Assembly: GCA_019635775.1 (NCBI GenBank)
Contig: JAHBYU010000001.1
Location: 124,001 to 188,000, forward strand
Source of the DNA: Rhizobiaceae bacterium
GTDB lineage: Bacteria; Pseudomonadota; Alphaproteobacteria; Rhizobiales; Rhizobiaceae
Reading direction: 5' to 3'
Length of the DNA: 64,000 bases
Shown here: positions 1 to 64,000 of the stretch, in pieces
Layout: each line of letters begins with the position of its first letter
How positions within the stretch are numbered: position 1 is the stretch's first letter
The notes under the pieces: model-generated
Seen by the model: the letters and a program-made list of their open reading frames with translations, nothing else
What the model was told of the DNA's origin: nothing
Databases searched by the model: none
Translations under genes and position numbers: made by a program

Positions 1-1166
1 GTCATGGGGATTCCGGATCGCGCGAAATCCACGAAGCCCAGCCTCACGCCGGTCGCCTCCGCCCGCTCGGCAACGATGATGTTGCAAAGCGAGCCCGTCA
101 GCAGCAGATTCCCCGCAAAGGTTGACAGGAGCGCGAGCGCGGTAAGTGCGCCATCAGAAAGGTCTGGAACGAGCTTTATCAAGAGGATTACAGCCGGCAC
201 ATTGCCGATGGTGTTCGAAGCGATGAGCGTCAGCGGCGCGAGCACGGACAGTTGGTCGGGCAATAATCCCTGCTCGGCAAGCCAGGCGAGTCCGTCCTGG
301 GAAAGACCGGTCTTGCCGAATGAGGCCGTAACCCCGAACAGGCAGACGAAAAGCAGCAACAACTGCCAATCGACGGCGCTAATCATCGCACGCGACGACA
401 GCTTGCGCGACATGAGCAGCACACCGGCGACTGCCAGGGCCGAGAGCTCTCGCGGCAATGGAGTAAGGAAAAGCGCAATTAGGATGAAGATCGCGGCCAG
501 TCCTTTCGCCAACTGGAAGCGGTCGATCGGCGGCGTGGGTAGCTCACCAGGAGCCTTTCCCGTCCCTGGTGTCAGACGCCACGTGGCCAAGATCGTAACA
601 TAGACGATAGCGAGAGTAGCGATCGTCGGGGGCAAGGCGTGCAGTAGGTATGTCCAGAAATCCAGGCCGCCTGCCTGTCCGATCAGGATGTTTTGCGGAT
701 TGCCGATAAGGGTGGCGGCGGAGCCTGCGTTCGCTGCCCCTGCGAGGCCGATCAGGTAGGGGCGAGGATCGAGCTTTTCGGATATCAAGCCAGCGGCAAC
801 AAGTGGTGTCAGGGCGAACACGATGACATCGTTCGTGAAGATGGCGGCAAGTGTGCCAGTTACAGCGATCAGGATTGCAAGCAGACGCCTGGGATTGTGT
901 GCGGCATGCACGACCCAGTGAGCGACCCATCCGTAGAAACCCGAATGTTCGAACTGGGCCGACAGGATCATCAGCGCGAAAAGAAGCGTGATGGTGGGCA
1001 TGTCCACTGCCGCACCCGCTTCCGCGAGCGACAGGTCCTCGGTGGCAAGCAATACTATGAGGCCCAGCAGCGCCACACCGGTACGGTCGATGGCGAGCCC
1101 CGGCACACGTCCCAGGGCCATGCCCAGATAGACCAGCAGGAAAACGACGACGGACAGCGTGGTCAT
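1..1166 (-). CDS. SLC13/ArsB-type ion permease (3' end cut by window)
   Basis: At least 388 residues are readable on the minus strand, beginning MTTLSVVVFLLVYLGMALGR; the C-terminus lies beyond the left edge. The protein is almost entirely hydrophobic helices. It carries the family-type stretch FTNDVIVFALTPLV around residue 95 and GNPQNILIG around residue 140, matching the paired Asn-containing hairpin regions of the ArsB/CitT (SLC13, IT superfamily). Such proteins move arsenite, citrate, sulfate or other dicarboxylates across the inner membrane; the substrate cannot be told from sequence. The start at 1166 is the first ATG before the first helix. It is divergent from the SDR gene at 1330. 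The family call is solid, the substrate is open. Confidence 0.8.
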   Translation of the reverse strand, partial: MTTLSVVVFLLVYLGMALGRVPGLAIDRTGVALLGLIVLLATEDLSLAEAGAAVDMPTITLLFALMILSAQFEHSGFYGWVAHWVVHAAHNPRRLLAILIAVTGTLAAIFTNDVIVFALTPLVAAGLISEKLDPRPYLIGLAGAANAGSAATLIGNPQNILIGQAGGLDFWTYLLHALPPTIATLAIVYVTILATWRLTPGTGKAPGELPTPPIDRFQLAKGLAAIFILIALFLTPLPRELSALAVAGVLLMSRKLSSRAMISAVDWQLLLLFVCLFGVTASFGKTGLSQDGLAWLAEQGLLPDQLSVLAPLTLIASNTIGNVPAVILLIKLVPDLSDGALTALALLSTFAGNLLLTGSLCNIIVAERAEATGVRLGFVDFARSGIPM

Positions 1167-1329
1167 GGCAGGGAATCGCAGGCTTGTTGAGAAAAGCTGT
1201 TATGAAATAGCGCAGTCTGGAATTTTGTGCGCGGGGGACACGGAAATTTTCCGCATTCGCTGCCGGTGCGTTCCCTTGCAACTGCCTTGCGGGGAGGGCA
1301 AGGATCGAAGCGACACGAGGAGGACCACC

Positions 1330-2199
1330 ATGTCGCTGAAAGACAAGACGCTTTTCATCTCCGGTGGGTCGCGTGGCATTGGACTTGCGATTGCGCTGCG
1401 GGCCGCAAGGGACGGCGCCAATGTGACGATCGCCGCGAAGACCGCCGAACCGCATCCGAAACTTCCCGGAACCATCCATACCGCTGCCGGGGAAATCGAG
1501 AAGGCAGGTGGCCGGGCGTTGCCCGCGCTCTGCGATATCCGCGACGAAGCGCAGGTTGCGGATGCCGTGGCAAGGACGGTCGAGACATTCGGCGGTATCG
1601 ACATCTGCATCAACAACGCCAGCGCCATCAGCCTGACAGGGACACTTGAGACAGAGATGAAGCGCTACGACCTGATGCACCAGATCAACACGCGAGGCAC
1701 ATTCCTCGTTTCCAAGCTCTGCATCCCGCATCTGAAGAAGGCGCAGAACCCACATATTCTCAACCTCGCGCCGCCGCTCGACATGGCCTCGAAATGGTTT
1801 AAGGGCCACGTTGCCTACACCATGGCGAAATTCGGCATGTCGATGTGCACACTTGGAATGAGCGCGGAGTTCGCTAAGGACGGCATCGCAGTGAACTCGC
1901 TCTGGCCGCTGACCGCGATCGATACGGCAGCAGTGCGCAATCTGCTGGGTGGCGAACAGGTCGCGGCAATGAGCAGATCGCCTCAGATTCTGGCCGACGC
2001 CGCCTATGCGATCCTGAATCGCCCGTCGCGTGAGGCAACCGGCAACTTCTATATCGATGAGGAGGTACTGCGCGCGGAAGGAGTCAACGATTTTTCGGCC
2101 TATGCGCCCGCCGCAAAAGGGCCGCTCGCCGGCGATTTCTTCGTCCCGGATGACGTTTTCGCGCGCAGCCCGACCAAAGTTGCAAAGACATTCGGTTGA
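1330..2199 (+). CDS. Short-chain dehydrogenase, HSDL2-like
   Basis: This 289-residue SDR starts at an ATG with a GAGGAGG ribosome site about 10 bases upstream. SGGSRGIG at residues 11-18 is the NAD(P) site, NNAS near 95 the structural motif, and Y163/K167 (YTMAK) the catalytic pair. The central stretch (ILNLAPPLDM, then WFKGH, AYTMAKFGMSM and LWPLTAI) matches the animal and bacterial HSDL2 subgroup, which reads ILNISPPL there. The usual catalytic Ser is therefore Ala here. No SCP2 sterol-carrier domain follows, unlike animal HSDL2. A lipid or acyl-chain alcohol/ketone substrate is only inference. The gene converges on the 2202-4331 gene with 2 bases between stop codons. Confidence 0.9.
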   Translation: MSLKDKTLFISGGSRGIGLAIALRAARDGANVTIAAKTAEPHPKLPGTIHTAAGEIEKAGGRALPALCDIRDEAQVADAVARTVETFGGIDICINNASAISLTGTLETEMKRYDLMHQINTRGTFLVSKLCIPHLKKAQNPHILNLAPPLDMASKWFKGHVAYTMAKFGMSMCTLGMSAEFAKDGIAVNSLWPLTAIDTAAVRNLLGGEQVAAMSRSPQILADAAYAILNRPSREATGNFYIDEEVLRAEGVNDFSAYAPAAKGPLAGDFFVPDDVFARSPTKVAKTFG

Positions 2200-2210
2200 G
2201 ATCAACCGAA
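2191..2210. terminator. Palindrome spanning two convergent stop codons
   Basis: TTCGGTTGAGATCAACCGAA is a 9+2+9 inverted repeat, foldable as an 8-bp stem with an AGAT loop. It contains the TGA of the plus-strand SDR (2197-2199) and the TGA of the minus-strand gene (2204-2202). No T-run follows on either side, so a bidirectional terminator role is a guess. Confidence 0.45.
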
Positions 2211-4331
2211 CATCGTCGAACGCACGAGTTCCGGCGCTGCCTGCACGGCTCTGAGCGCGGACTTGAGTTCTGACTGCCGGCTGCGGTCAAGCGCTCCGAC
2301 ATCGACCCAGTTTGACACCGCATTCCCGGTCTCCAGGTCGTGCGCCTGCTGGTCGAGCATTAGCGCCATGAACAACCGGTGCGCCGCGATCAGGCCGGCG
2401 ATCTCTTCCGAATTTCCAAGCCCGAGTTTGGCAAGGCCCTCGAGCCGGTCTCGGGTCGAGCGCCGCGCGATGTTGCGGCGGATAGCCATGGTGCGGGCCG
2501 CCGTCACGACCGGGAAAAGTCCGTGCAATTTCAGATCGATGCGACCCTGCTCTGTCTGCAGCGCGCCGAACAGCCCGAACGGGCTCGGGCGGGCAAAGAG
2601 CGTCTCTCCCATCATCTTGGCGAACGCGGTATTCCCGGAAGCCGAGGAGAATGCATAGTCGAACAGCTCCGACCCAAGGGCCAGATTTCCGTGGGTCGGA
2701 CGTTCGTCGAAGAAGATGTCGACGTTCAGCAGGTCCTCGCCCCTTGCGCGCCCGACCCAATGGTCGATCCGGGCTTTCCAAGTGGCGACCGAACCGCGCC
2801 AGGGCTCATTTCGGGCCATGACGCCACCCTTGCAATAGGGGATCCCTGCGACATCCAGCGCGTCGGCGATACGCGCCCCCAATTCTGCAAACCAACGATC
2901 CGCCGCGCCGTCCGGTTTCCCTTCGGCATAGACAATTGCGTTGTCCTGGTCCGGCGCAAGCAGGCTTTCACCCCTGCCGCCCGAGCCGAGGACCATAAGC
3001 GCATAGGAACATGGAGGCTCGCCGTGACCGTCCTCAATCATCGACTTTTCGGCCAGTTCCGCGGCGCGCCGGGACATGACGCGTATTTCCTCGCTGACGA
3101 TACCCGCGACAAGATAGGAGTCGAGCTTTTCCGCGAGCAGCGCCCGCGCCACGGCTGGGAGATTTGCCCAGGCCTGCGCCATTTCAGTCGCACTGGTCGC
3201 TGCGCCTATCTGATCGTCGAGGCTGATCGCGGCGTCCGCCCGCAGACGAAGAAGGTCGCGGGCAGAAATGATGCCCGCCAGCCTTTCGTGTTCGTCCCGG
3301 ACAGCCAGGTGCCGGAGTTTGAGCCGGTTCATGCGGGATATTGCCCGGTACACGAAGGCGCCACCGGCAATGCTGGCGAGCGGTCGTGAGGAAAAGTCGG
3401 CGACCTGCTTCTGAAGAGCTTCGGCGCCGTGCTGCGATACGAGGCGCATGATGTCGCGCTCGGTCACGATGCCGTAGTCGGAGAGCGGCCCTCCGGGCTC
3501 TCCGTTCGTCGAGACGAAAATCGACGAAATTCGTCGTTCCACCATCAGGTCGACGGCCTGCCTCGCCGTGGTGGTTTCGGCGACGACAGCGGCCGGGTGG
3601 CTCATCAGTTCCTGTACGCGGTGGCTGTAGGCGTATGGGTCCAGCGCACCGGCCTGCGAGGGTTGTGGCCGGGAGACCGGTTCGCTCCAGCCGGCCCTGT
3701 AGCCTGATTCGAGTAGCTCGGTTCGTCGCAAGCAGGACACTTCGGCCCCGGCCAGGGTGGTGATGCCCTTACCAGCGAGATGTGGGAGGAGGGCGGAATA
3801 TATCTCCGCCGCCGCGGCGGCGTCACCCGGCGCGGTGTGCCGTCCGGCAATAGAAACGCCAAGCCACGACGCCAATGCATCCAGCGACCCTTCAGGCAGG
3901 TTCGGATTGACGATGGAGCCGAGAAGCCGCAGGCAAAGCGATCGCGGCTTGCTCCAGGTGACTCGCGCCCGTCGCGCCTCGTGCTCGATAACCGCAAGGT
4001 CGAAGCCGATCGAATGGCCTATCAGCAGCCGTCCGGCCCGGAATTGCTGGAACGCTGACAGCATCGAGGCAAAACCCGGAGCGCCCCGGACGGCGTCATC
4101 CGTTATTCCGTGAATGGCAGTCGAGGCCGCCGGGATCGGTTCGCCCGGATCAACCAGCGTTTGATACGCTTCATCACAGGCAGCCTTGCCGAGCTTGATT
4201 GCGACCGCAGCCAGTTGCACGACGCGGGCGCGCGTGACGTCGAGCCCCGTCGTTTCGGTGTCCACCGCCACCGCGTCGAGGGCGGCGAGCGGGGTTGCCC
4301 CGCTGGTCAGCCTTTCTGGAACGTACTCCAT
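2202..4331 (-). CDS. DnaQ-like exonuclease / CBS pair / DUF294 nucleotidyltransferase fusion
   Basis: The 709-residue protein has three parts. Residues 20-185 are a DEDD 3'-5' exonuclease fold: DTETTGLD with D24/E26, GHSIGFD with D111, and H165/D170 of the third motif. Residues about 238-365 are two CBS domains that bind adenine nucleotides. Residues about 380-709 are a DUF294 putative nucleotidyltransferase (GSGGRGE at 449-455, D461 and D463) with its C-terminal helical domain, as in the GlnD-like family. CBS plus DUF294 is a common signalling arrangement; an N-terminal exonuclease is the less common part. The substrate of the transferase domain is unknown. It is probably cytosolic and stands alone, downstream of the UPF0114 gene on the same strand. 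Confidence 0.88.
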   Translation of the reverse strand: MEYVPERLTSGATPLAALDAVAVDTETTGLDVTRARVVQLAAVAIKLGKAACDEAYQTLVDPGEPIPAASTAIHGITDDAVRGAPGFASMLSAFQQFRAGRLLIGHSIGFDLAVIEHEARRARVTWSKPRSLCLRLLGSIVNPNLPEGSLDALASWLGVSIAGRHTAPGDAAAAAEIYSALLPHLAGKGITTLAGAEVSCLRRTELLESGYRAGWSEPVSRPQPSQAGALDPYAYSHRVQELMSHPAAVVAETTTARQAVDLMVERRISSIFVSTNGEPGGPLSDYGIVTERDIMRLVSQHGAEALQKQVADFSSRPLASIAGGAFVYRAISRMNRLKLRHLAVRDEHERLAGIISARDLLRLRADAAISLDDQIGAATSATEMAQAWANLPAVARALLAEKLDSYLVAGIVSEEIRVMSRRAAELAEKSMIEDGHGEPPCSYALMVLGSGGRGESLLAPDQDNAIVYAEGKPDGAADRWFAELGARIADALDVAGIPYCKGGVMARNEPWRGSVATWKARIDHWVGRARGEDLLNVDIFFDERPTHGNLALGSELFDYAFSSASGNTAFAKMMGETLFARPSPFGLFGALQTEQGRIDLKLHGLFPVVTAARTMAIRRNIARRSTRDRLEGLAKLGLGNSEEIAGLIAAHRLFMALMLDQQAHDLETGNAVSNWVDVGALDRSRQSELKSALRAVQAAPELVRSTMFG

Positions 4332-4400
4332 CGGAGCATCTTGGCACCTGTCGCGTGTCGCGTCATCGCGACAAAAGTCTAGGCATCGGTTCCGATTGTC

Positions 4401-4916
4401 TTAGACATCCGGTTCCCCCTTCGACTTCTTACCGCCCAGGCGGTCTATATACGCAAGCAAAAGCGCGGACAGCACGAAGGCCATGTGCATGATGGTCAGC
4501 CACATCAACTGGGCGTTCGTGTAGGTGGAGCTGTTCAGAAAAACCTGCAGCAGGTGAATGGACGAGATCGCGACGATCGTCGAGGCGACCTTCACCTTGA
4601 GCGAACCGACATCGATGGTGCCGAGCCAGCGGACGTCTCCCGAATGCCCGTCGAAGCGGCTGACGAAGTTCTCGTATCCCGAGATGATGACCATGACCAA
4701 CAGGCTGGCGACCAGCGCGGCATCGATGAGGCCGAGCATGCGCAGGATCGTGTCGGTATCGTTCAGCGTCATAACCTCTGTGGTAAATAGGAAAAGTTTC
4801 TTGGCGAACGAGAGCGCATAGATCGCAAGCGCTGCCGCAAGCCCGAGATAGAAGGCCACCAGCAGCCAGCGGGAGGCGAGGATGATGGATTCGATGGCGA
4901 GTTCGATGCGCTTCAT
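4401..4916 (-). CDS. UPF0114 (YqhA) family membrane protein
   Basis: This 171-residue integral membrane protein starts MKRIELAIESIILASRWLLV and has four predicted helices. The conserved motif ISGYENFVSR lies near residue 80, followed by LGTIDVGSLKVKVASTIVAISSIHLL, both marks of the TIGR00645/YqhA family. The function is unknown. The gene lies on its own between the DnaQ/CBS gene and a strong hairpin; the 69-base gap to the next gene does not decide whether they share a transcript. Confidence 0.9.
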   Translation of the reverse strand: MKRIELAIESIILASRWLLVAFYLGLAAALAIYALSFAKKLFLFTTEVMTLNDTDTILRMLGLIDAALVASLLVMVIISGYENFVSRFDGHSGDVRWLGTIDVGSLKVKVASTIVAISSIHLLQVFLNSSTYTNAQLMWLTIMHMAFVLSALLLAYIDRLGGKKSKGEPDV

Positions 4917-5011
4917 GGGTGCTGATCCGAGATCTCGTCGCTATTTCGGCTTCGCAAATATGCAATGCAAGAGGCCGATGTCCAGCAGCCGGAATTTTTT
5001 GGTTCCAAGCA

Positions 5012-5045
5012 GAAACCCGGCCGGGGAGGGGACCGGCCGGGTTTC
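5012..5045 (-). terminator. Strong hairpin downstream of the OmpA-family gene
   Basis: A perfect 13-bp stem (left arm 5012-5024, right arm 5033-5045, GAAACCCGGCCGG and complement) encloses an 8-base loop. It lies about 120 bases past the stop of the minus-strand OmpA gene and before the UPF0114 gene, where a terminator is expected. No long T-run follows. A second weaker stem-loop with a G·T pair lies at about 5070-5095. Confidence 0.6.
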
Positions 5046-5165
5046 AGTCCCGCGAGGAGGGGACGTCACGGGACAGGGCAGGGAAGCCTTGTCCCGGAAT
5101 CTGGGTGTCGATTAGCCGCGATTCAATGGCTTTTGCCGCGATCACGAAAAATCGACACCGAGAGA

Positions 5166-6986
5166 TCAGTTTGCGCTTGCGACAGGGGCCACAAGCGGCG
5201 TGATGCGGCGTATCGCTACGCGACGGTTCTCCCTTTCCGGCGACTCGGTCTTCACCTTCAGGTAGCGCTCGCCGTAACCCTGAGTGGCAAGGTTTTCAGG
5301 CGGAATACCGAACACGCTGGTCAGAGCTTCCGCGACTGCTTCGGCGCGTCGATCGGACAGGGCGAGGTTCGCCACGTCCGAGCCGACTGCGTCCGTATGA
5401 CCTTCAATCAGGAAGGTCTCAGCCGGATTTCGGTCAAGCAGCTTTTCCATTGCGCCGGCGACCCCTTCCAGACGCGTAATCTCGCTTTCAGGGATGGAGG
5501 CTGACCCGAACTCAAAGGTCAGCGTATCGAGATCGACTCGGCGAGCGATGTCGCGAACACGAGCCGAACGCTTCACTTCGTCCACCGAATAGAGCCGCTG
5601 AACGCGCTCGACGGGAGGCTGTTCAAGGAATTCGTAATAGTCGTTCGGGTCATCGACATATTCGGATTCAAGGATGTAGTCCCTGCGCGGTATGTTGAGG
5701 CGCATCGGTGGCAGATCGAGGCCCGGATCACGCCATTCGCGGAGGCGGCCATAATTGTCCTCCTCTACGTAGACGAGGACATATTCGCGACCGTCCGGCG
5801 TGATGCGCGAGCGTCGGATGACGTCGCCGTAGCGGTTGCGGATGGTCACGATCTGCACGCCATTATCGCGCACGATCGTCTCGCGCGTCCGGCCACGCGG
5901 CAGGTCCTCGTAGTATACGTCGCGCGCACCGCGCGTCAGGCGCGGCCGCTCATTGCTCTCGACGAAGGTCTGACCGCCGAGCTGGAGGATGATGCGGTCG
6001 CCGATCTCCCTGAGAACATCGACCCCGTCGGGACGCTCTTCACGGCGACGGTTGTCATCCGGTGCGCGCTCACGACGTGTTCCGCGCTCCTCGGTCACCG
6101 CCTCAATGCGGCTGGGCTGTGCGGCTTCAGTCGCTGCGGCGTCGCTTTCCGGCGGAGGGCCAGAGTCGGTAGGGGCCGGTGCGGCCTGCTGGCCGTCTTC
6201 CTCACCCTGTGGCTGACCGGATTCCTGCGCGGGCGCTTCCTCCTTCTGGCTGTCGAGCAGAGGTGCCTCATTGGTATCCAAGGGCTGGGCAGTGGTATCG
6301 CCGCCAGAGGGTTCGGCCGACTGGGCCGGCTGTCCGTCCGGGGTAGTGGGCTGTGTCTCGGCGGGCTGCGGTGCGGCTGGTTGTTCTGCGGCAGGCTGTT
6401 CAGCGGGAGTCTGTTGGGAAGGCTCCTGCTCCATCTGCTGCTGCTGTGTTTCCGCAGGGGCCTCCTGTGCCGGAGGCTGTTCGGGCGCAGACTGCTCGGA
6501 AGGCGTTTGGTCCTCGACAGGAGGCTGAGCGGGCGCTTCTTCCTGAGCTGCAGGTTGATCGGGCTGAGCCGCAGGCTGTTCGGGTTCGGCTTCAGGCGTT
6601 GTTTCCTCAACCGCAGGCGCCTGCTCGGGCTGAGCTTCGGGAGCTGCTTGTGGCTCTGGTTCCGGGACTGGCTCCGGAGCTGTTTCGGGCTCAACTTCAG
6701 GTTCAGGCGCGGCTTCGGGCGAAGCTTCTGGCTCAGGCGCTCGCTCTGGCGTCGGCGCGGCTTCGGGAGTCGGGGCTGCTTCCTCGGCTGGTTGCTGCTG
6801 TTCTTCCTGCGGAGGGCAGTCCTCGCCCTCGCACTCGGCCTGTGCCTGGGCAAGCAGAAGCGGGAGCGCCTGCGTACCTGCAACAGGGTCCATGCGTTCG
6901 CCCCAAAGAGGGTATGCACCCAACGGCGCGGATGCCATCAGCAGGCCGATAGCGGTCCCTGCCAGAATCCGGGTTTGGCGTTTCAT
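5166..6986 (-). CDS. OmpA-family protein with long Pro/Glu/Ala/Gln stalk
   Basis: The 606-residue secreted protein starts at 6986, where AAGGAGA precedes an ATG and the N-terminus has a basic, hydrophobic signal segment (residues 1-24). Residues about 58-290 are low complexity, dominated by P, E, A and Q in irregular PEPE/APQP runs. Residues 320-480 are a charged linker rich in Arg, Asp and Tyr. Residues 486-606 are an OmpA C-terminal domain: FEFGSASI, the IEGHTDAVG loop, LSDRRAEAV and YGERYLK. This domain binds diaminopimelate in peptidoglycan. The stalk could span the periplasm. Longer in-frame start codons further upstream run into divergent promoter DNA and lack support. Confidence 0.9.
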   Translation of the reverse strand: MKRQTRILAGTAIGLLMASAPLGAYPLWGERMDPVAGTQALPLLLAQAQAECEGEDCPPQEEQQQPAEEAAPTPEAAPTPERAPEPEASPEAAPEPEVEPETAPEPVPEPEPQAAPEAQPEQAPAVEETTPEAEPEQPAAQPDQPAAQEEAPAQPPVEDQTPSEQSAPEQPPAQEAPAETQQQQMEQEPSQQTPAEQPAAEQPAAPQPAETQPTTPDGQPAQSAEPSGGDTTAQPLDTNEAPLLDSQKEEAPAQESGQPQGEEDGQQAAPAPTDSGPPPESDAAATEAAQPSRIEAVTEERGTRRERAPDDNRRREERPDGVDVLREIGDRIILQLGGQTFVESNERPRLTRGARDVYYEDLPRGRTRETIVRDNGVQIVTIRNRYGDVIRRSRITPDGREYVLVYVEEDNYGRLREWRDPGLDLPPMRLNIPRRDYILESEYVDDPNDYYEFLEQPPVERVQRLYSVDEVKRSARVRDIARRVDLDTLTFEFGSASIPESEITRLEGVAGAMEKLLDRNPAETFLIEGHTDAVGSDVANLALSDRRAEAVAEALTSVFGIPPENLATQGYGERYLKVKTESPERENRRVAIRRITPLVAPVASAN

Positions 6987-7160
6987 AGTCGGTCGTCTCC
7001 TTGGATTGTCGGATGTCCCTAGCGCCTTTGAAACCGTGAACTGTGGTTTTGGTTCCGCTCTACGACGCCGACAGGCACATGAAGCCATGGCGGATTCGTG
7101 GCGCTCGATGACGGCTTTCGTCACTTGACCTGGCGCCAGCGAAGGCTCACATGCACGGGA

Positions 7161-7607
7161 ATGGCAAAGCCTTTCTGGAAGGAAAAGACGCTTGAGGAGA
7201 TGAGCGTCAGCGAATGGGAATCGCTCTGCGATGGCTGTGGAAAGTGCTGCCTGTCCAAACTCGAGGACGAGGATACCGGGGAGATATATTTCACAAGCAT
7301 CGGATGCCGGCTGTTCAACCCGACGACCTGCCTCTGCAAGGACTACATGAACAGATTGGCATCGGTTCCCGACTGCGTGAAGCTGTCTCCGGAAAACGTG
7401 CGGACGATAAGCTGGCTCCCGAGCACCTGCGCCTACAGGTTGGTCGCGCAAGGGCGTGATCTTTATACTTGGCACCATCTGATTTCCGGTGATCGGGGAA
7501 CTGTCCATCGAGAAGGCGTTTCGGTTGTCGGACGCGTCACGGCGTCCGAGGACGACATGGCGGAAGTCGAAGATTATTTCGACCACATGCTCGACGGCGA
7601 GCCCTGA
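7161..7607 (+). CDS. YcgN/UPF0260 family cysteine-cluster protein
   Basis: A 148-residue cytosolic protein beginning [20 protein letters not shown]. The hallmark [14 protein letters not shown] and the later cysteines in [19 protein letters not shown] form a Cys-rich cluster likely to bind a metal or iron-sulfur centre; WHHLISGD is the conserved C-terminal motif. Length and motif order fit the YcgN family throughout. Function is unknown. The start at 7161 is where homology begins. It is divergent from the OmpA-family gene. Confidence 0.92.
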
Positions 7608-7724
7608 TACCCCAACGCGGTGTTTCGACATGAACGGCAAATGAACGCGGGGTTCCCGGGGCGTTCAGCTTGGCTGGCGCAATCTCCGGTCAATCGCTTC
7701 GGCGAGAGCAAAGGAGACATCGAG

Positions 7725-8084
7725 ATGATCACCAAGCTCCGGGCTGGCGCCCTTTCCGCACTGATTGGCCTGGGTGCGATCGCCGCCCTTCCCGCAACCG
7801 CTCAGGCGGAAGGCATCTATCTCAACTATGGCAATTCGGGCGTTGGTTTTCAGTACGACGCCTATGACCGGGTCGATTATCGCCACGGTCACCGATACGA
7901 CCGCCGCGACGAACGGCGCTGCTCGCCGCAGCGCGCGCTTAACAAGGCCGAACGCTATGGCGTTCGCCGTGCGCGCGTTGTCGATGTTGACCGCCGGACC
8001 ATCACGGTTGTTGGTCGCAAATGGGGTGAACGCGTCCGCATGACCTTCAGCCGTGCGCCGAACTGCCCGGTGGTGCGCTGGTAA
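7725..8084 (+). CDS. Small secreted protein of unknown function
   Basis: A 119-residue protein with AAGGAG eight bases before the ATG. Residues 1-24 (hydrophobic, ending ATAQA-EG) are a Sec signal peptide, so the 95-residue mature part should be periplasmic or outside. It is rich in Arg, Tyr and Asp (DRVDYRHGHRYDRRDERR) and has two cysteines, in RRCSPQRA and PNCPVVRW, that could form a disulfide. Similar small proteins are common in Rhizobiales as uncharacterised proteins. It is followed by a strong terminator and so forms its own unit. Confidence 0.75.
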   Translation: MITKLRAGALSALIGLGAIAALPATAQAEGIYLNYGNSGVGFQYDAYDRVDYRHGHRYDRRDERRCSPQRALNKAERYGVRRARVVDVDRRTITVVGRKWGERVRMTFSRAPNCPVVRW

Positions 8085-8133
8085 CGGTAGCAGGAAACCG
8101 CTGTTCGCCGACACGGACAGGCGTTCCAAAAAG

Positions 8134-8164
8134 AAACCCCGGAGGTTCGACCTCCGGGGTTTTT
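8134..8164. terminator. Rho-independent terminator, probably bidirectional
   Basis: A 13-bp perfect stem (AAACCCCGGAGGT at 8134-8146, complement at 8150-8162) with a tight loop ends in a T-run to 8164. On the other strand it is followed by TTTCTTTTT. It lies between the convergent small secreted protein and lipoprotein genes and can serve both. Confidence 0.88.
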
Positions 8165-8186
8165 CCTTGTGTCTTTACGTCGAAGA

Positions 8187-8507
8187 TCAGCGGCGGGGGA
8201 CCGTGAAGAGGATCCAGCCTTCGCGCCTTCCAACTTCCTTGCCTCCCGTCTCGAAGGCAAACAGCCTTGGATCCGTGCCCGGCGGGCATGCGACGAGATC
8301 AGCCGAGTCGCTCAGGAACTGGTTCGTGAAGGCACTTTCCCCGGCACGGCGGCACTGGTCGCCCGAACCGCGATAGCCACCCCCAAAAAGCGGTACGTCG
8401 GCTGGAGGACGGGCTCCGCCACCGGACGGGCCGCTCGGGGGCGGATTTGCCGTGCATGCGCCGACAAGGAGCGCGACGGGAAAGACAAGAAGGGACCAGC
8501 GACGCAT
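8187..8507 (-). CDS. Small lipoprotein
   Basis: A 106-residue protein, MRRWSLLVFPVALLVGAC, with lipobox LVGA-C18 after a short hydrophobic segment, so it is likely lipidated and membrane-anchored. The start has GGAGG seven bases upstream. The mature part has a Pro/Gly-rich linker (PPPSGPSGGGARPP), two further cysteines (DQCRRAGE, LVACPPGT) and the stretch PRLFAFETGGKEVGRREGWILFTVPRR at the end. I do not recognise a family; similar small proteins with a terminal GW/LF motif occur in Rhizobiales. An 11-bp inverted repeat lies just upstream. Confidence 0.7.
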   Translation of the reverse strand: MRRWSLLVFPVALLVGACTANPPPSGPSGGGARPPADVPLFGGGYRGSGDQCRRAGESAFTNQFLSDSADLVACPPGTDPRLFAFETGGKEVGRREGWILFTVPRR

Positions 8508-8532
8508 TCAAATCCTCCAGACACGCTATAGA

Positions 8533-8562
8533 TCAAAGATGATATCCATAGATCATCTTTGA
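8533..8562. repeat. 11-bp perfect inverted repeat between two minus-strand genes
   Basis: TCAAAGATGAT at 8533-8543 pairs with ATCATCTTTGA at 8552-8562 across 8 bases. The arms are A+T-rich in a G+C-rich region. It sits after the SIMPL gene stop and 26 bases before the lipoprotein start, so it is either a weak terminator for the former or an operator for the latter. Confidence 0.55.
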
Positions 8563-8591
8563 GAAACTGGCGTCAAGCGGAACGTTGAGCC

Positions 8592-9308
8592 TCATTCAAG
8601 TTCAAAGGTCATGTTGACCTGGACGCTGTAAGAATTTTCTCCATCCTCAATGGGCACGGCCGAGAACGAACGGTCGAAAGATTTTGCCTGAGCCTGGATC
8701 GCCATGGGTTGTACCGAGAACGACTGGTCCGATATTTCAACCACGCGTCCAAGCTTCACGCCTGCGGCTTCGGCGAGAGTTCGAGCCTTGTCTGTGGCGT
8801 TCTCGACCGCGCGCTTGCGCGCTTCTGTGACCGTGGCGGACGAGTCATCATTGGTGAAGCTGATGTTGCCACCCTGGTTGACACCAAGCGAGACCGCCTT
8901 GTCGAGTATCTCGCCCGTTTTGGATATGTCGCGGACCCGCACGGTCAGTGTGTTCGTAACCTGATAGGCGACCAGCTCCGCTTCCTGCGTGCCGTCCGGC
9001 TTGTTCGTGAAATTGTAGCGCGGCATGATCTGCAGGCCGGCCGTCTGTATGTCTCGGTCTTCCACGCCCATCGCCTTGACGGCTTTGGTCACTTCTCCCA
9101 TTGCGGCATTGTTGGCGTCGAGTGCCTCTCGCGCTGTCGTGGCCTCGCGCATGACGCTCAGCGACAGCACCGCCATGTCCGGGGCGACGCTCGCCTGGCC
9201 TTCGCCAGTTACCACTATGCGCGGCTGGATCGCGGTTTCGGAGGCTGAAGCTGCCGCTGGAAGCGCAATTGCAGCTGCAAGACCAAGTGCCATCATTCTT
9301 CTGTTCAT
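8592..9308 (-). CDS. SIMPL-domain (DUF541) periplasmic protein
   Basis: A 238-residue protein with a signal peptide (residues 1-23, ending ASA-SE). The mature part follows the SIMPL pattern: RIVVTGEGQASVAPDMA at the start, then ARKRAVENATDKARTLAEAAGV and a final VNMTFELE. Family members such as BP26 of Brucella and YggE form periplasmic or membrane-associated oligomers and have been linked to oxidative stress. The start at 9308 is preceded by CGAGGAA. It is divergent from the RND pump genes, with 190 bases between. Confidence 0.9.
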   Translation of the reverse strand: MNRRMMALGLAAAIALPAAASASETAIQPRIVVTGEGQASVAPDMAVLSLSVMREATTAREALDANNAAMGEVTKAVKAMGVEDRDIQTAGLQIMPRYNFTNKPDGTQEAELVAYQVTNTLTVRVRDISKTGEILDKAVSLGVNQGGNISFTNDDSSATVTEARKRAVENATDKARTLAEAAGVKLGRVVEISDQSFSVQPMAIQAQAKSFDRSFSAVPIEDGENSYSVQVNMTFELE

Positions 9309-9498
9309 CGGGTTTCCTCGGAGGTTATCGTTGACCGGAGGTAGTGCGTGATTGTGGGTGCATTGCGGCGGGCACGGTTCAGGCATCGGGCGGTTCATAA
9401 TCGCTTCAAAAGACCTGGATGGGTCTGGCAGGGCTGGCGGAGATTCTTTAGAACAGTTTCCGTTGCGTATCCGACAGTTGATCAGGGAGATCGGGGTC

Positions 9499-10680
9499 TT
9501 GAAATCACTCGAAAGAAGCGCTTCGCTGCTTTTCGCCCTTTTTCTCCTTTCCAATGTGGCCCTGGCACACTTGGCGCACGCGCAGGAAGCCGCGCCCACC
9601 ACCCCGCCCATAGTCGAGACGGCGGCGGTAAAACTGCAATCCGTGACAAACCAGACGGAGTTCGTGGGCTCGGTGGTTGCCGCCCAGCAGGTGGCGTTAA
9701 CGACGCGTGTGGAGGGCTTCCTGGATTCGGTGAACTTCCAGGAAGGCGGCTTCGTCCAGGCCGGCAGCACCGCGTTCGTCATTGAAAAGGACACCTACCA
9801 GGCGGCAGTCGAGGGCGCGCAGGCGCAACTGGAATCGGCCAGGGCCGGCGTTTCGGGCGCGGAAGCGAACCTGAAGCTGCAGGACATCAATCTCCTGCGC
9901 CAGCAGGAATTGCTGAAAACCAACGCCGTATCGCAATCGGTCGTGGACCAGGCGCAGGCCAATCGAGACAGCGCCGCGGCGCAGGTCGACCAGGCAAAGG
10001 CGCAGGTTCTGCTGACGCAATCGCAACTGGCCACGGCGCAGCTCAATCTCTCTTTCACCGACATCAAGTCGCCGATCACGGGCCGTATCGGCAAGGCCAT
10101 CATAACCGAAGGAAACCTCGTTTCGCCCTCCAGCGGCACACTGGCGATCGTCGTGCAGAACGACCCGATCCGCGTCGTGTTCTCAATCTCGGACCGCGAG
10201 TACCTGCAGGTCGTCCGGACGCTGCAGCCGGACAACAAGGGGCTAGAAGCGGACGCCTCGGCATACAGCCCCAGGCTGAGGCTGTCCGACGGCACCGAAT
10301 ACGACCAGTCCGGCCGGATTGCCTTCATCGACAATACGATCGATCCCTCGACGGGCACGATCGCGGTTTACGCCGAATTCGCCAATCCCCAACTGAAGCT
10401 GGTGCCCGGTCAGTTCGTGCAGGTCGTGGTGCAGGCCGGTCAGAGCGTCGACATGCCCGTCGTGCCGGCATCGGCCATCCTGCAGGACCAGGAAGGCCCC
10501 TACGTCTTTGGCATCGACGACCAGAACCGCGCGCAGATACGTCGCGTGACCCTCGGCCAGCGTGTCGGTACCGACTGGGCCGTAACCGGTGGCCTTGTAC
10601 AGGGCGAGATGGTCATCGTGTCCGGCATCCAGAAGGTCAGGCCCGGCATCGTCGTTACTCCGCAGCCCGCGGGGACCTGA
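9499..10680 (+). CDS. RND efflux periplasmic adaptor (MexA/AcrA type)
   Basis: A 393-residue membrane fusion protein. I chose the TTG at 9499 because AGGGAG lies about nine bases upstream and it yields a signal peptide, LKSLERSASLLFALFLLSN ending AHA-QE. Then come the lipoyl half-motif near residue 55 (GSVVAAQQVALTTRVEGFLD), a coiled-coil hairpin (about 85-170, rich in A, Q and N), the second lipoyl half (TDIKSPITGRIGKAI) and beta-barrel/membrane-proximal domains (VPGQFVQVVV). It links the inner-membrane pump to an outer-membrane channel, which is not encoded nearby. It is 3 bases from the pump gene, so the two are co-translated. Confidence 0.9.
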   Translation: MKSLERSASLLFALFLLSNVALAHLAHAQEAAPTTPPIVETAAVKLQSVTNQTEFVGSVVAAQQVALTTRVEGFLDSVNFQEGGFVQAGSTAFVIEKDTYQAAVEGAQAQLESARAGVSGAEANLKLQDINLLRQQELLKTNAVSQSVVDQAQANRDSAAAQVDQAKAQVLLTQSQLATAQLNLSFTDIKSPITGRIGKAIITEGNLVSPSSGTLAIVVQNDPIRVVFSISDREYLQVVRTLQPDNKGLEADASAYSPRLRLSDGTEYDQSGRIAFIDNTIDPSTGTIAVYAEFANPQLKLVPGQFVQVVVQAGQSVDMPVVPASAILQDQEGPYVFGIDDQNRAQIRRVTLGQRVGTDWAVTGGLVQGEMVIVSGIQKVRPGIVVTPQPAGT

Positions 10681-10683
10681 TCC

Positions 10684-13600
10684 ATGTTCGCAGACATCTT
10701 CATTCACCGTCCCCGCCTGGCGATGGTGATCGCCATCATCATCACGCTTGCGGGCACGATTGCGCTGGTGAACATTCCGGTGGCGCAGTATCCTGACATC
10801 ACTCCGCCCACGGTGCAGGTGAGCGCGAGCTATCCGGGCGCCGATGCGCAGACGCTGGCCGAAACCGTCGCGGCTCCCATCGAGCAGCAGGTCAACGGCG
10901 TCGAAGGCATGCTGTACATGGCCTCGACGACAAGTTCGAGCGGCCTCTACACGCTGACGGTGACGTTTGCCGTGGGGACCGATGCCGACATCGCGCAGGT
11001 CAACGTGCAGAACCGCGTCGCGCTAGCCACCCCGCTGCTCCCTGACGCGGTGACGCGCCTTGGCGTCAACGTGCGCGCGCAGCAGCCGAACTTCCTCATC
11101 ATCGCGAACATCTTCTCGCCGAACGGGACGCATGACGGACTGTTCCTCTCGAACTATGCGCAGATCAACGTGGTCAACCCGATCTCGCGCGTGGCGGGCG
11201 TCGGTTCCGCGACGCTTATGGGTGGGCTCAGCTATTCGATGCGCGTGTGGCTCGATCCGCAGCGCATGGCTGCGCTGGGCATCACCGCCGACGACGTGAC
11301 CAACGCCATCCAGCAGCAGAACGTCCAGGCCGGCGCCGGCCTCATCGGCGCCGCACCCATTCCGGACGACCAGGTGCTGCAGTACTCGATCACCGCGCTC
11401 GGCCGTCTCGACAGCGTCGACCAGTTCGCCGGCATCATTGTCCGTACGGGAGCCGACGGCGGCATCGTGCGCGTGCGCGACATAGGACGCGTGGAGCTTG
11501 GGTCGCAGTCCTATTCGTCCGTATCGCAGCTCAACGGCAAGCCTGCCGCCACCATGGCGATCTACCAGTCACCCGGTTCAAACGCGCTTGGCGTGACAGA
11601 GGCCGTCAAGGCTCAACTGGAGATGCTGAAGGATCGCTTTCCGGAAGACGTTGCCTATGAAGTCATCTACGACTCGACCGATTTCGTGCGCGCCACGATC
11701 CACGAAATCGTCTTTACGCTCGCTCTGACAGGCATCATCGTCCTCGCGGTCGTCTTCATATTCCTGCAGGACTGGCGGGCCACGCTGATACCGGCGCTGA
11801 CTATTCCCGTTTCGCTGATCGGCGTTTTCGCCGTGCTGCTCGCCTTCGGTTTTTCGGCCAACACGGTCACGCTGTTCGCGCTCATCCTGGCGATCGGGCT
11901 CGTGGTAGATGATGCCATTGTCGTTGTCGAGAACGTGCAGCGCGTCATGGAGGAGGAACCGGGAATCCATCCAGCCGAGGCGACGCACAAGGCCATGGCG
12001 CAGGTGACCGGGCCGATCATCTCCACGACGCTCGTGCTGCTCGCCGTCTTCCTACCTGTTGCCTTCCTGCCCGGAATCACCGGGCAGCTCTACCGCCAGT
12101 TCGCAATCACCATCACCGCCTCGGTCACCATTTCGGCGATCAACGCCCTGACGCTCAGCCCGGCTCTTTGCGCCGTTCTGCTCAAGCCGCCACGTGAGGG
12201 CAGGGGACTCTTCCGCTATTTCAACAAGGGACTGGACAAGACGCGTAACGGCTATTCCTCCCTGAACCGAATGCTTGCCCGCAGATCTTACGTCGCCGGC
12301 CTGATCATCGTCGCCTTCGCGGGCATCGCCTACTGGCAGTTCTCGCGTACGCCGACCGCATTCATCCCCACCGAGGACCAGGGCGTGCTGTTCGTCAACG
12401 TGCAGCTTCCCGACGCGGCGGCATTGCCGCGCACACAAGCGGTGCTGGGAAAACTCGAGGAGATTGCGCGCAGCGTCGATGGCGTGGCCAACGTGGTTAC
12501 AGTGTCGGGCTACAGCCTTCTTTCAGGGGCCATACAACCCAACAGCGGCCTCGGCCTTGTGGTCCTGAAGCCATGGGACGAGCGCACGACGCCAGAAACC
12601 GGACTGCGCGGCATCTACATGAAGCTGAACCAGGAGTTCGCCGCGCTTGGCGCAGCCAATATCATAGTCTTTCCGCCCCCGGCCATTCCAGGCGTCGGCA
12701 ACGCCGAAGGCTTCGACTTCAGGCTGGAGGCGCTCGGCGGACAATCTCCTGAAGAACTGGCGCAGGTGATGCGCTCGTTCATCGTGGCCGCGAACTCGGA
12801 CCCGGCCATCGGACAGGCATATTCAACCTTCTCCGCGGAGGTGCCCGGCCTCTATGTCGACATCGATCGCGTCAGTGCGCAACGGCTCAACGTGCCGGTC
12901 TCGACCATCTTCAACACCTTGCAGACGCAACTGGGATCATCCTTCGTCAACAACTTCACGCTTCTCGGGCAGGTCTATCAGGTCAACGTCCAGGCCGACC
13001 AGCAATTCCGTCGTACCCCGGACGACATACTGAAGATCTTCGTGCGCAGCACCACGGGCGCCATGGTTCCCCTGCGGGCGGTCGCGACCGTCAGGGACGA
13101 CCTGCAGCCAACGCTGCTTTCCCGCTATAACCAGTTCACTGCCGCGACCATCAACGGTACCCCGGCGGCGGGCTCTTCTTCGGGAGCGGCGATGACCGCG
13201 CTGGCGGCGCTTGCCAAGGAAAACCTGCCCCAGGGCTATGCTTTCGAATGGTCGGGCCTCTCCTATCAGGAGGCGCTCGCGAGCAGCGCAACCATCGTGG
13301 TGTTCGTGCTCGCCATCGTCTTCGGATACCTCTTCCTTGTGGCGCAATACGAAAGCTGGACCATACCCTTCGCGGTCATGAGTTCCGTCGTGGTAGCGGT
13401 GCTGGGCGCGATTGTGGGCATTCGCCTGATCGGGCTCGGCCTCAACATCTATGCACAGATCGGCCTCGTGTTGCTGATCGGCCTTGCCGCCAAGAACGCC
13501 ATCCTGATCGTGGAGTTCGCCAAGGAGCAGTTCGAAGCCGGAAAGTCCCTCGTGGACGCCGCTGTCGAGGGCGGGCACATGCGTTTTCGCGCCGTCCTGA

Positions 13601-13827
13601 TGACCGCGATCGCCTTCATCCTCGGCTCGGTCCCGCTTTTGCTGACGCACGGCGCCGGCGCGGCAAGCCGCGCTTCGATCGGCGCGACCGTTGTCGCAGG
13701 CATGCTTGCGGCAACTGCCATCGGCATACTGCTCATTCCGGCGCTCTTTGTTCTTTTCGAAAAGATGGGTCACCTGTTCGGGGGACGCGAAAAGCCGGGA
13801 GCAGGGATGGAACAGAAAGCGACCTGA
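10684..13827 (+). CDS. RND multidrug efflux transporter (AcrB/MexB, HAE1 family)
   Basis: A 1047-residue inner-membrane proton antiporter of the normal size. The start [20 protein letters not shown] and the APPLIED-like loop [17 protein letters not shown] are typical of HAE1 pumps. The TM4 proton relay [14 protein letters not shown] keeps both Asp residues and TM10 has the Lys in [13 protein letters not shown]. Two large periplasmic loops hold the porter domains. It works as a trimer with the adaptor just upstream and an outer-membrane channel from elsewhere. No local regulator gene is visible, so control may be in trans. The drug range cannot be predicted. Confidence 0.93.
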
Positions 13828-13829
13828 AC

Positions 13830-13859
13830 CGCGGCAGGCAGCTATCGCCTGCTGCCGCG
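13830..13859 (+). terminator. Stem-loop after the RND pump gene
   Basis: CGCGGCAG (13830-13837) pairs with CTGCCGCG (13852-13859), with further pairing inside the loop. It begins 2 bases after the pump stop codon. There is no T-run, so termination strength is uncertain. The rest of 13860-14024 shows no gene. Confidence 0.5.
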
Positions 13860-14024
13860 TGAAGCCTGCCGCGCTCGTGGCATTGTCACAGGTGGCGACA
13901 CCGTCTGGAGACCGCAAGAATCGGCAGGAGCTCATGCCTGCAAGATTTTGTCATCGACATGGCTCCATCGATCTAGCAAAGCCGGGTTTCTGGCCGGGCA
14001 AGGCTAGTTGACTGGAGTCCTGCC

Positions 14025-14367
14025 TCACAATCCCTCGATGATCGGGCACTCCGGGCGACGGTCTCCGTTACAGTTGGCGACGAAATGCTTCAGCATGTCG
14101 CGCAGGTCCTCAAGTTCGACGGTCTTGCGTTCCACATCGCCGAGCCTGGTCGAGACGATCGCCTTGACGTCCGCTGCCTCGCGATCACGGTTGCAGCAGT
14201 GTGACAGAAGGTGTCGGCACTGCTCAACCGAAAAGCCCAGGCTGCGTGGGCGCTGGATGGAGTCAGCCGTTTTCGCGGCGATCCGGCCTGATCGGCCCGA
14301 TATCCTCATAGTAGCGGATCGTCCTGGCCGGGCGGCCGGATCTTTGCGATACGACGCCGATGTTCAT
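14025..14367 (-). pseudogene. Broken MerR-family copper regulator (HmrR/CueR type)
   Basis: From the ATG at 14367 the frame reads 34 residues of a MerR N-terminus (MNIGVVSQRSG, then ARTIRYYEDIG, IRPDRRENG) and stops at 14265-14263. Another frame then continues the same protein from about 14255 (QRPRSLGFSVEQCRHLLSHC) to the end at 14025. It keeps the dimer helix and the copper-binding loop CNGDRRPEC with its C-x7-C pair. About 13-16 codons, normally YR-x-Y... to RLxFLQ of the second DNA-binding helix region, are missing at the junction, with a frame change. Intact HmrR/CueR activates copA. It sits 20 bases downstream of the ATPase on the same strand, the usual order. A sequencing error alone would not remove this many codons. 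Confidence 0.85.
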
Positions 14368-14387
14368 GGCGGTTACTCCCTATGGGT

Positions 14388-16874
14388 TCAGCCGAGCCGG
14401 ACGGTCCGCAGCCTTAGCGCGTTGGCGATGACGGAGACGGATGACAGGCTCATCGCGGCGGCCGCGATCATGGGCGAGAGCAGCATGCCGAGGACAGGAT
14501 AGAGCACGCCCGCCGCCACGGGTACGCCGAGCGCGTTGTACACGAAGGCGAAGAACAGGTTCTGCTTTATGTTTCTGATTGTGGCCTGGGCGAGCTTGCG
14601 CGCCCGAACGATTCCGTTGAGATCGCCCTTCACGAGCGTAATGCCCGCGCTTTCGACCGCGACGTCCGCGCCGGTGCCCATGGCGATACCAACATCTGCG
14701 GCGGCAAGTGCGGGCGCGTCGTTCACGCCGTCGCCCGCCATCGCGACCTTGGCTCCGGTGGCCCTGAGCTCTTCGATCAACTTCTGCTTGCCGTCCGGCA
14801 GCATGTCGGCGCGCACCTCGTCGATGCCCAGTTTCGCTGCCACCGCTCTCGCGGTGCGCTCATTGTCGCCGGTAGCCATGATGATGCGAAGGCCCGTATC
14901 GTGCAGGGCGCCGATCGCCTCGGCGGTCGTTGCCTTCACTGGGTCGGCGACTGCGACGAAGCCTGCTGCCGCGCCGTCGACCGCGACGAACATCGCTGTC
15001 TTGCCTTCGGCGCGCATGGCGTCGGCCTGTTCGGCGAGGTTGTTGATACCAACGCCGAGTTCTTCCATCATGGTCGAGTTACCGAGAGCCACCTGCTTGC
15101 CGTCGACACATCCACTCACGCCCTTGCCGGTGACCGCCTCGAAGTCGGATGCAGTCCGGAGCGCCATGCCCCGCTCCGCGGCACCGTCGACGATCGCCTC
15201 CGCCAGCGGATGCTCCGATCCGCGCTCCAGTGAGGCCGCCAGCGTCAGAAGTCGATCCTCATCGAATCCTTCGGCCGGCACAACGTCGGTAAGCTTGGGG
15301 CGCCCTTCTGTCAGCGTGCCCGTCTTGTCGACGATGAGCGTGTCGACGCTGGCGAAGCGTTCAAGCGCTTCCGCGTCCTTGATCAGTACGCCAGCCTGGG
15401 CCCCGCGCCCGGTCGCGGTCATGATCGACATCGGCGTGGCAAGCCCAAGCGCACAGGGACATGCGATGATGAGAACCGAAACGGCCGACACGATCGCGAA
15501 CACCATGCTGGGTTCGGGTCCGAACACACCCCATACGACGAAGGCCAACACCGCTACCAGCACGACGGTTGGCACAAAATAGTAGGACACTTGATCCGCC
15601 AGCCCCTGAATCGGTGCACGGGAGCGCTGCGCCTTGGCCACCATCTCCACGATGCGCGACAGCATGGTTTCGGATCCAACTCGCTCGGCGGTGATGACGA
15701 GCGTGCCGTTGCGGTTCAACGTTCCGCCAGTGACGACATCGCCAGGCGTCTTCTCCACGGGCAGAGATTCGCCGGTTATCATGGACTCGTCGATGGAGGT
15801 CCGGCCCTCTATGACAGTGCCGTCGACGGGGATGCTGTCGCCTGGACGCACGCGCAGCCGATCTCCCCGCTTAACCGCGTCCAGCGGCACATCGGCCTCG
15901 GAACCATCAGCGGCGATCCGGCGCGCGGTCTTTGGAGCAAGGTCGAGAAGGGCTCGGATTGCCGACCCTGTTCGCTCTCGCGCCCTGAGTTCAAGCACCT
16001 GACCGAGAAAGACGAGCGCTACAATGACGGCGGCGGCCTCAAAATAAACGGGGACCGAGCCGCCATGGCCGCGAAACTGATGAGGGAACAGGCCGGGAAA
16101 AAAGGTGGCGACGACGCTGTAGAGATAGGCGGCGCCGACGCCGATGGAGATCAGTGTCCACATGTTCGGGCTGCGGTTGACCAAGGATTCGTAGCCACGG
16201 TGGAAGAACGGGAGCGCGGCCCAAAGCACGACGGGTGTGGCAAGCGCCAGCTCCAGCCACGTGGCCAACGGCTCGCCGATCCAGTCGCGCACGGCAAAGC
16301 CCACCATCGGTCCCATGGCGATGACGAGCAGCGGCAGCGATAGAGTTGCAGAAATCCAGAATCTGCGTGTGAAGTCTACCAGCTCCGGATTCGGACCCTC
16401 TTCGCCCGTCGGCACGCCCATCGATTCGAGCGCCATGCCACAGAGCGGGCAGGAGCCGGGCTTGTCGCGCACGATCTCGGGATGCATCGGGCAAGTATAC
16501 CGGGTGCCCTTCGGCATCGGTTCCGGGGCGGGCCGGTCGCCGAGATATAGCGCGGGGTCGGCCTCGAACTTGCCCTTGCAGAGCTTCGAGCAGAAGTAGA
16601 CCTTCTCGTCTTCATGGCGGTGGAAATGCCTTGCGGATGCGCGATCAACCGCCATTCCGCAGACGAGATCGGTGGCGGTCAGATAGGCATCTGGCTGGGC
16701 GATGAATTTCGAATGGCAGCCTGCGCTGCAGAAGTGAAAAACGCGTCCGTCATGCTCCGCGCTCGGCTTGCCCAACGTCGGATCGACAATCATTCCACAA
16801 ACCGGATCCCGCACGATCTCTTCTTCCGCGGCCCGGGTCTGCTTTTGATGGGAATGGTGATCATGGGTGGTCAT
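14388..16874 (-). CDS. copA: Copper-translocating P-type ATPase with YHS domains
   Basis: An 828-residue P1B ATPase starting [14 protein letters not shown] nine bases before the ATG at 16874 favours this start, and longer versions would run into the operator DNA. The N-terminus is His-rich, with two YHS domains (DPVCGM and LVCGMAVD, with CSAGCHSKF and CSKLCKGKF). A heavy-metal-binding CPMHPEI...CPLCGM module follows; there is no HMA ferredoxin-like domain. The core has TGES, CPC in the sixth membrane helix ([12 protein letters not shown]), [17 protein letters not shown] and [16 protein letters not shown]. It exports Cu(I) (or Ag(I)) from the cytosol. It is driven by the divergent metal-responsive promoter at 16911-16933 and followed by the broken regulator gene. 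Confidence 0.93.
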
Positions 16875-16902
16875 CGTGGTCGACTCCATTACCGGATGAT
16901 CA

Positions 16903-16933
16903 TGGATCGCACTTCCAGTAGCTGGAAGGTCAA
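16903..16933 (-). promoter_or_regulatory. CueR/HmrR-type promoter-operator for the ATPase
   Basis: The dyad ACTTCCAG-TAG-CTGGAAGGT (16911-16930) overlaps a minus-strand TTGACC (16933-16928). A 19-base spacer leads to a weak -10 (GATCCA, 16908-16903). A 19-base spacer with the dyad inside it is the mark of MerR-family activation and resembles the E. coli copA promoter. Confidence 0.75.
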
Positions 16934-16947
16934 GCACTATCTTCCAC

Positions 16948-16978
16948 TTGACCTTCCACCTGCTGGAAGGTGGAAGGT
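16948..16978 (+). promoter_or_regulatory. CueR/HmrR-type promoter-operator for the DUF305 gene
   Basis: On the plus strand TTGACC (16948-16953) runs into a perfect dyad, ACCTTCCA (16951-16958), 5 bases, TGGAAGGT (16964-16971). A -10 position lies at about 16973-16978, 19 bases from the -35. The layout closely mirrors the known E. coli copA promoter. It points away from the ATPase promoter, toward the gene at 17063. Confidence 0.78.
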
Positions 16979-17062
16979 CTGTCACATACCGTCCACCAGA
17001 CGGAGCCGGGCCGCCAGAGCGTATCGCCGATGGTTTCCGGCACGATGTTGATGGAGATGATC

Positions 17063-17476
17063 ATGAAGATGTTGAAGACGATCGCGGTGGCTGCCGCGCT
17101 GACCACCGTGGCAGCCGTCGCCTGGGCCCAGATGAACCATGGCGCTCATGGCGGCGGCATGATGATGGATATGGGTCAGATGCAATCCATGATGAATTCG
17201 ATGATGCCCGCCGACGGAGATTCCGAATCCACGAAGGCTTTCAAGCAAGCCGATATTGACATGATGCAGGGCATGGCCGTCGAATATACGGGCAACGCCG
17301 ACGTGGACTTCCGGCTCAAGATGATCCCGCATCACCAGGGAGCGATCGACATGGCGAAGGTCGCCCTTGAACACGGAGCCGATCCCGAGACGAAGGCACT
17401 TGCCGAGGCAATCATTGCCGCGCAGGAGCGCGAGATTGCCGAGATGCAGGCCTGGCTCGAAAAGAACCAAGAATAG
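17063..17476 (+). CDS. DUF305 periplasmic protein, copper-linked
   Basis: A 137-residue protein starting MKMLKTIAVAAALTTVAAVA, with GGAG six bases before the ATG. The signal peptide ends AWA-QM. The mature N-terminus is His/Met-rich (MNHGAHGGGMMMDMGQMQSM), and the DUF305 core carries MIPHHQGAIDMAK, a ferritin-like helical bundle motif. DUF305 proteins beside copper pumps (for example CopM) are thought to bind copper in the periplasm. The metal-responsive promoter about 90 bases upstream supports this role here. Upstream in-frame ATGs (from 16970) would lie inside the operator and are rejected. Confidence 0.88.
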   Translation: MKMLKTIAVAAALTTVAAVAWAQMNHGAHGGGMMMDMGQMQSMMNSMMPADGDSESTKAFKQADIDMMQGMAVEYTGNADVDFRLKMIPHHQGAIDMAKVALEHGADPETKALAEAIIAAQEREIAEMQAWLEKNQE

Positions 17477-17773
17477 CAAGTTTCGACGAAACGCCTGCAT
17501 CCGGCCGAAGGCCTCATCTGGACGAGGTTCTTGCCTGATGGCCGATGGCGGCGCAGCCTGTCGAGGAAAATCCGATCCTTTGACGGACCTGTTTTAGCCT
17601 CCCCGGCCCGGAGATTACCTGATCGCCCTTGGCCGCAGTCTCTCCTCTTCCAGCAGAGGCGCTCCGCGAGGGCGAGGCGCGACCGGAGCGGATGCTCCAA
17701 CAAGACGGAGCAGCCGACCTTGACAGCTTCCCCAAGCGTCTGGCTGCAGGTGGCGCAGCAGCAACGGGAGTTT
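17477..17773. other. Non-coding gap between DUF305 and the tRNA
   Basis: About 297 bases with no credible gene. Open frames here run on into the tRNA on the opposite strand and give a peptide typical of tRNA mis-annotation. No clear terminator or repeat was seen. Confidence 0.6.
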
Positions 17774-17849
17774 TGGTGGGCCCGGAGGGACTCGAACCCC
17801 CAACCAAGCGGTTATGAGCCGCCGGCTCTAACCATTGAGCTACAGGCCC
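17774..17849 (-). tRNA. ileX: tRNA-Ile2 (anticodon CAU, lysidine type)
   Basis: Seventy-six bases including an encoded CCA fold as a cloverleaf. The acceptor GGGCCTG pairs with CGGGCCC, the D arm is GCTC/GAGC, the anticodon stem GGCGG/CCGCT has loop CTCATAA, and the T arm is GGGGG TTCGAGT CCCTC. The CAU anticodon could be Met or Ile2. The AATGGTTAGAGC D loop and CCGCTTGGT following the anticodon match E. coli Ile2 rather than elongator Met, so it probably reads AUA after modification by TilS. It is the only RNA gene seen in the window. Confidence 0.93.
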
Positions 17850-18127
17850 CACGCGGGGCTGATTAGTTGCTTTTGCTCCGCTGCACAAGCCGTCAGCCAC
17901 GGAGTTTTCCGATTACCGTACATGAGCGGGTGGATTGGCGATCGTTACCGGCTTTGTCTACCGTCGCGCGGACTGGAGGCTGCTAGCCGGCTTATTCTGC
18001 GGTTCGAAAAAAATGATGAACTTTATTGTTATCGCTGCACAGAACTAATTGGCTTTTCCATGCGTTGATTGGACTTGCGGCAAATAGTCAACCTCGCTAT
18101 TTGAACAACTGAAATTGAGGTTAGGAA

Positions 18128-18562
18128 ATGACAGACGCCGAAACAGTTCTTTCGACCCCGAATTATACCGAGCTTACTGCAGAGATCGTGGCGGCCTACG
18201 TTGCGAACAATCCGGTACCCGCGAGCAACCTGTCCGAACTGATCGCTACGGTGCATCAAGCCGTGAGTGGCCTGGGCAAGCCATCAACTCCGAGCGTTGA
18301 AGCTCAGACGCCAGCTGTGAACCCGAAGAAATCGGTGCATGCGGACTACATCGTCTGTCTGGAAGATGGAAAGCGGTTCAAGTCTCTCAAGCGCCACCTG
18401 ATGACCCATTACGGGTTGTCGCCCGAGGAATACCGGGTGAAGTGGGGCTTGCCTCACGATTATCCGATGGTCGCGCCGAATTACGCGGCGCAGCGCTCGG
18501 AGCTTGCCAAGAAGATGGGTCTCGGCCGCAAGGCAAAGAAGCCCGTACGCCGCAAGAAGTAG
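18128..18562 (+). CDS. MucR/Ros family transcriptional regulator
   Basis: A 144-residue regulator, [20 protein letters not shown], with a GAGG site eight bases before the ATG. The N-terminal helix region (oligomerisation) is followed by the Ros zinc-finger-like domain: [30 protein letters not shown], then [13 protein letters not shown]. The second Cys of Ros (CLEC) is Asp here (CLED), giving a Cys-Asp-His-His set like that reported for Mesorhizobium loti homologues. The C-terminus is Lys/Arg-rich ([11 protein letters not shown]). MucR-type proteins bind A+T-rich DNA in an H-NS-like way and control exopolysaccharide, motility and symbiosis or virulence genes. It often represses its own A+T-rich promoter, and about 18000-18120 here is relatively A+T-rich. 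Confidence 0.93.
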
Positions 18563-18597
18563 GCTTTCTTGCCCGCAAAGGGTTCAGGCCGCCCGGA

Positions 18598-19911
18598 TCA
18601 ACGTTCCGCGCGGTCCAGCCGGCTGCTGGTCAAAAGCGCGATCAGCGTGCAGGCCGCGCCGGACAGCAGATAGGCGCCGGTGGAAAGCAGCCCGAAATTG
18701 CTCGACAGGAAGAGCGCGACGAAGGGCGCAAAGCCTGCGCCGAAGAGCCACGCCAGATCGGACGTGATCGCCGAGGCCGTGTAGCGGTTCTGCGGCGCGA
18801 AATTGGATGCGACCGATCCGGATGACTGGCCGAACGAAATGCCCAGCAGGACGAAGCCGAGGATCATGAAGATTGCCTCGCCGACGTCTCCGCCATCCAG
18901 CAGTTGAGGCGCGAAACCGCTGAAGGCGGCAATCGCAACCGCGCCCGCTCCCAGCAGCGTGCGCCGGCCATATCGATCCGCGAGGGGACCCGAAGCGAGG
19001 ATCGCGGCGACGCCGAACGCAGCCGCAATCAGGGTGATCACAAGAAAACGTGACGTGTCTTGGGTTGTGAAGATGAAAACCCAGGACAGCGGGAAGACCG
19101 TAACCATGTGAAAGAGGGCCAGGCTCGCCAGCGGGGCGAATGTCCCGACGACAACGTTGCCGCCTTCCGCTCGCAAGGTGCGAAAGACCGGCTGAGGCTC
19201 GAGGTAGCGGCCGGCGAATGATTCCATGAATTCCTTGGCGACGACGATACGCAGTCTTGCGAACAAGGCGACCACATTGACGGCGAAGGCGACGAAGAAC
19301 GGGTAGCGCCAGCCCCAGCTCAGGAAATCCTCCGGCGAGAGAATCGAGATGAAATAGGCAAAAAGCGCGCTTGCGATCATGAGGCCAAGAGGCGCGCCAA
19401 GCTGCGGTATCATGGCGTACCATCCGCGCCGCTTCTCGGGGACATTGAGCGACAGCAGCGGCGCCAGCCCGTCCCACGTTCCGCCGAGCGCCAGGCCCTG
19501 GCCAATGCGCAGCACGCACAAGACGACAATGGCCGTGGGGCCGATCGTGTCGTAGCCGGGCAGGAACCCGATCAGCACCGTCGAGGTGCCGAGCATGAAG
19601 AGCGCAATCGTCATCTTCACGCCTCTTCCGAAGACCCTGTCCACCGACATGAAGATCGTCGTGCCGATCGGTCGTGCTATGAAAGCAAGAGAGAAGATCG
19701 CAAACGAGTACAGCGTCCCCGCTACCGGATCATGGTGCGGGAAGATCAGCTTCGGGAACACGACCACCGAGGCAATCGCATAGACGAAGAAGTCGAAATA
19801 TTCCGAAGTCCGCCCGATGATGACGCCGATGGCAATATCACCGGGGTTGAGCGTTTGTTTGCGCGGATCGGACAAGCCGGAAGCTGCCTGCGCTGCCATC
19901 TTGGAAACCAT
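18598..19911 (-). CDS. MFS transporter, metabolite:H+ symporter type
   Basis: A 437-residue protein with 12 predicted helices. DIAIGVIIGRTSEYFDFFVYAIASVV in helix 1 and the helix 2-3 loop RPIGTTIFMSVDRVFGRGVKMTIALF place it in the MHS (ProP/KgtP-like) subfamily, which imports organic acids or osmolytes with protons. RIGQGLALGGTWDG and PEKRRGWYAMIPQLGAPLG are family motifs. The substrate is unknown. A start at 19899 (MAAQ) is also possible; neither has a strong ribosome site. It is divergent from the cyo operon and convergent with mucR. Confidence 0.88.
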   Translation of the reverse strand: MVSKMAAQAASGLSDPRKQTLNPGDIAIGVIIGRTSEYFDFFVYAIASVVVFPKLIFPHHDPVAGTLYSFAIFSLAFIARPIGTTIFMSVDRVFGRGVKMTIALFMLGTSTVLIGFLPGYDTIGPTAIVVLCVLRIGQGLALGGTWDGLAPLLSLNVPEKRRGWYAMIPQLGAPLGLMIASALFAYFISILSPEDFLSWGWRYPFFVAFAVNVVALFARLRIVVAKEFMESFAGRYLEPQPVFRTLRAEGGNVVVGTFAPLASLALFHMVTVFPLSWVFIFTTQDTSRFLVITLIAAAFGVAAILASGPLADRYGRRTLLGAGAVAIAAFSGFAPQLLDGGDVGEAIFMILGFVLLGISFGQSSGSVASNFAPQNRYTASAITSDLAWLFGAGFAPFVALFLSSNFGLLSTGAYLLSGAACTLIALLTSSRLDRAER

Positions 19912-20101
19912 CCTGCCATCGCCTATTCATGCAAAATGCTATATGAAGCTGCTTGCCGATAAAAGGTATCTCTGCCGCGACATCCCGCCCCGCGACATGC
20001 CGTCCTATGTCGTCGCGGAAGAAAATTGCGCAATGTCGTTGGGGTGGAGGAACAGAAGCGGAGGCCTGGATGTCAGGCCCGTTTTCAGCGAGGTCGGGAC
20101 A

Positions 20102-21244
20102 TTGAGCCGTTTTCGCCTTCCTTTTCTCGGGCTGCCGGCATTGCTCCTAATCGGCGGATGCGATCCGGTCGTGCTTGCACCGGCAGGCGACATCGCCATG
20201 CAGCAGCGCGACATCCTTCTGCAATCCGTTGTTCTCATGCTTCTGATCATCGTTCCGGTCATGGTCGCCACAGTAATTTTTGCCTGGCGCTACCGGAAGG
20301 CAAGGAAGGCGCGTTACGAGCCCGACTGGGATCACTCCATGCATCTGGAACTGATGATCTGGTCGGCGCCGCTGCTGATCATCGTGTGCCTTGGCGCGAT
20401 CACCTGGGCGGGGACACACCTGCTCGATCCCTTCCGCCCGCTGGACAGGATATCCAGGCATACGAGGGTCACGGAGGAGCACAAGCCGCTCGTCGTCAAC
20501 GTCGTCGCGCTCGACTGGAAATGGCTGTTCATTTACCCCGAATACGGCGTCGCGTCCGTCAATGAGCTGGTTGCACCCGTGGACCGGCCGATCGATTTCC
20601 GGATCACGTCCTCGGCGGTCATGAATTCGTTCTACGTTCCGGCGCTAGCCGGAATGATCTACGCAATGCCAGGCATGCAGACGCAACTGCATGCCGTGAT
20701 CAACAAGCCCGGCGCCTACAAGGGATTTTCCGCGAACTACAGCGGAGCAGGTTTCTCCGGAATGCGCTTCGCATTCCACGGGACGAGCGACGGTGATTTC
20801 GACAAGTGGGTCGATGCGGCAAGACAAGGTTCGGACACGCTCGACCGCGCAACCTACCTCGACCTCGAGCGGCCAAGCGAGAACGTGCCGGTTCGCCATT
20901 TCTCCAGCGTCGACCCCGATCTGTTCGAAGCCATCGTGAACATGTGCGTGGATTCGAGCAAGATGTGCATGAACGACATGATGGCCATCGACGCCGACGG
21001 TGGCCTCGGCATAGCTGGCGCACGCAATACGCTGCCGGTCTCGGCCGACAGCAGGCGTGGCCCCGGCGCCGTATTCGGGCCGCAGCCGTCATATGTCGGC
21101 AGCATCATCTGCACGACCGACAACCCGAGCGGCCTCGTTGCGTCGGATCTGCCGAGGCCCGGCGTGCCGCCGATCGACGCCGAGTTCAATCGCCCGCTGC
21201 TGCAGACATCAACTGCAGCGTCCGCCGACCAATCCGATTCCTGA
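20102..21244 (+). CDS. cyoA: Cytochrome bo-type ubiquinol oxidase subunit II
   Basis: I place the start at the TTG at 20102: GAGG lies about nine bases upstream and it gives a compact lipoprotein signal, [19 protein letters not shown], with the lipid on the Cys. An ATG at 20033 would add 23 residues. Two membrane helices follow, then the cupredoxin domain ([46 protein letters not shown]) that lacks CuA ligands, as in quinol oxidases. At 380 residues it is longer than E. coli CyoA (315), with a C-terminal tail holding [17 protein letters not shown], common in alphaproteobacteria. It opens the cyoABCD-surf1 operon. The last step is quinol oxidation with proton pumping in the inner membrane. Confidence 0.92.
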
Positions 21245-21258
21245 GACCCTTCCGGATC

Positions 21259-23268
21259 ATGTTCGATTCCTCATTCTCCCAGATCGTTTTCGGCAGGTTG
21301 ACGCTGGAGTCGTTGCCGATCCACGAGCCAATCCTTGTCGTGACTTTCATCGTCGTCGCAGTGCTGGGTACAGCCCTGCTCGCTGCGATCACCTGGTTCC
21401 GCTGGTGGGGCTATCTCTGGCATGAGTGGTTCACCAGCGTCGATCACAAGCGCATCGGCGTGATGTACATGGTGCTCGGCATCGTCATGCTTCTGCGCGG
21501 CTTTGCCGATGCGATCATGATGCGTCTGCAGCAAGCCCTCGCCTTCAATGGCTCGGAAGGCTACCTGCCGCCGCATCACTATGACCAGATATTCACGGCG
21601 CACGGCGTCATCATGATCTTTTTCGTGGCGATGCCGCTGGTCACCGGGTTGATGAACTTCGTCGTTCCGCTACAGATCGGGGCGCGCGACGTGGCGTTTC
21701 CGTTCCTCAACAATTTCAGCTTCTGGATGACGACGGCGGGCGCGCTGCTGATCATGGCGTCGCTGTTCATCGGTGAGTTCGCGAAGACCGGCTGGCTCGC
21801 ATATCCGCCGCTTTCCGGTATTGAATACAGTCCCGATGTCGGCGTCGACTACTGGATATGGGGCCTGCAGATTGCGGGCGTCGGGACGACCCTTTCGGGC
21901 ATCAATCTGATCGCCACCATCGTGAAGATGCGCGCGCCCGGCATGACGATGATGAAGATGCCCGTCTTCACATGGACGTCGCTCTGTACCAACGTCCTGA
22001 TCGTCGCCGCCTTCCCAGTGCTGACGGCCGTTCTGGTGCTGCTGACTCTGGACCGCTACCTCGGCATGAACTTCTTCACCAGCGGGTTTGGCGGCAACCC
22101 GATGATGTATGTGAACTTGATCTGGATATGGGGACATCCCGAGGTCTACATACTGATCCTGCCGGCATTTGGCGTCTTCTCCGAGGTCGCCGCGACCTTC
22201 TCGGGAAAGCGGCTGTTCGGCTACACTTCGATGGTCTACGCCACCATCGTCATCACCATCCTCTCCTACCTCGTCTGGTTGCATCACTTCTTCACGATGG
22301 GTTCTGGGGCCAGCGTGAACTCGTTCTTCGGCATCACGACGATGATCATCTCGATCCCGACGGGCGCGAAGCTCTTCAACTGGCTGTTTACGATGTATCG
22401 CGGGCGCATCCGTTTCGAGGAACCGATGATGTGGACGGTCGCCTTCATGCTGACCTTTGTGATCGGCGGGATGACCGGTGTCATGCTGGCGGTGCCGCCC
22501 GCCGATTTCGTGCTGCACAACAGCCTTTTCCTCGTCGCGCATTTCCACAACGTCATCATAGGTGGAGTTGTGTTCGGCATGTTCGCCGGCATCAGCTACT
22601 GGTTCCCTAAGGCTTTCGGCTTCAAGCTCGACCCGTTTTGGGGCAAGGTTTCGTTCTGGTTCTGGGTTGTCGGCTTCTACGTCGCCTTCATGCCGCTCTA
22701 TCTGCTTGGCTTCATGGGCGTAACGCGTCGGCTGCGCCAGTTCGACGATCCGTCGCTTCAGATCTGGTTCGTGATCGCCGGGTTCGGCGCGTTCCTGATC
22801 GCAATCGGCATCGCGGCCTTTCTGGTGCAGATTTTTGTCTCCATCCGCAACCGCAAGGCCCTGGCCGACCTCACCGGCGATCCGTGGGACGGGCGTACGC
22901 TGGAATGGTCGACGTCGTCACCGCCGCCCGCATACAACTTCGCTTTCACGCCTGTCGTTCGCGACAATGATGCGTGGTGGGATATGAAGCGGAATGGATA
23001 CGCCAGGCCGCTGGAAGGGTTCAGGCCGATCGTAATGCCGCGCAACACGGGTGCCGGCGTCGTGCTCGCCGGCCTGAGCCTCGTGCTCGGTTTCGCGCTG
23101 GTGTGGTATATCTGGTGGCTTGCTGCGCTATGCTTTGTGAGCCTGCTCATCGTCGCGATCGGGCACACGTTCAACTACAATCGCACGGCGGATTTCCCGG
23201 CCAAGACAATCGCCGATACTGAAGCCGAGCGTACCCGCCTTCTCGCCGATGCGGGAGTTGCCTCATGA
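21259..23268 (+). CDS. cyoB: Cytochrome bo-type ubiquinol oxidase subunit I
   Basis: A 669-residue heme-copper oxidase, like E. coli CyoB (663). Seen in order: His of [11 protein letters not shown] (low-spin heme), D-channel entrance [17 protein letters not shown], the CuB site [15 protein letters not shown] (His with cross-linked Tyr, and Glu), WLHHFF (two CuB His), the K-channel Lys in [11 protein letters not shown], and HFHNVIIGG (heme ligands). It reduces oxygen to water and pumps protons. The start at 21259 is 14 bases after cyoA, and its stop overlaps the start of cyoC (ATGA). Confidence 0.97.
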
Positions 23269-23894
23269 GCGAGTTCTCCGCGGATCGGTCAACCGGCAAG
23301 CCGATATTCTTCCTAGAGGACGAGCATGCACATGCCGAAGGCGGCAGCACCATGCTGGGCTTCTGGATCTACCTGATGAGCGACTGCCTCATCTTCGCGA
23401 TGCTGTTCGCCACCTTCGGCGTGCTGGGCGGAAGCTATGCAGCAGGACCTTCGCCGCGCGATCTGTTCGACCTGAACCTGATTGCGCTGAACACATCCAT
23501 GCTGTTGCTGTCGTCGCTAACCAACGGCTTTGCGATGCTGGCCATGGCAAAGGGAAAGGTTCAGGCAACGCAGTTCTGGCTTGCGGTCACGGTCCTGTTC
23601 GGTATCGCCTTCGTCAGCATCGAGGTCTACGAATTCCATCACATGATCGCGGAAGGGGCCACGCCGCAACGCAGCGCCTTCCTGTCTTCCTTCTTCACGC
23701 TGGTCGGAACGCATGGGTTGCACGTCACCTTCGGTATGATCTGGATGGTGACGCTGATGGTGCAACTCGGTCAGCGCGGATTGATCGAGGCCAACCGGCG
23801 GCGCATGACCTGCCTGGCCATGTTCTGGCACTTCCTCGATGTAATCTGGATCGGCGTTTTCACATTCGTATATCTGATGGGGATGCTGCGATGA
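23265..23894 (+). CDS. cyoC: Cytochrome bo-type ubiquinol oxidase subunit III
   Basis: A 209-residue membrane protein with five helices: [22 protein letters not shown] is the first, and [38 protein letters not shown] holds the conserved core. It is part of the COX3 family and supports proton pumping by subunit I without metal centres. It starts at the ATG overlapping the cyoB stop and overlaps cyoD by four bases (ATGA), so the operon is translationally coupled. Confidence 0.96.
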
Positions 23895-24259
23895 GCCGCC
23901 CAAATCTTGACCAACACACAGGGGCTGGACATCCGGAGGGTACGCTTGGCGGATACCTGACGGGTTTTGCGCTTGCAGCTGTCCTGACAGCCATCCCGTT
24001 CTGGCTTGTCATGGGTGAGGTGTTCGAAAGCAGAACGGTAACCGCGCTCATCATCATGGCATTCGCCATGGTGCAGATCGTTGTTCACATGGTCTTCTTT
24101 CTGCACATGAATCCACGCTCCGAAGGAGGGTGGATGCTTCTGGCGCTCGCCTTCACCGTAATCGTCGTGGTCATCACGCTGGCGGGTTCAATATGGGTCA
24201 TGTACCACCTCAACAGCAACATGATGCCCGGCCTGCATGAGATGAGTCAGGTGCCGTGA
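23891..24259 (+). CDS. cyoD: Cytochrome bo-type ubiquinol oxidase subunit IV
   Basis: A 122-residue protein with three helices and the CyoD pattern: GTLGGYLTGFALAAVLTAIPFWLVM, then QIVVHMVFFLHMNPRSEGGW and a last helix FTVIVVVITLAGSIWVMYHL. It stabilises the CuB site and assembly of the oxidase. It starts inside the cyoC stop and its own stop overlaps the GTG start of the SURF1 gene. Confidence 0.96.
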   Translation: MSRPNLDQHTGAGHPEGTLGGYLTGFALAAVLTAIPFWLVMGEVFESRTVTALIIMAFAMVQIVVHMVFFLHMNPRSEGGWMLLALAFTVIVVVITLAGSIWVMYHLNSNMMPGLHEMSQVP

Positions 24260-25002
24260 CCACGGCTGCCGGCACGTCGGACGATGGACGTGCCAATGGT
24301 CGATCAGGCAGAATCAAGCAGTTCGCTTTCTGGGCGCTCGTCGCCGCCGGATTTTGCCTCTTTATCGCACTCGGTGTCTGGCAGTTGCACAGGCTTGCGT
24401 GGAAGCTCGATCTAATCCAGACCGTCAACGAACGCGTTCATGCCGAAGCTGTCGATGCGCCCGGACCATCGGCCTGGCCGGAACTGAGAGCTGCAGGTGA
24501 TGCCTATCGCCACGTACGGGTAACCGGGCAATTCACTGGTGCGCCGCCCGCATTCGCGCAGGCTGTCACTCGGCTCGGCCCCGGTTTCTGGGTTTTGGAG
24601 CCGTTCCGGACTGACCGTGGTTTCATCGTGCTGGTCAATCGTGGCTTCGTGACCGGCGAAGAGGCCAAGGGCCTGCCGAAGACCAGTCGGGCAGAGGTGA
24701 CGATGACCGGGTTGCTTCGCATTACAGAGCATGGTGGCGGATTTCTCAGGAGAAACGATCCCGGTGCGGATCGCTGGTATTCCAGGGATGTCGCCGCGAT
24801 TGCCGCAGCCCGTGGCCTGGACGACGTCGCTCCCTATTTCATCGACGCAGATGCTTCTTCGGAACGAGCTGATGTTCCGGTTGGCGGGCTCACCGTGGTA
24901 ACGTTCCGCAATCACCACCTCATTTACGCGCTCACCTGGTTCGGACTGGCTGGAATGCTCGCCGGCTGGACGATTTTTCTGCTACGGCAGCGGCTGAAGT
25001 AG
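24256..25002 (+). CDS. SURF1-family oxidase assembly protein
   Basis: A 248-residue protein starting at GTG 24256, in a GTGA overlap with the cyoD stop. It has a first helix (FWALVAAGFCLFIALGVWQLHRLAWKLDLI), a periplasmic domain with VNRGFV and TGLLR, and a second helix at the C-terminus (HHLIYALTWFGLAGMLAGWTIFLL); both helices carry SURF1 signatures (GVWQ...RL.WK and NHH..YA.TWF). SURF1 helps insert heme into oxidase subunit I. Its coupling to cyo implies it serves the bo oxidase here. No heme O synthase gene lies in the window. Confidence 0.93.
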   Translation: MTTAAGTSDDGRANGRSGRIKQFAFWALVAAGFCLFIALGVWQLHRLAWKLDLIQTVNERVHAEAVDAPGPSAWPELRAAGDAYRHVRVTGQFTGAPPAFAQAVTRLGPGFWVLEPFRTDRGFIVLVNRGFVTGEEAKGLPKTSRAEVTMTGLLRITEHGGGFLRRNDPGADRWYSRDVAAIAAARGLDDVAPYFIDADASSERADVPVGGLTVVTFRNHHLIYALTWFGLAGMLAGWTIFLLRQRLK

Positions 25003-25090
25003 CGGCAGGTTGTCTTCCTCGCCCGGTCGTGGCCCGCTATGGTCCGGCTCGGAGCGCCGATGCGCTCTGCCAGTGCGTGGGAGGATCAGG

Positions 25091-26364
25091 ATGGATCATC
25101 GGCAGGGCAAGCCGGCTTGGGTGGGCATCGAAGGCGGACGCTTTGCGGAGCGCATTAGTCACAGGCGCTGGCTGTTTGATCAGGCGATCGGCCTTCTCGA
25201 TTTTTTCCATCCCGCAAGCTTCAATCCCGCCGGCGGCTTCTTCACGCTGGACGAGGAGGGCCGCCCTTATGGGCCGGAAGGCAGCACAGGAAGCGTACGG
25301 CAAATTCACGATACGACGCGGACGGTTCACTGTTTTGCGATAGCCCATCTCATGGGTGTTCCGGGTGCGGATCGTGTCATCGACCACGGAATGCGCTTTC
25401 TGCTGGAGCGTCATCGCGACGAAGTCCATGGCGGTTATTTCTGGGGTGTCGACGATGCGGGCGCCACCGATCCCAAGAAGCAGGCCTATGGCATGCGTTC
25501 GTCCTTCTTGCTGCATCGTCCGCCAAGGTGGTGGGCCACCCCGACGCCGACCGACTGCTCGCAGATGTCACGGAAGTCCTGTTCAACCGGTTCTGGGACA
25601 AGAGCGCCGGCGCGACGACCGAAGAGTACGCAGCCGACTGGGCAACGATCAGCGACTATCGCGGCCAGAACTCGAACATGCACCTTACCGAGGCGCTCAT
25701 GGCCGCTTTCGAGGCGACCGGTGACGCGACCTATCTCGACATGGCCGGCAGCATAGCATCGCTCATTATCGACAGGCATGCGCGCGAGCAGGGGTGGCGC
25801 GTCGCAGAACATTTTACCCGTGACTGGCAGGTCGACCGCAATTATGAGGGCGATCCGACCTTCCGGCCCGCCGGCACAACGCCAGGACACGCGCTGGAAT
25901 GGAGCCGGTTGCTGGTCCAGCTATGGGAGCTTTCGGATCGCAACGCCGCCTGGCAGATCGAAGCGGCGCGCAACCTCTTTTTAAAGACGGTCGATATCGG
26001 ATGGGACCGCAGGACCGGCGGCTTCTACTACACGCTCGACTGGCAGGACCAGCCTTCACGCCCCGATCGTTTCTGGTGGCCGTGCGCGGAGGGGATTGGC
26101 GCCGCCGCCGTGCTTGGCGCTGTCGATCCGGATCCCCGGTTCGAAGAATGGTACCGCCGCATCTGGGACTTTACGGCAAACCACCTTGTCGACAGGGGGA
26201 ATGGCGGATGGTTCCCGGAACTCGATGGTGCGTTGAAGCCGATCAGCAACGTCTTTCGCGGCAAGCCGGATCTCTATCACGCGCTCCAGGCGTGCCTGAT
26301 CCCATTGCTGCCTCCGGATGGCAGTATCACCCGTGGGCTCATCAATGGCTTGTCCGATGTCTGA
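25091..26364 (+). pseudogene. N-acylglucosamine 2-epimerase (AGE) family gene with one-base frameshift
   Basis: GGGAGG precedes the ATG at 25091. The first frame runs to KKQAYGMRSS and then leaves the family. From about 25491 another frame continues it without loss (HAFVLLAASSAKVVGHPDA) to the stop at 26362-26364. One base is missing at TATGG-CATGCG (25488-25494); adding a G restores a normal protein of about 424 residues. Both halves keep family features: GGYFWGVDD, RGQNSNMHLTEALMAAF, DPTFRPAGTTPGHALEWSRLL and WWPCAEGIGA, the (alpha/alpha)6 barrel with catalytic His residues. AGE enzymes epimerise or isomerise sugars such as mannose or N-acetylglucosamine. It could be a recent mutation or a sequencing error. 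It follows the cyo-surf1 genes by 88 bases. Confidence 0.82.
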
Positions 26365-26376
26365 GGCTGCCGGCGC

Positions 26377-28158
26377 TCAGACCAGCGGGGTCGCGTAGAC
26401 CGGCGTCGGAATTCCTTCCATGCGTGCCTTGATCTGCATCGCGACGAATTTCGAGAAGAAGCGCTGCAGCGCCAGATTTCCGCCTTGGAACCAGAGGTTC
26501 TCCTGCGCGACAGGCTTGTACATGTTGCGTAGTTCGCCGTGCCAGGGACCCGGATCGTGGCGTGTGCCCGAGCCAAGCCCCCAGCAAGTGCCTATGGCGT
26601 CGGCTACCTCGCGCGACACGATGGATGCCACGACCTCGTGCATCGACTGGAAGCCGGTCGACAGGATGATCGTGTCCGCCTCGATCAGGGAACCGTCAGC
26701 GAAACGGATGCCGTTCTGCGTCAAGGCCTCGATTTCCTGTCCCGCCTTGATGCCGATTTCGCCATCAATGATCAATTGTGACGCGCCGACATCGACATAG
26801 TAGCCGGAACCTGTGCGATACGCCTTCATCATCAGGCCTGTTTCATCAGGGCCGAAGTCGAGAAGGAAACCCGTGTCCTGCAACTGCCTGTAAAAGTCGG
26901 CGTCCTTTGCGCGTATCCTGTCGTACAGTGCCTTCTGCTTCTGAGGCTGCAGCGCAAAGGGCGTAGCGGCGGCTATCATGTCGGCCTTGTCGACATCGAT
27001 GCCATCGGCAACGGCCTGTTCGGAGTAGATGTCGAAGGCCATTTCCATCAGCGTTTCGGAACGAACCACCGTGGTTGGAGAGCGCTGCACCATGGTGACG
27101 TCGGCACCCGCCTCCCAGAGGTCGACAGCGACGTCGTGGGCCGAACTTGCGGCGCCAATGACCGCGACTTTCCGGTCCTTGAATTTCGACCCATCGAAGT
27201 ACTGGCTTGAGTGCAGGAGCTGCCCGTCGAATGCGGCAGCGCCGGGAAGATCGATCATCTTTGGCGGACCATACGCGCCTGTCGCGAAGACAAGCTGCGT
27301 CGGCCTTAGCGTCATGGGCTTCCCGTCGCGTACAAGGTCGACGGTCCAGCGTTTGCCGACATCGTCGAACCGCGCCGAGACGCATTCGGTGCCGCCCCAA
27401 TAGGTGAGCTCCATCACCTTCACATACATCTCCAGCCAATCGCCCATCTTGTCCTTGGGCGTGAAGACCGGCCAGTTGCCGGGGAAGGGGAGATAGGGGA
27501 GGTGATCGTACCAAACGGGATCGTGCAGGACGAGCGAGCGGTAGCGGTTGCGCCACGAATCGCCTGCCTTTGCATTCTTCTCGACGATGACCGTGGGAAC
27601 GCCAAGCTGCCTGAGGCGCGCGCCCAGCATGATGCCGCCCTGGCCGCCGCCGATGATCAGGCAATAGGGATCCGTGCCGCTTTCAAATGCCTCTTCCTCC
27701 TCGACGCGGCGTTCCGTCCATGTCTTGCGCTTGCGGTCGGCACCGTGGCGTACGCCCATCGGGCGCGTGAAGCCGATCTTTTCCTCATGCCCGTCCAGCG
27801 ATTGCAGGGTTGTGAGGATCGTTCGGCATTTGCCACCTTCAAGCGTGAAGATGCCGCTGCCCTTGCCAGCACCAGTCTTGAAGCTGAACCAAGCCTCGAC
27901 TGGCTCCGAACCAGAGCCAGACGCCAATGTCACTTGCCATCCGGACGGCTTTGTCGCGCCAAGCGTGGCGGCGAGCATCGCCCTTATGGCGTCCTTGCCC
28001 TCCATGGTCTTGATGTTCCAGGTAAGGGCAAGGAAGTCGCGCCAGTAACAATCGTCGGCAAACAGAGCCAACACGCTGTCCAGATCGTTTTTCGCCAGTG
28101 CTTCTGCGAGGTCGGACAGCCATGCGGCAGCCTTTGCTGATGGTGATGTTTCGTGCAT
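26377..28158 (-). CDS. Flavin-containing monooxygenase with N-terminal SnoaL-like domain
   Basis: A 593-residue protein. Residues 8-125 look like a SnoaL/NTF2 cone (DLAEALAKNDLDSVLALFADDCYWRDFLAL). Residues about 163-590 are an FMO-type oxidoreductase: CLIIGGGQGGIMLGARLRQLG binds FAD, FATGAYGPP is the FMO linker motif, VAVIGAASSAHDVAVDLWEAG binds NADP, and LSTGFQSM ends the core. FMOs of this kind oxidise N, S or carbonyl groups; the plant YUCCA enzymes are distant relatives. The substrate is unknown. It lies 47 bases downstream of the RpiR gene on the same strand and ends 12 bases from the epimerase gene, convergent. Confidence 0.88.
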   Translation of the reverse strand: MHETSPSAKAAAWLSDLAEALAKNDLDSVLALFADDCYWRDFLALTWNIKTMEGKDAIRAMLAATLGATKPSGWQVTLASGSGSEPVEAWFSFKTGAGKGSGIFTLEGGKCRTILTTLQSLDGHEEKIGFTRPMGVRHGADRKRKTWTERRVEEEEAFESGTDPYCLIIGGGQGGIMLGARLRQLGVPTVIVEKNAKAGDSWRNRYRSLVLHDPVWYDHLPYLPFPGNWPVFTPKDKMGDWLEMYVKVMELTYWGGTECVSARFDDVGKRWTVDLVRDGKPMTLRPTQLVFATGAYGPPKMIDLPGAAAFDGQLLHSSQYFDGSKFKDRKVAVIGAASSAHDVAVDLWEAGADVTMVQRSPTTVVRSETLMEMAFDIYSEQAVADGIDVDKADMIAAATPFALQPQKQKALYDRIRAKDADFYRQLQDTGFLLDFGPDETGLMMKAYRTGSGYYVDVGASQLIIDGEIGIKAGQEIEALTQNGIRFADGSLIEADTIILSTGFQSMHEVVASIVSREVADAIGTCWGLGSGTRHDPGPWHGELRNMYKPVAQENLWFQGGNLALQRFFSKFVAMQIKARMEGIPTPVYATPLV

Positions 28159-28205
28159 TCAGTCTGAACTCCAGGCTTGGCCGCAGGTCGTGGCGCAAAG
28201 CAATC

Positions 28206-29171
28206 TCAGTCGCCAAGCGGCTCGAGAACCCGTCCCTTTCGGTGGTTCAGAACCGTGTACTTGATGCGTCGCAGTGTCTCGCGTGATGCCGGGTCGAGCC
28301 GATAACCTATCGCGGTGGATACGAGATCGATGATTGCAAGAAACGCATAGCGAGAAGCAGTGGGTTTCAAGGGGTCAGGGAATTCAGGAATGTCGACTGT
28401 CAGCGCGACGTCAGCCTCTGCCGCGAGATCGGAATCCGGCGCGGTGATCGCGATCGCCTTGGCCCGGTAGTGCTTGGCAAGCGTCACGGATTCAACGACC
28501 TCCCGCGTACGCCCCGTGCTTGAAATGGCGATCACGACGTCGTTCGGCTTCAGCGTCGAGGCCATCATCTTCATAAAGTACGGGTCCGAATGTGCCGAGA
28601 CGACGATACCGTAGCGAAAAAGACGATTCTGCGTCTCCTGCGCCAGCGCAGTCGAGCTTCCACCAAGGCCAAACACAACCACCTGATGGGCGCTTGCAAG
28701 GAGCTCGGCGCTGCGCAACACGTCGGCCGGGTTGACGCTGCGCTCGACGAGCGTCAACGCCTTCCTGGCCTCGCCGAACACGACGTTCCAGAGCGGAGAG
28801 CCGTCCTCGCTCGGTTCAGGCGGCGGAAGGGGAGAAAGGTAAAGCCGCCCGACGACAACGCTTTGGGCGAGCTTCAGCTTGAAGTCGCGAACGCCATCGC
28901 AGCCGATGGCGCGGCAAAAACGCGTCACAGTCGGCTCGCTTACATCCGCGCGCTTCGCGATCTCGGCATTGGAAGCGTCAACGGAAAACGTGACGTCAGC
29001 CAGAACGACATCCGCGACGCGGCGCTCGGCTGGCCGCAGTTCGCTGTAAGAATCCCTTATCTGTGAAAGGATGTCCGGGATCGGCTTGGCAGCATGGTCC
29101 CGCGTGTCGCCGCCTCGTCCGGCGACGTGATCGGCCCTTGTCGCAGATGCATCGAATCCAGCTTCTGTCAT
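28206..29171 (-). CDS. RpiR/MurR-family transcriptional regulator
   Basis: A 321-residue regulator. Residues about 35-115 are an HTH_6 domain (SYSELRPAERRVADVVLAD, ASNAEIAKRADVSEPTVTRFCRAIGCDGVRDFK). Residues about 150-290 are a SIS sugar-phosphate-binding domain (VVVFGLGGSSTALAQETQNRLFRYG, VVIAISSTGRTREVV). The ligand is probably a sugar phosphate or a keto-acid sugar of the operon it faces. It is divergent from the ABC operon at 29398 with 226 bases between, where two direct repeats lie. It probably regulates both that operon and itself plus the monooxygenase. Confidence 0.92.
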   Translation of the reverse strand: MTEAGFDASATRADHVAGRGGDTRDHAAKPIPDILSQIRDSYSELRPAERRVADVVLADVTFSVDASNAEIAKRADVSEPTVTRFCRAIGCDGVRDFKLKLAQSVVVGRLYLSPLPPPEPSEDGSPLWNVVFGEARKALTLVERSVNPADVLRSAELLASAHQVVVFGLGGSSTALAQETQNRLFRYGIVVSAHSDPYFMKMMASTLKPNDVVIAISSTGRTREVVESVTLAKHYRAKAIAITAPDSDLAAEADVALTVDIPEFPDPLKPTASRYAFLAIIDLVSTAIGYRLDPASRETLRRIKYTVLNHRKGRVLEPLGD

Positions 29172-29208
29172 CGCGTCCGCTCGTGACCTCTCCCAAATAG
29201 ACTAAGCC

Positions 29209-29239
29209 GAAACTTACGCGGATGATGTAGGAAACTTAC
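29209..29239. promoter_or_regulatory. Candidate RpiR operator (two direct repeats)
   Basis: GAAACTTAC occurs at 29209-29217 and again at 29231-29239, exactly 22 bases apart, so both copies face the same side of the helix. They lie 38 bases upstream of the regulator start and about 160 bases before the ABC operon. Binding by the neighbouring RpiR protein is inferred from position only. Confidence 0.5.
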
Positions 29240-29397
29240 AGGCATGACAAGACAGAAAAGCGTTATAATCTGCTGGAATTTGGATTCTTGGCTTTTGCAT
29301 CGCGGCAGGCTTGACTCATTTAGTCGGATAGTTACAAACTGGGGAAATTGCGATCCGGACAACGAGATCGCTGCGTCGATCAGGGGACGGCGGTGGA

Positions 29398-30216
29398 ATG
29401 ACAGGCGAGAATACCGATCAGCCGAAACTGCGGGTCAAGAACGCCACGAAGGTGTACCAGACGCGTTCGGGCGACCTGCTCGCAATCGACCGTTGCTCGG
29501 TCGATATCAGGGCCGGCGAGATCGTCTCTATCGTCGGTCCGTCCGGATGCGGGAAGACCACGCTGCTATGGTCAATGTCGGGGCTGCACGGGCTGACGGC
29601 GGGTGAAGTTCTTCTCGGCGGGAAGCCCGTGACCGGGCCCAATCCTGAAATCGGCATGGTCTTTCAGGAGGCCAATCTGCTGCCTTGGCGCAACCTTGAC
29701 GCCAACATCAATTTTCCGTTCGAGATAAAGGGCACCAGGCCTGATCGCGTCTGGATCGACGAGTTGTTGAATCGGGTCGGTCTCGAGGGATTCGGCGGCC
29801 GGTTCCCGCGCGAACTTTCAGGCGGAATGCAGCAGCGCGCGGCGCTTGTGCGGGCACTTTCCTACAAGCCTTCGGTGCTGCTGATGGATGAGCCTTTCGG
29901 GGCGCTCGACGCTTTCACGCGCGAGGAAATGAACAGGTTGGTCGAGGAGATATGGCTGGATACGCCGACGACCATCGTCCTCATCACCCATTCGATCGAG
30001 GAAGCCATTTTCCTGTCGGATCGGATCGTGGTGCTGAGTTCGCGCCCGGGCCGGGTGGCAAACATCTACGACGTGAACTTTCCGCGTCCGCGATCGCTGG
30101 AGATCATGTCGACCAAGGAGGTGTTCGACCTGACCAACGCGATCAAGAGAGAAATCGTCGGTAAGCAGCAGAGCCGTTTTGCGCAACCGGCAGCAGTCCA
30201 GCCGGCGGCGGAGTGA
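29398..30216 (+). CDS. ABC transporter ATP-binding protein (NitT/TauT family)
   Basis: A 272-residue ATPase of the SsuB/TauB type. Walker A is GPSGCGKTT near residue 50, the Q-loop region is GMVFQEANLLPWRN, the signature LSGGMQQRAALVRAL, Walker B VLLMDEPFGALD, and the switch His lies in ITHSIEEAIFLSDR. The partners downstream are one permease and a periplasmic binding protein. It is the first gene of a long co-directional operon to 39573 and is divergent from the RpiR gene. The family moves nitrate, taurine, sulfonates, pyrimidine precursors and others, so the substrate is open. Confidence 0.94.
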   Translation: MTGENTDQPKLRVKNATKVYQTRSGDLLAIDRCSVDIRAGEIVSIVGPSGCGKTTLLWSMSGLHGLTAGEVLLGGKPVTGPNPEIGMVFQEANLLPWRNLDANINFPFEIKGTRPDRVWIDELLNRVGLEGFGGRFPRELSGGMQQRAALVRALSYKPSVLLMDEPFGALDAFTREEMNRLVEEIWLDTPTTIVLITHSIEEAIFLSDRIVVLSSRPGRVANIYDVNFPRPRSLEIMSTKEVFDLTNAIKREIVGKQQSRFAQPAAVQPAAE

Positions 30217-30223
30217 GGATCCC

Positions 30224-31069
30224 GTGAGCGAAACCGACGCAATTCCCGAATTCAAGGGCAGGGCCGGCGCCGGCGGCGATGTTGGCATCACGAACATGTC
30301 GGCCCTGACTTCGGGGCCTGGCATCAAATCGGTCCGCGAGGTGCTGGCCATCCTGCTCGTCGCCGTCATCATCATCGGCGGCACCGAACTGCTGCTGAAC
30401 ATTTTCCAGGTTCCGCAATACGTCCTGCCGAAGCCGAGCGAGATAGCTGTTGCGCTTGTAACGGAGTTTCCGCTGATCGCTCCTCATCTGGGACATACGC
30501 TGGTGGAGCTTTTCGCGGGCTTTGCGATCGGCGCGACCGTCGGCCTGATCCTTGCAGGCGTCATCACCCAGTTTCCCTTCGCCGAGAAGATCGTGACGCC
30601 CTATATCCTGCTTCTGGTCACGACGCCGATGCTGGCCCTTGTTCCTCTGCTCATCCTGCGCTTCGGCTTTGGGTATGAGCCGCGCATCATCGCGGTCGCG
30701 CTGGCGGCCGGCCCGATGGTGATGATCAACGCCGCGACGGGTTTTCGCCGCGTCGACGCCGGCAAGATCGCGCTTGCCCGTTCCTATGGTGCGTCCACCT
30801 TCCAGATTTTCTGGAAGGTTCGCGCGCCGATGGCGTTGCCCATGATCTTTGTCGGCCTGATGGTCGGTTCGATCTTCGGCCTGCTCACCGCAGTTGGCGC
30901 CGAAATGGTGGGTGGCGGCTTCGGCCTCGGCAACCGCCTCACATCCTATTCGTCCATGATCCAGATGCCGCAATTCTTCGCGGTGGTCCTGATCCTCTCC
31001 ATACTGGGCATTCTCATCTACGTGACGTTCTTCCTGCTCGGGAAGAAGTTCGCGAGCTGGGAAGCCTGA
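30224..31069 (+). CDS. ABC transporter permease (NitT/TauT family)
   Basis: A 281-residue permease starting at GTG 30224 (VSETDAIPEF) with AGGA upstream. A soluble N-terminal stretch of about 35 residues precedes six helices. The EAA loop reads ATGFRRVDAGKIALARSYGASTFQIFWKVRAPMALP. The motif LPKPSEIAVALV before helix 2 is typical for SsuC/TauC. It follows the ATPase by 7 bases. Confidence 0.93.
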   Translation: MSETDAIPEFKGRAGAGGDVGITNMSALTSGPGIKSVREVLAILLVAVIIIGGTELLLNIFQVPQYVLPKPSEIAVALVTEFPLIAPHLGHTLVELFAGFAIGATVGLILAGVITQFPFAEKIVTPYILLLVTTPMLALVPLLILRFGFGYEPRIIAVALAAGPMVMINAATGFRRVDAGKIALARSYGASTFQIFWKVRAPMALPMIFVGLMVGSIFGLLTAVGAEMVGGGFGLGNRLTSYSSMIQMPQFFAVVLILSILGILIYVTFFLLGKKFASWEA

Positions 31070-31140
31070 GTCATGCCTGTCGCCGGGAGGAAGTGGCGAC
31101 AGGAGTAGTCCAGAGAAACGAACTCGTAGGGGTAACTGAA

Positions 31141-32286
31141 ATGATGAATCGCCGTATATTCCTTCAGGTCTCCGCAGCGGGCGTGGTGACAGCCACCACG
31201 CTTGGGCGTCCGCGCCTCGCCCAGGCGGAGGCTTATTCCAAATTCACGTGGATCTCGCCGCGCGGCACGCTCGAAGTGCTCGACGACTATCCGTTCTGGA
31301 TAGGCAAGAAGATGGGCTACTTCTCCAAGGACGAGCTTGGCATCGACGTGGATATGCAGCCCGGTCCGTCGGACGGCACCGCCACGGTCAAGTTCGTGGA
31401 TGTGGGCCAGGCCGACATGGGCTTCCCTTCTCCCGGCGTGTTCTCGTTTGCCCTCGAGAACGGCATGAAGCTGAAATCCGCATTCCACATGGGCGCGAAG
31501 GACACCTTCAGCCTCGCCTTCCGCAAGGGAGAGGGCACGAACGACCTCAAGACGCTGGAAGGCAAGACCATCCTTCTCGGCTCGGCGGCGTGGCAGTCGA
31601 TCGTCGACCCGATGCTCGGCGTCCAGGGCGTCGACATCACCAAGGTGAAGTATGTCGAGGCTGGCTGGCCGACTTGGGCGACCGCCTTGAAGGCCGGACA
31701 GGGCGACGCGGCCCTGTCGTGGGAAGGCCTGCGCGCCGAATGGATCGGCAGCGGGCTGGACTTCGAGTACTGGCTTGGCGTGCAGCGCTCGCCGCTCTTC
31801 GCGAACACGTTTGTCGTGCGCGCCGCCGACCTCGACGATCCGGACAAGAAGGCATTTCTGGACAAGTATCTGCGTGGATGGGCGATGGGCCTTGAGTTCG
31901 GCTACCAGAACCCGCGTGCGGCCGTCGAAGCCGTATTCGAGCAGTTCCCGACGCTTGCCTCCAACATTGGTCCGGAGCTGGGCGTGACATCCATCCTGCA
32001 GCAGATCGCGGTCTTCCGCGGCGACATGGACAAGCGCAAGGGCTGGGGCGATCACGACATGGCCCAGTGGCAGACCTTCTTCGACGAGATCTACAAGCTC
32101 AAGCAGGTCTCCAATCCGATCAAGGCCGAGGACGTCTGCTCTAACGACTGCATCGCGGCGGCTAACGACTTCGATCATGCGAAAGTCAAGGCCGATGCGG
32201 ACGGCTACAAGCTCAGCGATGCGTTCGCGGCGATCGATGTGGAGAAGATCAAGGCGCATCTCTACGACCAGGCCGTTCCGGGCTGA
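31141..32286 (+). CDS. ABC transporter substrate-binding protein (NMT1/THI5-like)
   Basis: A 381-residue periplasmic protein. The N-terminus MMNRRIFLQVSAAGVV has a twin-arginine motif (RRIFLQ), so export by Tat is likely, with cleavage after AQA. The mature part shows the NMT1-like order: YPFWIGKKMGYFSKDELGIDVDM, DMGFPSPGVFSFALENGMKL, and TILLGSAAWQSIVDPMLG. Two Cys occur late (DVCSNDC). Start at 31141 or 31144 cannot be separated. Its ligand defines the substrate of the operon; nothing in the sequence names it. Confidence 0.88.
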   Translation: MMNRRIFLQVSAAGVVTATTLGRPRLAQAEAYSKFTWISPRGTLEVLDDYPFWIGKKMGYFSKDELGIDVDMQPGPSDGTATVKFVDVGQADMGFPSPGVFSFALENGMKLKSAFHMGAKDTFSLAFRKGEGTNDLKTLEGKTILLGSAAWQSIVDPMLGVQGVDITKVKYVEAGWPTWATALKAGQGDAALSWEGLRAEWIGSGLDFEYWLGVQRSPLFANTFVVRAADLDDPDKKAFLDKYLRGWAMGLEFGYQNPRAAVEAVFEQFPTLASNIGPELGVTSILQQIAVFRGDMDKRKGWGDHDMAQWQTFFDEIYKLKQVSNPIKAEDVCSNDCIAAANDFDHAKVKADADGYKLSDAFAAIDVEKIKAHLYDQAVPG

Positions 32287-32354
32287 TCGTAGACCGCAAC
32301 AAGGCGGGCGGCGATAGCCGCCTGCCAGTATGACCATTGCATCGGGAGGGCCGT

Positions 32355-33440
32355 ATGGCTGACAAGGTAAGAGTTCTCGTCGTGGGGCTTGGCAATATGG
32401 GCGCGTCCCATGCCAGCGCATATCATCGCAATCCGGGCTTCGAGATTGTCGGTCTCGTCAGCCGGACGATCAAGTCGAAGCCGATACCCGATGAATTGAA
32501 GGGTTACCCGCTTTTCGAGAACTACGAGGAAGCGCTCGCAGCCACGAAGCCGGATGCCGTGTCCATCAACACATGGCCGAATACGCATGCGGAATATGCC
32601 ATGAAGGCGTTGAACGCCGGCGCGCATGTGTTCATGGAAAAGCCGCTTGCCACCAACATCGAGGATGCGGAAGCGGTCGTCAAACTCGCCCGCGAGAAGA
32701 ACAAGAAACTGGTGCTCGGCTACATCCTGCGGGTTCATCCCAGCTGGGTGAAATTCATCGAGTTGGGCAAGACGCTCGGCAAGCCACTCGTGATGCGGCT
32801 CAACCTCAACCAGCAGAGCAACGGGCCGGCCTGGGCCTGGCACAAGAACCTGATCGACAGCCTGATCCCGATCGTGGATTGCGGTGTGCATTATGTGGAC
32901 GTGATGTGCCAGCTCACGGATGCCAAGCCGGTGCGCGTTCACGGCATCGGCGCCAAACTGTGGGAGGACGCGGCAAAGCAGAATTACGGCCACCTCCATG
33001 TGACTTTCGACGACGGTTCGGTCGGCTGGTATGAGGCGGGCTGGGGGCCGATGATGAGCGAAGAGGCTTTCTTCGTGAAGGATGTCGTCGGACCGAAGGG
33101 CGCCGTCTCGATCGTTCCGGGCCACTCCGAAGGCAAGGACCAGCTTGCCGATGTTTCCGACTCGGCGGACATCGACCGTCACACCAAGACGGATGCGATC
33201 CGCTACCATCACGCTGAGGTCGGTCCTGACAAGAACTTCGTCAAGAAGGACGAGATGTTCAACATGACGGACGAGCCTGGGCATCAGGAACTGTGCGACC
33301 GGGAACAGGCCTTCTTCCTCAAGGCCATCCAGGAAGACCTCGATCTCAGCGAGTCGATGGATGCAGCGGTAAACAGCCTGCGCATTGTGCTCGCGGCAGA
33401 GCAATCCATAAACGAGAAGCGGGTCGTCGAACTGGCCTGA
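32355..33440 (+). CDS. Gfo/Idh/MocA family oxidoreductase
   Basis: A 361-residue NAD(P)-dependent dehydrogenase. GGGAGG precedes the ATG at 32355. The Rossmann motif is VVGLGNMGASHASAY near residue 8, and MEKPLATN near 92 carries the conserved EKP Lys. The C-terminal sheet domain includes PIVDCGVHYVDVMCQL, whose DxGxH pattern supplies catalytic Asp/His. These enzymes oxidise or reduce sugars, inositols or their acids. It follows the binding-protein gene by 68 bases in the same operon. Confidence 0.92.
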   Translation: MADKVRVLVVGLGNMGASHASAYHRNPGFEIVGLVSRTIKSKPIPDELKGYPLFENYEEALAATKPDAVSINTWPNTHAEYAMKALNAGAHVFMEKPLATNIEDAEAVVKLAREKNKKLVLGYILRVHPSWVKFIELGKTLGKPLVMRLNLNQQSNGPAWAWHKNLIDSLIPIVDCGVHYVDVMCQLTDAKPVRVHGIGAKLWEDAAKQNYGHLHVTFDDGSVGWYEAGWGPMMSEEAFFVKDVVGPKGAVSIVPGHSEGKDQLADVSDSADIDRHTKTDAIRYHHAEVGPDKNFVKKDEMFNMTDEPGHQELCDREQAFFLKAIQEDLDLSESMDAAVNSLRIVLAAEQSINEKRVVELA

Positions 33441-33515
33441 TCCGCACTATTGCATCGACATGCGGAGCGGGCCGCTGGTCCGCCCGATGCCGGTCGAACC
33501 AACCGGAGAAATTCG

Positions 33516-34730
33516 ATGAGTGAATCGGCAGCCGAACGAGATTTCGATCTCGTTCTCACGGGTGGCCGTGTTCTCGACGAGCGCAACGGCGTGGACGATG
33601 TGCTGGACGTGGCCGTCATATCCGGCCGTATCGCCGCAGTGGGCACGAACCTGTCGGTACGTGGCCGAAATGTGCAGGATGTCAGTGGCGCCATTGTTGC
33701 GCCCGGCCTGATCGACATCCACACCCATGTCTATCACAAGGCTACCTCCCTCAGCGTTGATCCGGGCTTCATATCGCGACGCTCGGCGACCACAACGCTG
33801 GTCGATGCAGGCAGCGCGGGGGCAGGAAATTACGACGGATTCCGCGACTATGTGATGACGCATTGTCCCTATCGCATCTTCGCTTTTCTCAACATCTCGT
33901 TTCCAGGAATCTTCGGCTTCGACAAGGGCGTCTCGATCGGCGAAGCGACGCTGCGCCACATGCTGCCGGTCGATCGCTGCGTCGCCAAGATCGAGGCGAA
34001 CCGGGATCGCATCATCGGTGTGAAGGTGCGCATTGGCGGACCCGTCACCGGCGAACTCGGGTTGGGAGCGCTGGAACTGGCGCTTGAGGCAGCGAACGCC
34101 GTCAACCTGCCGCTGATGACGCATATAGGCACGGCGCCGCCAAGCTATGCCGATGTCGTGTCGATGCTGCGGCCGGGCGATATTCTTACACACTGTTTCC
34201 GCCCGGCTCCCAACAGCGCGCTCGGCGACGACGGGCGTGTCCTGCCCGAAGTGCGCGCAGCACGCGAGCGTGGCGTGCTGTTCGACATCGCACACGGCAT
34301 GGGCGCGTTTGGCTATGAAACGGCGGAAGGTGCGCTTGCCGACAACTTCCTGCCCGACCTCATCTCATCGGACGTGCATGTGATCGCAGTCGAAGGGCCG
34401 GGCTACGACCTGCTGCATACGATGAGCAAGCTGTTGAATTGCGGCCTGTCGTTGCCCGATGTGATCGGCATGTCCACGAGCCGTCCGGCGCTGGCGATCC
34501 GCAAGCCCGAGATTGGTCATCTGGGCGTGGGGGCACCAGCCGATATCACCGTCCTGAAGCAGGTTGAAAGCAACTATGTATTCGAAGACGTGGTCGGGGC
34601 GAGAAGACAGGGAACGACCCTGTTGCAACCCGTCTCGGTCTACATCGCGGGCAAGTCGATGGAGTTGGCGCACCGACCTTTCGAGGAACCGTTCATCCTG
34701 AGCGGTTCCTGTTGCGGACACAGCCACTGA
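33516..34730 (+). CDS. Amidohydrolase/deacetylase family metallohydrolase (cog3964 type)
   Basis: A 404-residue amidohydrolase-superfamily protein; CGGAGA precedes the ATG at 33516. DIHTHVYHKAT holds the HxH metal pair near residue 70, GVKVRIGG the probable carboxylated bridging Lys, LMTHIG and LTHCF the next His residues, and SSDVH the final Asp. This set matches cog3964 (Atu3266, EF0837), where acetyl-(R)-mandelate esterase activity has been shown and the natural substrate is unsettled. It would cleave an amide or ester bond in the imported compound. The C-terminus ends in SGSCCGHSH, which may bind metal. Confidence 0.88.
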   Translation: MSESAAERDFDLVLTGGRVLDERNGVDDVLDVAVISGRIAAVGTNLSVRGRNVQDVSGAIVAPGLIDIHTHVYHKATSLSVDPGFISRRSATTTLVDAGSAGAGNYDGFRDYVMTHCPYRIFAFLNISFPGIFGFDKGVSIGEATLRHMLPVDRCVAKIEANRDRIIGVKVRIGGPVTGELGLGALELALEAANAVNLPLMTHIGTAPPSYADVVSMLRPGDILTHCFRPAPNSALGDDGRVLPEVRAARERGVLFDIAHGMGAFGYETAEGALADNFLPDLISSDVHVIAVEGPGYDLLHTMSKLLNCGLSLPDVIGMSTSRPALAIRKPEIGHLGVGAPADITVLKQVESNYVFEDVVGARRQGTTLLQPVSVYIAGKSMELAHRPFEEPFILSGSCCGHSH

Positions 34731-34744
34731 CGGGGGATGGAAGC

Positions 34745-35923
34745 GTGAGTTACAAGGCCATCTACACCTACGCATGGGATCTGGCGGAAACCGGCGTTGC
34801 TGCAGCTACGGAAGAGTTTCGCACTCTTGGCCTGGATACCGTGACGATCGCGGGAAGCTACCATGCCGGCAAGTTCATGCGTCCGCATGGCGAGGCCGGA
34901 AAAGTCTATTTCCCGGATGACGGCACCGTCTATTTCAAGGCCGACCCGTCGCGCTATGGCGCGATCAAGCCGGTTCCGAACGGCCCACTCGGTGATCGCG
35001 ACATGCTGCGTGAACTCATTGACAACGGGAGCATGTCCGTCAACGTCTGGCTCGTACTGCTGCACAACACGCGGCTTGGCATGGCCCATCCGGCTTCGGT
35101 GGTCCGCAACGCTTTCGGCGATCCTTACTACTACAATCTCTGTCCGTCCGCGCCGGAAGCGCGTGCCTATGCGATCGGCCTCGCCAAGGACGTCACGGAA
35201 AACTATCCGGTACGGGGAATTTCCGTCGAGGCTCCCGGTTTCACCCCTTACGCGCATGGGTATCACCACGAATTCGCGCTTATGAAGTCAAATGCGTGGC
35301 TGGAGAATATGCTCGGACTTTGCTTCTGCGAGCATTGCATTTCCGGCGCAGAAAAGGCCGGCATCGATGCGCGCCGCTTCAAGGCAGAGGTCGCAGGCGA
35401 TTTGGCAGTCTATCTGGACAGCGATATCGACTATCCCGACGACATGGCGCAGGCGTTCTGGCGCGCCGACATCGCGACGCATGACGATCTGCGGCGCTAT
35501 CTGGATTTCCGAAGAGGCGTTGTCACATCCCTGATCGCGGAAATCCGGGCCAGCGTCCGCAGGGATGCCGAGGTGGCCGTTATTCCGTCGGTAGCCCGGC
35601 CGACAGGCGGGTGCTGGTATGAGGGCAGCGATCTGGCCGCCTTCGCCGACAATGCCGGTATCATCGAAGCCTGTTTCTATGAGCCGGCAGCAGAGCGCGT
35701 TAAGGCGGACCTGTTCGACATCAGGCGGCGCACAAAAGGGAAGGGCACGTTACGTGGCATCCTGCGGCCCTCTCATCCCGATATTTCGAACAAGGGCGAG
35801 TTCCTCGAAGCCGTATCCGCGCTGCGCGCGGGCGGAGTGGAGGAACTCGCATTCTACAACTGGGGACATTTGCGCCGGGCGAACCTCGCCTGGATTGGCG
35901 ATGCCCTGCGAGGTTCGGCATGA
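34745..35923 (+). CDS. Unknown protein, glycoside-hydrolase-like TIM barrel
   Basis: A 392-residue soluble protein. I take the GTG at 34745 (VSYKAIYTYAWDLAETG) with GGATGGAAG upstream. The layout suggests a TIM barrel: TVTIAGSYHAGKFMRPHG, VNVWLVLLHNTRLG, YYYNLCPSAPEARAYAIGLAKDV, RGISVEAPGFTPYAHGYHHEF, and GLCFCEHC, a CxCxxC-like motif found in several uncharacterised glycoside-hydrolase-like families. E at RGISVEAPG could be catalytic. There is no signal peptide, so it acts in the cytosol. I cannot name a family. It overlaps the next gene by four bases and so belongs to the pathway. Confidence 0.6.
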   Translation: MSYKAIYTYAWDLAETGVAAATEEFRTLGLDTVTIAGSYHAGKFMRPHGEAGKVYFPDDGTVYFKADPSRYGAIKPVPNGPLGDRDMLRELIDNGSMSVNVWLVLLHNTRLGMAHPASVVRNAFGDPYYYNLCPSAPEARAYAIGLAKDVTENYPVRGISVEAPGFTPYAHGYHHEFALMKSNAWLENMLGLCFCEHCISGAEKAGIDARRFKAEVAGDLAVYLDSDIDYPDDMAQAFWRADIATHDDLRRYLDFRRGVVTSLIAEIRASVRRDAEVAVIPSVARPTGGCWYEGSDLAAFADNAGIIEACFYEPAAERVKADLFDIRRRTKGKGTLRGILRPSHPDISNKGEFLEAVSALRAGGVEELAFYNWGHLRRANLAWIGDALRGSA

Positions 35924-36699
35924 GCGGACAGTTTTCCGGCAAGACAGTCGCTATCACCGGTGCGGCGGGCGGTATCGGCCAATGGCTTTGCCGTTTCTTC
36001 GGTCGCGACGGAGCAACAATCGCTGCGCTCGACCGCAGCGACAAGGTGGAAGCGCTTGTCCGGGAGCTGTCCGGCGAGGGTATCCAGGCGAAGGCCGCCC
36101 TTGCCGACATCGCATCGACGGAACAGGTGCAGAAGGCATTCGCGTCGTTTGGTGATGTGCACCTGCTGATCAACAACGCAGGCGTTTCGCGCCATCCCAC
36201 GCTTGCGGTTACCGATCCGGCAGGCTGGGAGGCCGACATGGCATCGAACCTAAACGGCGCCTATACCTGTTCCCACGCGGTCCTCCCCCAGATGATGGAG
36301 CGCCGCGCGGGTTCCATCGTCAATGTGGGCTCGGTCAACGGTTTGTCCGCGCTCGGCGATCCGGCCTACAGCGCGGCTAAGGCCGGAATGATCGCAATGA
36401 CGAAGGCGATCGCAATGGAATACGGGCGCTACGGGATCCGCGCCAACTGCGTCCTGCCGGGTACGGTGCGCACGCCGATCTGGGACGAGCGCAAGGCAAA
36501 GGACCCGAATGTGCTCAAACAGCTGGAACGCTGGTATCCGCTCGGTCGCATCGTCGAGCCGGACGAAGTGGCACGCGTCATAGCCTTCCTGGCGTCGGAT
36601 GCTGCCAGCGCCATTACCGGGGTTGCCCTGCCGGTGGATTGCGGCCTGACCGCCGGCAACATCGTCATGGCACGTGAACTGACGCTCGAGGATTTCTGA
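35920..36699 (+). CDS. Short-chain dehydrogenase/reductase
   Basis: A 259-residue classical SDR. ITGAAGGIGQW is the cofactor site, NNAG near residue 85 the structural motif, and the catalytic Ser lies in NVGSVNG with Y-x3-K in YSAAKAG. The end LPVDCGLTAGN fits the FabG-like group. The Asp in AALDRSD after beta-2 suggests NAD(H). It starts in an ATGA overlap with the unknown TIM-barrel gene. Confidence 0.92.
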   Translation: MSGQFSGKTVAITGAAGGIGQWLCRFFGRDGATIAALDRSDKVEALVRELSGEGIQAKAALADIASTEQVQKAFASFGDVHLLINNAGVSRHPTLAVTDPAGWEADMASNLNGAYTCSHAVLPQMMERRAGSIVNVGSVNGLSALGDPAYSAAKAGMIAMTKAIAMEYGRYGIRANCVLPGTVRTPIWDERKAKDPNVLKQLERWYPLGRIVEPDEVARVIAFLASDAASAITGVALPVDCGLTAGNIVMARELTLEDF

Positions 36700-36711
36700 G
36701 GGAGCATGAAG

Positions 36712-37710
36712 ATGAACCGTTTGCGTATCGGAGTGATCGGCCTTGGATGGTTTGGTGAGATCCATGCGGAGACCATCGCGGGGATTCCGAATTTCGAACT
36801 GAAGGCGCTGTGTACGCGCACGCCTGACAGGCTGGAGGCGATGGGCGAGAAGTTCGGCGTGACAAAGCTTTATCGCGACTACAACGACATGCTCGCCGAT
36901 CCCGAGATCGATGCGGTGTCGGTGTGCACCATGTGGGACCATCATCGCGAGCCGGCCATTGCCGCACTGAACGCCGGCAAGCACGTGTTCCTCGAAAAAC
37001 CGATCGCTTCGACGGTGGAGGACGCGAAGGCCATCACCGCAGCCTCAAAGGGGTCGAAGGGTATTCTCTTCATCGGTCATGTCGTGCGTTTCAATCCACG
37101 CTATCGCATGGCGAAACAGGCGATCGACGAGGGACGTATCGGCAAGATCGTGGCGATGTCGTCACGACGCAACATTCCGGCTGCCTGGACGCCAACCATT
37201 CTCAACAAGATCGGGCCGATCGTCGGCGATGCCATCCACGACACCGACATCATGCTGTGGTTCACGGGTGATCGGGTGGTGTCGACCTATGCCCAGACGA
37301 CCGATGTCCGCGGCCTGAAGTTTCCCGACATCGGCCAGACCATGTATCGCTTTGCGGGCGGCGCCACCGCTACCCTCGAAACGGTCTGGTGCATGCCCGA
37401 AAAGACGCCGTTCGACATTGACGAACGCATGTCCATCATCGGAACCGATGGCATCATCCACGTACAGGATACGTTCCCCAACCTCGGAATAGTGGATGGC
37501 AACCGGCTGCATTCGCCCGACACGACCTACTGGCCGATGTTCAACGGCGTGCGTGGTGGGGCTTTGCGCGACGAGTTCAGCTACTTCGCCGATTGCGCGC
37601 TGAACGGAAAGCCGGTGACGATCGGTACGCCGGAAGACGCGACAGCAGCACTTGAAGCGACGCTCGCCGCCGAACAGTCCGCGCGCACTGGGAATGTTGT
37701 GAGGATATAA
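36712..37710 (+). CDS. Gfo/Idh/MocA family oxidoreductase
   Basis: A 332-residue dehydrogenase, second of its family in this operon. GAGGGAG lies seven bases before the ATG at 36712; the ATG at 36706 is too close to that site. It has IGVIGLGWFGEIHAETIA, FLEKPIAS with the EKP Lys, and GDAIHDTDIMLWF where the catalytic DxxxH region lies. Two different Gfo/Idh enzymes in one operon suggest two redox steps or two epimeric substrates. Confidence 0.92.
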   Translation: MNRLRIGVIGLGWFGEIHAETIAGIPNFELKALCTRTPDRLEAMGEKFGVTKLYRDYNDMLADPEIDAVSVCTMWDHHREPAIAALNAGKHVFLEKPIASTVEDAKAITAASKGSKGILFIGHVVRFNPRYRMAKQAIDEGRIGKIVAMSSRRNIPAAWTPTILNKIGPIVGDAIHDTDIMLWFTGDRVVSTYAQTTDVRGLKFPDIGQTMYRFAGGATATLETVWCMPEKTPFDIDERMSIIGTDGIIHVQDTFPNLGIVDGNRLHSPDTTYWPMFNGVRGGALRDEFSYFADCALNGKPVTIGTPEDATAALEATLAAEQSARTGNVVRI

Positions 37711-38060
37711 TGACGCTCGAATACGTCTTCGACCACGTCGGCATAACCACGACCGAGCCGCAGCCGCAAGAGGATTGGGTCGAGGCGAGCAAGATCTGGG
37801 TCACCAACCCACGCAATCACCCGGAGCATATCGAGTTCCTGCGCTACAGGGAGGACAGCACGGTCCCGGACGCCGTACGCTACAATCCGCACGTCGCCTA
37901 TCGCGTGAAGGACCTCAAGCCGCACATTGAGGCTGACGGCGTGGAGATACTGATTCCTCCCTTCGTCGTGGGCGATTTTCTCGAAGTGGTTTTTGTACGC
38001 AAACACGGCATGGTTTTCGAGTATATGCGCTATCTTAAGGAGGGCTGGTTCGGAAACTAG
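37710..38060 (+). CDS. VOC (glyoxalase/bleomycin) fold protein
   Basis: A 116-residue protein. DHVGITTTEP opens the first beta-alpha-beta unit with a possible metal His, and HPEHIEFLRY, HVAYRVKDLKPHIEADG and FEYMRYL follow the vicinal-oxygen-chelate pattern. It is a single VOC module, so it is likely a dimer; isomerase, lyase or epimerase roles are all possible. Its start overlaps the stop of the upstream dehydrogenase by one base (TAATG). Confidence 0.75.
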   Translation: MTLEYVFDHVGITTTEPQPQEDWVEASKIWVTNPRNHPEHIEFLRYREDSTVPDAVRYNPHVAYRVKDLKPHIEADGVEILIPPFVVGDFLEVVFVRKHGMVFEYMRYLKEGWFGN

Positions 38061-38092
38061 AACCGCCCCTCGATAGCTGAGGAATGACAGCC

Positions 38093-39199
38093 ATGACGGA
38101 ATTGCCGGAAGCCGTGAGAATTCGGCTTGAACCCCTCGACCGAACCCTCGAGACGCTTGAGACGCCTTCCGTTCTGATCGACGCAGATGTGGCCGACGCG
38201 AATCTTCGACGCTGGCAGGAACGTTGCGACGAGGCTGGCCTCGCCAACAGGCCGCATATCAAGACGCATCGCTCTGTTGCCTGGGCGTTGCGCCAGGTCG
38301 AGCTTGGGGCAAAGGGCATCACTGTCCAGACAGTCGGAGAGGCCGAGGTTATGGTCGACGCCGGCATTGCCGACCTGTTCCTGACCACCATGACATTCGG
38401 CGAGGCCAAGCTTGCCCGACTGGGGGCAGTTGCGCGGCGGGCAAATTTGTCCGTGGTGGCCGACAACAGGCCGGCCGTCGATGCTATAGCCGGCGTTGCG
38501 AAAGATGCAGCAGCCCAGATCCGTGTCCTGGTTGAATGCGAGACGGGAGCAGGGCGCTGCGGGCTTGCTCACCCCGACGAGATCGCCGAACTGGCGAAAT
38601 ACATTGCCGGCAAGGATGGATTGTCCTTCGGCGGATTGATGACCTACCCGGCCGCCGGCAAGAGACTGCAGGGCGAGCAATTGCTGCAGGGCGCTATCGC
38701 CGCCTGCAAGGCAGCCGGGCTCGAGGTGCCAGTCGTGTCCTCGGGCGGCAGTCCCGACATGTGGCTGGATGAGGGTCTCGCCCCCATCACGGAGTATCGC
38801 GCAGGTACCTATATCTACAACGACCGGGCCCTGCTGTCGCGACATACGGCCAGCCTTGACCAATGCGCGATGACGGTGCTTGCCACGGTCGTCAGCCGCC
38901 CCACACCCGATCGCGCAATCATTGACGCGGGTTCCAAGGCGCTGACCTCCGACCTGCTCGGACTGAACGGATATGGCATGGTGCAGGAGCATCCCGAAGC
39001 GATCATCTACCAGCTCAATGAGGAGCATGGTCTGATCGACGTGTCGAAATGTGCCGTCCCGCCGCAAGTTGGCGACCGTATCCACATATTGCCCAACCAC
39101 ACATGCGTGGTCTCGAATCTTTTCGACCGCACGGTCCTGGTGAGTGGCGGCAAGCTCGTCGGCGCATTGCCGGTCGATGCGCGCGGCAAGTCGAACTGA
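38093..39199 (+). CDS. Fold-III PLP enzyme, D-threonine aldolase / D-serine dehydratase family
   Basis: A 368-residue protein of the DSD1/DTA family. LETPSVLIDADVADANLRRW begins the alanine-racemase-like barrel, RPHIKTHRS holds the PLP Lys, and the C-terminal HILPNHTC gives the His and Cys that bind the divalent metal in D-serine dehydratase and D-threonine aldolase. GAG-G lies 10 bases before the ATG at 38093. RidA directly downstream favours a dehydratase that releases an enamine or imine, over an aldolase. The true substrate may be a beta-hydroxy-D-amino acid. Confidence 0.88.
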   Translation: MTELPEAVRIRLEPLDRTLETLETPSVLIDADVADANLRRWQERCDEAGLANRPHIKTHRSVAWALRQVELGAKGITVQTVGEAEVMVDAGIADLFLTTMTFGEAKLARLGAVARRANLSVVADNRPAVDAIAGVAKDAAAQIRVLVECETGAGRCGLAHPDEIAELAKYIAGKDGLSFGGLMTYPAAGKRLQGEQLLQGAIAACKAAGLEVPVVSSGGSPDMWLDEGLAPITEYRAGTYIYNDRALLSRHTASLDQCAMTVLATVVSRPTPDRAIIDAGSKALTSDLLGLNGYGMVQEHPEAIIYQLNEEHGLIDVSKCAVPPQVGDRIHILPNHTCVVSNLFDRTVLVSGGKLVGALPVDARGKSN

Positions 39200-39210
39200 A
39201 AGGAAAAACG

Positions 39211-39573
39211 ATGACCAGACAGCATTTTGGAACCTCTCATGTCCCGCTTTCGCCGGCTGTGAGGGCAGGCGATTTCGTTTATGTCTCCGGACAGGTTCCG
39301 GTTGTGGATGGCAAGATCATCGAAGGAGGGATAGCCGAGCAGACAACGAAGGTGCTGGAAAACATCTCCTCTGTTCTCAAGCTTGCGGGTTGCGAGATGT
39401 CGGATGTGGTCAAGACGACCGCATGGCTGAAGCATGCGGAGGATTTCGCAGGCTTCAATGCGGCCTATGCAAAGTTCTTTCCGACAAATCCGCCGGCGCG
39501 TTCCACGGCCGAGTCGCGGCTGATGATCGACATCCTCGTCGAGATCGAGGCTATCGCCTACAAGCCACTGTAG
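39211..39573 (+). CDS. RidA family enamine/imine deaminase
   Basis: A 120-residue protein with AAGGAA before the ATG at 39211. It has the RidA pattern VRAGDFVYVSGQVP near residue 18, NISSVLKLAGCEMSDVVKTTAWL, and NPPARSTAESRL near 95 with the Arg that binds the substrate carboxylate. RidA hydrolyses 2-aminoacrylate and related imines made by PLP enzymes. It is the last gene of the operon, 11 bases after the fold-III PLP enzyme, and converges on the fuconate dehydratase gene. Confidence 0.93.
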   Translation: MTRQHFGTSHVPLSPAVRAGDFVYVSGQVPVVDGKIIEGGIAEQTTKVLENISSVLKLAGCEMSDVVKTTAWLKHAEDFAGFNAAYAKFFPTNPPARSTAESRLMIDILVEIEAIAYKPL

Positions 39574-39596
39574 CCAGTTCCGGAGATCGGGGCGCT

Positions 39597-40874
39597 TCAG
39601 CCCCGGAAAGTGTTTTCAGCGATGGAGTCCGGCTTCATCTCGATTGAAAAGCCGGGTGCCTTCGGCGGCATGTAGGCCGCGCTCCTGATGACGCAGGGCT
39701 CCAGAAAATGCTCGTGCAGGTGGTCGACATACTCGATCACCCGCCCCTCTTTCGTACCCGACACGGCGATATAGTCGATCATCGACAGATGCTGGACGTA
39801 TTCGCAAAGGCCAACGCCGCCCGCATGAGGCCATACGGGAAGCTCGTATTTCGCTGCGAGAAGCAGCACGGCCAGCACCTCGTTCAACCCGCCCATCCGG
39901 CAGGAATCGATCTGCACGATGTCGATGGCGCCCCCGGCGATGAACTGCTTGAACATGATGCGGTTCTGGCACATCTCGCCTGTAGCCACTTTCATAGGTG
40001 CGACGGCGTCGCGGATCTTCCTGTGGCCTGCCACATCGTCCGGGCTGGTCGGCTCTTCGATGAAGAACGGCCTTGAGAATGCCAGTTCCCTCAGCCAATC
40101 CACCGCCTGACCGACCTCCCATACCTGATTGGCGTCGATCATCAGGTACCGATCCGGACCGATCACCTCGCAAGCGATGGTTAGCCGGCGGATGTCATCG
40201 GCCAGATCGCGGCCAACCTTCATCTTCACATGATTGAAACCGGCGTCGATGGCTTCCTGACAGAGACGGCGCAGCTTGTCGTCGTCGTATCCGAGCCAGC
40301 CGGCCGAGGTCGTGTAGCAGGCATAGCCTTCGCGCTCCAAGGTGGAGGTCCGTTCGGCCTTGCCGGCTTCGGCCTTTTTTAGGATAGCCAGTGCTTCGTC
40401 ACGGGTTATCGCATCGGTCAGGTAGCGGAAGTCGACGATGTCGACGATCTGTTCGGGCGTCATCTCGCCCACCAGTTGCCACACGGGCTTGCCGGCTTCC
40501 TTGGCCCAGAGATCCCAGAACGCGTTGACGACCGCCCCAACGGCGAGATGCATGGCGCCTTTGTCGGGACCGATCCAGCGCAACTGGCTGTCGCCGGTGA
40601 GGTAGTGCCAGAACTCGCCTGGATTTTCCTTCATCCGGTCGAGGTCCTGCCCGACGACGAGATGGCGCATCGCCTCGATCGCGGCGTAGCAAATCTCGTT
40701 GCCGCGCCCGATGGTGAAGGTCAGCCCGTGCCCGGCAAGGCCGGGCCTGTCGGTGTCGAGGATCACATAGGCCGCCGAATAATCGGGATCCGGATTCATC
40801 GCGTCCGAACCGTCGAGATGCTGCGACGTCGGAAAACGGAGGTCGAAAACGCGAAGTCCGGTTACGCGTGTCAT
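39597..40874 (-). CDS. fucD: L-fuconate dehydratase
   Basis: A 425-residue enolase-superfamily enzyme close to L-fuconate dehydratase (Xanthomonas and human ENOSF1 type). DRPGLAGHGLTFTIGRGNEICYAA in the capping domain and HAGGVGLCEYVQHLSMID near 350 are characteristic. Catalytic and metal residues are seen in KMKVGRD (KxK), MIDANQVW, FIEEPTSPDD and ATGEMCQN. It converts L-fuconate to 2-keto-3-deoxy-L-fuconate in the cytosol. The start MTRVTGLRVFDLRFPTS is at 40874; the open frame extends upstream only into the SDR gene. Confidence 0.93.
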   Translation of the reverse strand: MTRVTGLRVFDLRFPTSQHLDGSDAMNPDPDYSAAYVILDTDRPGLAGHGLTFTIGRGNEICYAAIEAMRHLVVGQDLDRMKENPGEFWHYLTGDSQLRWIGPDKGAMHLAVGAVVNAFWDLWAKEAGKPVWQLVGEMTPEQIVDIVDFRYLTDAITRDEALAILKKAEAGKAERTSTLEREGYACYTTSAGWLGYDDDKLRRLCQEAIDAGFNHVKMKVGRDLADDIRRLTIACEVIGPDRYLMIDANQVWEVGQAVDWLRELAFSRPFFIEEPTSPDDVAGHRKIRDAVAPMKVATGEMCQNRIMFKQFIAGGAIDIVQIDSCRMGGLNEVLAVLLLAAKYELPVWPHAGGVGLCEYVQHLSMIDYIAVSGTKEGRVIEYVDHLHEHFLEPCVIRSAAYMPPKAPGFSIEMKPDSIAENTFRG

Positions 40875-40914
40875 GTCGGTTATCCCGATTGGCGTGTTGA
40901 TGCTGGGGCGGTCG

Positions 40915-41646
40915 TCAGATCGTCCAGCCGCCGTCGATGTTGTAGGCCTGTCCCGTCGTGTAGGTGGCGCCAGCGAGATAGACCACGAGATCGGCGATCT
41001 CTTCCGGGGTACCGATGCGCCCGATCGGCTGGCGGGCCACAAAGGCCTTCTTCGCTGCCTCGTAATCGCCCTGCGCGCGCAGACGGTCATCCAGCGACGG
41101 GCTTTCGACTGTGCCGGGGCAGATACAGTTGCATCGAATGCCCTTGCCGACGAAGTCCGCTGCAACGGCCTTCGTCAGGCCGATGACAGCCGCCTTGGTC
41201 ACGCCGTAGGCGAAGCGGTTCGGCACACCTTTTACGCTGCCGGCAACAGACGCGATGTTGACGATGGCGCCGTCCCCGCGCTCCAGCATGCCGGGCAGGA
41301 CCGCCCGGATGGTGCGGATCATCGAGCGGACGTTGAGGTCGACTGCGAAGTCGAAATCCTTGTCCTGCATTTCGAGGATATTGCCGGCATGCACGAAGCC
41401 TGCGCAATTCGCCAGCACGTCGACCTTGCCGATGCCGTCGACGAAGCTCTTAACGGCCTCGTCGGAAAGCACGTCGAGCCTGCCTGTGGTGATGTTCGGG
41501 TCCGAGGCGATCTCCGCCAGCCGTTCGGTGTTGACGTCAGTGGCATGGACCACGGCGCCGGCTCGTGCGAAGGCTATCGCAGTCGCTCGGCCAATGCCCT
41601 GCGCTGCTGCTGTGACAAGTACGGTTTTTCCGGCGAGGTCACTCAT
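40915..41646 (-). CDS. SDR, probable 2-keto-3-deoxy-L-fuconate dehydrogenase
   Basis: A 243-residue SDR starting MSDLAGKTVLVTAAAQGIGR. The cofactor site is TAAAQGIG, DV after beta-2 favours NAD, and the catalytic set is Ser in NIASVAGS and YGVTKAA. CNCICPGTVESPSLDDRL is shared with the BDH2/2-keto-3-deoxy-L-fuconate dehydrogenase group. It sits 40 bases upstream of fucD on the same strand, the order expected for the non-phosphorylated L-fucose pathway. An in-frame ATG at 41670 is an alternative start. Confidence 0.88.
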   Translation of the reverse strand: MSDLAGKTVLVTAAAQGIGRATAIAFARAGAVVHATDVNTERLAEIASDPNITTGRLDVLSDEAVKSFVDGIGKVDVLANCAGFVHAGNILEMQDKDFDFAVDLNVRSMIRTIRAVLPGMLERGDGAIVNIASVAGSVKGVPNRFAYGVTKAAVIGLTKAVAADFVGKGIRCNCICPGTVESPSLDDRLRAQGDYEAAKKAFVARQPIGRIGTPEEIADLVVYLAGATYTTGQAYNIDGGWTI

Positions 41647-41712
41647 CTCTGGTCCATTCCTGATGTTCAATTCGCGTTGGCTGCCTTCACTGATGCGGCA
41701 GGCAGTCAGGCC

Positions 41713-42162
41713 CTATTTCTTTTCTCGCCGTTCGACAATGTAGATGTGGTCTGCTGCGAGAACGACGTTGCCGCGCTGGTTGATAACTTCCACCCGCTCG
41801 ACGACGCGACCATGATTTGGCCGCTTCGGATCGTCCTCTTTTGAGGCAATGGTGGTGCGGGTCTTGATCGTGTCACCTATGAAAACGGGCTTGATGAAGC
41901 GCAACCGGTCGTAGCCGTAGGAGAAGGCGACCGGATTGACCACGCTTGCCGTCAGTCCGACGCCGATGGAGAACACCATCGTGCCATGTGCGATGCGTTG
42001 GCCAAACTCCGTTCCCTTCATGAACTCGGCATCCATGTGGTGCGGAAAGAAGTCGCCGGTGTGCCCTGCATGGACGACGAAGTCGGTTTCAGTGATGGTG
42101 CGGCCAAATGTGGTTCGGCCATCCCCGATTTCATATTCCTCGAAGTAGGTGGTCTGTTCCAT
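41713..42162 (-). CDS. MaoC-like hydratase/dehydratase
   Basis: A 149-residue hot-dog-fold protein. [26 protein letters not shown] holds the catalytic Asp and His of R-specific hydratases, and [15 protein letters not shown] is the second motif. Family members hydrate enoyl-CoA or dehydrate methylmalyl/mesaconyl-type compounds. Its place in a sugar-acid cluster is unusual, since such clusters do not normally run through CoA esters. Its ATG overlaps the stop of the dead Gfo/Idh gene by one base (TGATG). Confidence 0.9.
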
Positions 42163-43230
42163 CAGGGCTTCTTCGCTAAAGGCGTGGCTGGCGCCGCGCT
42201 CGATTGATACGCTGCCTCGACAAGCGCCATGGTATTCCAGGCGTCTTCGACCGAGCCGATGAGTATGCTATCCTCGCCGGAGACGAAACGCTGCAGGTTG
42301 GCCATGCGCCCGACGAAGCCGTCTGGGAACCATGTGCCCTTGAGCGGGACATCAATCCAAGTGCTTCCACCTCTTGGGTATATTTCTAGGATATCCGGTT
42401 CGCCCCGCGGGTAGGCGAGATTGACGCCCAGTTTCAGGTAGGCCGCGCCCTCAGTGCCGCAGACGCGGAATTCGCAGGCCTGGTGTTTGCGACCAAAGGC
42501 GTGGTCGTGATTGATCGACAGGTTGCAGCGGACCAGGTCGCCGTAGTCGAGGATGGCGCTTGTTCGGGTCTGGGCGATTTTGTGGTTCGGATGCCCCACC
42601 GTCTTTGCGTGTACGCCGGCAGGGTCGCCGAGTACCTGCCGGATCAGGTCGAGATAATGGATGGAGTGAAGGGCGATCTCGACGCGCGGCTCCCGCGCAA
42701 CGAAATCCCATAGGCTCCAAGGTGTGGAAAGGGCTACGAAGACGTCGAAGTCCACAACGTCGCCGAGCCAACCCTTTGCGATGGCGTCCTTGGGCCAGCA
42801 TCATCGGCGCAAAGCGAAGCTGGAAATTCACGGCTGCAATGAGGTTCTTTCAGCGGCAGATCTGCAGCAATTCGGTCGCCGCAGCCAGATTGCCTCCCAT
42901 CGGTTTCTGGATGAGTACGGCGGCCCCATCTGGCAGCGCTTCGAGTACCGTGGCATGGGCTGCGGGTGGCGTGGCAAGATCGAAGATCACGCCTTCCACC
43001 GCCGTAGCCTCTTCGACCGATCTGAAGGCGACAGTGTTCCAGGCGTGGGCAAGCCTCTTTGACTTGTCCATGTCGGGATCATAGAGGCCGGCGATTGGTG
43101 TTCCGCCTTTCCGGTATGCAGGATAGTGCGCGTCGCTGACGATCGAGCCCGCACCAAAGGTCACGACCGGACGCGGCTTTGACGGTGCCGGCCATGACTG
43201 TGCGAGTGATGAAGGATCGAAGGTTGTCAC
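42162..43230 (-). pseudogene. Dead Gfo/Idh/MocA oxidoreductase gene (stop codon plus frameshift)
   Basis: The N-terminal part reads 126 residues from 43230 (VVTFGAGSIVSDAHYPAYRK, IQKPMGGNLAAATELLQICR) and hits TGA at 42852-42850. The same frame then continues the protein (KNLIAAVNFQLRFAPMMLA) until about 42793, where one base too many (or two too few) in the CTGGCCCAAGG stretch changes frame. From there KDAIAKGWLGDVVDFDVFVAL runs in another frame to the normal end at 42162. Two independent lesions make a sequencing error unlikely to explain both. Residual similarity remains high, so the loss is recent. Repair would give a protein of about 355 residues. Confidence 0.88.
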
Positions 43231-43233
43231 GGC

Positions 43234-43563
43234 TCAGTCTACGTGGAAGACATTTTCCATTTGCGCCCACCATTCACCTTCCTTGCGGGTGGGCAGCGGA
43301 GCCTGCATGGGTTCGCAGATCGCCCACCATTCCTGCGTCTTGGGGTCGGCGGCCATCTTTGCTGTATCGGCTGCCCAGTCGGTGCCGTGATACTCGAAAT
43401 AGGCGAAGAGCAGGTTCTCCGGCTCTTTCAGGAAGATCGTGTAGTTCCTGATGTTGCAGGCTTCGATCGTGGCCAATACCTCCGGCCAGACGTCCGCGTG
43501 TATGCGCTTGTACTCGTCTATTGCTTCCGGCCTGATGCCGAGCACGCTTCCCATTCGCTGCAT
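43234..43563 (-). CDS. L-rhamnose/L-fucose mutarotase family protein
   Basis: A 109-residue RhaM-type protein (COG3254) with a clear AAGGAGG site before the ATG at 43563. QRMGSVLGIRPEAIDEYKRIH, WPEVLATIEACNIRNYTIFL, LFAYFEYHG and PMQAPLP span the whole family length; the His and Tyr residues are those used to interconvert alpha and beta anomers. In this cluster the likely substrate is L-fucose or a related 6-deoxysugar. Its stop is 3 bases before the start of the dead Gfo/Idh gene. Confidence 0.9.
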   Translation of the reverse strand: MQRMGSVLGIRPEAIDEYKRIHADVWPEVLATIEACNIRNYTIFLKEPENLLFAYFEYHGTDWAADTAKMAADPKTQEWWAICEPMQAPLPTRKEGEWWAQMENVFHVD

Positions 43564-43574
43564 ATGTTCCTCCT

Positions 43575-44687
43575 TTATGCGACGACCGTCTTGTCGAATT
43601 CGGGGATGCTGAGGCTTTTCACCTTGTCCCAGTCCCAGTCGATGCCAATGCCAGGTTCTATTGGTGCATAGCCGTATCCGTTCTCGATCCGCATCTGCTT
43701 GCCTGTCAGGTCGTCGATCTGTGGAATGTACTCGACGTATTTTCCGTTTTGGACGGCGCAAACCAGGCTTACGTGCAGTTCCATCAGGAAGTGGGGGCAG
43801 ACCGGAATATCGAATGCCTCAGCCGCATGTGCGACTTTCAGCCAGGGCGTGATGCCACCGATACGGCCGACATCCACCTGCACGATGTTGCAGCCGCCCT
43901 TCTGCATGTATTCGCGGAAATGGCGGATGGAATACAGGGATTCGCCAATAGCGATCGGCGTTGACGTCGAGCGTGACAGCCGGACATGGCCGTCTATGTC
44001 GTCTGCGGGAAGGGGCTCCTCGATCCACGCGAGGTCGAGCTCGCGCAGGCGTTCGGCGCGGCGGATGGCTTCATCAATCGAAAATCCCTGATTGCAGTCG
44101 GTCATGATCTCGTAGGAGTCGCCGAGTGCTTCGCGAACGGCGGAAAGCCGGGCGAAGTCTTCCGCTCCGGTCGGCTTGCCGATCTTCACCTTGGAGCCAC
44201 GAAAGCCTTTGTCCCTGGCCTGAAGCGCGTCGTCAACCAGAGCCTGCGCCTCAATGTGAAGCCAGCCACCCTCGGTTGTGTAGAGCGGAGCCTTTTCCTT
44301 CGCGCCGCCTGCCAGTTTCCACATCGGCAGACCCTGCTTCTTTGCCCGCAGATCCCACAGCGCCGTGTCGATCGCAGCAAGGGCGATAGAGGTGATGGCG
44401 CCGATAGTCGTGGCGTGGGTGGCGAATTCGAGCTTGTGCCAGATCGCTTCGATCATGTCGGCGTCATCGCCGATGATGCGGGGCGCCAGGTGGTCCGCCA
44501 GCAGACGCATCACCGAGGAACCGCCTGTACCGATGGTGTAGGAATAACCCGTTCCCACCGCGCCGTCGGCGTCGGTGATGGTGACGATCGGCGTCTCCTG
44601 CGACACGAAGCTCTGGATCGCGTCGGTGCGCAAGACCTTCGGCTTCAGGTCCACCATCCGCAACTCGACTTTTTCGATTCTGGCCAT
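43575..44687 (-). CDS. Enolase-superfamily (mandelate racemase/muconate lactonizing) enzyme
   Basis: A 370-residue protein starting MARIEKVELRMVDLKPKVLR with GGGAAG upstream of the ATG at 44687. The barrel carries SKVKIGKP (KxK base), TDCNQG, WIEEPLPADD and IGESL as metal ligands, and the C-terminal PHFLMELHVSL places a His, with an MLE/MR-like fold. It should dehydrate or racemise an acid sugar. It is the first gene of the minus-strand cluster and faces the IclR gene. It differs enough from fucD to imply a second acid-sugar substrate or step. Confidence 0.88.
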   Translation of the reverse strand: MARIEKVELRMVDLKPKVLRTDAIQSFVSQETPIVTITDADGAVGTGYSYTIGTGGSSVMRLLADHLAPRIIGDDADMIEAIWHKLEFATHATTIGAITSIALAAIDTALWDLRAKKQGLPMWKLAGGAKEKAPLYTTEGGWLHIEAQALVDDALQARDKGFRGSKVKIGKPTGAEDFARLSAVREALGDSYEIMTDCNQGFSIDEAIRRAERLRELDLAWIEEPLPADDIDGHVRLSRSTSTPIAIGESLYSIRHFREYMQKGGCNIVQVDVGRIGGITPWLKVAHAAEAFDIPVCPHFLMELHVSLVCAVQNGKYVEYIPQIDDLTGKQMRIENGYGYAPIEPGIGIDWDWDKVKSLSIPEFDKTVVA

Positions 44688-44939
44688 CGCGTTTTCTTCC
44701 CTTTGTTCCGTTAGCAAGGACGTGCCCGTATCGGTCGCGAATAGGTGTGCCTGCGACAGGTCCATGCTCATTGTTATGTGCCACCGGTTCCCAATGCCAG
44801 CACCCTTGCACCGGGGCAAACGCCGGATCGCAATCCCTACATAGCCCTCCACGCTCAACGGCTGGGTGAATCTTTCATTTGTAAAACATACTTTTATCCT
44901 GGCGTTAAGCAGTCGGATTGTTCCCTTCGACAATTTTGG

Positions 44940-44951
44940 ACTATGCATAGT
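44940..44951. promoter_or_regulatory. Perfect 12-bp palindrome upstream of the IclR gene
   Basis: ACTATGCATAGT lies 29 bases before the TTG start of the regulator and overlaps a possible -10 (TATGCA). It is a candidate autoregulatory operator. The whole divergent spacer 44688-44980 (293 bases) holds no gene; its right half is A+T-rich. Confidence 0.45.
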
Positions 44952-44980
44952 TGCAGAAGAAAATTCATGGGGAGGGGGAA

Positions 44981-45781
44981 TTGGCGGAGACGGATGCCGA
45001 TTCGGAGGTGGATCGCTATCGTGCGCCTGCGCTCGACAAGGGGCTGGATATCCTCGAGCTGTTGGCGGGAGTAGACGGCGGCCTGACTCAGGCAGAGATT
45101 GCAAAGGGGCTTCAGCGAAGCCCGAATGAATTCTATCGCATGCTCGACCGTCTTGTCCGGCGGGGCTATGTCACGAGGCTGGAGGGCGACCGGTATTCGC
45201 TGACGTTGAAGCTCTTTGGGCTTGCCCAGCTCCATGCGCCGGTGCGCCGGCTGGTATCCTATGCGACGCCGTTGATGCGAGAACTTGCCGACAGGTCGTT
45301 CCAGGCAAATCAACTGGTGGTTTTCGATCGTGGTTCTGCCGTGGTGATCGCGCAGCAGGAGGCTCCCGGCTACTGGGGCATCTCGATACGGGTCGGTTCG
45401 CACATTAGCCTTTTCGACACGGGTTCAGGACATGTGTTGCTTGCATTCCGTCCGCAGGCCGAGCGACTGATGATGATTGCCGAACAGGCGCAACGCGACG
45501 ATCGGCAGGGTCAGTCCGCCGAGTTTTTCGCGCGGCTGGATCAGGTGCGTGAGCGTGGCTACGAAATGATGTCCAGCCTGCAGACTGCAGGAGTCTACAA
45601 CCTGTCCGCGCCTGTGCTGGGTGCCGACGGACGTTCGATCGCGGCCCTCACCGTGCCCTACATAACGCTTGTAAACGCTCCCGAAGCCCCGGACATCACA
45701 CACACGATCCAACTTCTGCTGGCGACTGCGGAGAAGCTGTCCCAACTCGCCGGCTCAGACGTGAAGCAGGGGCGACTGTGA
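44981..45781 (+). CDS. IclR-family transcriptional regulator
   Basis: A 266-residue regulator. I choose the TTG at 44981 because GGGGAGGGGG lies directly upstream; no ATG fits. The winged helix spans residues about 15-75 (ALDKGLDILELLAGVDGGLTQAEIAKGLQRSPNEFYRMLDRLVRRGYV), and the effector domain about 90-260 includes TGSGHVLLAF and LSAPVLGADGRSIAALTVPYI. It is divergent from the acid-sugar cluster, so it probably controls it in response to a sugar acid. Its end overlaps the dead binding-protein gene on the other strand by 27 bases. Confidence 0.92.
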   Translation: MAETDADSEVDRYRAPALDKGLDILELLAGVDGGLTQAEIAKGLQRSPNEFYRMLDRLVRRGYVTRLEGDRYSLTLKLFGLAQLHAPVRRLVSYATPLMRELADRSFQANQLVVFDRGSAVVIAQQEAPGYWGISIRVGSHISLFDTGSGHVLLAFRPQAERLMMIAEQAQRDDRQGQSAEFFARLDQVRERGYEMMSSLQTAGVYNLSAPVLGADGRSIAALTVPYITLVNAPEAPDITHTIQLLLATAEKLSQLAGSDVKQGRL

Positions 45782-46374
45782 AAAGCTTTTCTGGAACAGC
45801 ACGTTCAGGTCGGCGATGAGCCGGGAACTCTTTTCGTTTTGCTTCAGCGCTTCGTTGATGCGATCCGAGGCTTCCTGCTGGAAGGCCATGTAACCGTCGT
45901 GGCGCGGCCGCACCCAGGCGCTCTCGAGGGTCTTGCGGGTATTGCGGTGAAAGTCGGCGGTCGCCTCGTTGACATTGCCATCCGCCCAGCCGGCATTATG
46001 GCCGGGTTGGCCTCCTGATGCGGCGTAGGGGCTAGTTTGCAAGTCACCCCCTGCGATCCAATACGCGAAATCGATGGCCGCTTTCTTCGCCTCGGAGAAA
46101 GCAGAGACAGCTATGCCGGTTCCGCTTCCCGACCAGGAATGTCCAGTGGTTCCAGACAGCCCTCGTGTGTGATCTGGCCGACATGTGGATGATCAATCAC
46201 GATGAGGTCGTAAGCTCGCGCAAGCTCCTCGACAGGAAAGGACTCGAAGCCCTGCAAGGAGCGCTTGTCCCACTCTATGGTAATTCCTGTCTTCCCGGCC
46301 CAGATTGCCGAGCACGCGACCATCGGGTCGTAGCCGCGCGGATGGCTCCAGGTCATGCCCGTCAATTTGGTCAC
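45755..46374 (-). pseudogene. ABC solute-binding protein gene with internal deletion
   Basis: Starting at GTG 46374 the frame gives the N-terminus of a family-1 extracellular solute-binding protein (TKLTGMTWSHPRGYDPMV, then VIDHPHVGQITHEGCLEPLD) and stops after 87 residues. The C-terminal part of the same family continues in another frame from about 46155 (GTTGHSWSGSGTGIAVSAFS, FAYWIAGGDLQTSPYAASGGQPGH) to 45755. About 200 residues of the middle are missing, and no signal peptide is seen. So this is an internal deletion, not one base error. The start overlaps the CoA-transferase stop (GTGA), showing it was once translated from that operon. No partner permease or ATPase lies next to it. Confidence 0.85.
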
Positions 46375-47534
46375 AAGTTGAACTCTTGGCGAATCCGGTC
46401 GCTGTGCTCGCCGATCCGGGGTGCCGCATTCACGCCCTTGCTGCGCTTTCCGTCTATCCGCAGGGGCGAACGAGTGGTGCCGATGGAGACGTCGTCCTCG
46501 CGCGTAACAGTCTGGAGCATGTCCAGCAGCTTGAAGCCTTCGTGCTCCAGAAGCTCATTCCAGTTCAGGACACGGGCGCACCAGATGTCAGCCGGCTCAA
46601 GGATCGATAGCCAGTGTTCCACGTTCTGCGTCGCGATCCTTTGCGCGATGACGGCCTTGATCGCGTCACGGGCACTGAACCACGTCGCGGGCTTGCCAGC
46701 GTATTCCGAGAGTTCCTTTTCAAGGCCCAGCAGCGATGCGAGTTTGGGGACAGGTGTCATTGCCAGAGCAAGGAAGCCATCGCTTGCCGGATACACGCCA
46801 TAAGGAGCGGACAGGTAGGCGTGTGCGCTGCGGAAGTTCGATCGCCTGGGAAGGCGGCGATTGTCGTTCAGATGTGTCGTAAGGACCTCGCACTGGAAGT
46901 CCACGAGCGCTTCGAGAAGGCTCGTTTCGACAAGCCCGCCCTTTCCGGTAATGCCGCGCCTCACAAGTGCAGCAAGAATGCCCTGACAGGCCGCCGCGCC
47001 TGCAAGCATGTCGGCTACGGCCAGTCCGAAAGGAACAGGCCCCTGTTCGTCGTCGCCGTTCAGCCACATAACGCCGGATCGCGCCTGCGCCAGCAGGTCC
47101 TGACCGGGCCGCCTTACCCATGGCCCGTCGTCGCCATAGCCACTGATCGAAGCATAGACAAGGCGGGGGTTGATCTCCTTCGCCTTCTGATGATCGAGAC
47201 CTAGTCGCTCGATGACGCCCGGCCGGAAGTTCTGGATAAGCACGTCGGCCTTTTTGATCAGCGCCTTCAGCGCTGCCATGTCGGCAGGGTCCTTCAGGTC
47301 AACGGCAAAGCTTTCCTTGCCGCGATTGATGGCGTGGAAAATCGTCGAGTCGCCCCCGATCTCCGTATCGCTGAGATAGAGCCTGCGCGACAGGTCGCCG
47401 CCATCTGGCCGCTCCACCTTGATGACGCGCGCTCCAAGATCGAGCAGGCGAAGCGAGCAATATGGACCGGACAGGAACTGGCTCATGTCCAGCACGACAA
47501 GCCCGGACAGTGGTGGTGCTGTGTCGTCAATCAT
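46371..47534 (-). CDS. CaiB/BaiF family (class III) CoA-transferase
   Basis: A 387-residue enzyme of normal length. GLVVLDMSQFLSGPYCSLRLLDLGARVIKVE opens the family fold, NRGKESFAVDLKDPAD holds the conserved Asp region with NFRPGVIERLGLD, and SGYGDDGPWVRRPGQDLLAQA the motif around the catalytic Asp. It moves CoA from a donor thioester to a carboxylic acid. Start 47534 (MIDDTAPPL) is preferred; 47543 is an alternative. Its stop overlaps the dead solute-binding protein start, a pairing known in rhizobia where the CoA-transferase acts on the imported acid. Confidence 0.9.
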   Translation of the reverse strand: MIDDTAPPLSGLVVLDMSQFLSGPYCSLRLLDLGARVIKVERPDGGDLSRRLYLSDTEIGGDSTIFHAINRGKESFAVDLKDPADMAALKALIKKADVLIQNFRPGVIERLGLDHQKAKEINPRLVYASISGYGDDGPWVRRPGQDLLAQARSGVMWLNGDDEQGPVPFGLAVADMLAGAAACQGILAALVRRGITGKGGLVETSLLEALVDFQCEVLTTHLNDNRRLPRRSNFRSAHAYLSAPYGVYPASDGFLALAMTPVPKLASLLGLEKELSEYAGKPATWFSARDAIKAVIAQRIATQNVEHWLSILEPADIWCARVLNWNELLEHEGFKLLDMLQTVTREDDVSIGTTRSPLRIDGKRSKGVNAAPRIGEHSDRIRQEFNL

Positions 47535-47681
47535 GGCGGTCATTCTCTGGCTTGCCGGCGTAGTCGACGGGACTGTTGTACCCGTAGGAGAAGGCGTTGA
47601 CGCAGTTGGTCTGACCAAGCCCAACCCTCGGACACGCCCGCCGAGCACGCAGTACAAAGCTGGACGAATCCCAAATTCTCT

Positions 47682-47700
47682 TGTGAATACTATGTTCACA
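47682..47700 (-). promoter_or_regulatory. Palindromic operator-like site over the CoA-transferase promoter
   Basis: TGTGAA (47682-47687) and TTCACA (47695-47700) form a dyad with a 7-base spacer. On the minus strand a -35-like TTGCAA (about 47712-47717) and a -10-like CATAGT overlap or abut it. The half-sites resemble CRP/GntR types but the spacing is not that of CRP. Confidence 0.45.
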
Positions 47701-47837
47701 TATGGATTTCTTTTGCAAGACTTGCCGACCCATCTGCCGAGCAAGAGACGGACGGGCGCGATCTGTGGTTTCGGCAGGAATCGAGAAACGCCAAACAGCT
47801 GTAGCGCGCAGTTGAGAACCGCGACAATGATGATGAC

Positions 47838-47862
47838 ACCGGCTCCCCGCAGGCGAGCCGGT
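47838..47862 (-). terminator. Hairpin after the adenine deaminase gene
   Basis: ACCGGCTC (47838-47845) pairs with GAGCCGGT (47855-47862) over a 9-base loop, 20 bases past the minus-strand stop at 47882. No T-run follows. It may end the ade transcript. Confidence 0.5.
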
Positions 47863-47881
47863 TAATTGGAAAATGACGGCG

Positions 47882-49681
47882 CTAGTTTGCCTCGAACAGC
47901 GGCGCGATTTCCATTTGCGGGACCAGCACCAGGCCCTTGTCGGTGATGCGGATTTCCGGGATTACCGACAGAGGAATAAGGTTGAAGCCCATATAGGGGA
48001 TTGAGCATCCCGCGGCTTCCCATTCCTTCTTCAGGACCTTCATCTCGTCGGCCACCGCAGTGACGCGCTTGTCTGAAAGCAGGCCAGCTATCGGTAGTTC
48101 GACCATCGCGATCACCTTGCCGTCCGCGACAACGCAGACGCCGCCTTGCGTCTTCTCCAGCGCCTCCAGCGCCACCTTCATGTCCGCCTCGTTCACCCCG
48201 GCCACGATGATGTTGTGACTGTCATGGCCGACTGAGGAAGCGACCGCGCCGCGCTTCAACGCGAAGTTCGAAAGCAGGCCGTGCCCGACGTTTCCGTTTG
48301 ACTTGCCGTGGCGTTCGACAACGGTGACGAAGCACAGACCGTGCCGGTCGAAATGGCTCTGCCAGTCGTTTGCGGGCTCCAGCCTGATCTTGTCGTGGCC
48401 AAGTGTGATCCCGGGGAGTTCCGTCCTGATTGCGTTGACCGTGACCGGGCCCGTCGGAAGATCGGGCGTCAGCTTCAGTTCCCGGGGCAGTTTCACGGTA
48501 TGGTAGGAGGCTTCCGGGTAGCGGTATCGCGTGGAAAGTTCCCTGTCGAGCAATGGGGTGACCTTGCCGCTTTCCACAACAAGTTCGCCGCCGTACCAGG
48601 TGTTGACCGGCTTCATGTCGTCGTTCAGCAGCACGAGGTCGGCGCGCCGGCCTCCACCCAAACCTCCGATCTCGCCTTCGGCGCCAAAACGCGTTGCGCC
48701 ATGAAGGGAGCCCATGCTCCACGCCTTTTCAGGGCGCATGCCGGCCTTGATCGCCTCGCGTACGACCCAGTCGAGGCCGAATAGCAGGAGATCGTCGGCA
48801 TCCCGGTCGTCGGTGCAGAGCGCGACGCGCTTGTGGGAAGCACCCAATTCAGTGATCGTCTTGATCGCGTGGGGCAGGCTGTGCCACGGCGTGGTCGGCG
48901 GACCGCCGCGCAGGAAGATCCAGATTCCGGCCTCCAGCAGATCGTCGGCGATCTCGCGATCGATGGCCTCATGCGTGTCGGTAACGCCTGCGGCCGCGTA
49001 GGCCGACACGAACTCCCGGCCATAAACGTGGCCGGAGACAGGTCGGCCCCGCTGAAGCGCCGCCGCCAGGATCGCATGACTGCGTTCATCACCCATCGCG
49101 ACCTGCACAAAGTCCATTTTCTCGCCCAAGGCCACTGCCTCCGGCCACTTGTCGAATAGCGCGCCAATCTTTTCCGCAGTCAGGTCGCCGCCCGCGGTTT
49201 CCAGTTTTGGAGATGTCGCAGGCACCGTGCTGGGTACGGTGAGGAAGATCGAAAGAGGGGCTTCGCGCGCATCCTCCAGCATGGCCTCCACGCCGGCAAC
49301 GTCCATCACATTGCCGATTTCGTGGCTGTCGCAGAAAATGGTCGTCGTGCCATTCAGGAGCGCGGCTTCGGCGTAAGCGCAGGCCGTGACCATGCTGGAC
49401 TCGATGTGGATGTGCGGATCGACAAGCCCCGGCGCCACGATGCCGCCGCCTGCGTCATAAACGTTTTTGCCGCCGCGATATGTGCCCGCTGGCTTAACAG
49501 CAGCAATGCGTCCACCCGACACCCAGATTTCGCGGTCGGGCTGAATCCGCTCGGAATAGGTAGACAGGGCGCGCGCGCCGGTGATGACAAGATCCGGCTC
49601 CGTCGAGCCCATGGCCACAGAAGCAAGCCTGCGCGTCATGGTCGACAGCGGTTGGACAGAAAAGCGTGTGAGCCTACCCAT
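47882..49681 (-). CDS. ade: Adenine deaminase
   Basis: A 599-residue amidohydrolase-superfamily enzyme that converts adenine to hypoxanthine in purine salvage. AGGAG lies six bases before the ATG at 49681. Seen in order: [20 protein letters not shown] (HxH), [10 protein letters not shown], the metal-bridging Glu/His region [34 protein letters not shown], and a C-terminal domain with [24 protein letters not shown]. The length fits the family (about 570-600). The upstream 98 bases separate it from ybaK, also on the minus strand. Confidence 0.95.
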
Positions 49682-49779
49682 TTCAAACTCCTGCCTCACC
49701 AGTTGAGGCGTTTGCTGCGAATCCTATCGATGATAGCGCGGAAACCTGACCTGTCAGAAGGTTTTTGCCACCGGCGACG

Positions 49780-50259
49780 TCAAGCGGACGCCACTATCGG
49801 GGCCGCTATTGCGCCGAGAAGCGAAACCAGATTCCCGGGAGAGAGCCGAACCTGCAATCCGCGCTGGCCTGCGTTCACGTATACCCGTTCCTGGGCGAGC
49901 GCCGTCGCTTCGATAATGGTCGGAACCTTGCGCATCTGTCCGAACGGGCTGATGCCGCCGACCTTGTAGCCTGTCATGCGCTCGGCGTCGGCCGGCTTCA
50001 TCATCTCCGCCGACTTGCCCCCGGATGCGGATGCCAGCTTTTTCATCGAGACTTCTCGGTCCGAGGGCAGGATGACACAAACCGGCTTGCCGTCGACTTT
50101 CGTCATCAACGTCTTGAGAACACGCTCCGGCGCCTCGCCGAGGGCCTGGGCTGCCTGCAGGCCAACGTGGTCCGCGTCAGGATCGTAGTCATAGCCGTGC
50201 ACCGTAAATGCAATCCCGGCCTCATCGAGAATTTTGGTCGCACGCGTCGCCTTCGACAT
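49780..50259 (-). CDS. ybaK: YbaK-type Cys-tRNA(Pro) deacylase
   Basis: A 159-residue protein with AGGAGG before the ATG at 50259. The frame begins MSKATRATKILDEAGIAFTV and shows the YbaK/EbsC motifs ERVLKTLMTKVDGKPVCVILPSDREVSMKKLA (with the catalytic Lys), GYKVGGISPFGQ, and GLQVRLSPGNLVSLL. It removes cysteine mischarged onto tRNA(Pro) in the cytosol. It is a stand-alone gene between ade and the transsulfuration pair. Confidence 0.93.
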   Translation of the reverse strand: MSKATRATKILDEAGIAFTVHGYDYDPDADHVGLQAAQALGEAPERVLKTLMTKVDGKPVCVILPSDREVSMKKLASASGGKSAEMMKPADAERMTGYKVGGISPFGQMRKVPTIIEATALAQERVYVNAGQRGLQVRLSPGNLVSLLGAIAAPIVASA

Positions 50260-50335
50260 CGATACCTCCTCGCGAATGCGCCAGGAATAAGTCGGGAGCG
50301 GGCGGATCGCCACCGGGAAACGTGGCAGACCTTCC

Positions 50336-51517
50336 TTAAACCAGCGCCTGTTCCAGATCGGCGATCAGATCATCGCAATCCTCGATGCCGCAGGAAAGCC
50401 GCACCAGTGAGTCCGAGATTCCGAGCGCGGCGCGCTGTTCGGCGGGGATGGAGCCATGCGTCATCAAAGCGGGATGCTCGATGAGGCTCTCCACGCCGCC
50501 CAGACTTTCCGCCAGCGTGAAGAGTTGGGTGCGTTCAAGGAAACGTTTCGTGCCGGCGAGGTCGCGGTCTAGGTCGACAGAGATCATGCCCCCGAAGGCC
50601 GACATCTGCTTTCGGGCGATGGCGTGCTGTGGGTGGCTTGGCAAGCCAGGGTAGATGACACGGCGGATGTCTTTGCGGCTTTGCAGCCATGTTGCGATCT
50701 TCTGGCCGTTTTCGGAGTGTCGCTGCATCCGGAGTGCGAGGGTCTTGATGCCGCGCAACGCAAGGAAGCTGTCGAACGGGCCTGAAATCGCGCCGACGGC
50801 GTTCTGCAGGAATTTCAACTGGTCGAGGATATCGCCTTCCTGGCGCACCACGGCTACGCCACCGACCATGTCGGAATGGCCATTGAGATACTTGGTCGTG
50901 GAATGCAGGACGATATCTATTCCGAGCTCCAGCGGTCGCTGAAGGTATGGGCTGCTGAACGTATTGTCCGCGACGGTGAGCAGACCCTTGCGCCTGCCAA
51001 TTTCAGCAATGCCTTCAAGGTCCACGATCTTGAGAAGCGGGTTTGTCGGCGTCTCAACCCACAGCATGCGCGTGTCCGGCGTAATGGCAGCTTCGACCGC
51101 GGCCAGATCGGTGAAGTCCGCCAGGGAGACCTTCAGTCCGGCGCTGCGCTGGCGGACGCGATGCATCAGACGATAGCTGCCGCCGTAGATGTCGTCTGTC
51201 GCCACGACATGCGCGCCGGTGTCGAGAAGCTCGAGGACCGTCGAAATCGCGGCCAGTCCGGACGCAAATGCAAAAGCCGCCGCGCCGCTTTCGAGATCCG
51301 CGACGGCTCGTTCGAAAGCAAAGCGCGTCGGGTTCTGGCTGCGCGCATATTCAAAGCCCTTGTGAACGGCCGGGCTCTCTTGCGCATAGGTCGACGTTGC
51401 GTAGATCGGCACCATAACGGCGCCGGTGGTCGGATCGTGGCTCTGGCCGCCGTGAATGGTGCGGGTGGCAAAGGCGAGGCGGTTGGCGCCGGGGCGGTTC
51501 TCTCCGGATGAGCTCAT
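50336..51517 (-). CDS. Cystathionine gamma-lyase/synthase (Cys/Met metabolism PLP enzyme)
   Basis: A 393-residue fold-I PLP enzyme starting MSSSGENRPGANRLAFATRT. PIYATSTYAQESP, YARSQNPTRFAFE, FASGLAAISTVLELL, VETPTNPLLKIVDLE, ADNTFSSPYLQRPLELG and the PLP Lys in HSTTKYLNGHSD mark the family. By sequence it could be a gamma-lyase (making Cys) or gamma-synthase (metB). Its four-base overlap with the cystathionine beta-synthase upstream argues for gamma-lyase in the reverse transsulfuration route. Confidence 0.92.
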   Translation of the reverse strand: MSSSGENRPGANRLAFATRTIHGGQSHDPTTGAVMVPIYATSTYAQESPAVHKGFEYARSQNPTRFAFERAVADLESGAAAFAFASGLAAISTVLELLDTGAHVVATDDIYGGSYRLMHRVRQRSAGLKVSLADFTDLAAVEAAITPDTRMLWVETPTNPLLKIVDLEGIAEIGRRKGLLTVADNTFSSPYLQRPLELGIDIVLHSTTKYLNGHSDMVGGVAVVRQEGDILDQLKFLQNAVGAISGPFDSFLALRGIKTLALRMQRHSENGQKIATWLQSRKDIRRVIYPGLPSHPQHAIARKQMSAFGGMISVDLDRDLAGTKRFLERTQLFTLAESLGGVESLIEHPALMTHGSIPAEQRAALGISDSLVRLSCGIEDCDDLIADLEQALV

Positions 51518-52935
51518 GTCTTGGAACGCCTCAGATGATTGATGAGATCGATGCGGGTGATCAGGCCAAAGAATTCGTCGCGGTCGAAGATGATCGCGAC
51601 CTCGTTGCGATCAAAGACCGGCAGCAGCGCGTCGAGCGTCTGGTCGGCCTGAAGCGTATGCAGTTCGGCCGTCATGGCGGTGCGTACAGGCGCGTTGAAA
51701 CGCTCCCAGCGCCCTTCGTGTGAACCTTCCACCCGCGAGAGGATGTCGCTCTCATCTATGATGCCGATAAGCCTGCCGTCGCTGATGACGGGAAGCTGCG
51801 AGACATCGGCCCGACGCATGCGGCCATAGGCGTTGATCAGGCTGTCTTCGGGACCCACCGTCACCGTCCCGCCCTCACGATGCGAGCGGGCGACGAGATC
51901 TCGGAGATCGCCGTGCTGAACGCGCTCGGACAGGCCCTGCTCGGCCAGCCAGTAATCGTCAAAAACCTTCGAGAGGTACTTGTTCCCGGAATCGCAGACG
52001 AAGGACACGACCCGCTTCGGCGTCTTCTGCTCCCTGCAGTATTTCAGGGCGGCGGCAAGCAAGGTGCCCGACGAAGAGCCGGCCAGGATACCCTCCTTCG
52101 CAAGAAGGTCGCGCGCCGTTGCCATGCTGAGCCTGTCGGGGATCGAATAGGCCTTCCTGACCAGCGAAAGGTCGGCGTTGGGCGGCACGAAATCCTCGCC
52201 GATGCCCTCGACAGTCCAGCTGCCGGCCTCGATCATCTCCCCGGTCTTGATCAGCGGCGCAAGAACCGAGCCGATAGGGTCGGCCAGAACCATCTCCGTT
52301 TTGGGCGAGACCTTTGCGAAGTAGCGTCCGAGCCCGGTAAGTGTGCCGCCGGAACCGACGCCGACGACCACAGCGTCCACGTCACCTCCCAGTTGCTTCC
52401 ATATCTCCGGGCCGGTCGTCGTTTCGTGCGCCAGCGGATTGGCCGGATTGGCGAACTGATTGACATAGAACGAGCCGGGCGTTTCGGCAGCGATCCGTTC
52501 GGCCATGTCCTGATAGTATTCGGCGTGTCCCTTGCCGACGTCGGAGCGCGTCAGCCGTACCTCCGCGCCGAGGGCCCGCAGATGCTGAACCTTCTCGCGC
52601 GACATCTTGTCGGGCACAACCAGAATGATCCGATAGCCTTTCGGGATGCCGACCTGGGCGAGACCGAGGCCCGTGTTACCGGCCGTTGCCTCGACGATCG
52701 TGCCGCCTTTTTGCAGCTTTCCGCTCTTTTCGGCGTCGGCGATCATCGACAGCGCGATGCGGTCCTTGATCGAGCCGCCCGGATTCTGGCTCTCCAGCTT
52801 GATGAAGAGACGGCAGGGCCCGGTGTCGAAATTGCGCAGTTCGACGATCGGCGTCTGGCCGATCAGGTCAAGTACCGAGGAGTAAGGTGGCTGCAAGCGG
52901 CTTGTTGCCGCGCCTTTTTCCGTGGTGCCTATCAT
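51514..52935 (-). CDS. Cystathionine beta-synthase with CBS domains
   Basis: A 473-residue fold-II PLP enzyme. GGAG lies seven bases before the ATG at 52935. SVLDLIGQTPIVELRN and ESQNPGGSIKDRIALSMI (PLP Lys) open the catalytic domain; EATAGNTGLGLA and GVGSGGTLTGLGRYF are the PLP-phosphate and glycine loops. Residues about 340-470 are two CBS domains (LVARSHREGGTVTVGPEDS, GRLIGIIDESDIL, ITRIDLINHLRR). No heme-binding N-terminal domain is present. It condenses serine with homocysteine, feeding the overlapping gamma-lyase gene. Confidence 0.93.
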   Translation of the reverse strand: MIGTTEKGAATSRLQPPYSSVLDLIGQTPIVELRNFDTGPCRLFIKLESQNPGGSIKDRIALSMIADAEKSGKLQKGGTIVEATAGNTGLGLAQVGIPKGYRIILVVPDKMSREKVQHLRALGAEVRLTRSDVGKGHAEYYQDMAERIAAETPGSFYVNQFANPANPLAHETTTGPEIWKQLGGDVDAVVVGVGSGGTLTGLGRYFAKVSPKTEMVLADPIGSVLAPLIKTGEMIEAGSWTVEGIGEDFVPPNADLSLVRKAYSIPDRLSMATARDLLAKEGILAGSSSGTLLAAALKYCREQKTPKRVVSFVCDSGNKYLSKVFDDYWLAEQGLSERVQHGDLRDLVARSHREGGTVTVGPEDSLINAYGRMRRADVSQLPVISDGRLIGIIDESDILSRVEGSHEGRWERFNAPVRTAMTAELHTLQADQTLDALLPVFDRNEVAIIFDRDEFFGLITRIDLINHLRRSKT

Positions 52936-53156
52936 GACTGGCTCCAAACATGATCCTCGCCTGTTGTGATGGAGATATGGCAAATCCGCCCTTTGTCCAC
53001 GAGGAAGGAAAATCTAGCACATCCGCCCGAGACAGTTCGAATTTTCCATCCACGGCCTGGGCTGCCTTGCACGCCATCGGGCCGACACCATTGCGGAGTT
53101 GGCTGCGGCATGGTTTGAACGGGCTTTCGTGAACGTGCATGCCGGGAGGAAATCGC

Positions 53157-54233
53157 ATGGCGAAATGGAAGGTAGCAGGCATCAATTTCGACCATTTCCA
53201 CATGGGCGATCTGCTCAGGGAGGCTTTCAACCATCCCGACGCCGAGATCGTGGGCATATGCGACCTCGATGCGAAGCGCATGCAGGGGGCGATCGACAAT
53301 TTCGGCATTCCGGCCGATCGTGTTTTCACCGATCCGGAGAAATGCCTGGCCGAAACGAAACCCGATCTCGTCATTCTTTGTCCGGCGACCGCCGAGCATG
53401 CGGTGTGGGTGGAGCGGGTTGCGCCGGCCGGCGTGAACATCCTGATGGAGAAGCCGTTCGCAGCCTCGATCGCGGACGCCGACCGCATGATCGCCGCCGT
53501 CCAGAAGACGGGCAAGTTGCTCGCCATCAACTGGCCGCTTGCGTGGTATCGCTCACACAACACGACCAAGCGCCTGATAGACGAGGGCACGATCGGCGAC
53601 GTGATCGAGGTGCATTTCTACGACGGCAATCGCGGCCCGCTCTATCACCTTGCCGACAAGGTTGAGGTGAGCGACGAGGAAGTGCAGGCCGGCAAGCCGC
53701 ATTCGTGGTTCTACAAGAAGGCAGCCGGTGGCGGCAGCCTGCTCGACTATGTCGGCTACGGCGTGACGCTCGGGAGCTGGTTCATGAACGGCGAAGCGCC
53801 GGTCGAGGTGACCTGCGTGGTTGACGAGCCGCAGGGGCTGGAGGTGGACGAGCATTCGATTACCGTCTGCCGCTATGCGAAGGGCCTGTCCAAGTTCGAG
53901 ACGCGGTGGGGAACCTTCACCGATCCGTGGACCACGCAGCCGCAGCCGAAATGCGGTTTCGTGATTGTCGGCACAGGTGGCACTATCGCCTCCTACGATT
54001 ATGACGACTTCGTCACCGTGCAGACCCGCGCCAATCGCGAGCAGCATGTGGTGCCGGCCGACGTTCTCGAAGCGCCGCGCCGCGCGCCGGTGGAATACAT
54101 GCTTCACCTGATCGCCTCGGGAGAGGCAATCTCGGGGCCGCTCGACCCGAAGCTTGCGCGCATCGGCCAGCAGATCACCGACAGCGCGGTTCTTTCAGCG
54201 CGCGAGAAGCGAACGGTTAGGCTGCTGCCATGA
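53157..54233 (+). CDS. Gfo/Idh/MocA family oxidoreductase
   Basis: A 358-residue dehydrogenase. GGGAGGAAATCGC precedes the ATG at 53157. The N-terminus MAKWKVAGINFDHFHMGDLL has a shortened glycine loop: the usual GxGxxG is replaced by GINFDHFHMG, so NAD(P) binding may differ from the family norm. EKPFAA carries the EKP Lys (LMEKPFAASIADADR), and GGGSLLDYVGYGVTLGSWF replaces the usual DxGxH helix with DYVGYG. It overlaps the next Gfo/Idh gene (ATGA). It is divergent from the CBS gene. Confidence 0.88.
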   Translation: MAKWKVAGINFDHFHMGDLLREAFNHPDAEIVGICDLDAKRMQGAIDNFGIPADRVFTDPEKCLAETKPDLVILCPATAEHAVWVERVAPAGVNILMEKPFAASIADADRMIAAVQKTGKLLAINWPLAWYRSHNTTKRLIDEGTIGDVIEVHFYDGNRGPLYHLADKVEVSDEEVQAGKPHSWFYKKAAGGGSLLDYVGYGVTLGSWFMNGEAPVEVTCVVDEPQGLEVDEHSITVCRYAKGLSKFETRWGTFTDPWTTQPQPKCGFVIVGTGGTIASYDYDDFVTVQTRANREQHVVPADVLEAPRRAPVEYMLHLIASGEAISGPLDPKLARIGQQITDSAVLSAREKRTVRLLP

Positions 54234-55357
54234 GCAAGGACGATCTTCCTTCCGAATCCGACTATGCGCTGGTCGGCAAGGTGCTGTCCGAGATCGTTGC
54301 GCCGGAATTGCCCTACCGGCCGCCGGTGCCAAAGAGCTATCGGCCCAAGATCGCGCTGGTGGGGGCAGGTGGCATTTCCTTTGCCCATCTCGACGCCTAT
54401 CGCCGCGCGGGATTTGACGTCGCGGCGATCATGTCGAGGACGCAGGCCCGCGCCGAGACGCGGCGCGACGAGTTCTATCCCGACGCAATCGCCACGGATG
54501 ATTTCGGCAGCCTGCTTAAACGCGACGACATCGAGGTGTTCGACATCACGCCGCATCCGGCCGAACGGGTGCCGCTGGTCGAGGCCGCGCTGAAAGCCGG
54601 CAAGCACGTGCTGTCGCAAAAGCCGTTCGTGACCGATCTCGACACCGGCGAACGATTGGTCGAGCTTGCGGACAGGCACAAGGTGAAACTCGCCGTCAAC
54701 CAGAATGGCCGCTGGGCTCCGCATTTCGCCTATATCCGCGAGGCGGTGCGGGCTGGCGTGGTCGGCGATGTCGTCGCTTCGCATACGGCCGTCCACTGGG
54801 ATCATAGCTGGATCGTGGGTACGCCCTTCGAGAAGATCGACGACCTGATCTTCTTCGACTTCGCCGTGCACTGGTTCGACTTCCTGTCGAGCCTGATCGG
54901 CGCGCGCGCAACGAGCGTATTTGCGACACGCAACCATGCTTTCGGACAGCATGCCAAGCCACCGTTGCTGGCGCAGGCGATGGTGACCTTCGATGGCGGG
55001 CAGGCGTCGCTGGTTTTCGATGCGGCGATCAAGCATGGTCCGCTCGACACCACATTCGTGGGAGGCACCAAGGGCAGCCTCGCCAGCACCGGCCCCAATC
55101 TCGGCGAACAGTCGGTGACGCTGACGACCGACGAGGGGATTGCAAGGCCGAAGCTCGAGGGCGCGTGGTTCAATGACGGCTTTGCAGGCACAATGGGCGA
55201 ACTGCTCGTGGCGGTCGAGGAAAAGCGTGAGCCGCTGAACGGCGCACGCGGCAATCTCGACAGTCTTGCCCTCTGCTTCGCGGCGATCCAGTCGGCGCAT
55301 ACGGGGCAAGCGGTGAAGCCCGGCACGGTGAGGAAGGTGCCCGGAATCTCAAGGTAG
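54230..55357 (+). CDS. Gfo/Idh/MocA family oxidoreductase
   Basis: A 375-residue dehydrogenase that begins in the stop of the preceding paralogue. An N-terminal extension of about 40 residues (SKDDLPSESDYALVGKVLSE) precedes the Rossmann motif LVGAGGISFAHLDAYRRAG. LSQKPFVTD has QKP instead of EKP, and FFDFAVHWFDFLSSLIG holds the family His helix. The two overlapping genes may form a heteromer or carry out successive steps. The sugar substrate is not known. Confidence 0.88.
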   Translation: MSKDDLPSESDYALVGKVLSEIVAPELPYRPPVPKSYRPKIALVGAGGISFAHLDAYRRAGFDVAAIMSRTQARAETRRDEFYPDAIATDDFGSLLKRDDIEVFDITPHPAERVPLVEAALKAGKHVLSQKPFVTDLDTGERLVELADRHKVKLAVNQNGRWAPHFAYIREAVRAGVVGDVVASHTAVHWDHSWIVGTPFEKIDDLIFFDFAVHWFDFLSSLIGARATSVFATRNHAFGQHAKPPLLAQAMVTFDGGQASLVFDAAIKHGPLDTTFVGGTKGSLASTGPNLGEQSVTLTTDEGIARPKLEGAWFNDGFAGTMGELLVAVEEKREPLNGARGNLDSLALCFAAIQSAHTGQAVKPGTVRKVPGISR

Positions 55358-55515
55358 TTGTTCTTTAGCTCACGGCCGAACGCTCGCATTGGTCGCTGGC
55401 CTCCGAGTGCTCATCTCGCTCGCGGGCCGTTTCGCAGCCCGCCGGCTGCTGGATGTTCTTTTCGCTCAGGACGCGGGCTCGGCCTTTGGCCGGAAGGCAG
55501 GGGTGCTTGGCGATA

Positions 55516-55570
55516 CCCCTCATCCGACCTCGCTTCGCTCGGCCACCTTCTCCCTCAAGGGGAGAAGGGA
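55516..55570. repeat. RIME-like short palindromic element
   Basis: The block starts CCCCTCATCCGACCTCGC and contains a 9-bp hairpin, CCTTCTCCC (55546-55554), 5 bases, GGGAGAAGG (55560-55568), with a second small palindrome before it. The wording CCCCTCATCC...CCTTCTCCC...GGGGAGAAGG recurs in intergenic DNA of Rhizobiales (RIME-type elements) as I recall it. Only one copy is seen in the window. Confidence 0.65.
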
Positions 55571-55635
55571 GTTCGCACTTAATCGTTGCCACGCCCTGCT
55601 TCTGCAGTCTGGCCATTTCAAAGAGCACGTTTCTC

Positions 55636-55668
55636 GTCCTCGTGGTTCGACAGGCTCACCATGAGGAC
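55636..55668. repeat. Second short intergenic palindrome
   Basis: GTCCTCGTGG (55636-55645) pairs with CCATGAGGAC (55659-55668), with one G·T pair. The loop holds TTCGACAGGCTCA. The wording TCGTGGTTCGACAGGCTCAC is familiar from scattered repeats in related genomes. It is 65 bases beyond the RIME-like block and may be part of a mosaic element. Confidence 0.55.
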
Positions 55669-56017
55669 GGGTCGGGAAGCGGGGCACGAGGCCTTGCCTC
55701 TATTGATTGTATGTACGTGGCCGGTCTCCCGCGCCCCGCCGGCGTTCTTGCCCTGAAGGAGGACACGGCCGTTGCCGCTGGTCTCCATCAAGGCCCGGAC
55801 CTGGGGGTTCATCACCCAGCCTTGCTACCGATGGGAGATGACCTTTTCCGAAAGGCTGTTTCCGCCCTTCGGGATCATGCCCCGGCGCGACCGATCCGGC
55901 GCCGTCGCCCTTCCTGATACCCGGTGCGCACCAGGTTCCCGCAAGAGCGATGCGCAGGAGTATGCGGGACGAAGAAATGGCGTGGATGGATTTCCACGAA
56001 TCTTTTTCTGGCCGGCG

Positions 56018-57106
56018 TCAAAGCTGTAGGAAGGCGAGGTCGCAAGGGATGGCTTGCACCTTTCCATCTGTTGCTTGCACCTCGATGCCGCCTGACGTCC
56101 TCTTGATGGAAGCAATCTCTGCCTCGCCGCGCCAAGGCATCGACCCGATGACATGGCGCACCTCAGCCGTGCCGCCGGGAGTGAGCGTCAGGCCGGTCGG
56201 CACGCCCGCGACGTCGAGCGGGTTCGGTTTCTGGTTCATGGAGACGCCGAGCATCCTTCGTTGCAACCCTTCCTCGACGCCGAGGCAGCCGACATGCCTT
56301 CCGCTCCACGGGGCGTAGTCGCGTCCGCCGTTAGAGAACCAGAGCTGGGTCATCGGCAGGCGCGCTGCATTGCGTAGGCTGATGAAGATATCGCCTTCCT
56401 TTTCTCTCGCCACTGTCGTCCAGCCAAGGCTGCGGCCCTGTGCCTCGATGCCTATGACGAAATCCTCGTGGCGCGAGGCGAAGGGATAGCGGGTCAGATC
56501 GGCCTCGCCGCCATCGGCGAGCGGGAAGTGTTCGGGGCTGTCGGACCTTGCGGGCGAGGCAAGCAACGAGCGGCCCCGTGCGGGATCGGTTTCAAGCGGA
56601 ACGGTTGGCGTTTCCCACCAGCGCTTGGGCGAGAAGCTGAGCCGTCCCCCGTTTGGCAGCGACACCATCGCATGGTTGGCGACAGACATTTCCTGTGCCT
56701 GTCCGCCATTGAAGATGTGGCGCTGGTAGAGGAACGGGTGGCCGTCAACCAGTCGCAATTCCTTGACCAGTTCGGCGCCCATCGCCTTCCGGTCGAGACG
56801 GAAACGGGTGACCGTCTCTCCTCCGCCGCGCTGTGTGCCAAGATGCGTCCATGTCGTGTTGGCCGGCCAGCCATGCGTGGGAGCATCGTCGGCAGACGCA
56901 TCGCCGAACGGCGCGCAGAAGAAATCGCCCGCTAGCCCGGCAAGATGAGGTGCGGCGTCCGGGGGCATCGTTTCGCCCAGCCATGGCGCCTTGTGCAACA
57001 TGGAGACAGTTGCGGCGTCGCGGGTGACGGTCATTTCGCCGATCATGCCGTAAAGAAGTTCCATCCGAACCCGGATGCCCTCAGCCTCGATCTCTACATG
57101 GCCCAT
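56018..57106 (-). CDS. Galactose-mutarotase-like (aldose epimerase fold) protein
   Basis: A 362-residue soluble protein with AGGAGGAGC before the ATG at 57106. The order of beta-rich segments (VRMELLYGMIGEMTV, FRLDRKAMGAELVKELRLVDGHPFLYQRHIFNGG, ANHAMVSLP, DFVIGIEAQGRSLGWTTV, TQLWFSNGGRDYAPWSGRHVGCLGVEEG) matches the galactose mutarotase-like superfold. I do not see a clear His/Glu pair placed as in GalM, so it may be a distinct subfamily or a carbohydrate-binding enzyme. It is divergent from the Gfo/Idh-ABC operon at 57323. Confidence 0.75.
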   Translation of the reverse strand: MGHVEIEAEGIRVRMELLYGMIGEMTVTRDAATVSMLHKAPWLGETMPPDAAPHLAGLAGDFFCAPFGDASADDAPTHGWPANTTWTHLGTQRGGGETVTRFRLDRKAMGAELVKELRLVDGHPFLYQRHIFNGGQAQEMSVANHAMVSLPNGGRLSFSPKRWWETPTVPLETDPARGRSLLASPARSDSPEHFPLADGGEADLTRYPFASRHEDFVIGIEAQGRSLGWTTVAREKEGDIFISLRNAARLPMTQLWFSNGGRDYAPWSGRHVGCLGVEEGLQRRMLGVSMNQKPNPLDVAGVPTGLTLTPGGTAEVRHVIGSMPWRGEAEIASIKRTSGGIEVQATDGKVQAIPCDLAFLQL

Positions 57107-57193
57107 TAAAAAGCTCCTCCTGGACAGGCACGAAGACCGTTCGATTCCCTAGCGCGATGCAAGCCTCCTGGCAAAGCTGTTGAAGTCGATTTT

Positions 57194-57207
57194 GGAACTA
57201 AAGTTTC
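57194..57207. promoter_or_regulatory. IolR-like half-palindrome upstream of the sugar operon
   Basis: GGAACTAAAGTTTC fits GGAA-N6-TTCC with one mismatch; from memory, GGAA-N6-TTCC is the reported box of Sinorhizobium IolR, an RpiR-family regulator. It lies in the A+T-rich divergent spacer before the Gfo/Idh-ABC operon. A candidate promoter TTGACT (about 57213-57218) follows it. Confidence 0.35.
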
Positions 57208-57322
57208 ATTTATTGACTATTGGAAATTTTTGTGCGGTATTTCCAGAGGATGAGGTTGGGAGGTTTTGCGTGGGTGCCGGTGCGGCTCCCTGCATGTCCT
57301 TTCCCACAAATGAAGGGTCGAT

Positions 57323-58510
57323 ATGGTTTACGCTACCGGTGACGGGATCGGTCCGCGCCGCTTGCGCGTCGGAATGGTGGGCGGCGGGCGCAACGCATTC
57401 ATCGGAGCCGTGCACCGCATGGCGCTGCGCCTCGACGACCGTGCCGAACTGGTGGCCGGCGCGCTTTCGTCGGACCCCGAAAACGCGAAGATTTCCGGCG
57501 TCGACATCGGTATCGCCGAGGATCGCGCCTATTCGGATTATCGCGTGATGGCCGAGGCCGAGGCGAAACGCGCTGACGGTATCGAGGCGGTCGTCATCGT
57601 CACGCCGAACCATCTGCATGCGCCTGTCGCGCGCGCATTCCTTGAAGCGGGCATAGACGTCATCTGCGACAAGCCCCTGTCGGCCACGCTGAAGGAAGCC
57701 GAGGAGCTTGCCGCGATCGCGGAAAAGTCGGGCCTGGTATTCGCGGTGACGCTGAACAACACCGGCTACGCCATGGTGCGCCATGCGCGCGAGCTGGTGG
57801 CTTCGGGCGCGCTTGGGAATATCCGCATCGTGCGCGCCGAATACATTCAGGATTGGTTGACGCTGCCGATCGACGCCGACGGCCAGAAGCAGGCCGAATG
57901 GCGCACCGATCCCGCGCGGGCAGGGCGCTCCGCGTGCCTGGCCGACATCGGGGTTCATGCCTTCAGCCTCGCCCAGTTCGTGTCGGGCATGGTGCCGGCG
58001 GCAGTTGCTGCCGATCTGACCACATTCGTGCCGGGCCGCAGGCTCGACGACAACGCCCATGTGCTGATGCGCTACGCTTCGGGCGCTCGCGGCGTGCTCG
58101 TCGCCAGCCAGGTTTCGCCGGGCAACTACAACCGCCTTTCGGTGAAGGTGTATGGCGACAAGGCCGGGCTGGAGTGGCACGGCCATGAGCCCGAATATCT
58201 GCGTTTCTGCGAATTCGGCAAAGCTCACGTGATTTTGACCAGGGGCGGCGCGGAAGTGGGCGGCGAGGCGGCGCGCGTCTCGCGCATGCCGGCCGAACAT
58301 CCCGAAGGCTATGTCGAGGGCTTCGGCAACCTCTACCGCGACGTCATCGCGCTGATTTCGGCGCGGCGAAACGGCGAGCCCGAAGATGCGCGGCTGGCCG
58401 CGCTGGTGCCTTCCGTAAGGGACGGTCTTGTCGGCATGCGCTTCATCGAGGCATCCGTGGATAGTCACGAGGCGGGAGGCGTCTGGACACCGATCGCAAC
58501 GCAACTGTAG
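57323..58510 (+). CDS. Gfo/Idh/MocA family oxidoreductase
   Basis: A 395-residue dehydrogenase starting MVYATGDGIGPRRLRVGMVGGGRNAFIG; GAAGGG precedes the ATG at 57323. It has MVGGGRNAFIGAVHRMA as glycine loop, ICDKPLSATL with DKP at the conserved Lys, and LADIGVHAFSLAQFVSG with the DxGxHxxxL helix. It heads the ABC importer operon and is probably the first cytosolic oxidation of the imported sugar or polyol. Confidence 0.91.
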   Translation: MVYATGDGIGPRRLRVGMVGGGRNAFIGAVHRMALRLDDRAELVAGALSSDPENAKISGVDIGIAEDRAYSDYRVMAEAEAKRADGIEAVVIVTPNHLHAPVARAFLEAGIDVICDKPLSATLKEAEELAAIAEKSGLVFAVTLNNTGYAMVRHARELVASGALGNIRIVRAEYIQDWLTLPIDADGQKQAEWRTDPARAGRSACLADIGVHAFSLAQFVSGMVPAAVAADLTTFVPGRRLDDNAHVLMRYASGARGVLVASQVSPGNYNRLSVKVYGDKAGLEWHGHEPEYLRFCEFGKAHVILTRGGAEVGGEAARVSRMPAEHPEGYVEGFGNLYRDVIALISARRNGEPEDARLAALVPSVRDGLVGMRFIEASVDSHEAGGVWTPIATQL

Positions 58511-58592
58511 AAGAGCTTTACACACGACCGGGGGGCGCCTGACGGCTCGTATCGAGGACCAGGCGCATGAGTATCGCTACAGGGAGAAGACA

Positions 58593-59618
58593 ATGAGAAT
58601 TCTGAAGACCATGGGGCTTGCGGCGCTGGGCGCCACGATGCTCGCCGGCGCGGCCGCCGCGCAGGACTATACGATCGGCGTTTCCAACACCGTGCAGGGC
58701 AATGGCTGGCGCGAAGAGATGATCTGCGCGATCAAGGCGCAGGCACTCGCTTCGGGCAAGGTGAAGTCGCTCAACATCGCCCACCGCAACACCGACGCTG
58801 CCGGCCAGCTCGAAGACCTGCGCAACCTGATCTCCGCCAAGGTGGACGCCATCGTCGTCAACCCGGCGGATCCGGCAGGCATCCAGGCCGCGCTCGCGGA
58901 AGCCGCCGCTGCCGGCATCCCGGTCGTGGCCGTGGACCAGGCGGTGACCGAACCGTCTGCCTACATCATCTCCAACAACCAGGAAGAATACGCCTATCTC
59001 GGCGCGAAGTGGCTGTTCGAGACGATCGGCGGCAAGGGCAGCGTGGTCTACATGCGCGGCGCAGCCGGCGCATCGGCCGACAGCGATCGCGACAAGGGCT
59101 TCAAGCGCGCATTGGCCGAATTCCCCGACGTGAAGGTCGCGCAGGAAGTCTTCACCGGCTGGCAGCAGGACCAGGGCAAGCAGCAGATCCTCGACTACAT
59201 CGCAACCGGCGTTCCGTTCGACGGCATCTGGACCTCGGGCATCGACAACGTGATCGTCGATGCGCTGGTCGAGAGCCAGGCCACGCTGGTTCCGGTCGTC
59301 GGCGCGGACAATGCCGGCTTCGTCGGCCAGCTCAACTCGGTCGAAGGGCTGAAGGGCGCGGCGGTCACCAACCCGGGCTCGATCGGTGGCGCTGGCGTGA
59401 CGCTGGCGATCCAGATCCTCGACGGCCAGAAGCCGGCCGAGCAGACGGTGCTGGTGCAGCCGGAGCTTTGGGAAAACGTGACGGAAGAAGGCAAGGCGAA
59501 GCTCAAGGCCGCCGCCGATCCGTCGCTGTCGCCCGAATGGCCGGTTTCGATCTCGATCCCCGAGTGGACCACCTACACCAAGGACCAGATCGTCGCCTGC
59601 AAGGGCCCCGGTGAATAA
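58593..59618 (+). CDS. Ribose-type ABC sugar-binding protein
   Basis: A 341-residue periplasmic protein with AGGGAG eight bases before the ATG at 58593 and a signal peptide ending AAA-QDY. The type-I periplasmic fold shows YTIGVSNTVQGNGWREEMICAIKAQ, HRNTDAAGQLEDLRNLISAKVDAIVVNPADPAGIQAAL, and VPVVGADNAGFVGQLNS. It belongs to the Peripla_BP_4 family that binds ribose, xylose, inositol or similar. A strong hairpin follows its stop. Confidence 0.92.
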   Translation: MRILKTMGLAALGATMLAGAAAAQDYTIGVSNTVQGNGWREEMICAIKAQALASGKVKSLNIAHRNTDAAGQLEDLRNLISAKVDAIVVNPADPAGIQAALAEAAAAGIPVVAVDQAVTEPSAYIISNNQEEYAYLGAKWLFETIGGKGSVVYMRGAAGASADSDRDKGFKRALAEFPDVKVAQEVFTGWQQDQGKQQILDYIATGVPFDGIWTSGIDNVIVDALVESQATLVPVVGADNAGFVGQLNSVEGLKGAAVTNPGSIGGAGVTLAIQILDGQKPAEQTVLVQPELWENVTEEGKAKLKAAADPSLSPEWPVSISIPEWTTYTKDQIVACKGPGE

Positions 59619-59640
59619 TCACCACAACTGAACTGAAAAG

Positions 59641-59672
59641 CGGGGACGACGGGCGCTCGCCCGCCGTCCCCG
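59641..59672 (+). terminator. Hairpin between the binding protein and ATPase genes
   Basis: CGGGGACG (59641-59648) and CGGGCG (59650-59655) pair with CGCCCG (59658-59663) and CGTCCCCG (59665-59672), with one A·C mismatch. It lies 23 bases after the binding-protein stop and 25 before the ATPase start. Such mid-operon stem-loops usually protect or partly end the transcript so the binding protein is made in excess. Confidence 0.7.
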
Positions 59673-59697
59673 ACACTTAACTGGAACAGGGCAGAAC

Positions 59698-61233
59698 TTG
59701 ACCGGGCAACCGCTTCTCGAAGCCACCGGGGTGGCAAAGCGTTACGGGGCAGTCGCCGCATTGAAAAATGCGTCGCTGACGGTGCTGCCCGGCGAAGTGC
59801 ATGCGCTGATGGGGGCGAACGGCGCGGGCAAGTCGACGCTGGTCAAAATCCTCACCGGCGCAATTTCCTCCAACGCCGGACGCATTCTCGTGCGTGGGCA
59901 GGAACGCGACATCCGCTCGCCGGCCAAGGCAAGGCTTGCCGGTCTCGTGCCGGTCTACCAGGAGCCGTCGCTGATCCCCGATCTCGACGTGCTGTCCAAC
60001 CTGCGCCTGACGCAGACGCCCGTCGAGCCGTTCCGCGAATGGATCAGGGAACTCGGCGTTCCCGATCTGGACCTGCGCGACATGGCGCGTGACGTGCCGC
60101 TGGCGATCCAGCGCGTGCTCGACCTTGCGCGCGCGCTTGCCGTCGAGCCTGACGTGATGCTGCTCGACGAGATGACGGCGGCGTTGCCGGCAAATCTTGC
60201 CGAGCGCGTCCTGGACGTCGTCAAGCGCCAGAGCCAGACGGGCCGCTCCGTCATCTTCATCTCGCATCGCTTTGTCGAGATCGCCGCGCTTTGCGACCGC
60301 GCGACCGTGTTGCGCGACGGCGAGACGGTCGGTGTCGTGGATATCGAGCCGGGTATCGAGGAAAGGATCGTCGAGCTGATGCTCGGCGCCAAGGTCGAGA
60401 AAAAGCGCGTCGCCCGCAAACAGACGGAAGGCGAGGCCGAGGGCAGCGGCAAGACGAGGGTCGCGGTGCGCAACCTCAAGGTCGGCACCAAGCTGCATGA
60501 CGTCTCCTTCGACCTGAAGGACGGCGAGGTTGCCGGGGTGGTCGCGCTCGAGGGGCAGGGGCAGGACGAACTGTTCGCGGCACTGGCCGGCTCGATCGCG
60601 CCCGACGGAGGGACCATCGAGGTCGACGGCAAGCAGGTGAGCTTCCATCATCCGGTCGACGCGGTTGAGATGGGGATCGCCTATGTGCCGGGCGACCGCA
60701 CCGAAGCGCTCGCCATGCAGCAGTCGGTGCGCGAGAACATCGCCCTGCCGTTTTCTGCTGCCTTCCGCAACTGGGGTCCGATCCGCATGGCCCGCGAGGG
60801 CGCGACCGTGCAGAACGCCATCGAGCGGTTGCAGATCGACACGCGCGCGCAACGCGAGGTGCAGCGCCTTTCGGGCGGAAACCAGCAGAAGGTGACCATC
60901 GCGCGCTGGATCGCGGCGGACGCCCGCACGCTTCTGTGCTTCGACCCGACACGCGGCATCGATGTCGGCACCAAGCAGGAAATCTACAAGCTGCTCAGAC
61001 AACTGGCCGAGCAGGGCAAGTCGGTCCTGTTCTATACGTCCGAACTGGAGGAAGTGCAGCTTGTCTGCGATCGGGCGATCGTCATCTTCGGCGGCAAGGT
61101 CGTCGACATATTACCGGTCGAGATCGCCGACGAGGCAGCGCTGACGCGCGCCGCCTACGGGCTGGCCCGCGAAAGCCATGACGAGGTTGGCGTCCTTGCC
61201 GGCCCGCATGCCGCGCCGGAGGCCCGCCCATGA
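59698..61233 (+). CDS. Sugar ABC transporter double ATPase (RbsA-like)
   Basis: A 511-residue tandem ATPase starting at TTG 59698, with AGGG about seven bases upstream. Half 1 has GANGAGKST (Walker A) and LLDEMTAAL (Walker B), but the signature region reads DVPLAIQRVLDLARAL in place of LSxGExQ. Half 2 has the expected degenerate Walker A (VALEGQGQDELFAAL), a perfect LSGGNQQKVTIARW signature and LCFDPTRGIDVGTKQEIY. In RbsA-type ATPases the second nucleotide site is naturally degenerate; loss of the first signature is less common. It overlaps the permease gene by four bases. Confidence 0.9.
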   Translation: MTGQPLLEATGVAKRYGAVAALKNASLTVLPGEVHALMGANGAGKSTLVKILTGAISSNAGRILVRGQERDIRSPAKARLAGLVPVYQEPSLIPDLDVLSNLRLTQTPVEPFREWIRELGVPDLDLRDMARDVPLAIQRVLDLARALAVEPDVMLLDEMTAALPANLAERVLDVVKRQSQTGRSVIFISHRFVEIAALCDRATVLRDGETVGVVDIEPGIEERIVELMLGAKVEKKRVARKQTEGEAEGSGKTRVAVRNLKVGTKLHDVSFDLKDGEVAGVVALEGQGQDELFAALAGSIAPDGGTIEVDGKQVSFHHPVDAVEMGIAYVPGDRTEALAMQQSVRENIALPFSAAFRNWGPIRMAREGATVQNAIERLQIDTRAQREVQRLSGGNQQKVTIARWIAADARTLLCFDPTRGIDVGTKQEIYKLLRQLAEQGKSVLFYTSELEEVQLVCDRAIVIFGGKVVDILPVEIADEAALTRAAYGLARESHDEVGVLAGPHAAPEARP

Positions 61234-62204
61234 TGCGCCTGCTGCGCCAGCAAGGGTGGGTGGTTGGACTGCTCGCTCTCTTCGTCGTGCTTCTGGTCGT
61301 CGCGAAGCTGATCCAGCCAAGCTATGGCGCCGGCGACTTCGGCTCGCTCGTGCGGGCCGTGCTGCCCTATGCGTTTGCCGTTGCGGCGCAGACCGTCGTG
61401 GTGATCGCCGGCGGCATCGACCTTTCCGTGGCGGCCATGATGGCCCTGACCAGCGTGACGGCCGCGTCGATGATGCATGGTGCAAGCGAGGAATACGCCT
61501 TGCTGGTCGTGCCGTTCGTGCTTGCGCTGGGCTTCGGGCTCGGCGCCCTGAACGGGGCGCTTATCGTCTTCAGCCGGGTGCCCGACATCGTGGTGACGCT
61601 GGCCACGCTTTTCATGCTGCAGGGGGCAGCCCTTCTCGTCCTGAACGCACCGGGCGGCGGCTCCGCCGAATGGCTGCGCAACCTGATCATCGGAACGGTG
61701 CCGATACCGGGCCTGCCCGATGACGTCACGTCCTGGTTCCCCAAGGCGCTGCTGCTGCTGGTCGTGCTGCTTTGCGTTGTGTGGATCCCGCTCAAGCGCT
61801 CGCGGCTCGGCCTTTCCATCTATGCGATCGGGTCCAACCAGCTCGCGGCGTTCCGCTCCGGCGTGCCTGTGGCGCGCACGAAAATCCTCGCCTACGCGTT
61901 TGGCGGTCTTTTCGGCGCAATGGGCGGCCTGTCGCTCACCATGAGCACGGGCATCGGCGCACCGATTCCCGGCCCATATTTGATGGCGAGCGTGGCCGCC
62001 GTGGTGCTCGGCGGCGTCGTCCTCGGCGGCGGCAAGGGCGGGCTGCTTGGCCCGATCATCGCCGTGTTCGTCCTGCGGCTGGCGCGCACCATTCTCACGC
62101 TGCTCGCCATCGATCCCAACGTCACGGCGATCGTCGAGGGGACCATCCTCGTCGCGGTCGTCATGTTCGGCGCCTTCATCGCCATGCGGAGCCGGTCACG
62201 ATGA
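61230..62204 (+). CDS. Ribose-type ABC sugar permease 1
   Basis: A 324-residue permease of the RbsC family (BPD_transp_2) starting MMRLLRQQGWVVGLLALFVV in an ATGA overlap. The helix motif VVIAGGIDLSVAAMMALTSVTAA is the family mark, and SRLGLSIYAIGSNQLAAFRSGV and VVLGGVVLGGGKGGLLGPIIA follow. It forms the channel with the second permease, coupled by another four-base overlap. Confidence 0.92.
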   Translation: MMRLLRQQGWVVGLLALFVVLLVVAKLIQPSYGAGDFGSLVRAVLPYAFAVAAQTVVVIAGGIDLSVAAMMALTSVTAASMMHGASEEYALLVVPFVLALGFGLGALNGALIVFSRVPDIVVTLATLFMLQGAALLVLNAPGGGSAEWLRNLIIGTVPIPGLPDDVTSWFPKALLLLVVLLCVVWIPLKRSRLGLSIYAIGSNQLAAFRSGVPVARTKILAYAFGGLFGAMGGLSLTMSTGIGAPIPGPYLMASVAAVVLGGVVLGGGKGGLLGPIIAVFVLRLARTILTLLAIDPNVTAIVEGTILVAVVMFGAFIAMRSRSR

Positions 62205-63184
62205 GCATCACTTCGACAGCCGAACGGGCACCGCTCGGCCAGCGCATGAAGCGCTTCATGAGCGACTATCCGCTGGTGCCGCTGCTGATCCTTCTTGCGA
62301 TCCTGATTCTGGTCCTGCAGATGCTGAGCCCCGGCATCGTCAACCAGCGCTGGATCGCCAATACGGTGAAGTTCGCCATCCCGCTGGCATTGCTGGCGGG
62401 CTGCCAGACCATGACCATGCTGACCGGAGGCATCGATCTCTCGGTGGGAACGGCCGCGACGATGGCGGCCTTCATCGTCGCCACCCAGGCGGTCGACAAT
62501 CCCGCTCCCGTGGCGATGATGATCGCGCTCATTCCGGCCGTTCTGATCGGCTTTGCCAACGGTATCGGGGTCGGCGTGTTCCGCGTCCATCCTCTGATCA
62601 TGACGCTTGGAACGAGCCTCATCGGCGTCGGCTGCCTGCAGGTTTACCAGCGCACCGTGATCGCGTCCGGCGCGAAGGTGCCGGACTTCCTGATATGGCT
62701 TGGCACGGGGGTGACGGGCGGCTTTCCGAACGCGCTGCTGCTCTTCATCCCGGTGGCCGCGCTGCTCCTGTTCATCCAGAAGCGCACGGGCTTCGGGCGG
62801 CTGCTCTATGCGATTGGCGACAACGAGCGCGCGACGCGGCTGGCCGGCGTGAAATACTGGCAGGTGATCCTTGCGCTCTACATGTTCTCCAGCGTTCTGG
62901 CCGGCATCATGGGCCTGCTCTACATGGGCCTGATCCGCGCGCCGTCGCTGTCGCTCGCCGAGCCGCTTGTGCTGCCTTCGGTGGCCGCCGCGGTCATTGG
63001 CGGCACGTCGATCTTCGGTGGAAGGGGCAGCTACACCGGCACCATCGTCGGTGCGCTCATCCTGACGGTGCTGACCACGCTGCTGACCATCCTGCAGATG
63101 CCCGAGGGCGCACGCCGCATCCTGTTCGGCGCGATCATCCTGCTGGTGACGGCGGCGTATCTGCGGATCATCGAAGACCGGTAG
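62201..63184 (+). CDS. Ribose-type ABC sugar permease 2
   Basis: A 327-residue RbsC-family permease. MLTGGIDLSVGTAATMAAF near residue 72, TGFGRLLYAIGDNERATRLAGV and VIGGTSIFGGRGSYTGTIVGALIL mark the family. Two different permeases imply a heterodimeric channel. It ends the operon; 63185-63353 is non-coding before the PqqD-like gene. Confidence 0.92.
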   Translation: MSITSTAERAPLGQRMKRFMSDYPLVPLLILLAILILVLQMLSPGIVNQRWIANTVKFAIPLALLAGCQTMTMLTGGIDLSVGTAATMAAFIVATQAVDNPAPVAMMIALIPAVLIGFANGIGVGVFRVHPLIMTLGTSLIGVGCLQVYQRTVIASGAKVPDFLIWLGTGVTGGFPNALLLFIPVAALLLFIQKRTGFGRLLYAIGDNERATRLAGVKYWQVILALYMFSSVLAGIMGLLYMGLIRAPSLSLAEPLVLPSVAAAVIGGTSIFGGRGSYTGTIVGALILTVLTTLLTILQMPEGARRILFGAIILLVTAAYLRIIEDR

Positions 63185-63353
63185 TAAATCGGCTTGCGGG
63201 GCGTTGCCCCAGGTGCGGCGAGGGAACGGGACGGTGGTGCGGAAAGGCACCAATTCTTCTTGTTTCCGGCGCGTTTTGCCATTGTGTTGACTTGCCTAGC
63301 GGGTATTGGAAATGCAACCTGCCGGCCCTACAGAAGGGAAAGGAGACTTGCAG

Positions 63354-63638
63354 ATGAGCACGATCACGGAAAACACGGTGCTTGCATTCCGGCAAGTCGC
63401 CAGCATGCAACCCGTTGCCGATGGGGCGGTTATCCTGCTTGCCGACAGTGGCCAGCTCTATACGGGCAACGGAACGACCGAGGCGATCCTGCGACATGTC
63501 GACGGGAAACGCCGCATCAGCGATCTGGCGACCGCGCTCTGCTCGGAATTCGACATCGACCCGGAGGCGGCAACCGCCGATGTCATCGAGATTGCCGGAA
63601 CGCTGATCGATGAAGGCGTGCTTGATGTCGTCGGATAG
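63354..63638 (+). CDS. PqqD-family RiPP recognition protein
   Basis: A 94-residue protein with AAGGAG eight bases before the ATG at 63354. The sequence follows the PqqD/RRE pattern end to end: a beta hairpin (ADGAVILLADSGQLYTGNGTTEAIL), RHVDGKRRISDLATALCSEF with the helix-turn part, and a final EIAGTLIDEGVLDVVG. RRE domains hold the leader peptide of a RiPP precursor for the modifying enzyme. The next gene encodes a transglutaminase-like B2 protein. The precursor gene and other partners must lie beyond the right edge, if present. Confidence 0.88.
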   Translation: MSTITENTVLAFRQVASMQPVADGAVILLADSGQLYTGNGTTEAILRHVDGKRRISDLATALCSEFDIDPEAATADVIEIAGTLIDEGVLDVVG

Positions 63639-63746
63639 GCACGCAGCGACAAAGCGCTTCGGGCTCCTGTGGTGGGATGCGCGCCGTCCATGCGTTCACT
63701 GACGCATTCCGATCATGCGAAGGCCAACAAGGAGGACAGGCCCGCC

Positions 63747-64000
63747 GTGTTGACCCGCCTCCTGTTCCGTGCGGAAGTCTGGCTGCGCGCCAGGCTGCTG
63801 CCGCTCCAGATCAGGGGACGATCGCTGAGAGAGATGCTTGAACTCGCCGAACCGCCTTTGGGAGGGTCGCGTCGCGAAGGCGTATCCGCAGCCTTTGTCG
63901 TGCGGACGGTGCGACGCGTCACGAGGCACCCCTGGGTCATGCGTGACCGGCGCTGCCTGCGCGAGGGCCTCCTGGCTTATCGTCTGCTGGCGGAGACGGG
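63747..64000 (+). CDS. Transglutaminase-like lasso B2-type protein (3' end cut by window)
   Basis: At least 84 residues are readable. I favour the GTG at 63747 because AAGGAGG lies 11 bases upstream; an in-frame ATG at 63690 is possible. LTRLLFRAEVWLRARLLPLQ resembles the helical N-terminus of lasso-peptide B2 proteins. VVRTVRRVTRHPWVMRDRRCLREGLLAYRLL is the catalytic-Cys region of the Transglut_core3 family (RxCLxxxLxxxxLL pattern). The His and Asp of the triad should lie beyond the edge. B2 proteins cut leader peptides after an RRE delivers them. It begins 108 bases after the PqqD-like stop. Confidence 0.72.
   Translation, partial: MLTRLLFRAEVWLRARLLPLQIRGRSLREMLELAEPPLGGSRREGVSAAFVVRTVRRVTRHPWVMRDRRCLREGLLAYRLLAET

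Follow-up and report, generated by a model that had tools for sequence, protein, structure and literature searches.

A cyclase-less locus with lasso-type peptide maturation genes in a Rhizobiaceae genome, and its relatives among Alphaproteobacteria

What kind of peptide is matured by a leader-binding protein and a leader peptidase of lasso type that stand together at a locus where no lasso cyclase is apparent? This question was raised by two genes at the right edge of the window, the 64,000-nucleotide stretch of a Rhizobiaceae bacterium genome analysed here (assembly GCA_019635775.1, contig JAHBYU010000001.1, positions 124,001 to 188,000), which the first-pass annotation had read as a truncated PqqD and B2 pair of a RiPP maturation locus, possibly of a non-lasso kind.

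63354..63638, + strand: PqqD-family discrete RRE, leader-binding, 94 aa, ATG start (PF05402, E=1.5e-11)
63669..64166 (in the window 63669..64000), + strand: B2 leader peptidase, Transglut_core3 (NF033537, 58.4 bits), Cys and His conserved

The pair is real. The PqqD protein scores 44.9 bits against PF05402, above the cut-off, and is the only match of the whole genome to this family at E<=0.001; the B2 protein matches NF033537 (E=9.5e-16, for a cut-off of 33 bits), which NCBIfam names as a lasso enzyme (lasso_biosyn_B2), as well as Transglut_core3 (E=1.9e-13). The truncation holds for the window only: read from a GTG at 63669, whose use as start codon is uncertain, the B2 ORF extends 166 bases beyond the window end and is complete to 64166 on the contig. 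Across the 25 B2 rows of the cyclase-less family described below, the Cys (in R-x-C-[LF]-R) and the His (in HCW) never vary, whereas a fixed third acidic residue is seen neither there nor in 15 further B2 rows drawn from this order. The active-His motif is HCW throughout the 25 family rows, compared with 13 HAW, 1 HLW and 1 HCW among the 15 others. The sugar importer genes upstream of PqqD look unrelated to the locus.

Continuing the window on the same contig (window position = position in our stretch L002 + 60000) brought to light an HPr-kinase-like gene, a nucleotidyltransferase gene and ten precursor genes, among the signs that the annotation had proposed to look for past 64000, and neither a cyclase nor an exporter in the cluster.

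64163-65146, + strand: HprK-like kinase, overlapping B2
65224-65316, - strand: precursor 1, core SNGSPTPDR
65395-65508, - strand: precursor 2, core QTSGTTEINGQQQSGT
65595-65684, - strand: precursor 3, core INVGTEVR
65763-65870, - strand: precursor 4, core GGGSAPGGDGPKAG
66093-66197, - strand: precursor 5, core GTGGTAPDISAGG
66283-66390, - strand: precursor 6, core TGGASAPETGQKNPF, leader without the x before Tyr
66475-66576, - strand: precursor 7, core GPGGTEPDIRPQ
66673-66771, - strand: precursor 8, core GNGSPPPATVT
66837-66938, - strand: precursor 9, core NGNGTPPEIDPG
67004-67102, - strand: precursor 10, core GNGSPPPATVP
67257-68663, + strand: ANL acyl-adenylating ligase (PF00501, E=4.6e-46)
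about 68663-69235, + strand: GNAT (PF13302, E=2.4e-12)
69476-70465, + strand: NTP_transf_5 nucleotidyltransferase (PF14907, E=3.5e-19)

The locus is a real, complete, cyclase-less RiPP cluster, and the reading as a possibly non-lasso maturation locus is borne out by the kinase, the nucleotidyltransferase, the ten precursors and the genome's want of a cyclase. In the NTP_transf_5 protein the D-x-D and E are invariant, and the GNAT has weak matches to ribosomal-protein-alanine and spermidine acetyltransferases. The nearest solved relatives of the ANL ligase are oxalate-CoA ligases (E 1.7e-49), together with fatty-acid-CoA ligases, which does not fix its substrate. No PqqA precursor or other pqq enzyme was found among the cluster genes scanned, and no SipW-like SpI leader peptidase among the six cluster proteins scanned, B2 being present instead. 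The nucleotidyltransferase gene is followed by an RpiR-type regulator and further genes of no apparent relation to the cluster. The stretch that runs from PqqD to the nucleotidyltransferase yielded no exporter; the closest one of ABC type that was noted, at L002 17593, belongs to the LssB class of type I secretion. It lies in a group (L002 13700-19785) that encodes a CHASE2 adenylate cyclase, a TolC-like protein and the LssB-type secretion ATPase, and that gives no sign of serving the peptides of this cluster.

The ten precursors are 29-37 aa long, with predicted cores of 8-16 aa behind a leader of the pattern [MV]-[KR]-K-x-Y-x-[KR]-P-x-[LIF]-x(2)-R-[ED]-K-L-S-x-V-[TA]-A. Among them, pN/pS is 0.23 in the leaders and 0.84 in the cores, against 1.35 and 1.61 in the shifted frames of the same strand; the antisense frames of the leader block give 1.42, 0.31 and 1.46, the low value falling, as is to be expected, in the frame where third positions coincide. 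Judged by these substitution patterns, the leaders are under purifying selection. By eye, GAG is present in nine of the ten 22-base stretches upstream of the precursors. The plus-strand ORFs (115-199 aa) over the array or its end had no Pfam match at E<=0.01 (best 0.052, far below the cut-off), and were taken as by-products rather than genes.

A genome-wide search with PF00733 at E<=0.001 did not turn up a lasso cyclase, since the two places that match this family encode an AsnB-like protein (591 aa) and an MnmA-like protein. The AsnB-like gene is followed by a GNAT/ATP-grasp gene (L019 2661-6212), a pair which we take to be asnO-ngg, of N-acetylglutaminylglutamine amide osmolyte synthesis.

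Is this arrangement peculiar to one genome? The ANL ligase was found in 4 of 101 genomes at E<=1e-60, its own included, and the kinase in 5 of 101 at E<=1e-10. A kinase-alignment scan of named genomes returned nine loci, belonging to the strains Oricola indica JL-62 and Hoeflea marina DSM 16791 and to MAGs assigned to Rhizobiales bacterium 65-79, Hyphomicrobiales, Rhodobacteraceae (two), Alphaproteobacteria, Notoacmeibacter and Mesorhizobium. Among 385 genomes of the class, the kinase search retained the own genome alone at E<=1e-15, which is no gauge of rarity because no more than 5 candidates per genome were scored; the same limit applies to a like search with no more than 4. A B2 search of 397 genomes of the order gave 32 places in 26 genomes, 13 of them with a PF00733 match within 4 kb and 17 belonging to the cyclase-less family, including one in G575 whose neighbouring lasso locus has its cyclase gene 9.4 kb away. 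Two others (G518:C3 and G772:C1) fall outside the family and have no PF00733 match within 10 kb; among B2 places of this kind, L072 holds B2 alone among the profiles used, and L076 an RRE with a weakly matching HprK. In five genomes of genus g374 (G510, G545, G575, G648 and G668; L077-L083, L098, L099) a lasso locus is accompanied by a cyclase-less one at a distance of about 12-29 kb. In all, counting each locus once (non-redundant), 26 cyclase-less loci were gathered in Alphaproteobacteria. Among them, the G001 locus is without B2, an HCW-type B2 being on another contig, and in G002 the RRE, B2, kinase and formyltransferase are on one contig and the nucleotidyltransferase, GNAT and ANL on another.

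The kinases set these loci apart from lasso loci. A profile built from 12 of the 26 loci scored all 26 family kinases at 209-450 bits (209-324 for the 14 held-out cyclase-less loci) and 12 lasso kinases at 17-40, with L072, L076 and L093 excluded from the comparison, and in a midpoint-rooted tree in which long branches were flagged, a single branch with support 100/99 parts the two groups. By sequence, the cyclase-less loci have a kinase and a B2 of their own family, distinct from those of lasso loci. The kinase motif is intact: HKDD (His-Lys-Asp-Asp), reported for lasso kinases in the accessible part of the source (PMC9266682), is present in 26/26 family kinases and in 12/12 lasso kinases. 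The family kinase profile finds HprK chains at E 8.8e-4, and for a model of the L021 kinase (pLDDT 90) the best match has an E of 1.3e-9, the best 50 matches listed all being PEPCKs, which share the HprK fold. A nucleotidyltransferase model (pLDDT 84) had no PDB match at E<=0.001; MenT1 and ANT(2''), then more weakly FKRP, come nearest, matches too weak for us to name the donor.

A common pattern emerges from the precursors, which were found in 18 of the 26 loci (not in L016, L025, L029, L077, L079, L080, L090 and L094) and share a YxKP leader. Over the 48 cores gathered from 17 loci, of 6-18 aa, Ser/Thr reaches a frequency of 0.58 at position 5 and at most 0.31 at the other positions from 1 to 10, and 44 cores carry it at positions 3-5, against 25.7 (sd 3.2) after shuffling. 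Several precursors are weak matches chosen by eye among chance matches of similar score, and a strict set of 39 cores from 13 loci was defined by removing nine: four L038, two L095, the L082 and L083 cores (weak matches) and the L091 core, found with a pattern requiring SG, TG or SS. There, Ser/Thr occurs at positions 3-5 in 35/39 cores against 21.1 (sd 2.9), none of 5000 shufflings being as high, and [ST]G within positions 2-8 in 20/39 against 7.1 (sd 2.3). Minus the own locus the former count is 25/29 against 16.2 (sd 2.5; 2/5000), and with one core per locus 10.6/13 against 6.4 (sd 1.7), figures to be read knowing that the windows were picked after viewing the cores and that cores of paralogous precursors do not count as independent. 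The core counts exclude two precursor-like ORFs of L097, whose leader differs. In L096 (7856-8251, - strand), a precursor-like protein of 131 aa joins the common leader and a short core to a Peptidase_S74 domain (PF13884, chaperone-of-endosialidase, E=2.2e-8).

We consider it somewhat probable that the locus is a RiPP cluster akin to the machinery of phosphorylated lasso peptides but working without a cyclase, through leader-guided phosphorylation, modification of the phosphate, release by B2 and capping of the N-terminus. Beyond what the sequences display directly (the gene set, the missing cyclase, the leader selection, the position of the Ser/Thr and the intact kinase motif), the chemistry and the leader cleavage site would be as follows. 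By analogy with lasso systems, the PqqD/RRE would bind the Y-x-[KR]-P leader of each of the ten precursors. The kinase, in the manner of lasso and LPP kinases, would then phosphorylate the conserved Ser/Thr near core position 5, and the NTP_transf_5 enzyme would, like PsmN, add a nucleotide or a sugar to the core phosphate. B2 would cut after V-[TA]-A, as in lasso maturation, freeing a linear core of 8-16 residues. Finally, and this is the step of which we are least sure, the ANL ligase would form an acyl-CoA or acyl-AMP from which the GNAT would move the acyl group to the new N-terminus; the formyltransferase of other loci could cap the same amine exposed by B2. The roles of the Ser/Thr as phosphoacceptor and of the nucleotidyltransferase on the phosphate are drawn from LPPs and PsmN. 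In the accessible parts of the sources, LppK phosphorylates S3 of a linear core, several phosphates being added, and did not accept S3T, deletion of lppN, encoding the NTP transferase LppN, caused no change in the host used (PMC13381572), and PsmN adds a hexose to the phosphorylated lasso peptide pseudomycoidin (PMC8498205, PMC9266682). It counts against the proposed scheme that the conserved site is occupied by Thr, not Ser, in four or five of the ten cores at this locus, and that the cluster has no exporter.

In another reading, phosphorylation followed by nucleotidylation or glycosylation would be all that happens to the peptide, and the ANL and GNAT would be neighbours that belong to another pathway. 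ANL and GNAT were found in 8 of the 26 loci (seven within the locus, one across two contigs) and a formyltransferase in 6; in the DNA fetched, 12 loci have one or the other and 14 neither, so that capping would not be universal. Both occur together in L038, as one locus, and in the genome G002, on its two contigs. The ANL adjoins the GNAT in 8/8 family loci that have them, and such pairs also stand in stretches without an RRE, B2, HprK or nucleotidyltransferase match (L039, L040 and L041, in G806, G565 and G498), which together fits a module; in G806 a cyclase-less locus lies about 130 kb from the lone pair on the same contig. These lone pairs and the 14 loci where neither was found speak for the reading without capping, and the GNAT may act on something other than the peptide. 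Against it, seven loci have the pair inside the cluster although their gene orders differ, and the ANL and formyltransferase genes of L038 flank four precursors; we regard this reading as unlikely. The ANL-profile matches of about 700 aa (L077, L079, L080, L082, L083) and about 1180 aa (L090-L092, L094), and that of L088, were not counted, since from their N-termini and neighbours they look like unrelated acyl-CoA synthetases or Aas-like genes; the L096 match (E=1.5e-41) was not counted either.

Could the ANL ligase instead replace the lasso cyclase, adenylating the C-terminus or an Asp/Glu side chain around core position 8 to close a macrolactam or ester ring? The genome has no Asn-synthetase cyclase, the gene of an ATP-dependent acyl-activating enzyme stands beside the precursors, and Asp/Glu occurs at positions 7-9 in seven of the ten own cores, five times at position 8. 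However, two own cores are without any Asp/Glu, only 5 of the 38 cores from other loci have it at 7-9, this type of ANL was not found in 18 of the 26 cyclase-less loci and adjoins a GNAT wherever present, and its best solved relatives are CoA ligases. As the relatives' cores mostly lack Asp/Glu and the Ser/Thr signal emerged, this explanation was dropped as the lead, and we now consider it quite improbable, although the Asp/Glu in seven of the own cores makes it slightly more likely, and the leading reading slightly less so. A lasso system whose cyclase is located elsewhere or was lost recently would account for the lasso-type RRE, B2 and leader, and for the five g374 genomes that pair both kinds of locus. 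A lasso core is long enough for ring and tail and has Asp/Glu at 7-9; over the 48 cores, Asp/Glu is at 7-9 in 12, and 26 are of 10 aa or less, too short for a lasso ring and a threaded tail. With the kinase and B2 falling outside the lasso families and the own genome without a cyclase match, we find this explanation very hard to sustain. Nor does a decayed remnant without product, for which a patchy distribution and the absence of B2 and kinase from one of the four genomes of the host genus could be quoted, agree with intact frames, catalytic motifs and a leader pN/pS of 0.23, and it is most improbable.

Among known systems, the gene content has two neighbours. The RRE (B1) and the B2 peptidase are lasso features, and the RRE, HprK-like kinase and NTP transferase without a cyclase are the gene set of LPPs. 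As far as the accessible part of their description goes (Bacillota, lpp, PMC13381572), LPPs likewise combine a discrete RRE, an HprK-like kinase and an NTP transferase with no macrolactam cyclase, have a YxxP leader and a phosphorylatable residue near the core start, and often share a genome with a lasso locus (paeninodin clusters in Bacilli). According to the same source they have a SipW-like signal peptidase, where this locus has B2, an MsbA-like exporter, for which no counterpart was found in this cluster, and between one and three precursors, 35-200 aa long, as against up to ten here, with cores of 6-18 aa; it states that they are restricted to Bacillota, whereas the cyclase-less B2 family is hosted by Alphaproteobacteria and often adds ANL and GNAT or a formyltransferase. 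Phosphorylated lasso peptides (paeninodin, pseudomycoidin, SyanK type) resemble the family in RRE, B2, HprK (HKDD) and nucleotidyltransferase, and in a [Y/W]xxP leader, often with a penultimate Thr, but differ in having a cyclase and a C-terminal Ser, in place of the early core Ser/Thr seen here, and many family cores are too short to thread. Selidamides and lipolanthines, and nostolysamides as listed in the literature searched, are fatty-acylated RiPPs; a GNAT stands in the clusters of the first two, and all three are lanthipeptides or members of further classes that rely on different maturation enzymes. No set of ANL ligase, B2 and HprK was found described in the literature searched, and in the same literature (titles and abstract starts, most subscription journals being outside its scope) no alphaproteobacterial cyclase-less B2 system is named.

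From the sequence comparisons, the closest known kind would be the LPPs of Bacillota, the family appearing as their B2-dependent alphaproteobacterial counterpart, about half of whose loci add a module for acyl or formyl transfer. We further put forward, tentatively and as somewhat short of probable, a separate alphaproteobacterial RiPP class of N-acyl- or N-formyl-capped, phospho- or phosphoglyco-modified linear 6-18-mers, encoded in tandem arrays with one leader and varied cores, the ANL-GNAT pair giving the acyl cap. According to the accessible text of the RRE-Finder study (PMC7470986), of almost 8,000 discrete RREs of lasso type, only about 4,000 are accompanied by the peptidase and cyclase, and the RREs of one network region are called possible false positives. 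If our reading is true, part of the lasso-type RREs without peptidase and cyclase may belong to a linear phosphopeptide class outside Bacillota, whose small precursors would be easy to test in E. coli.
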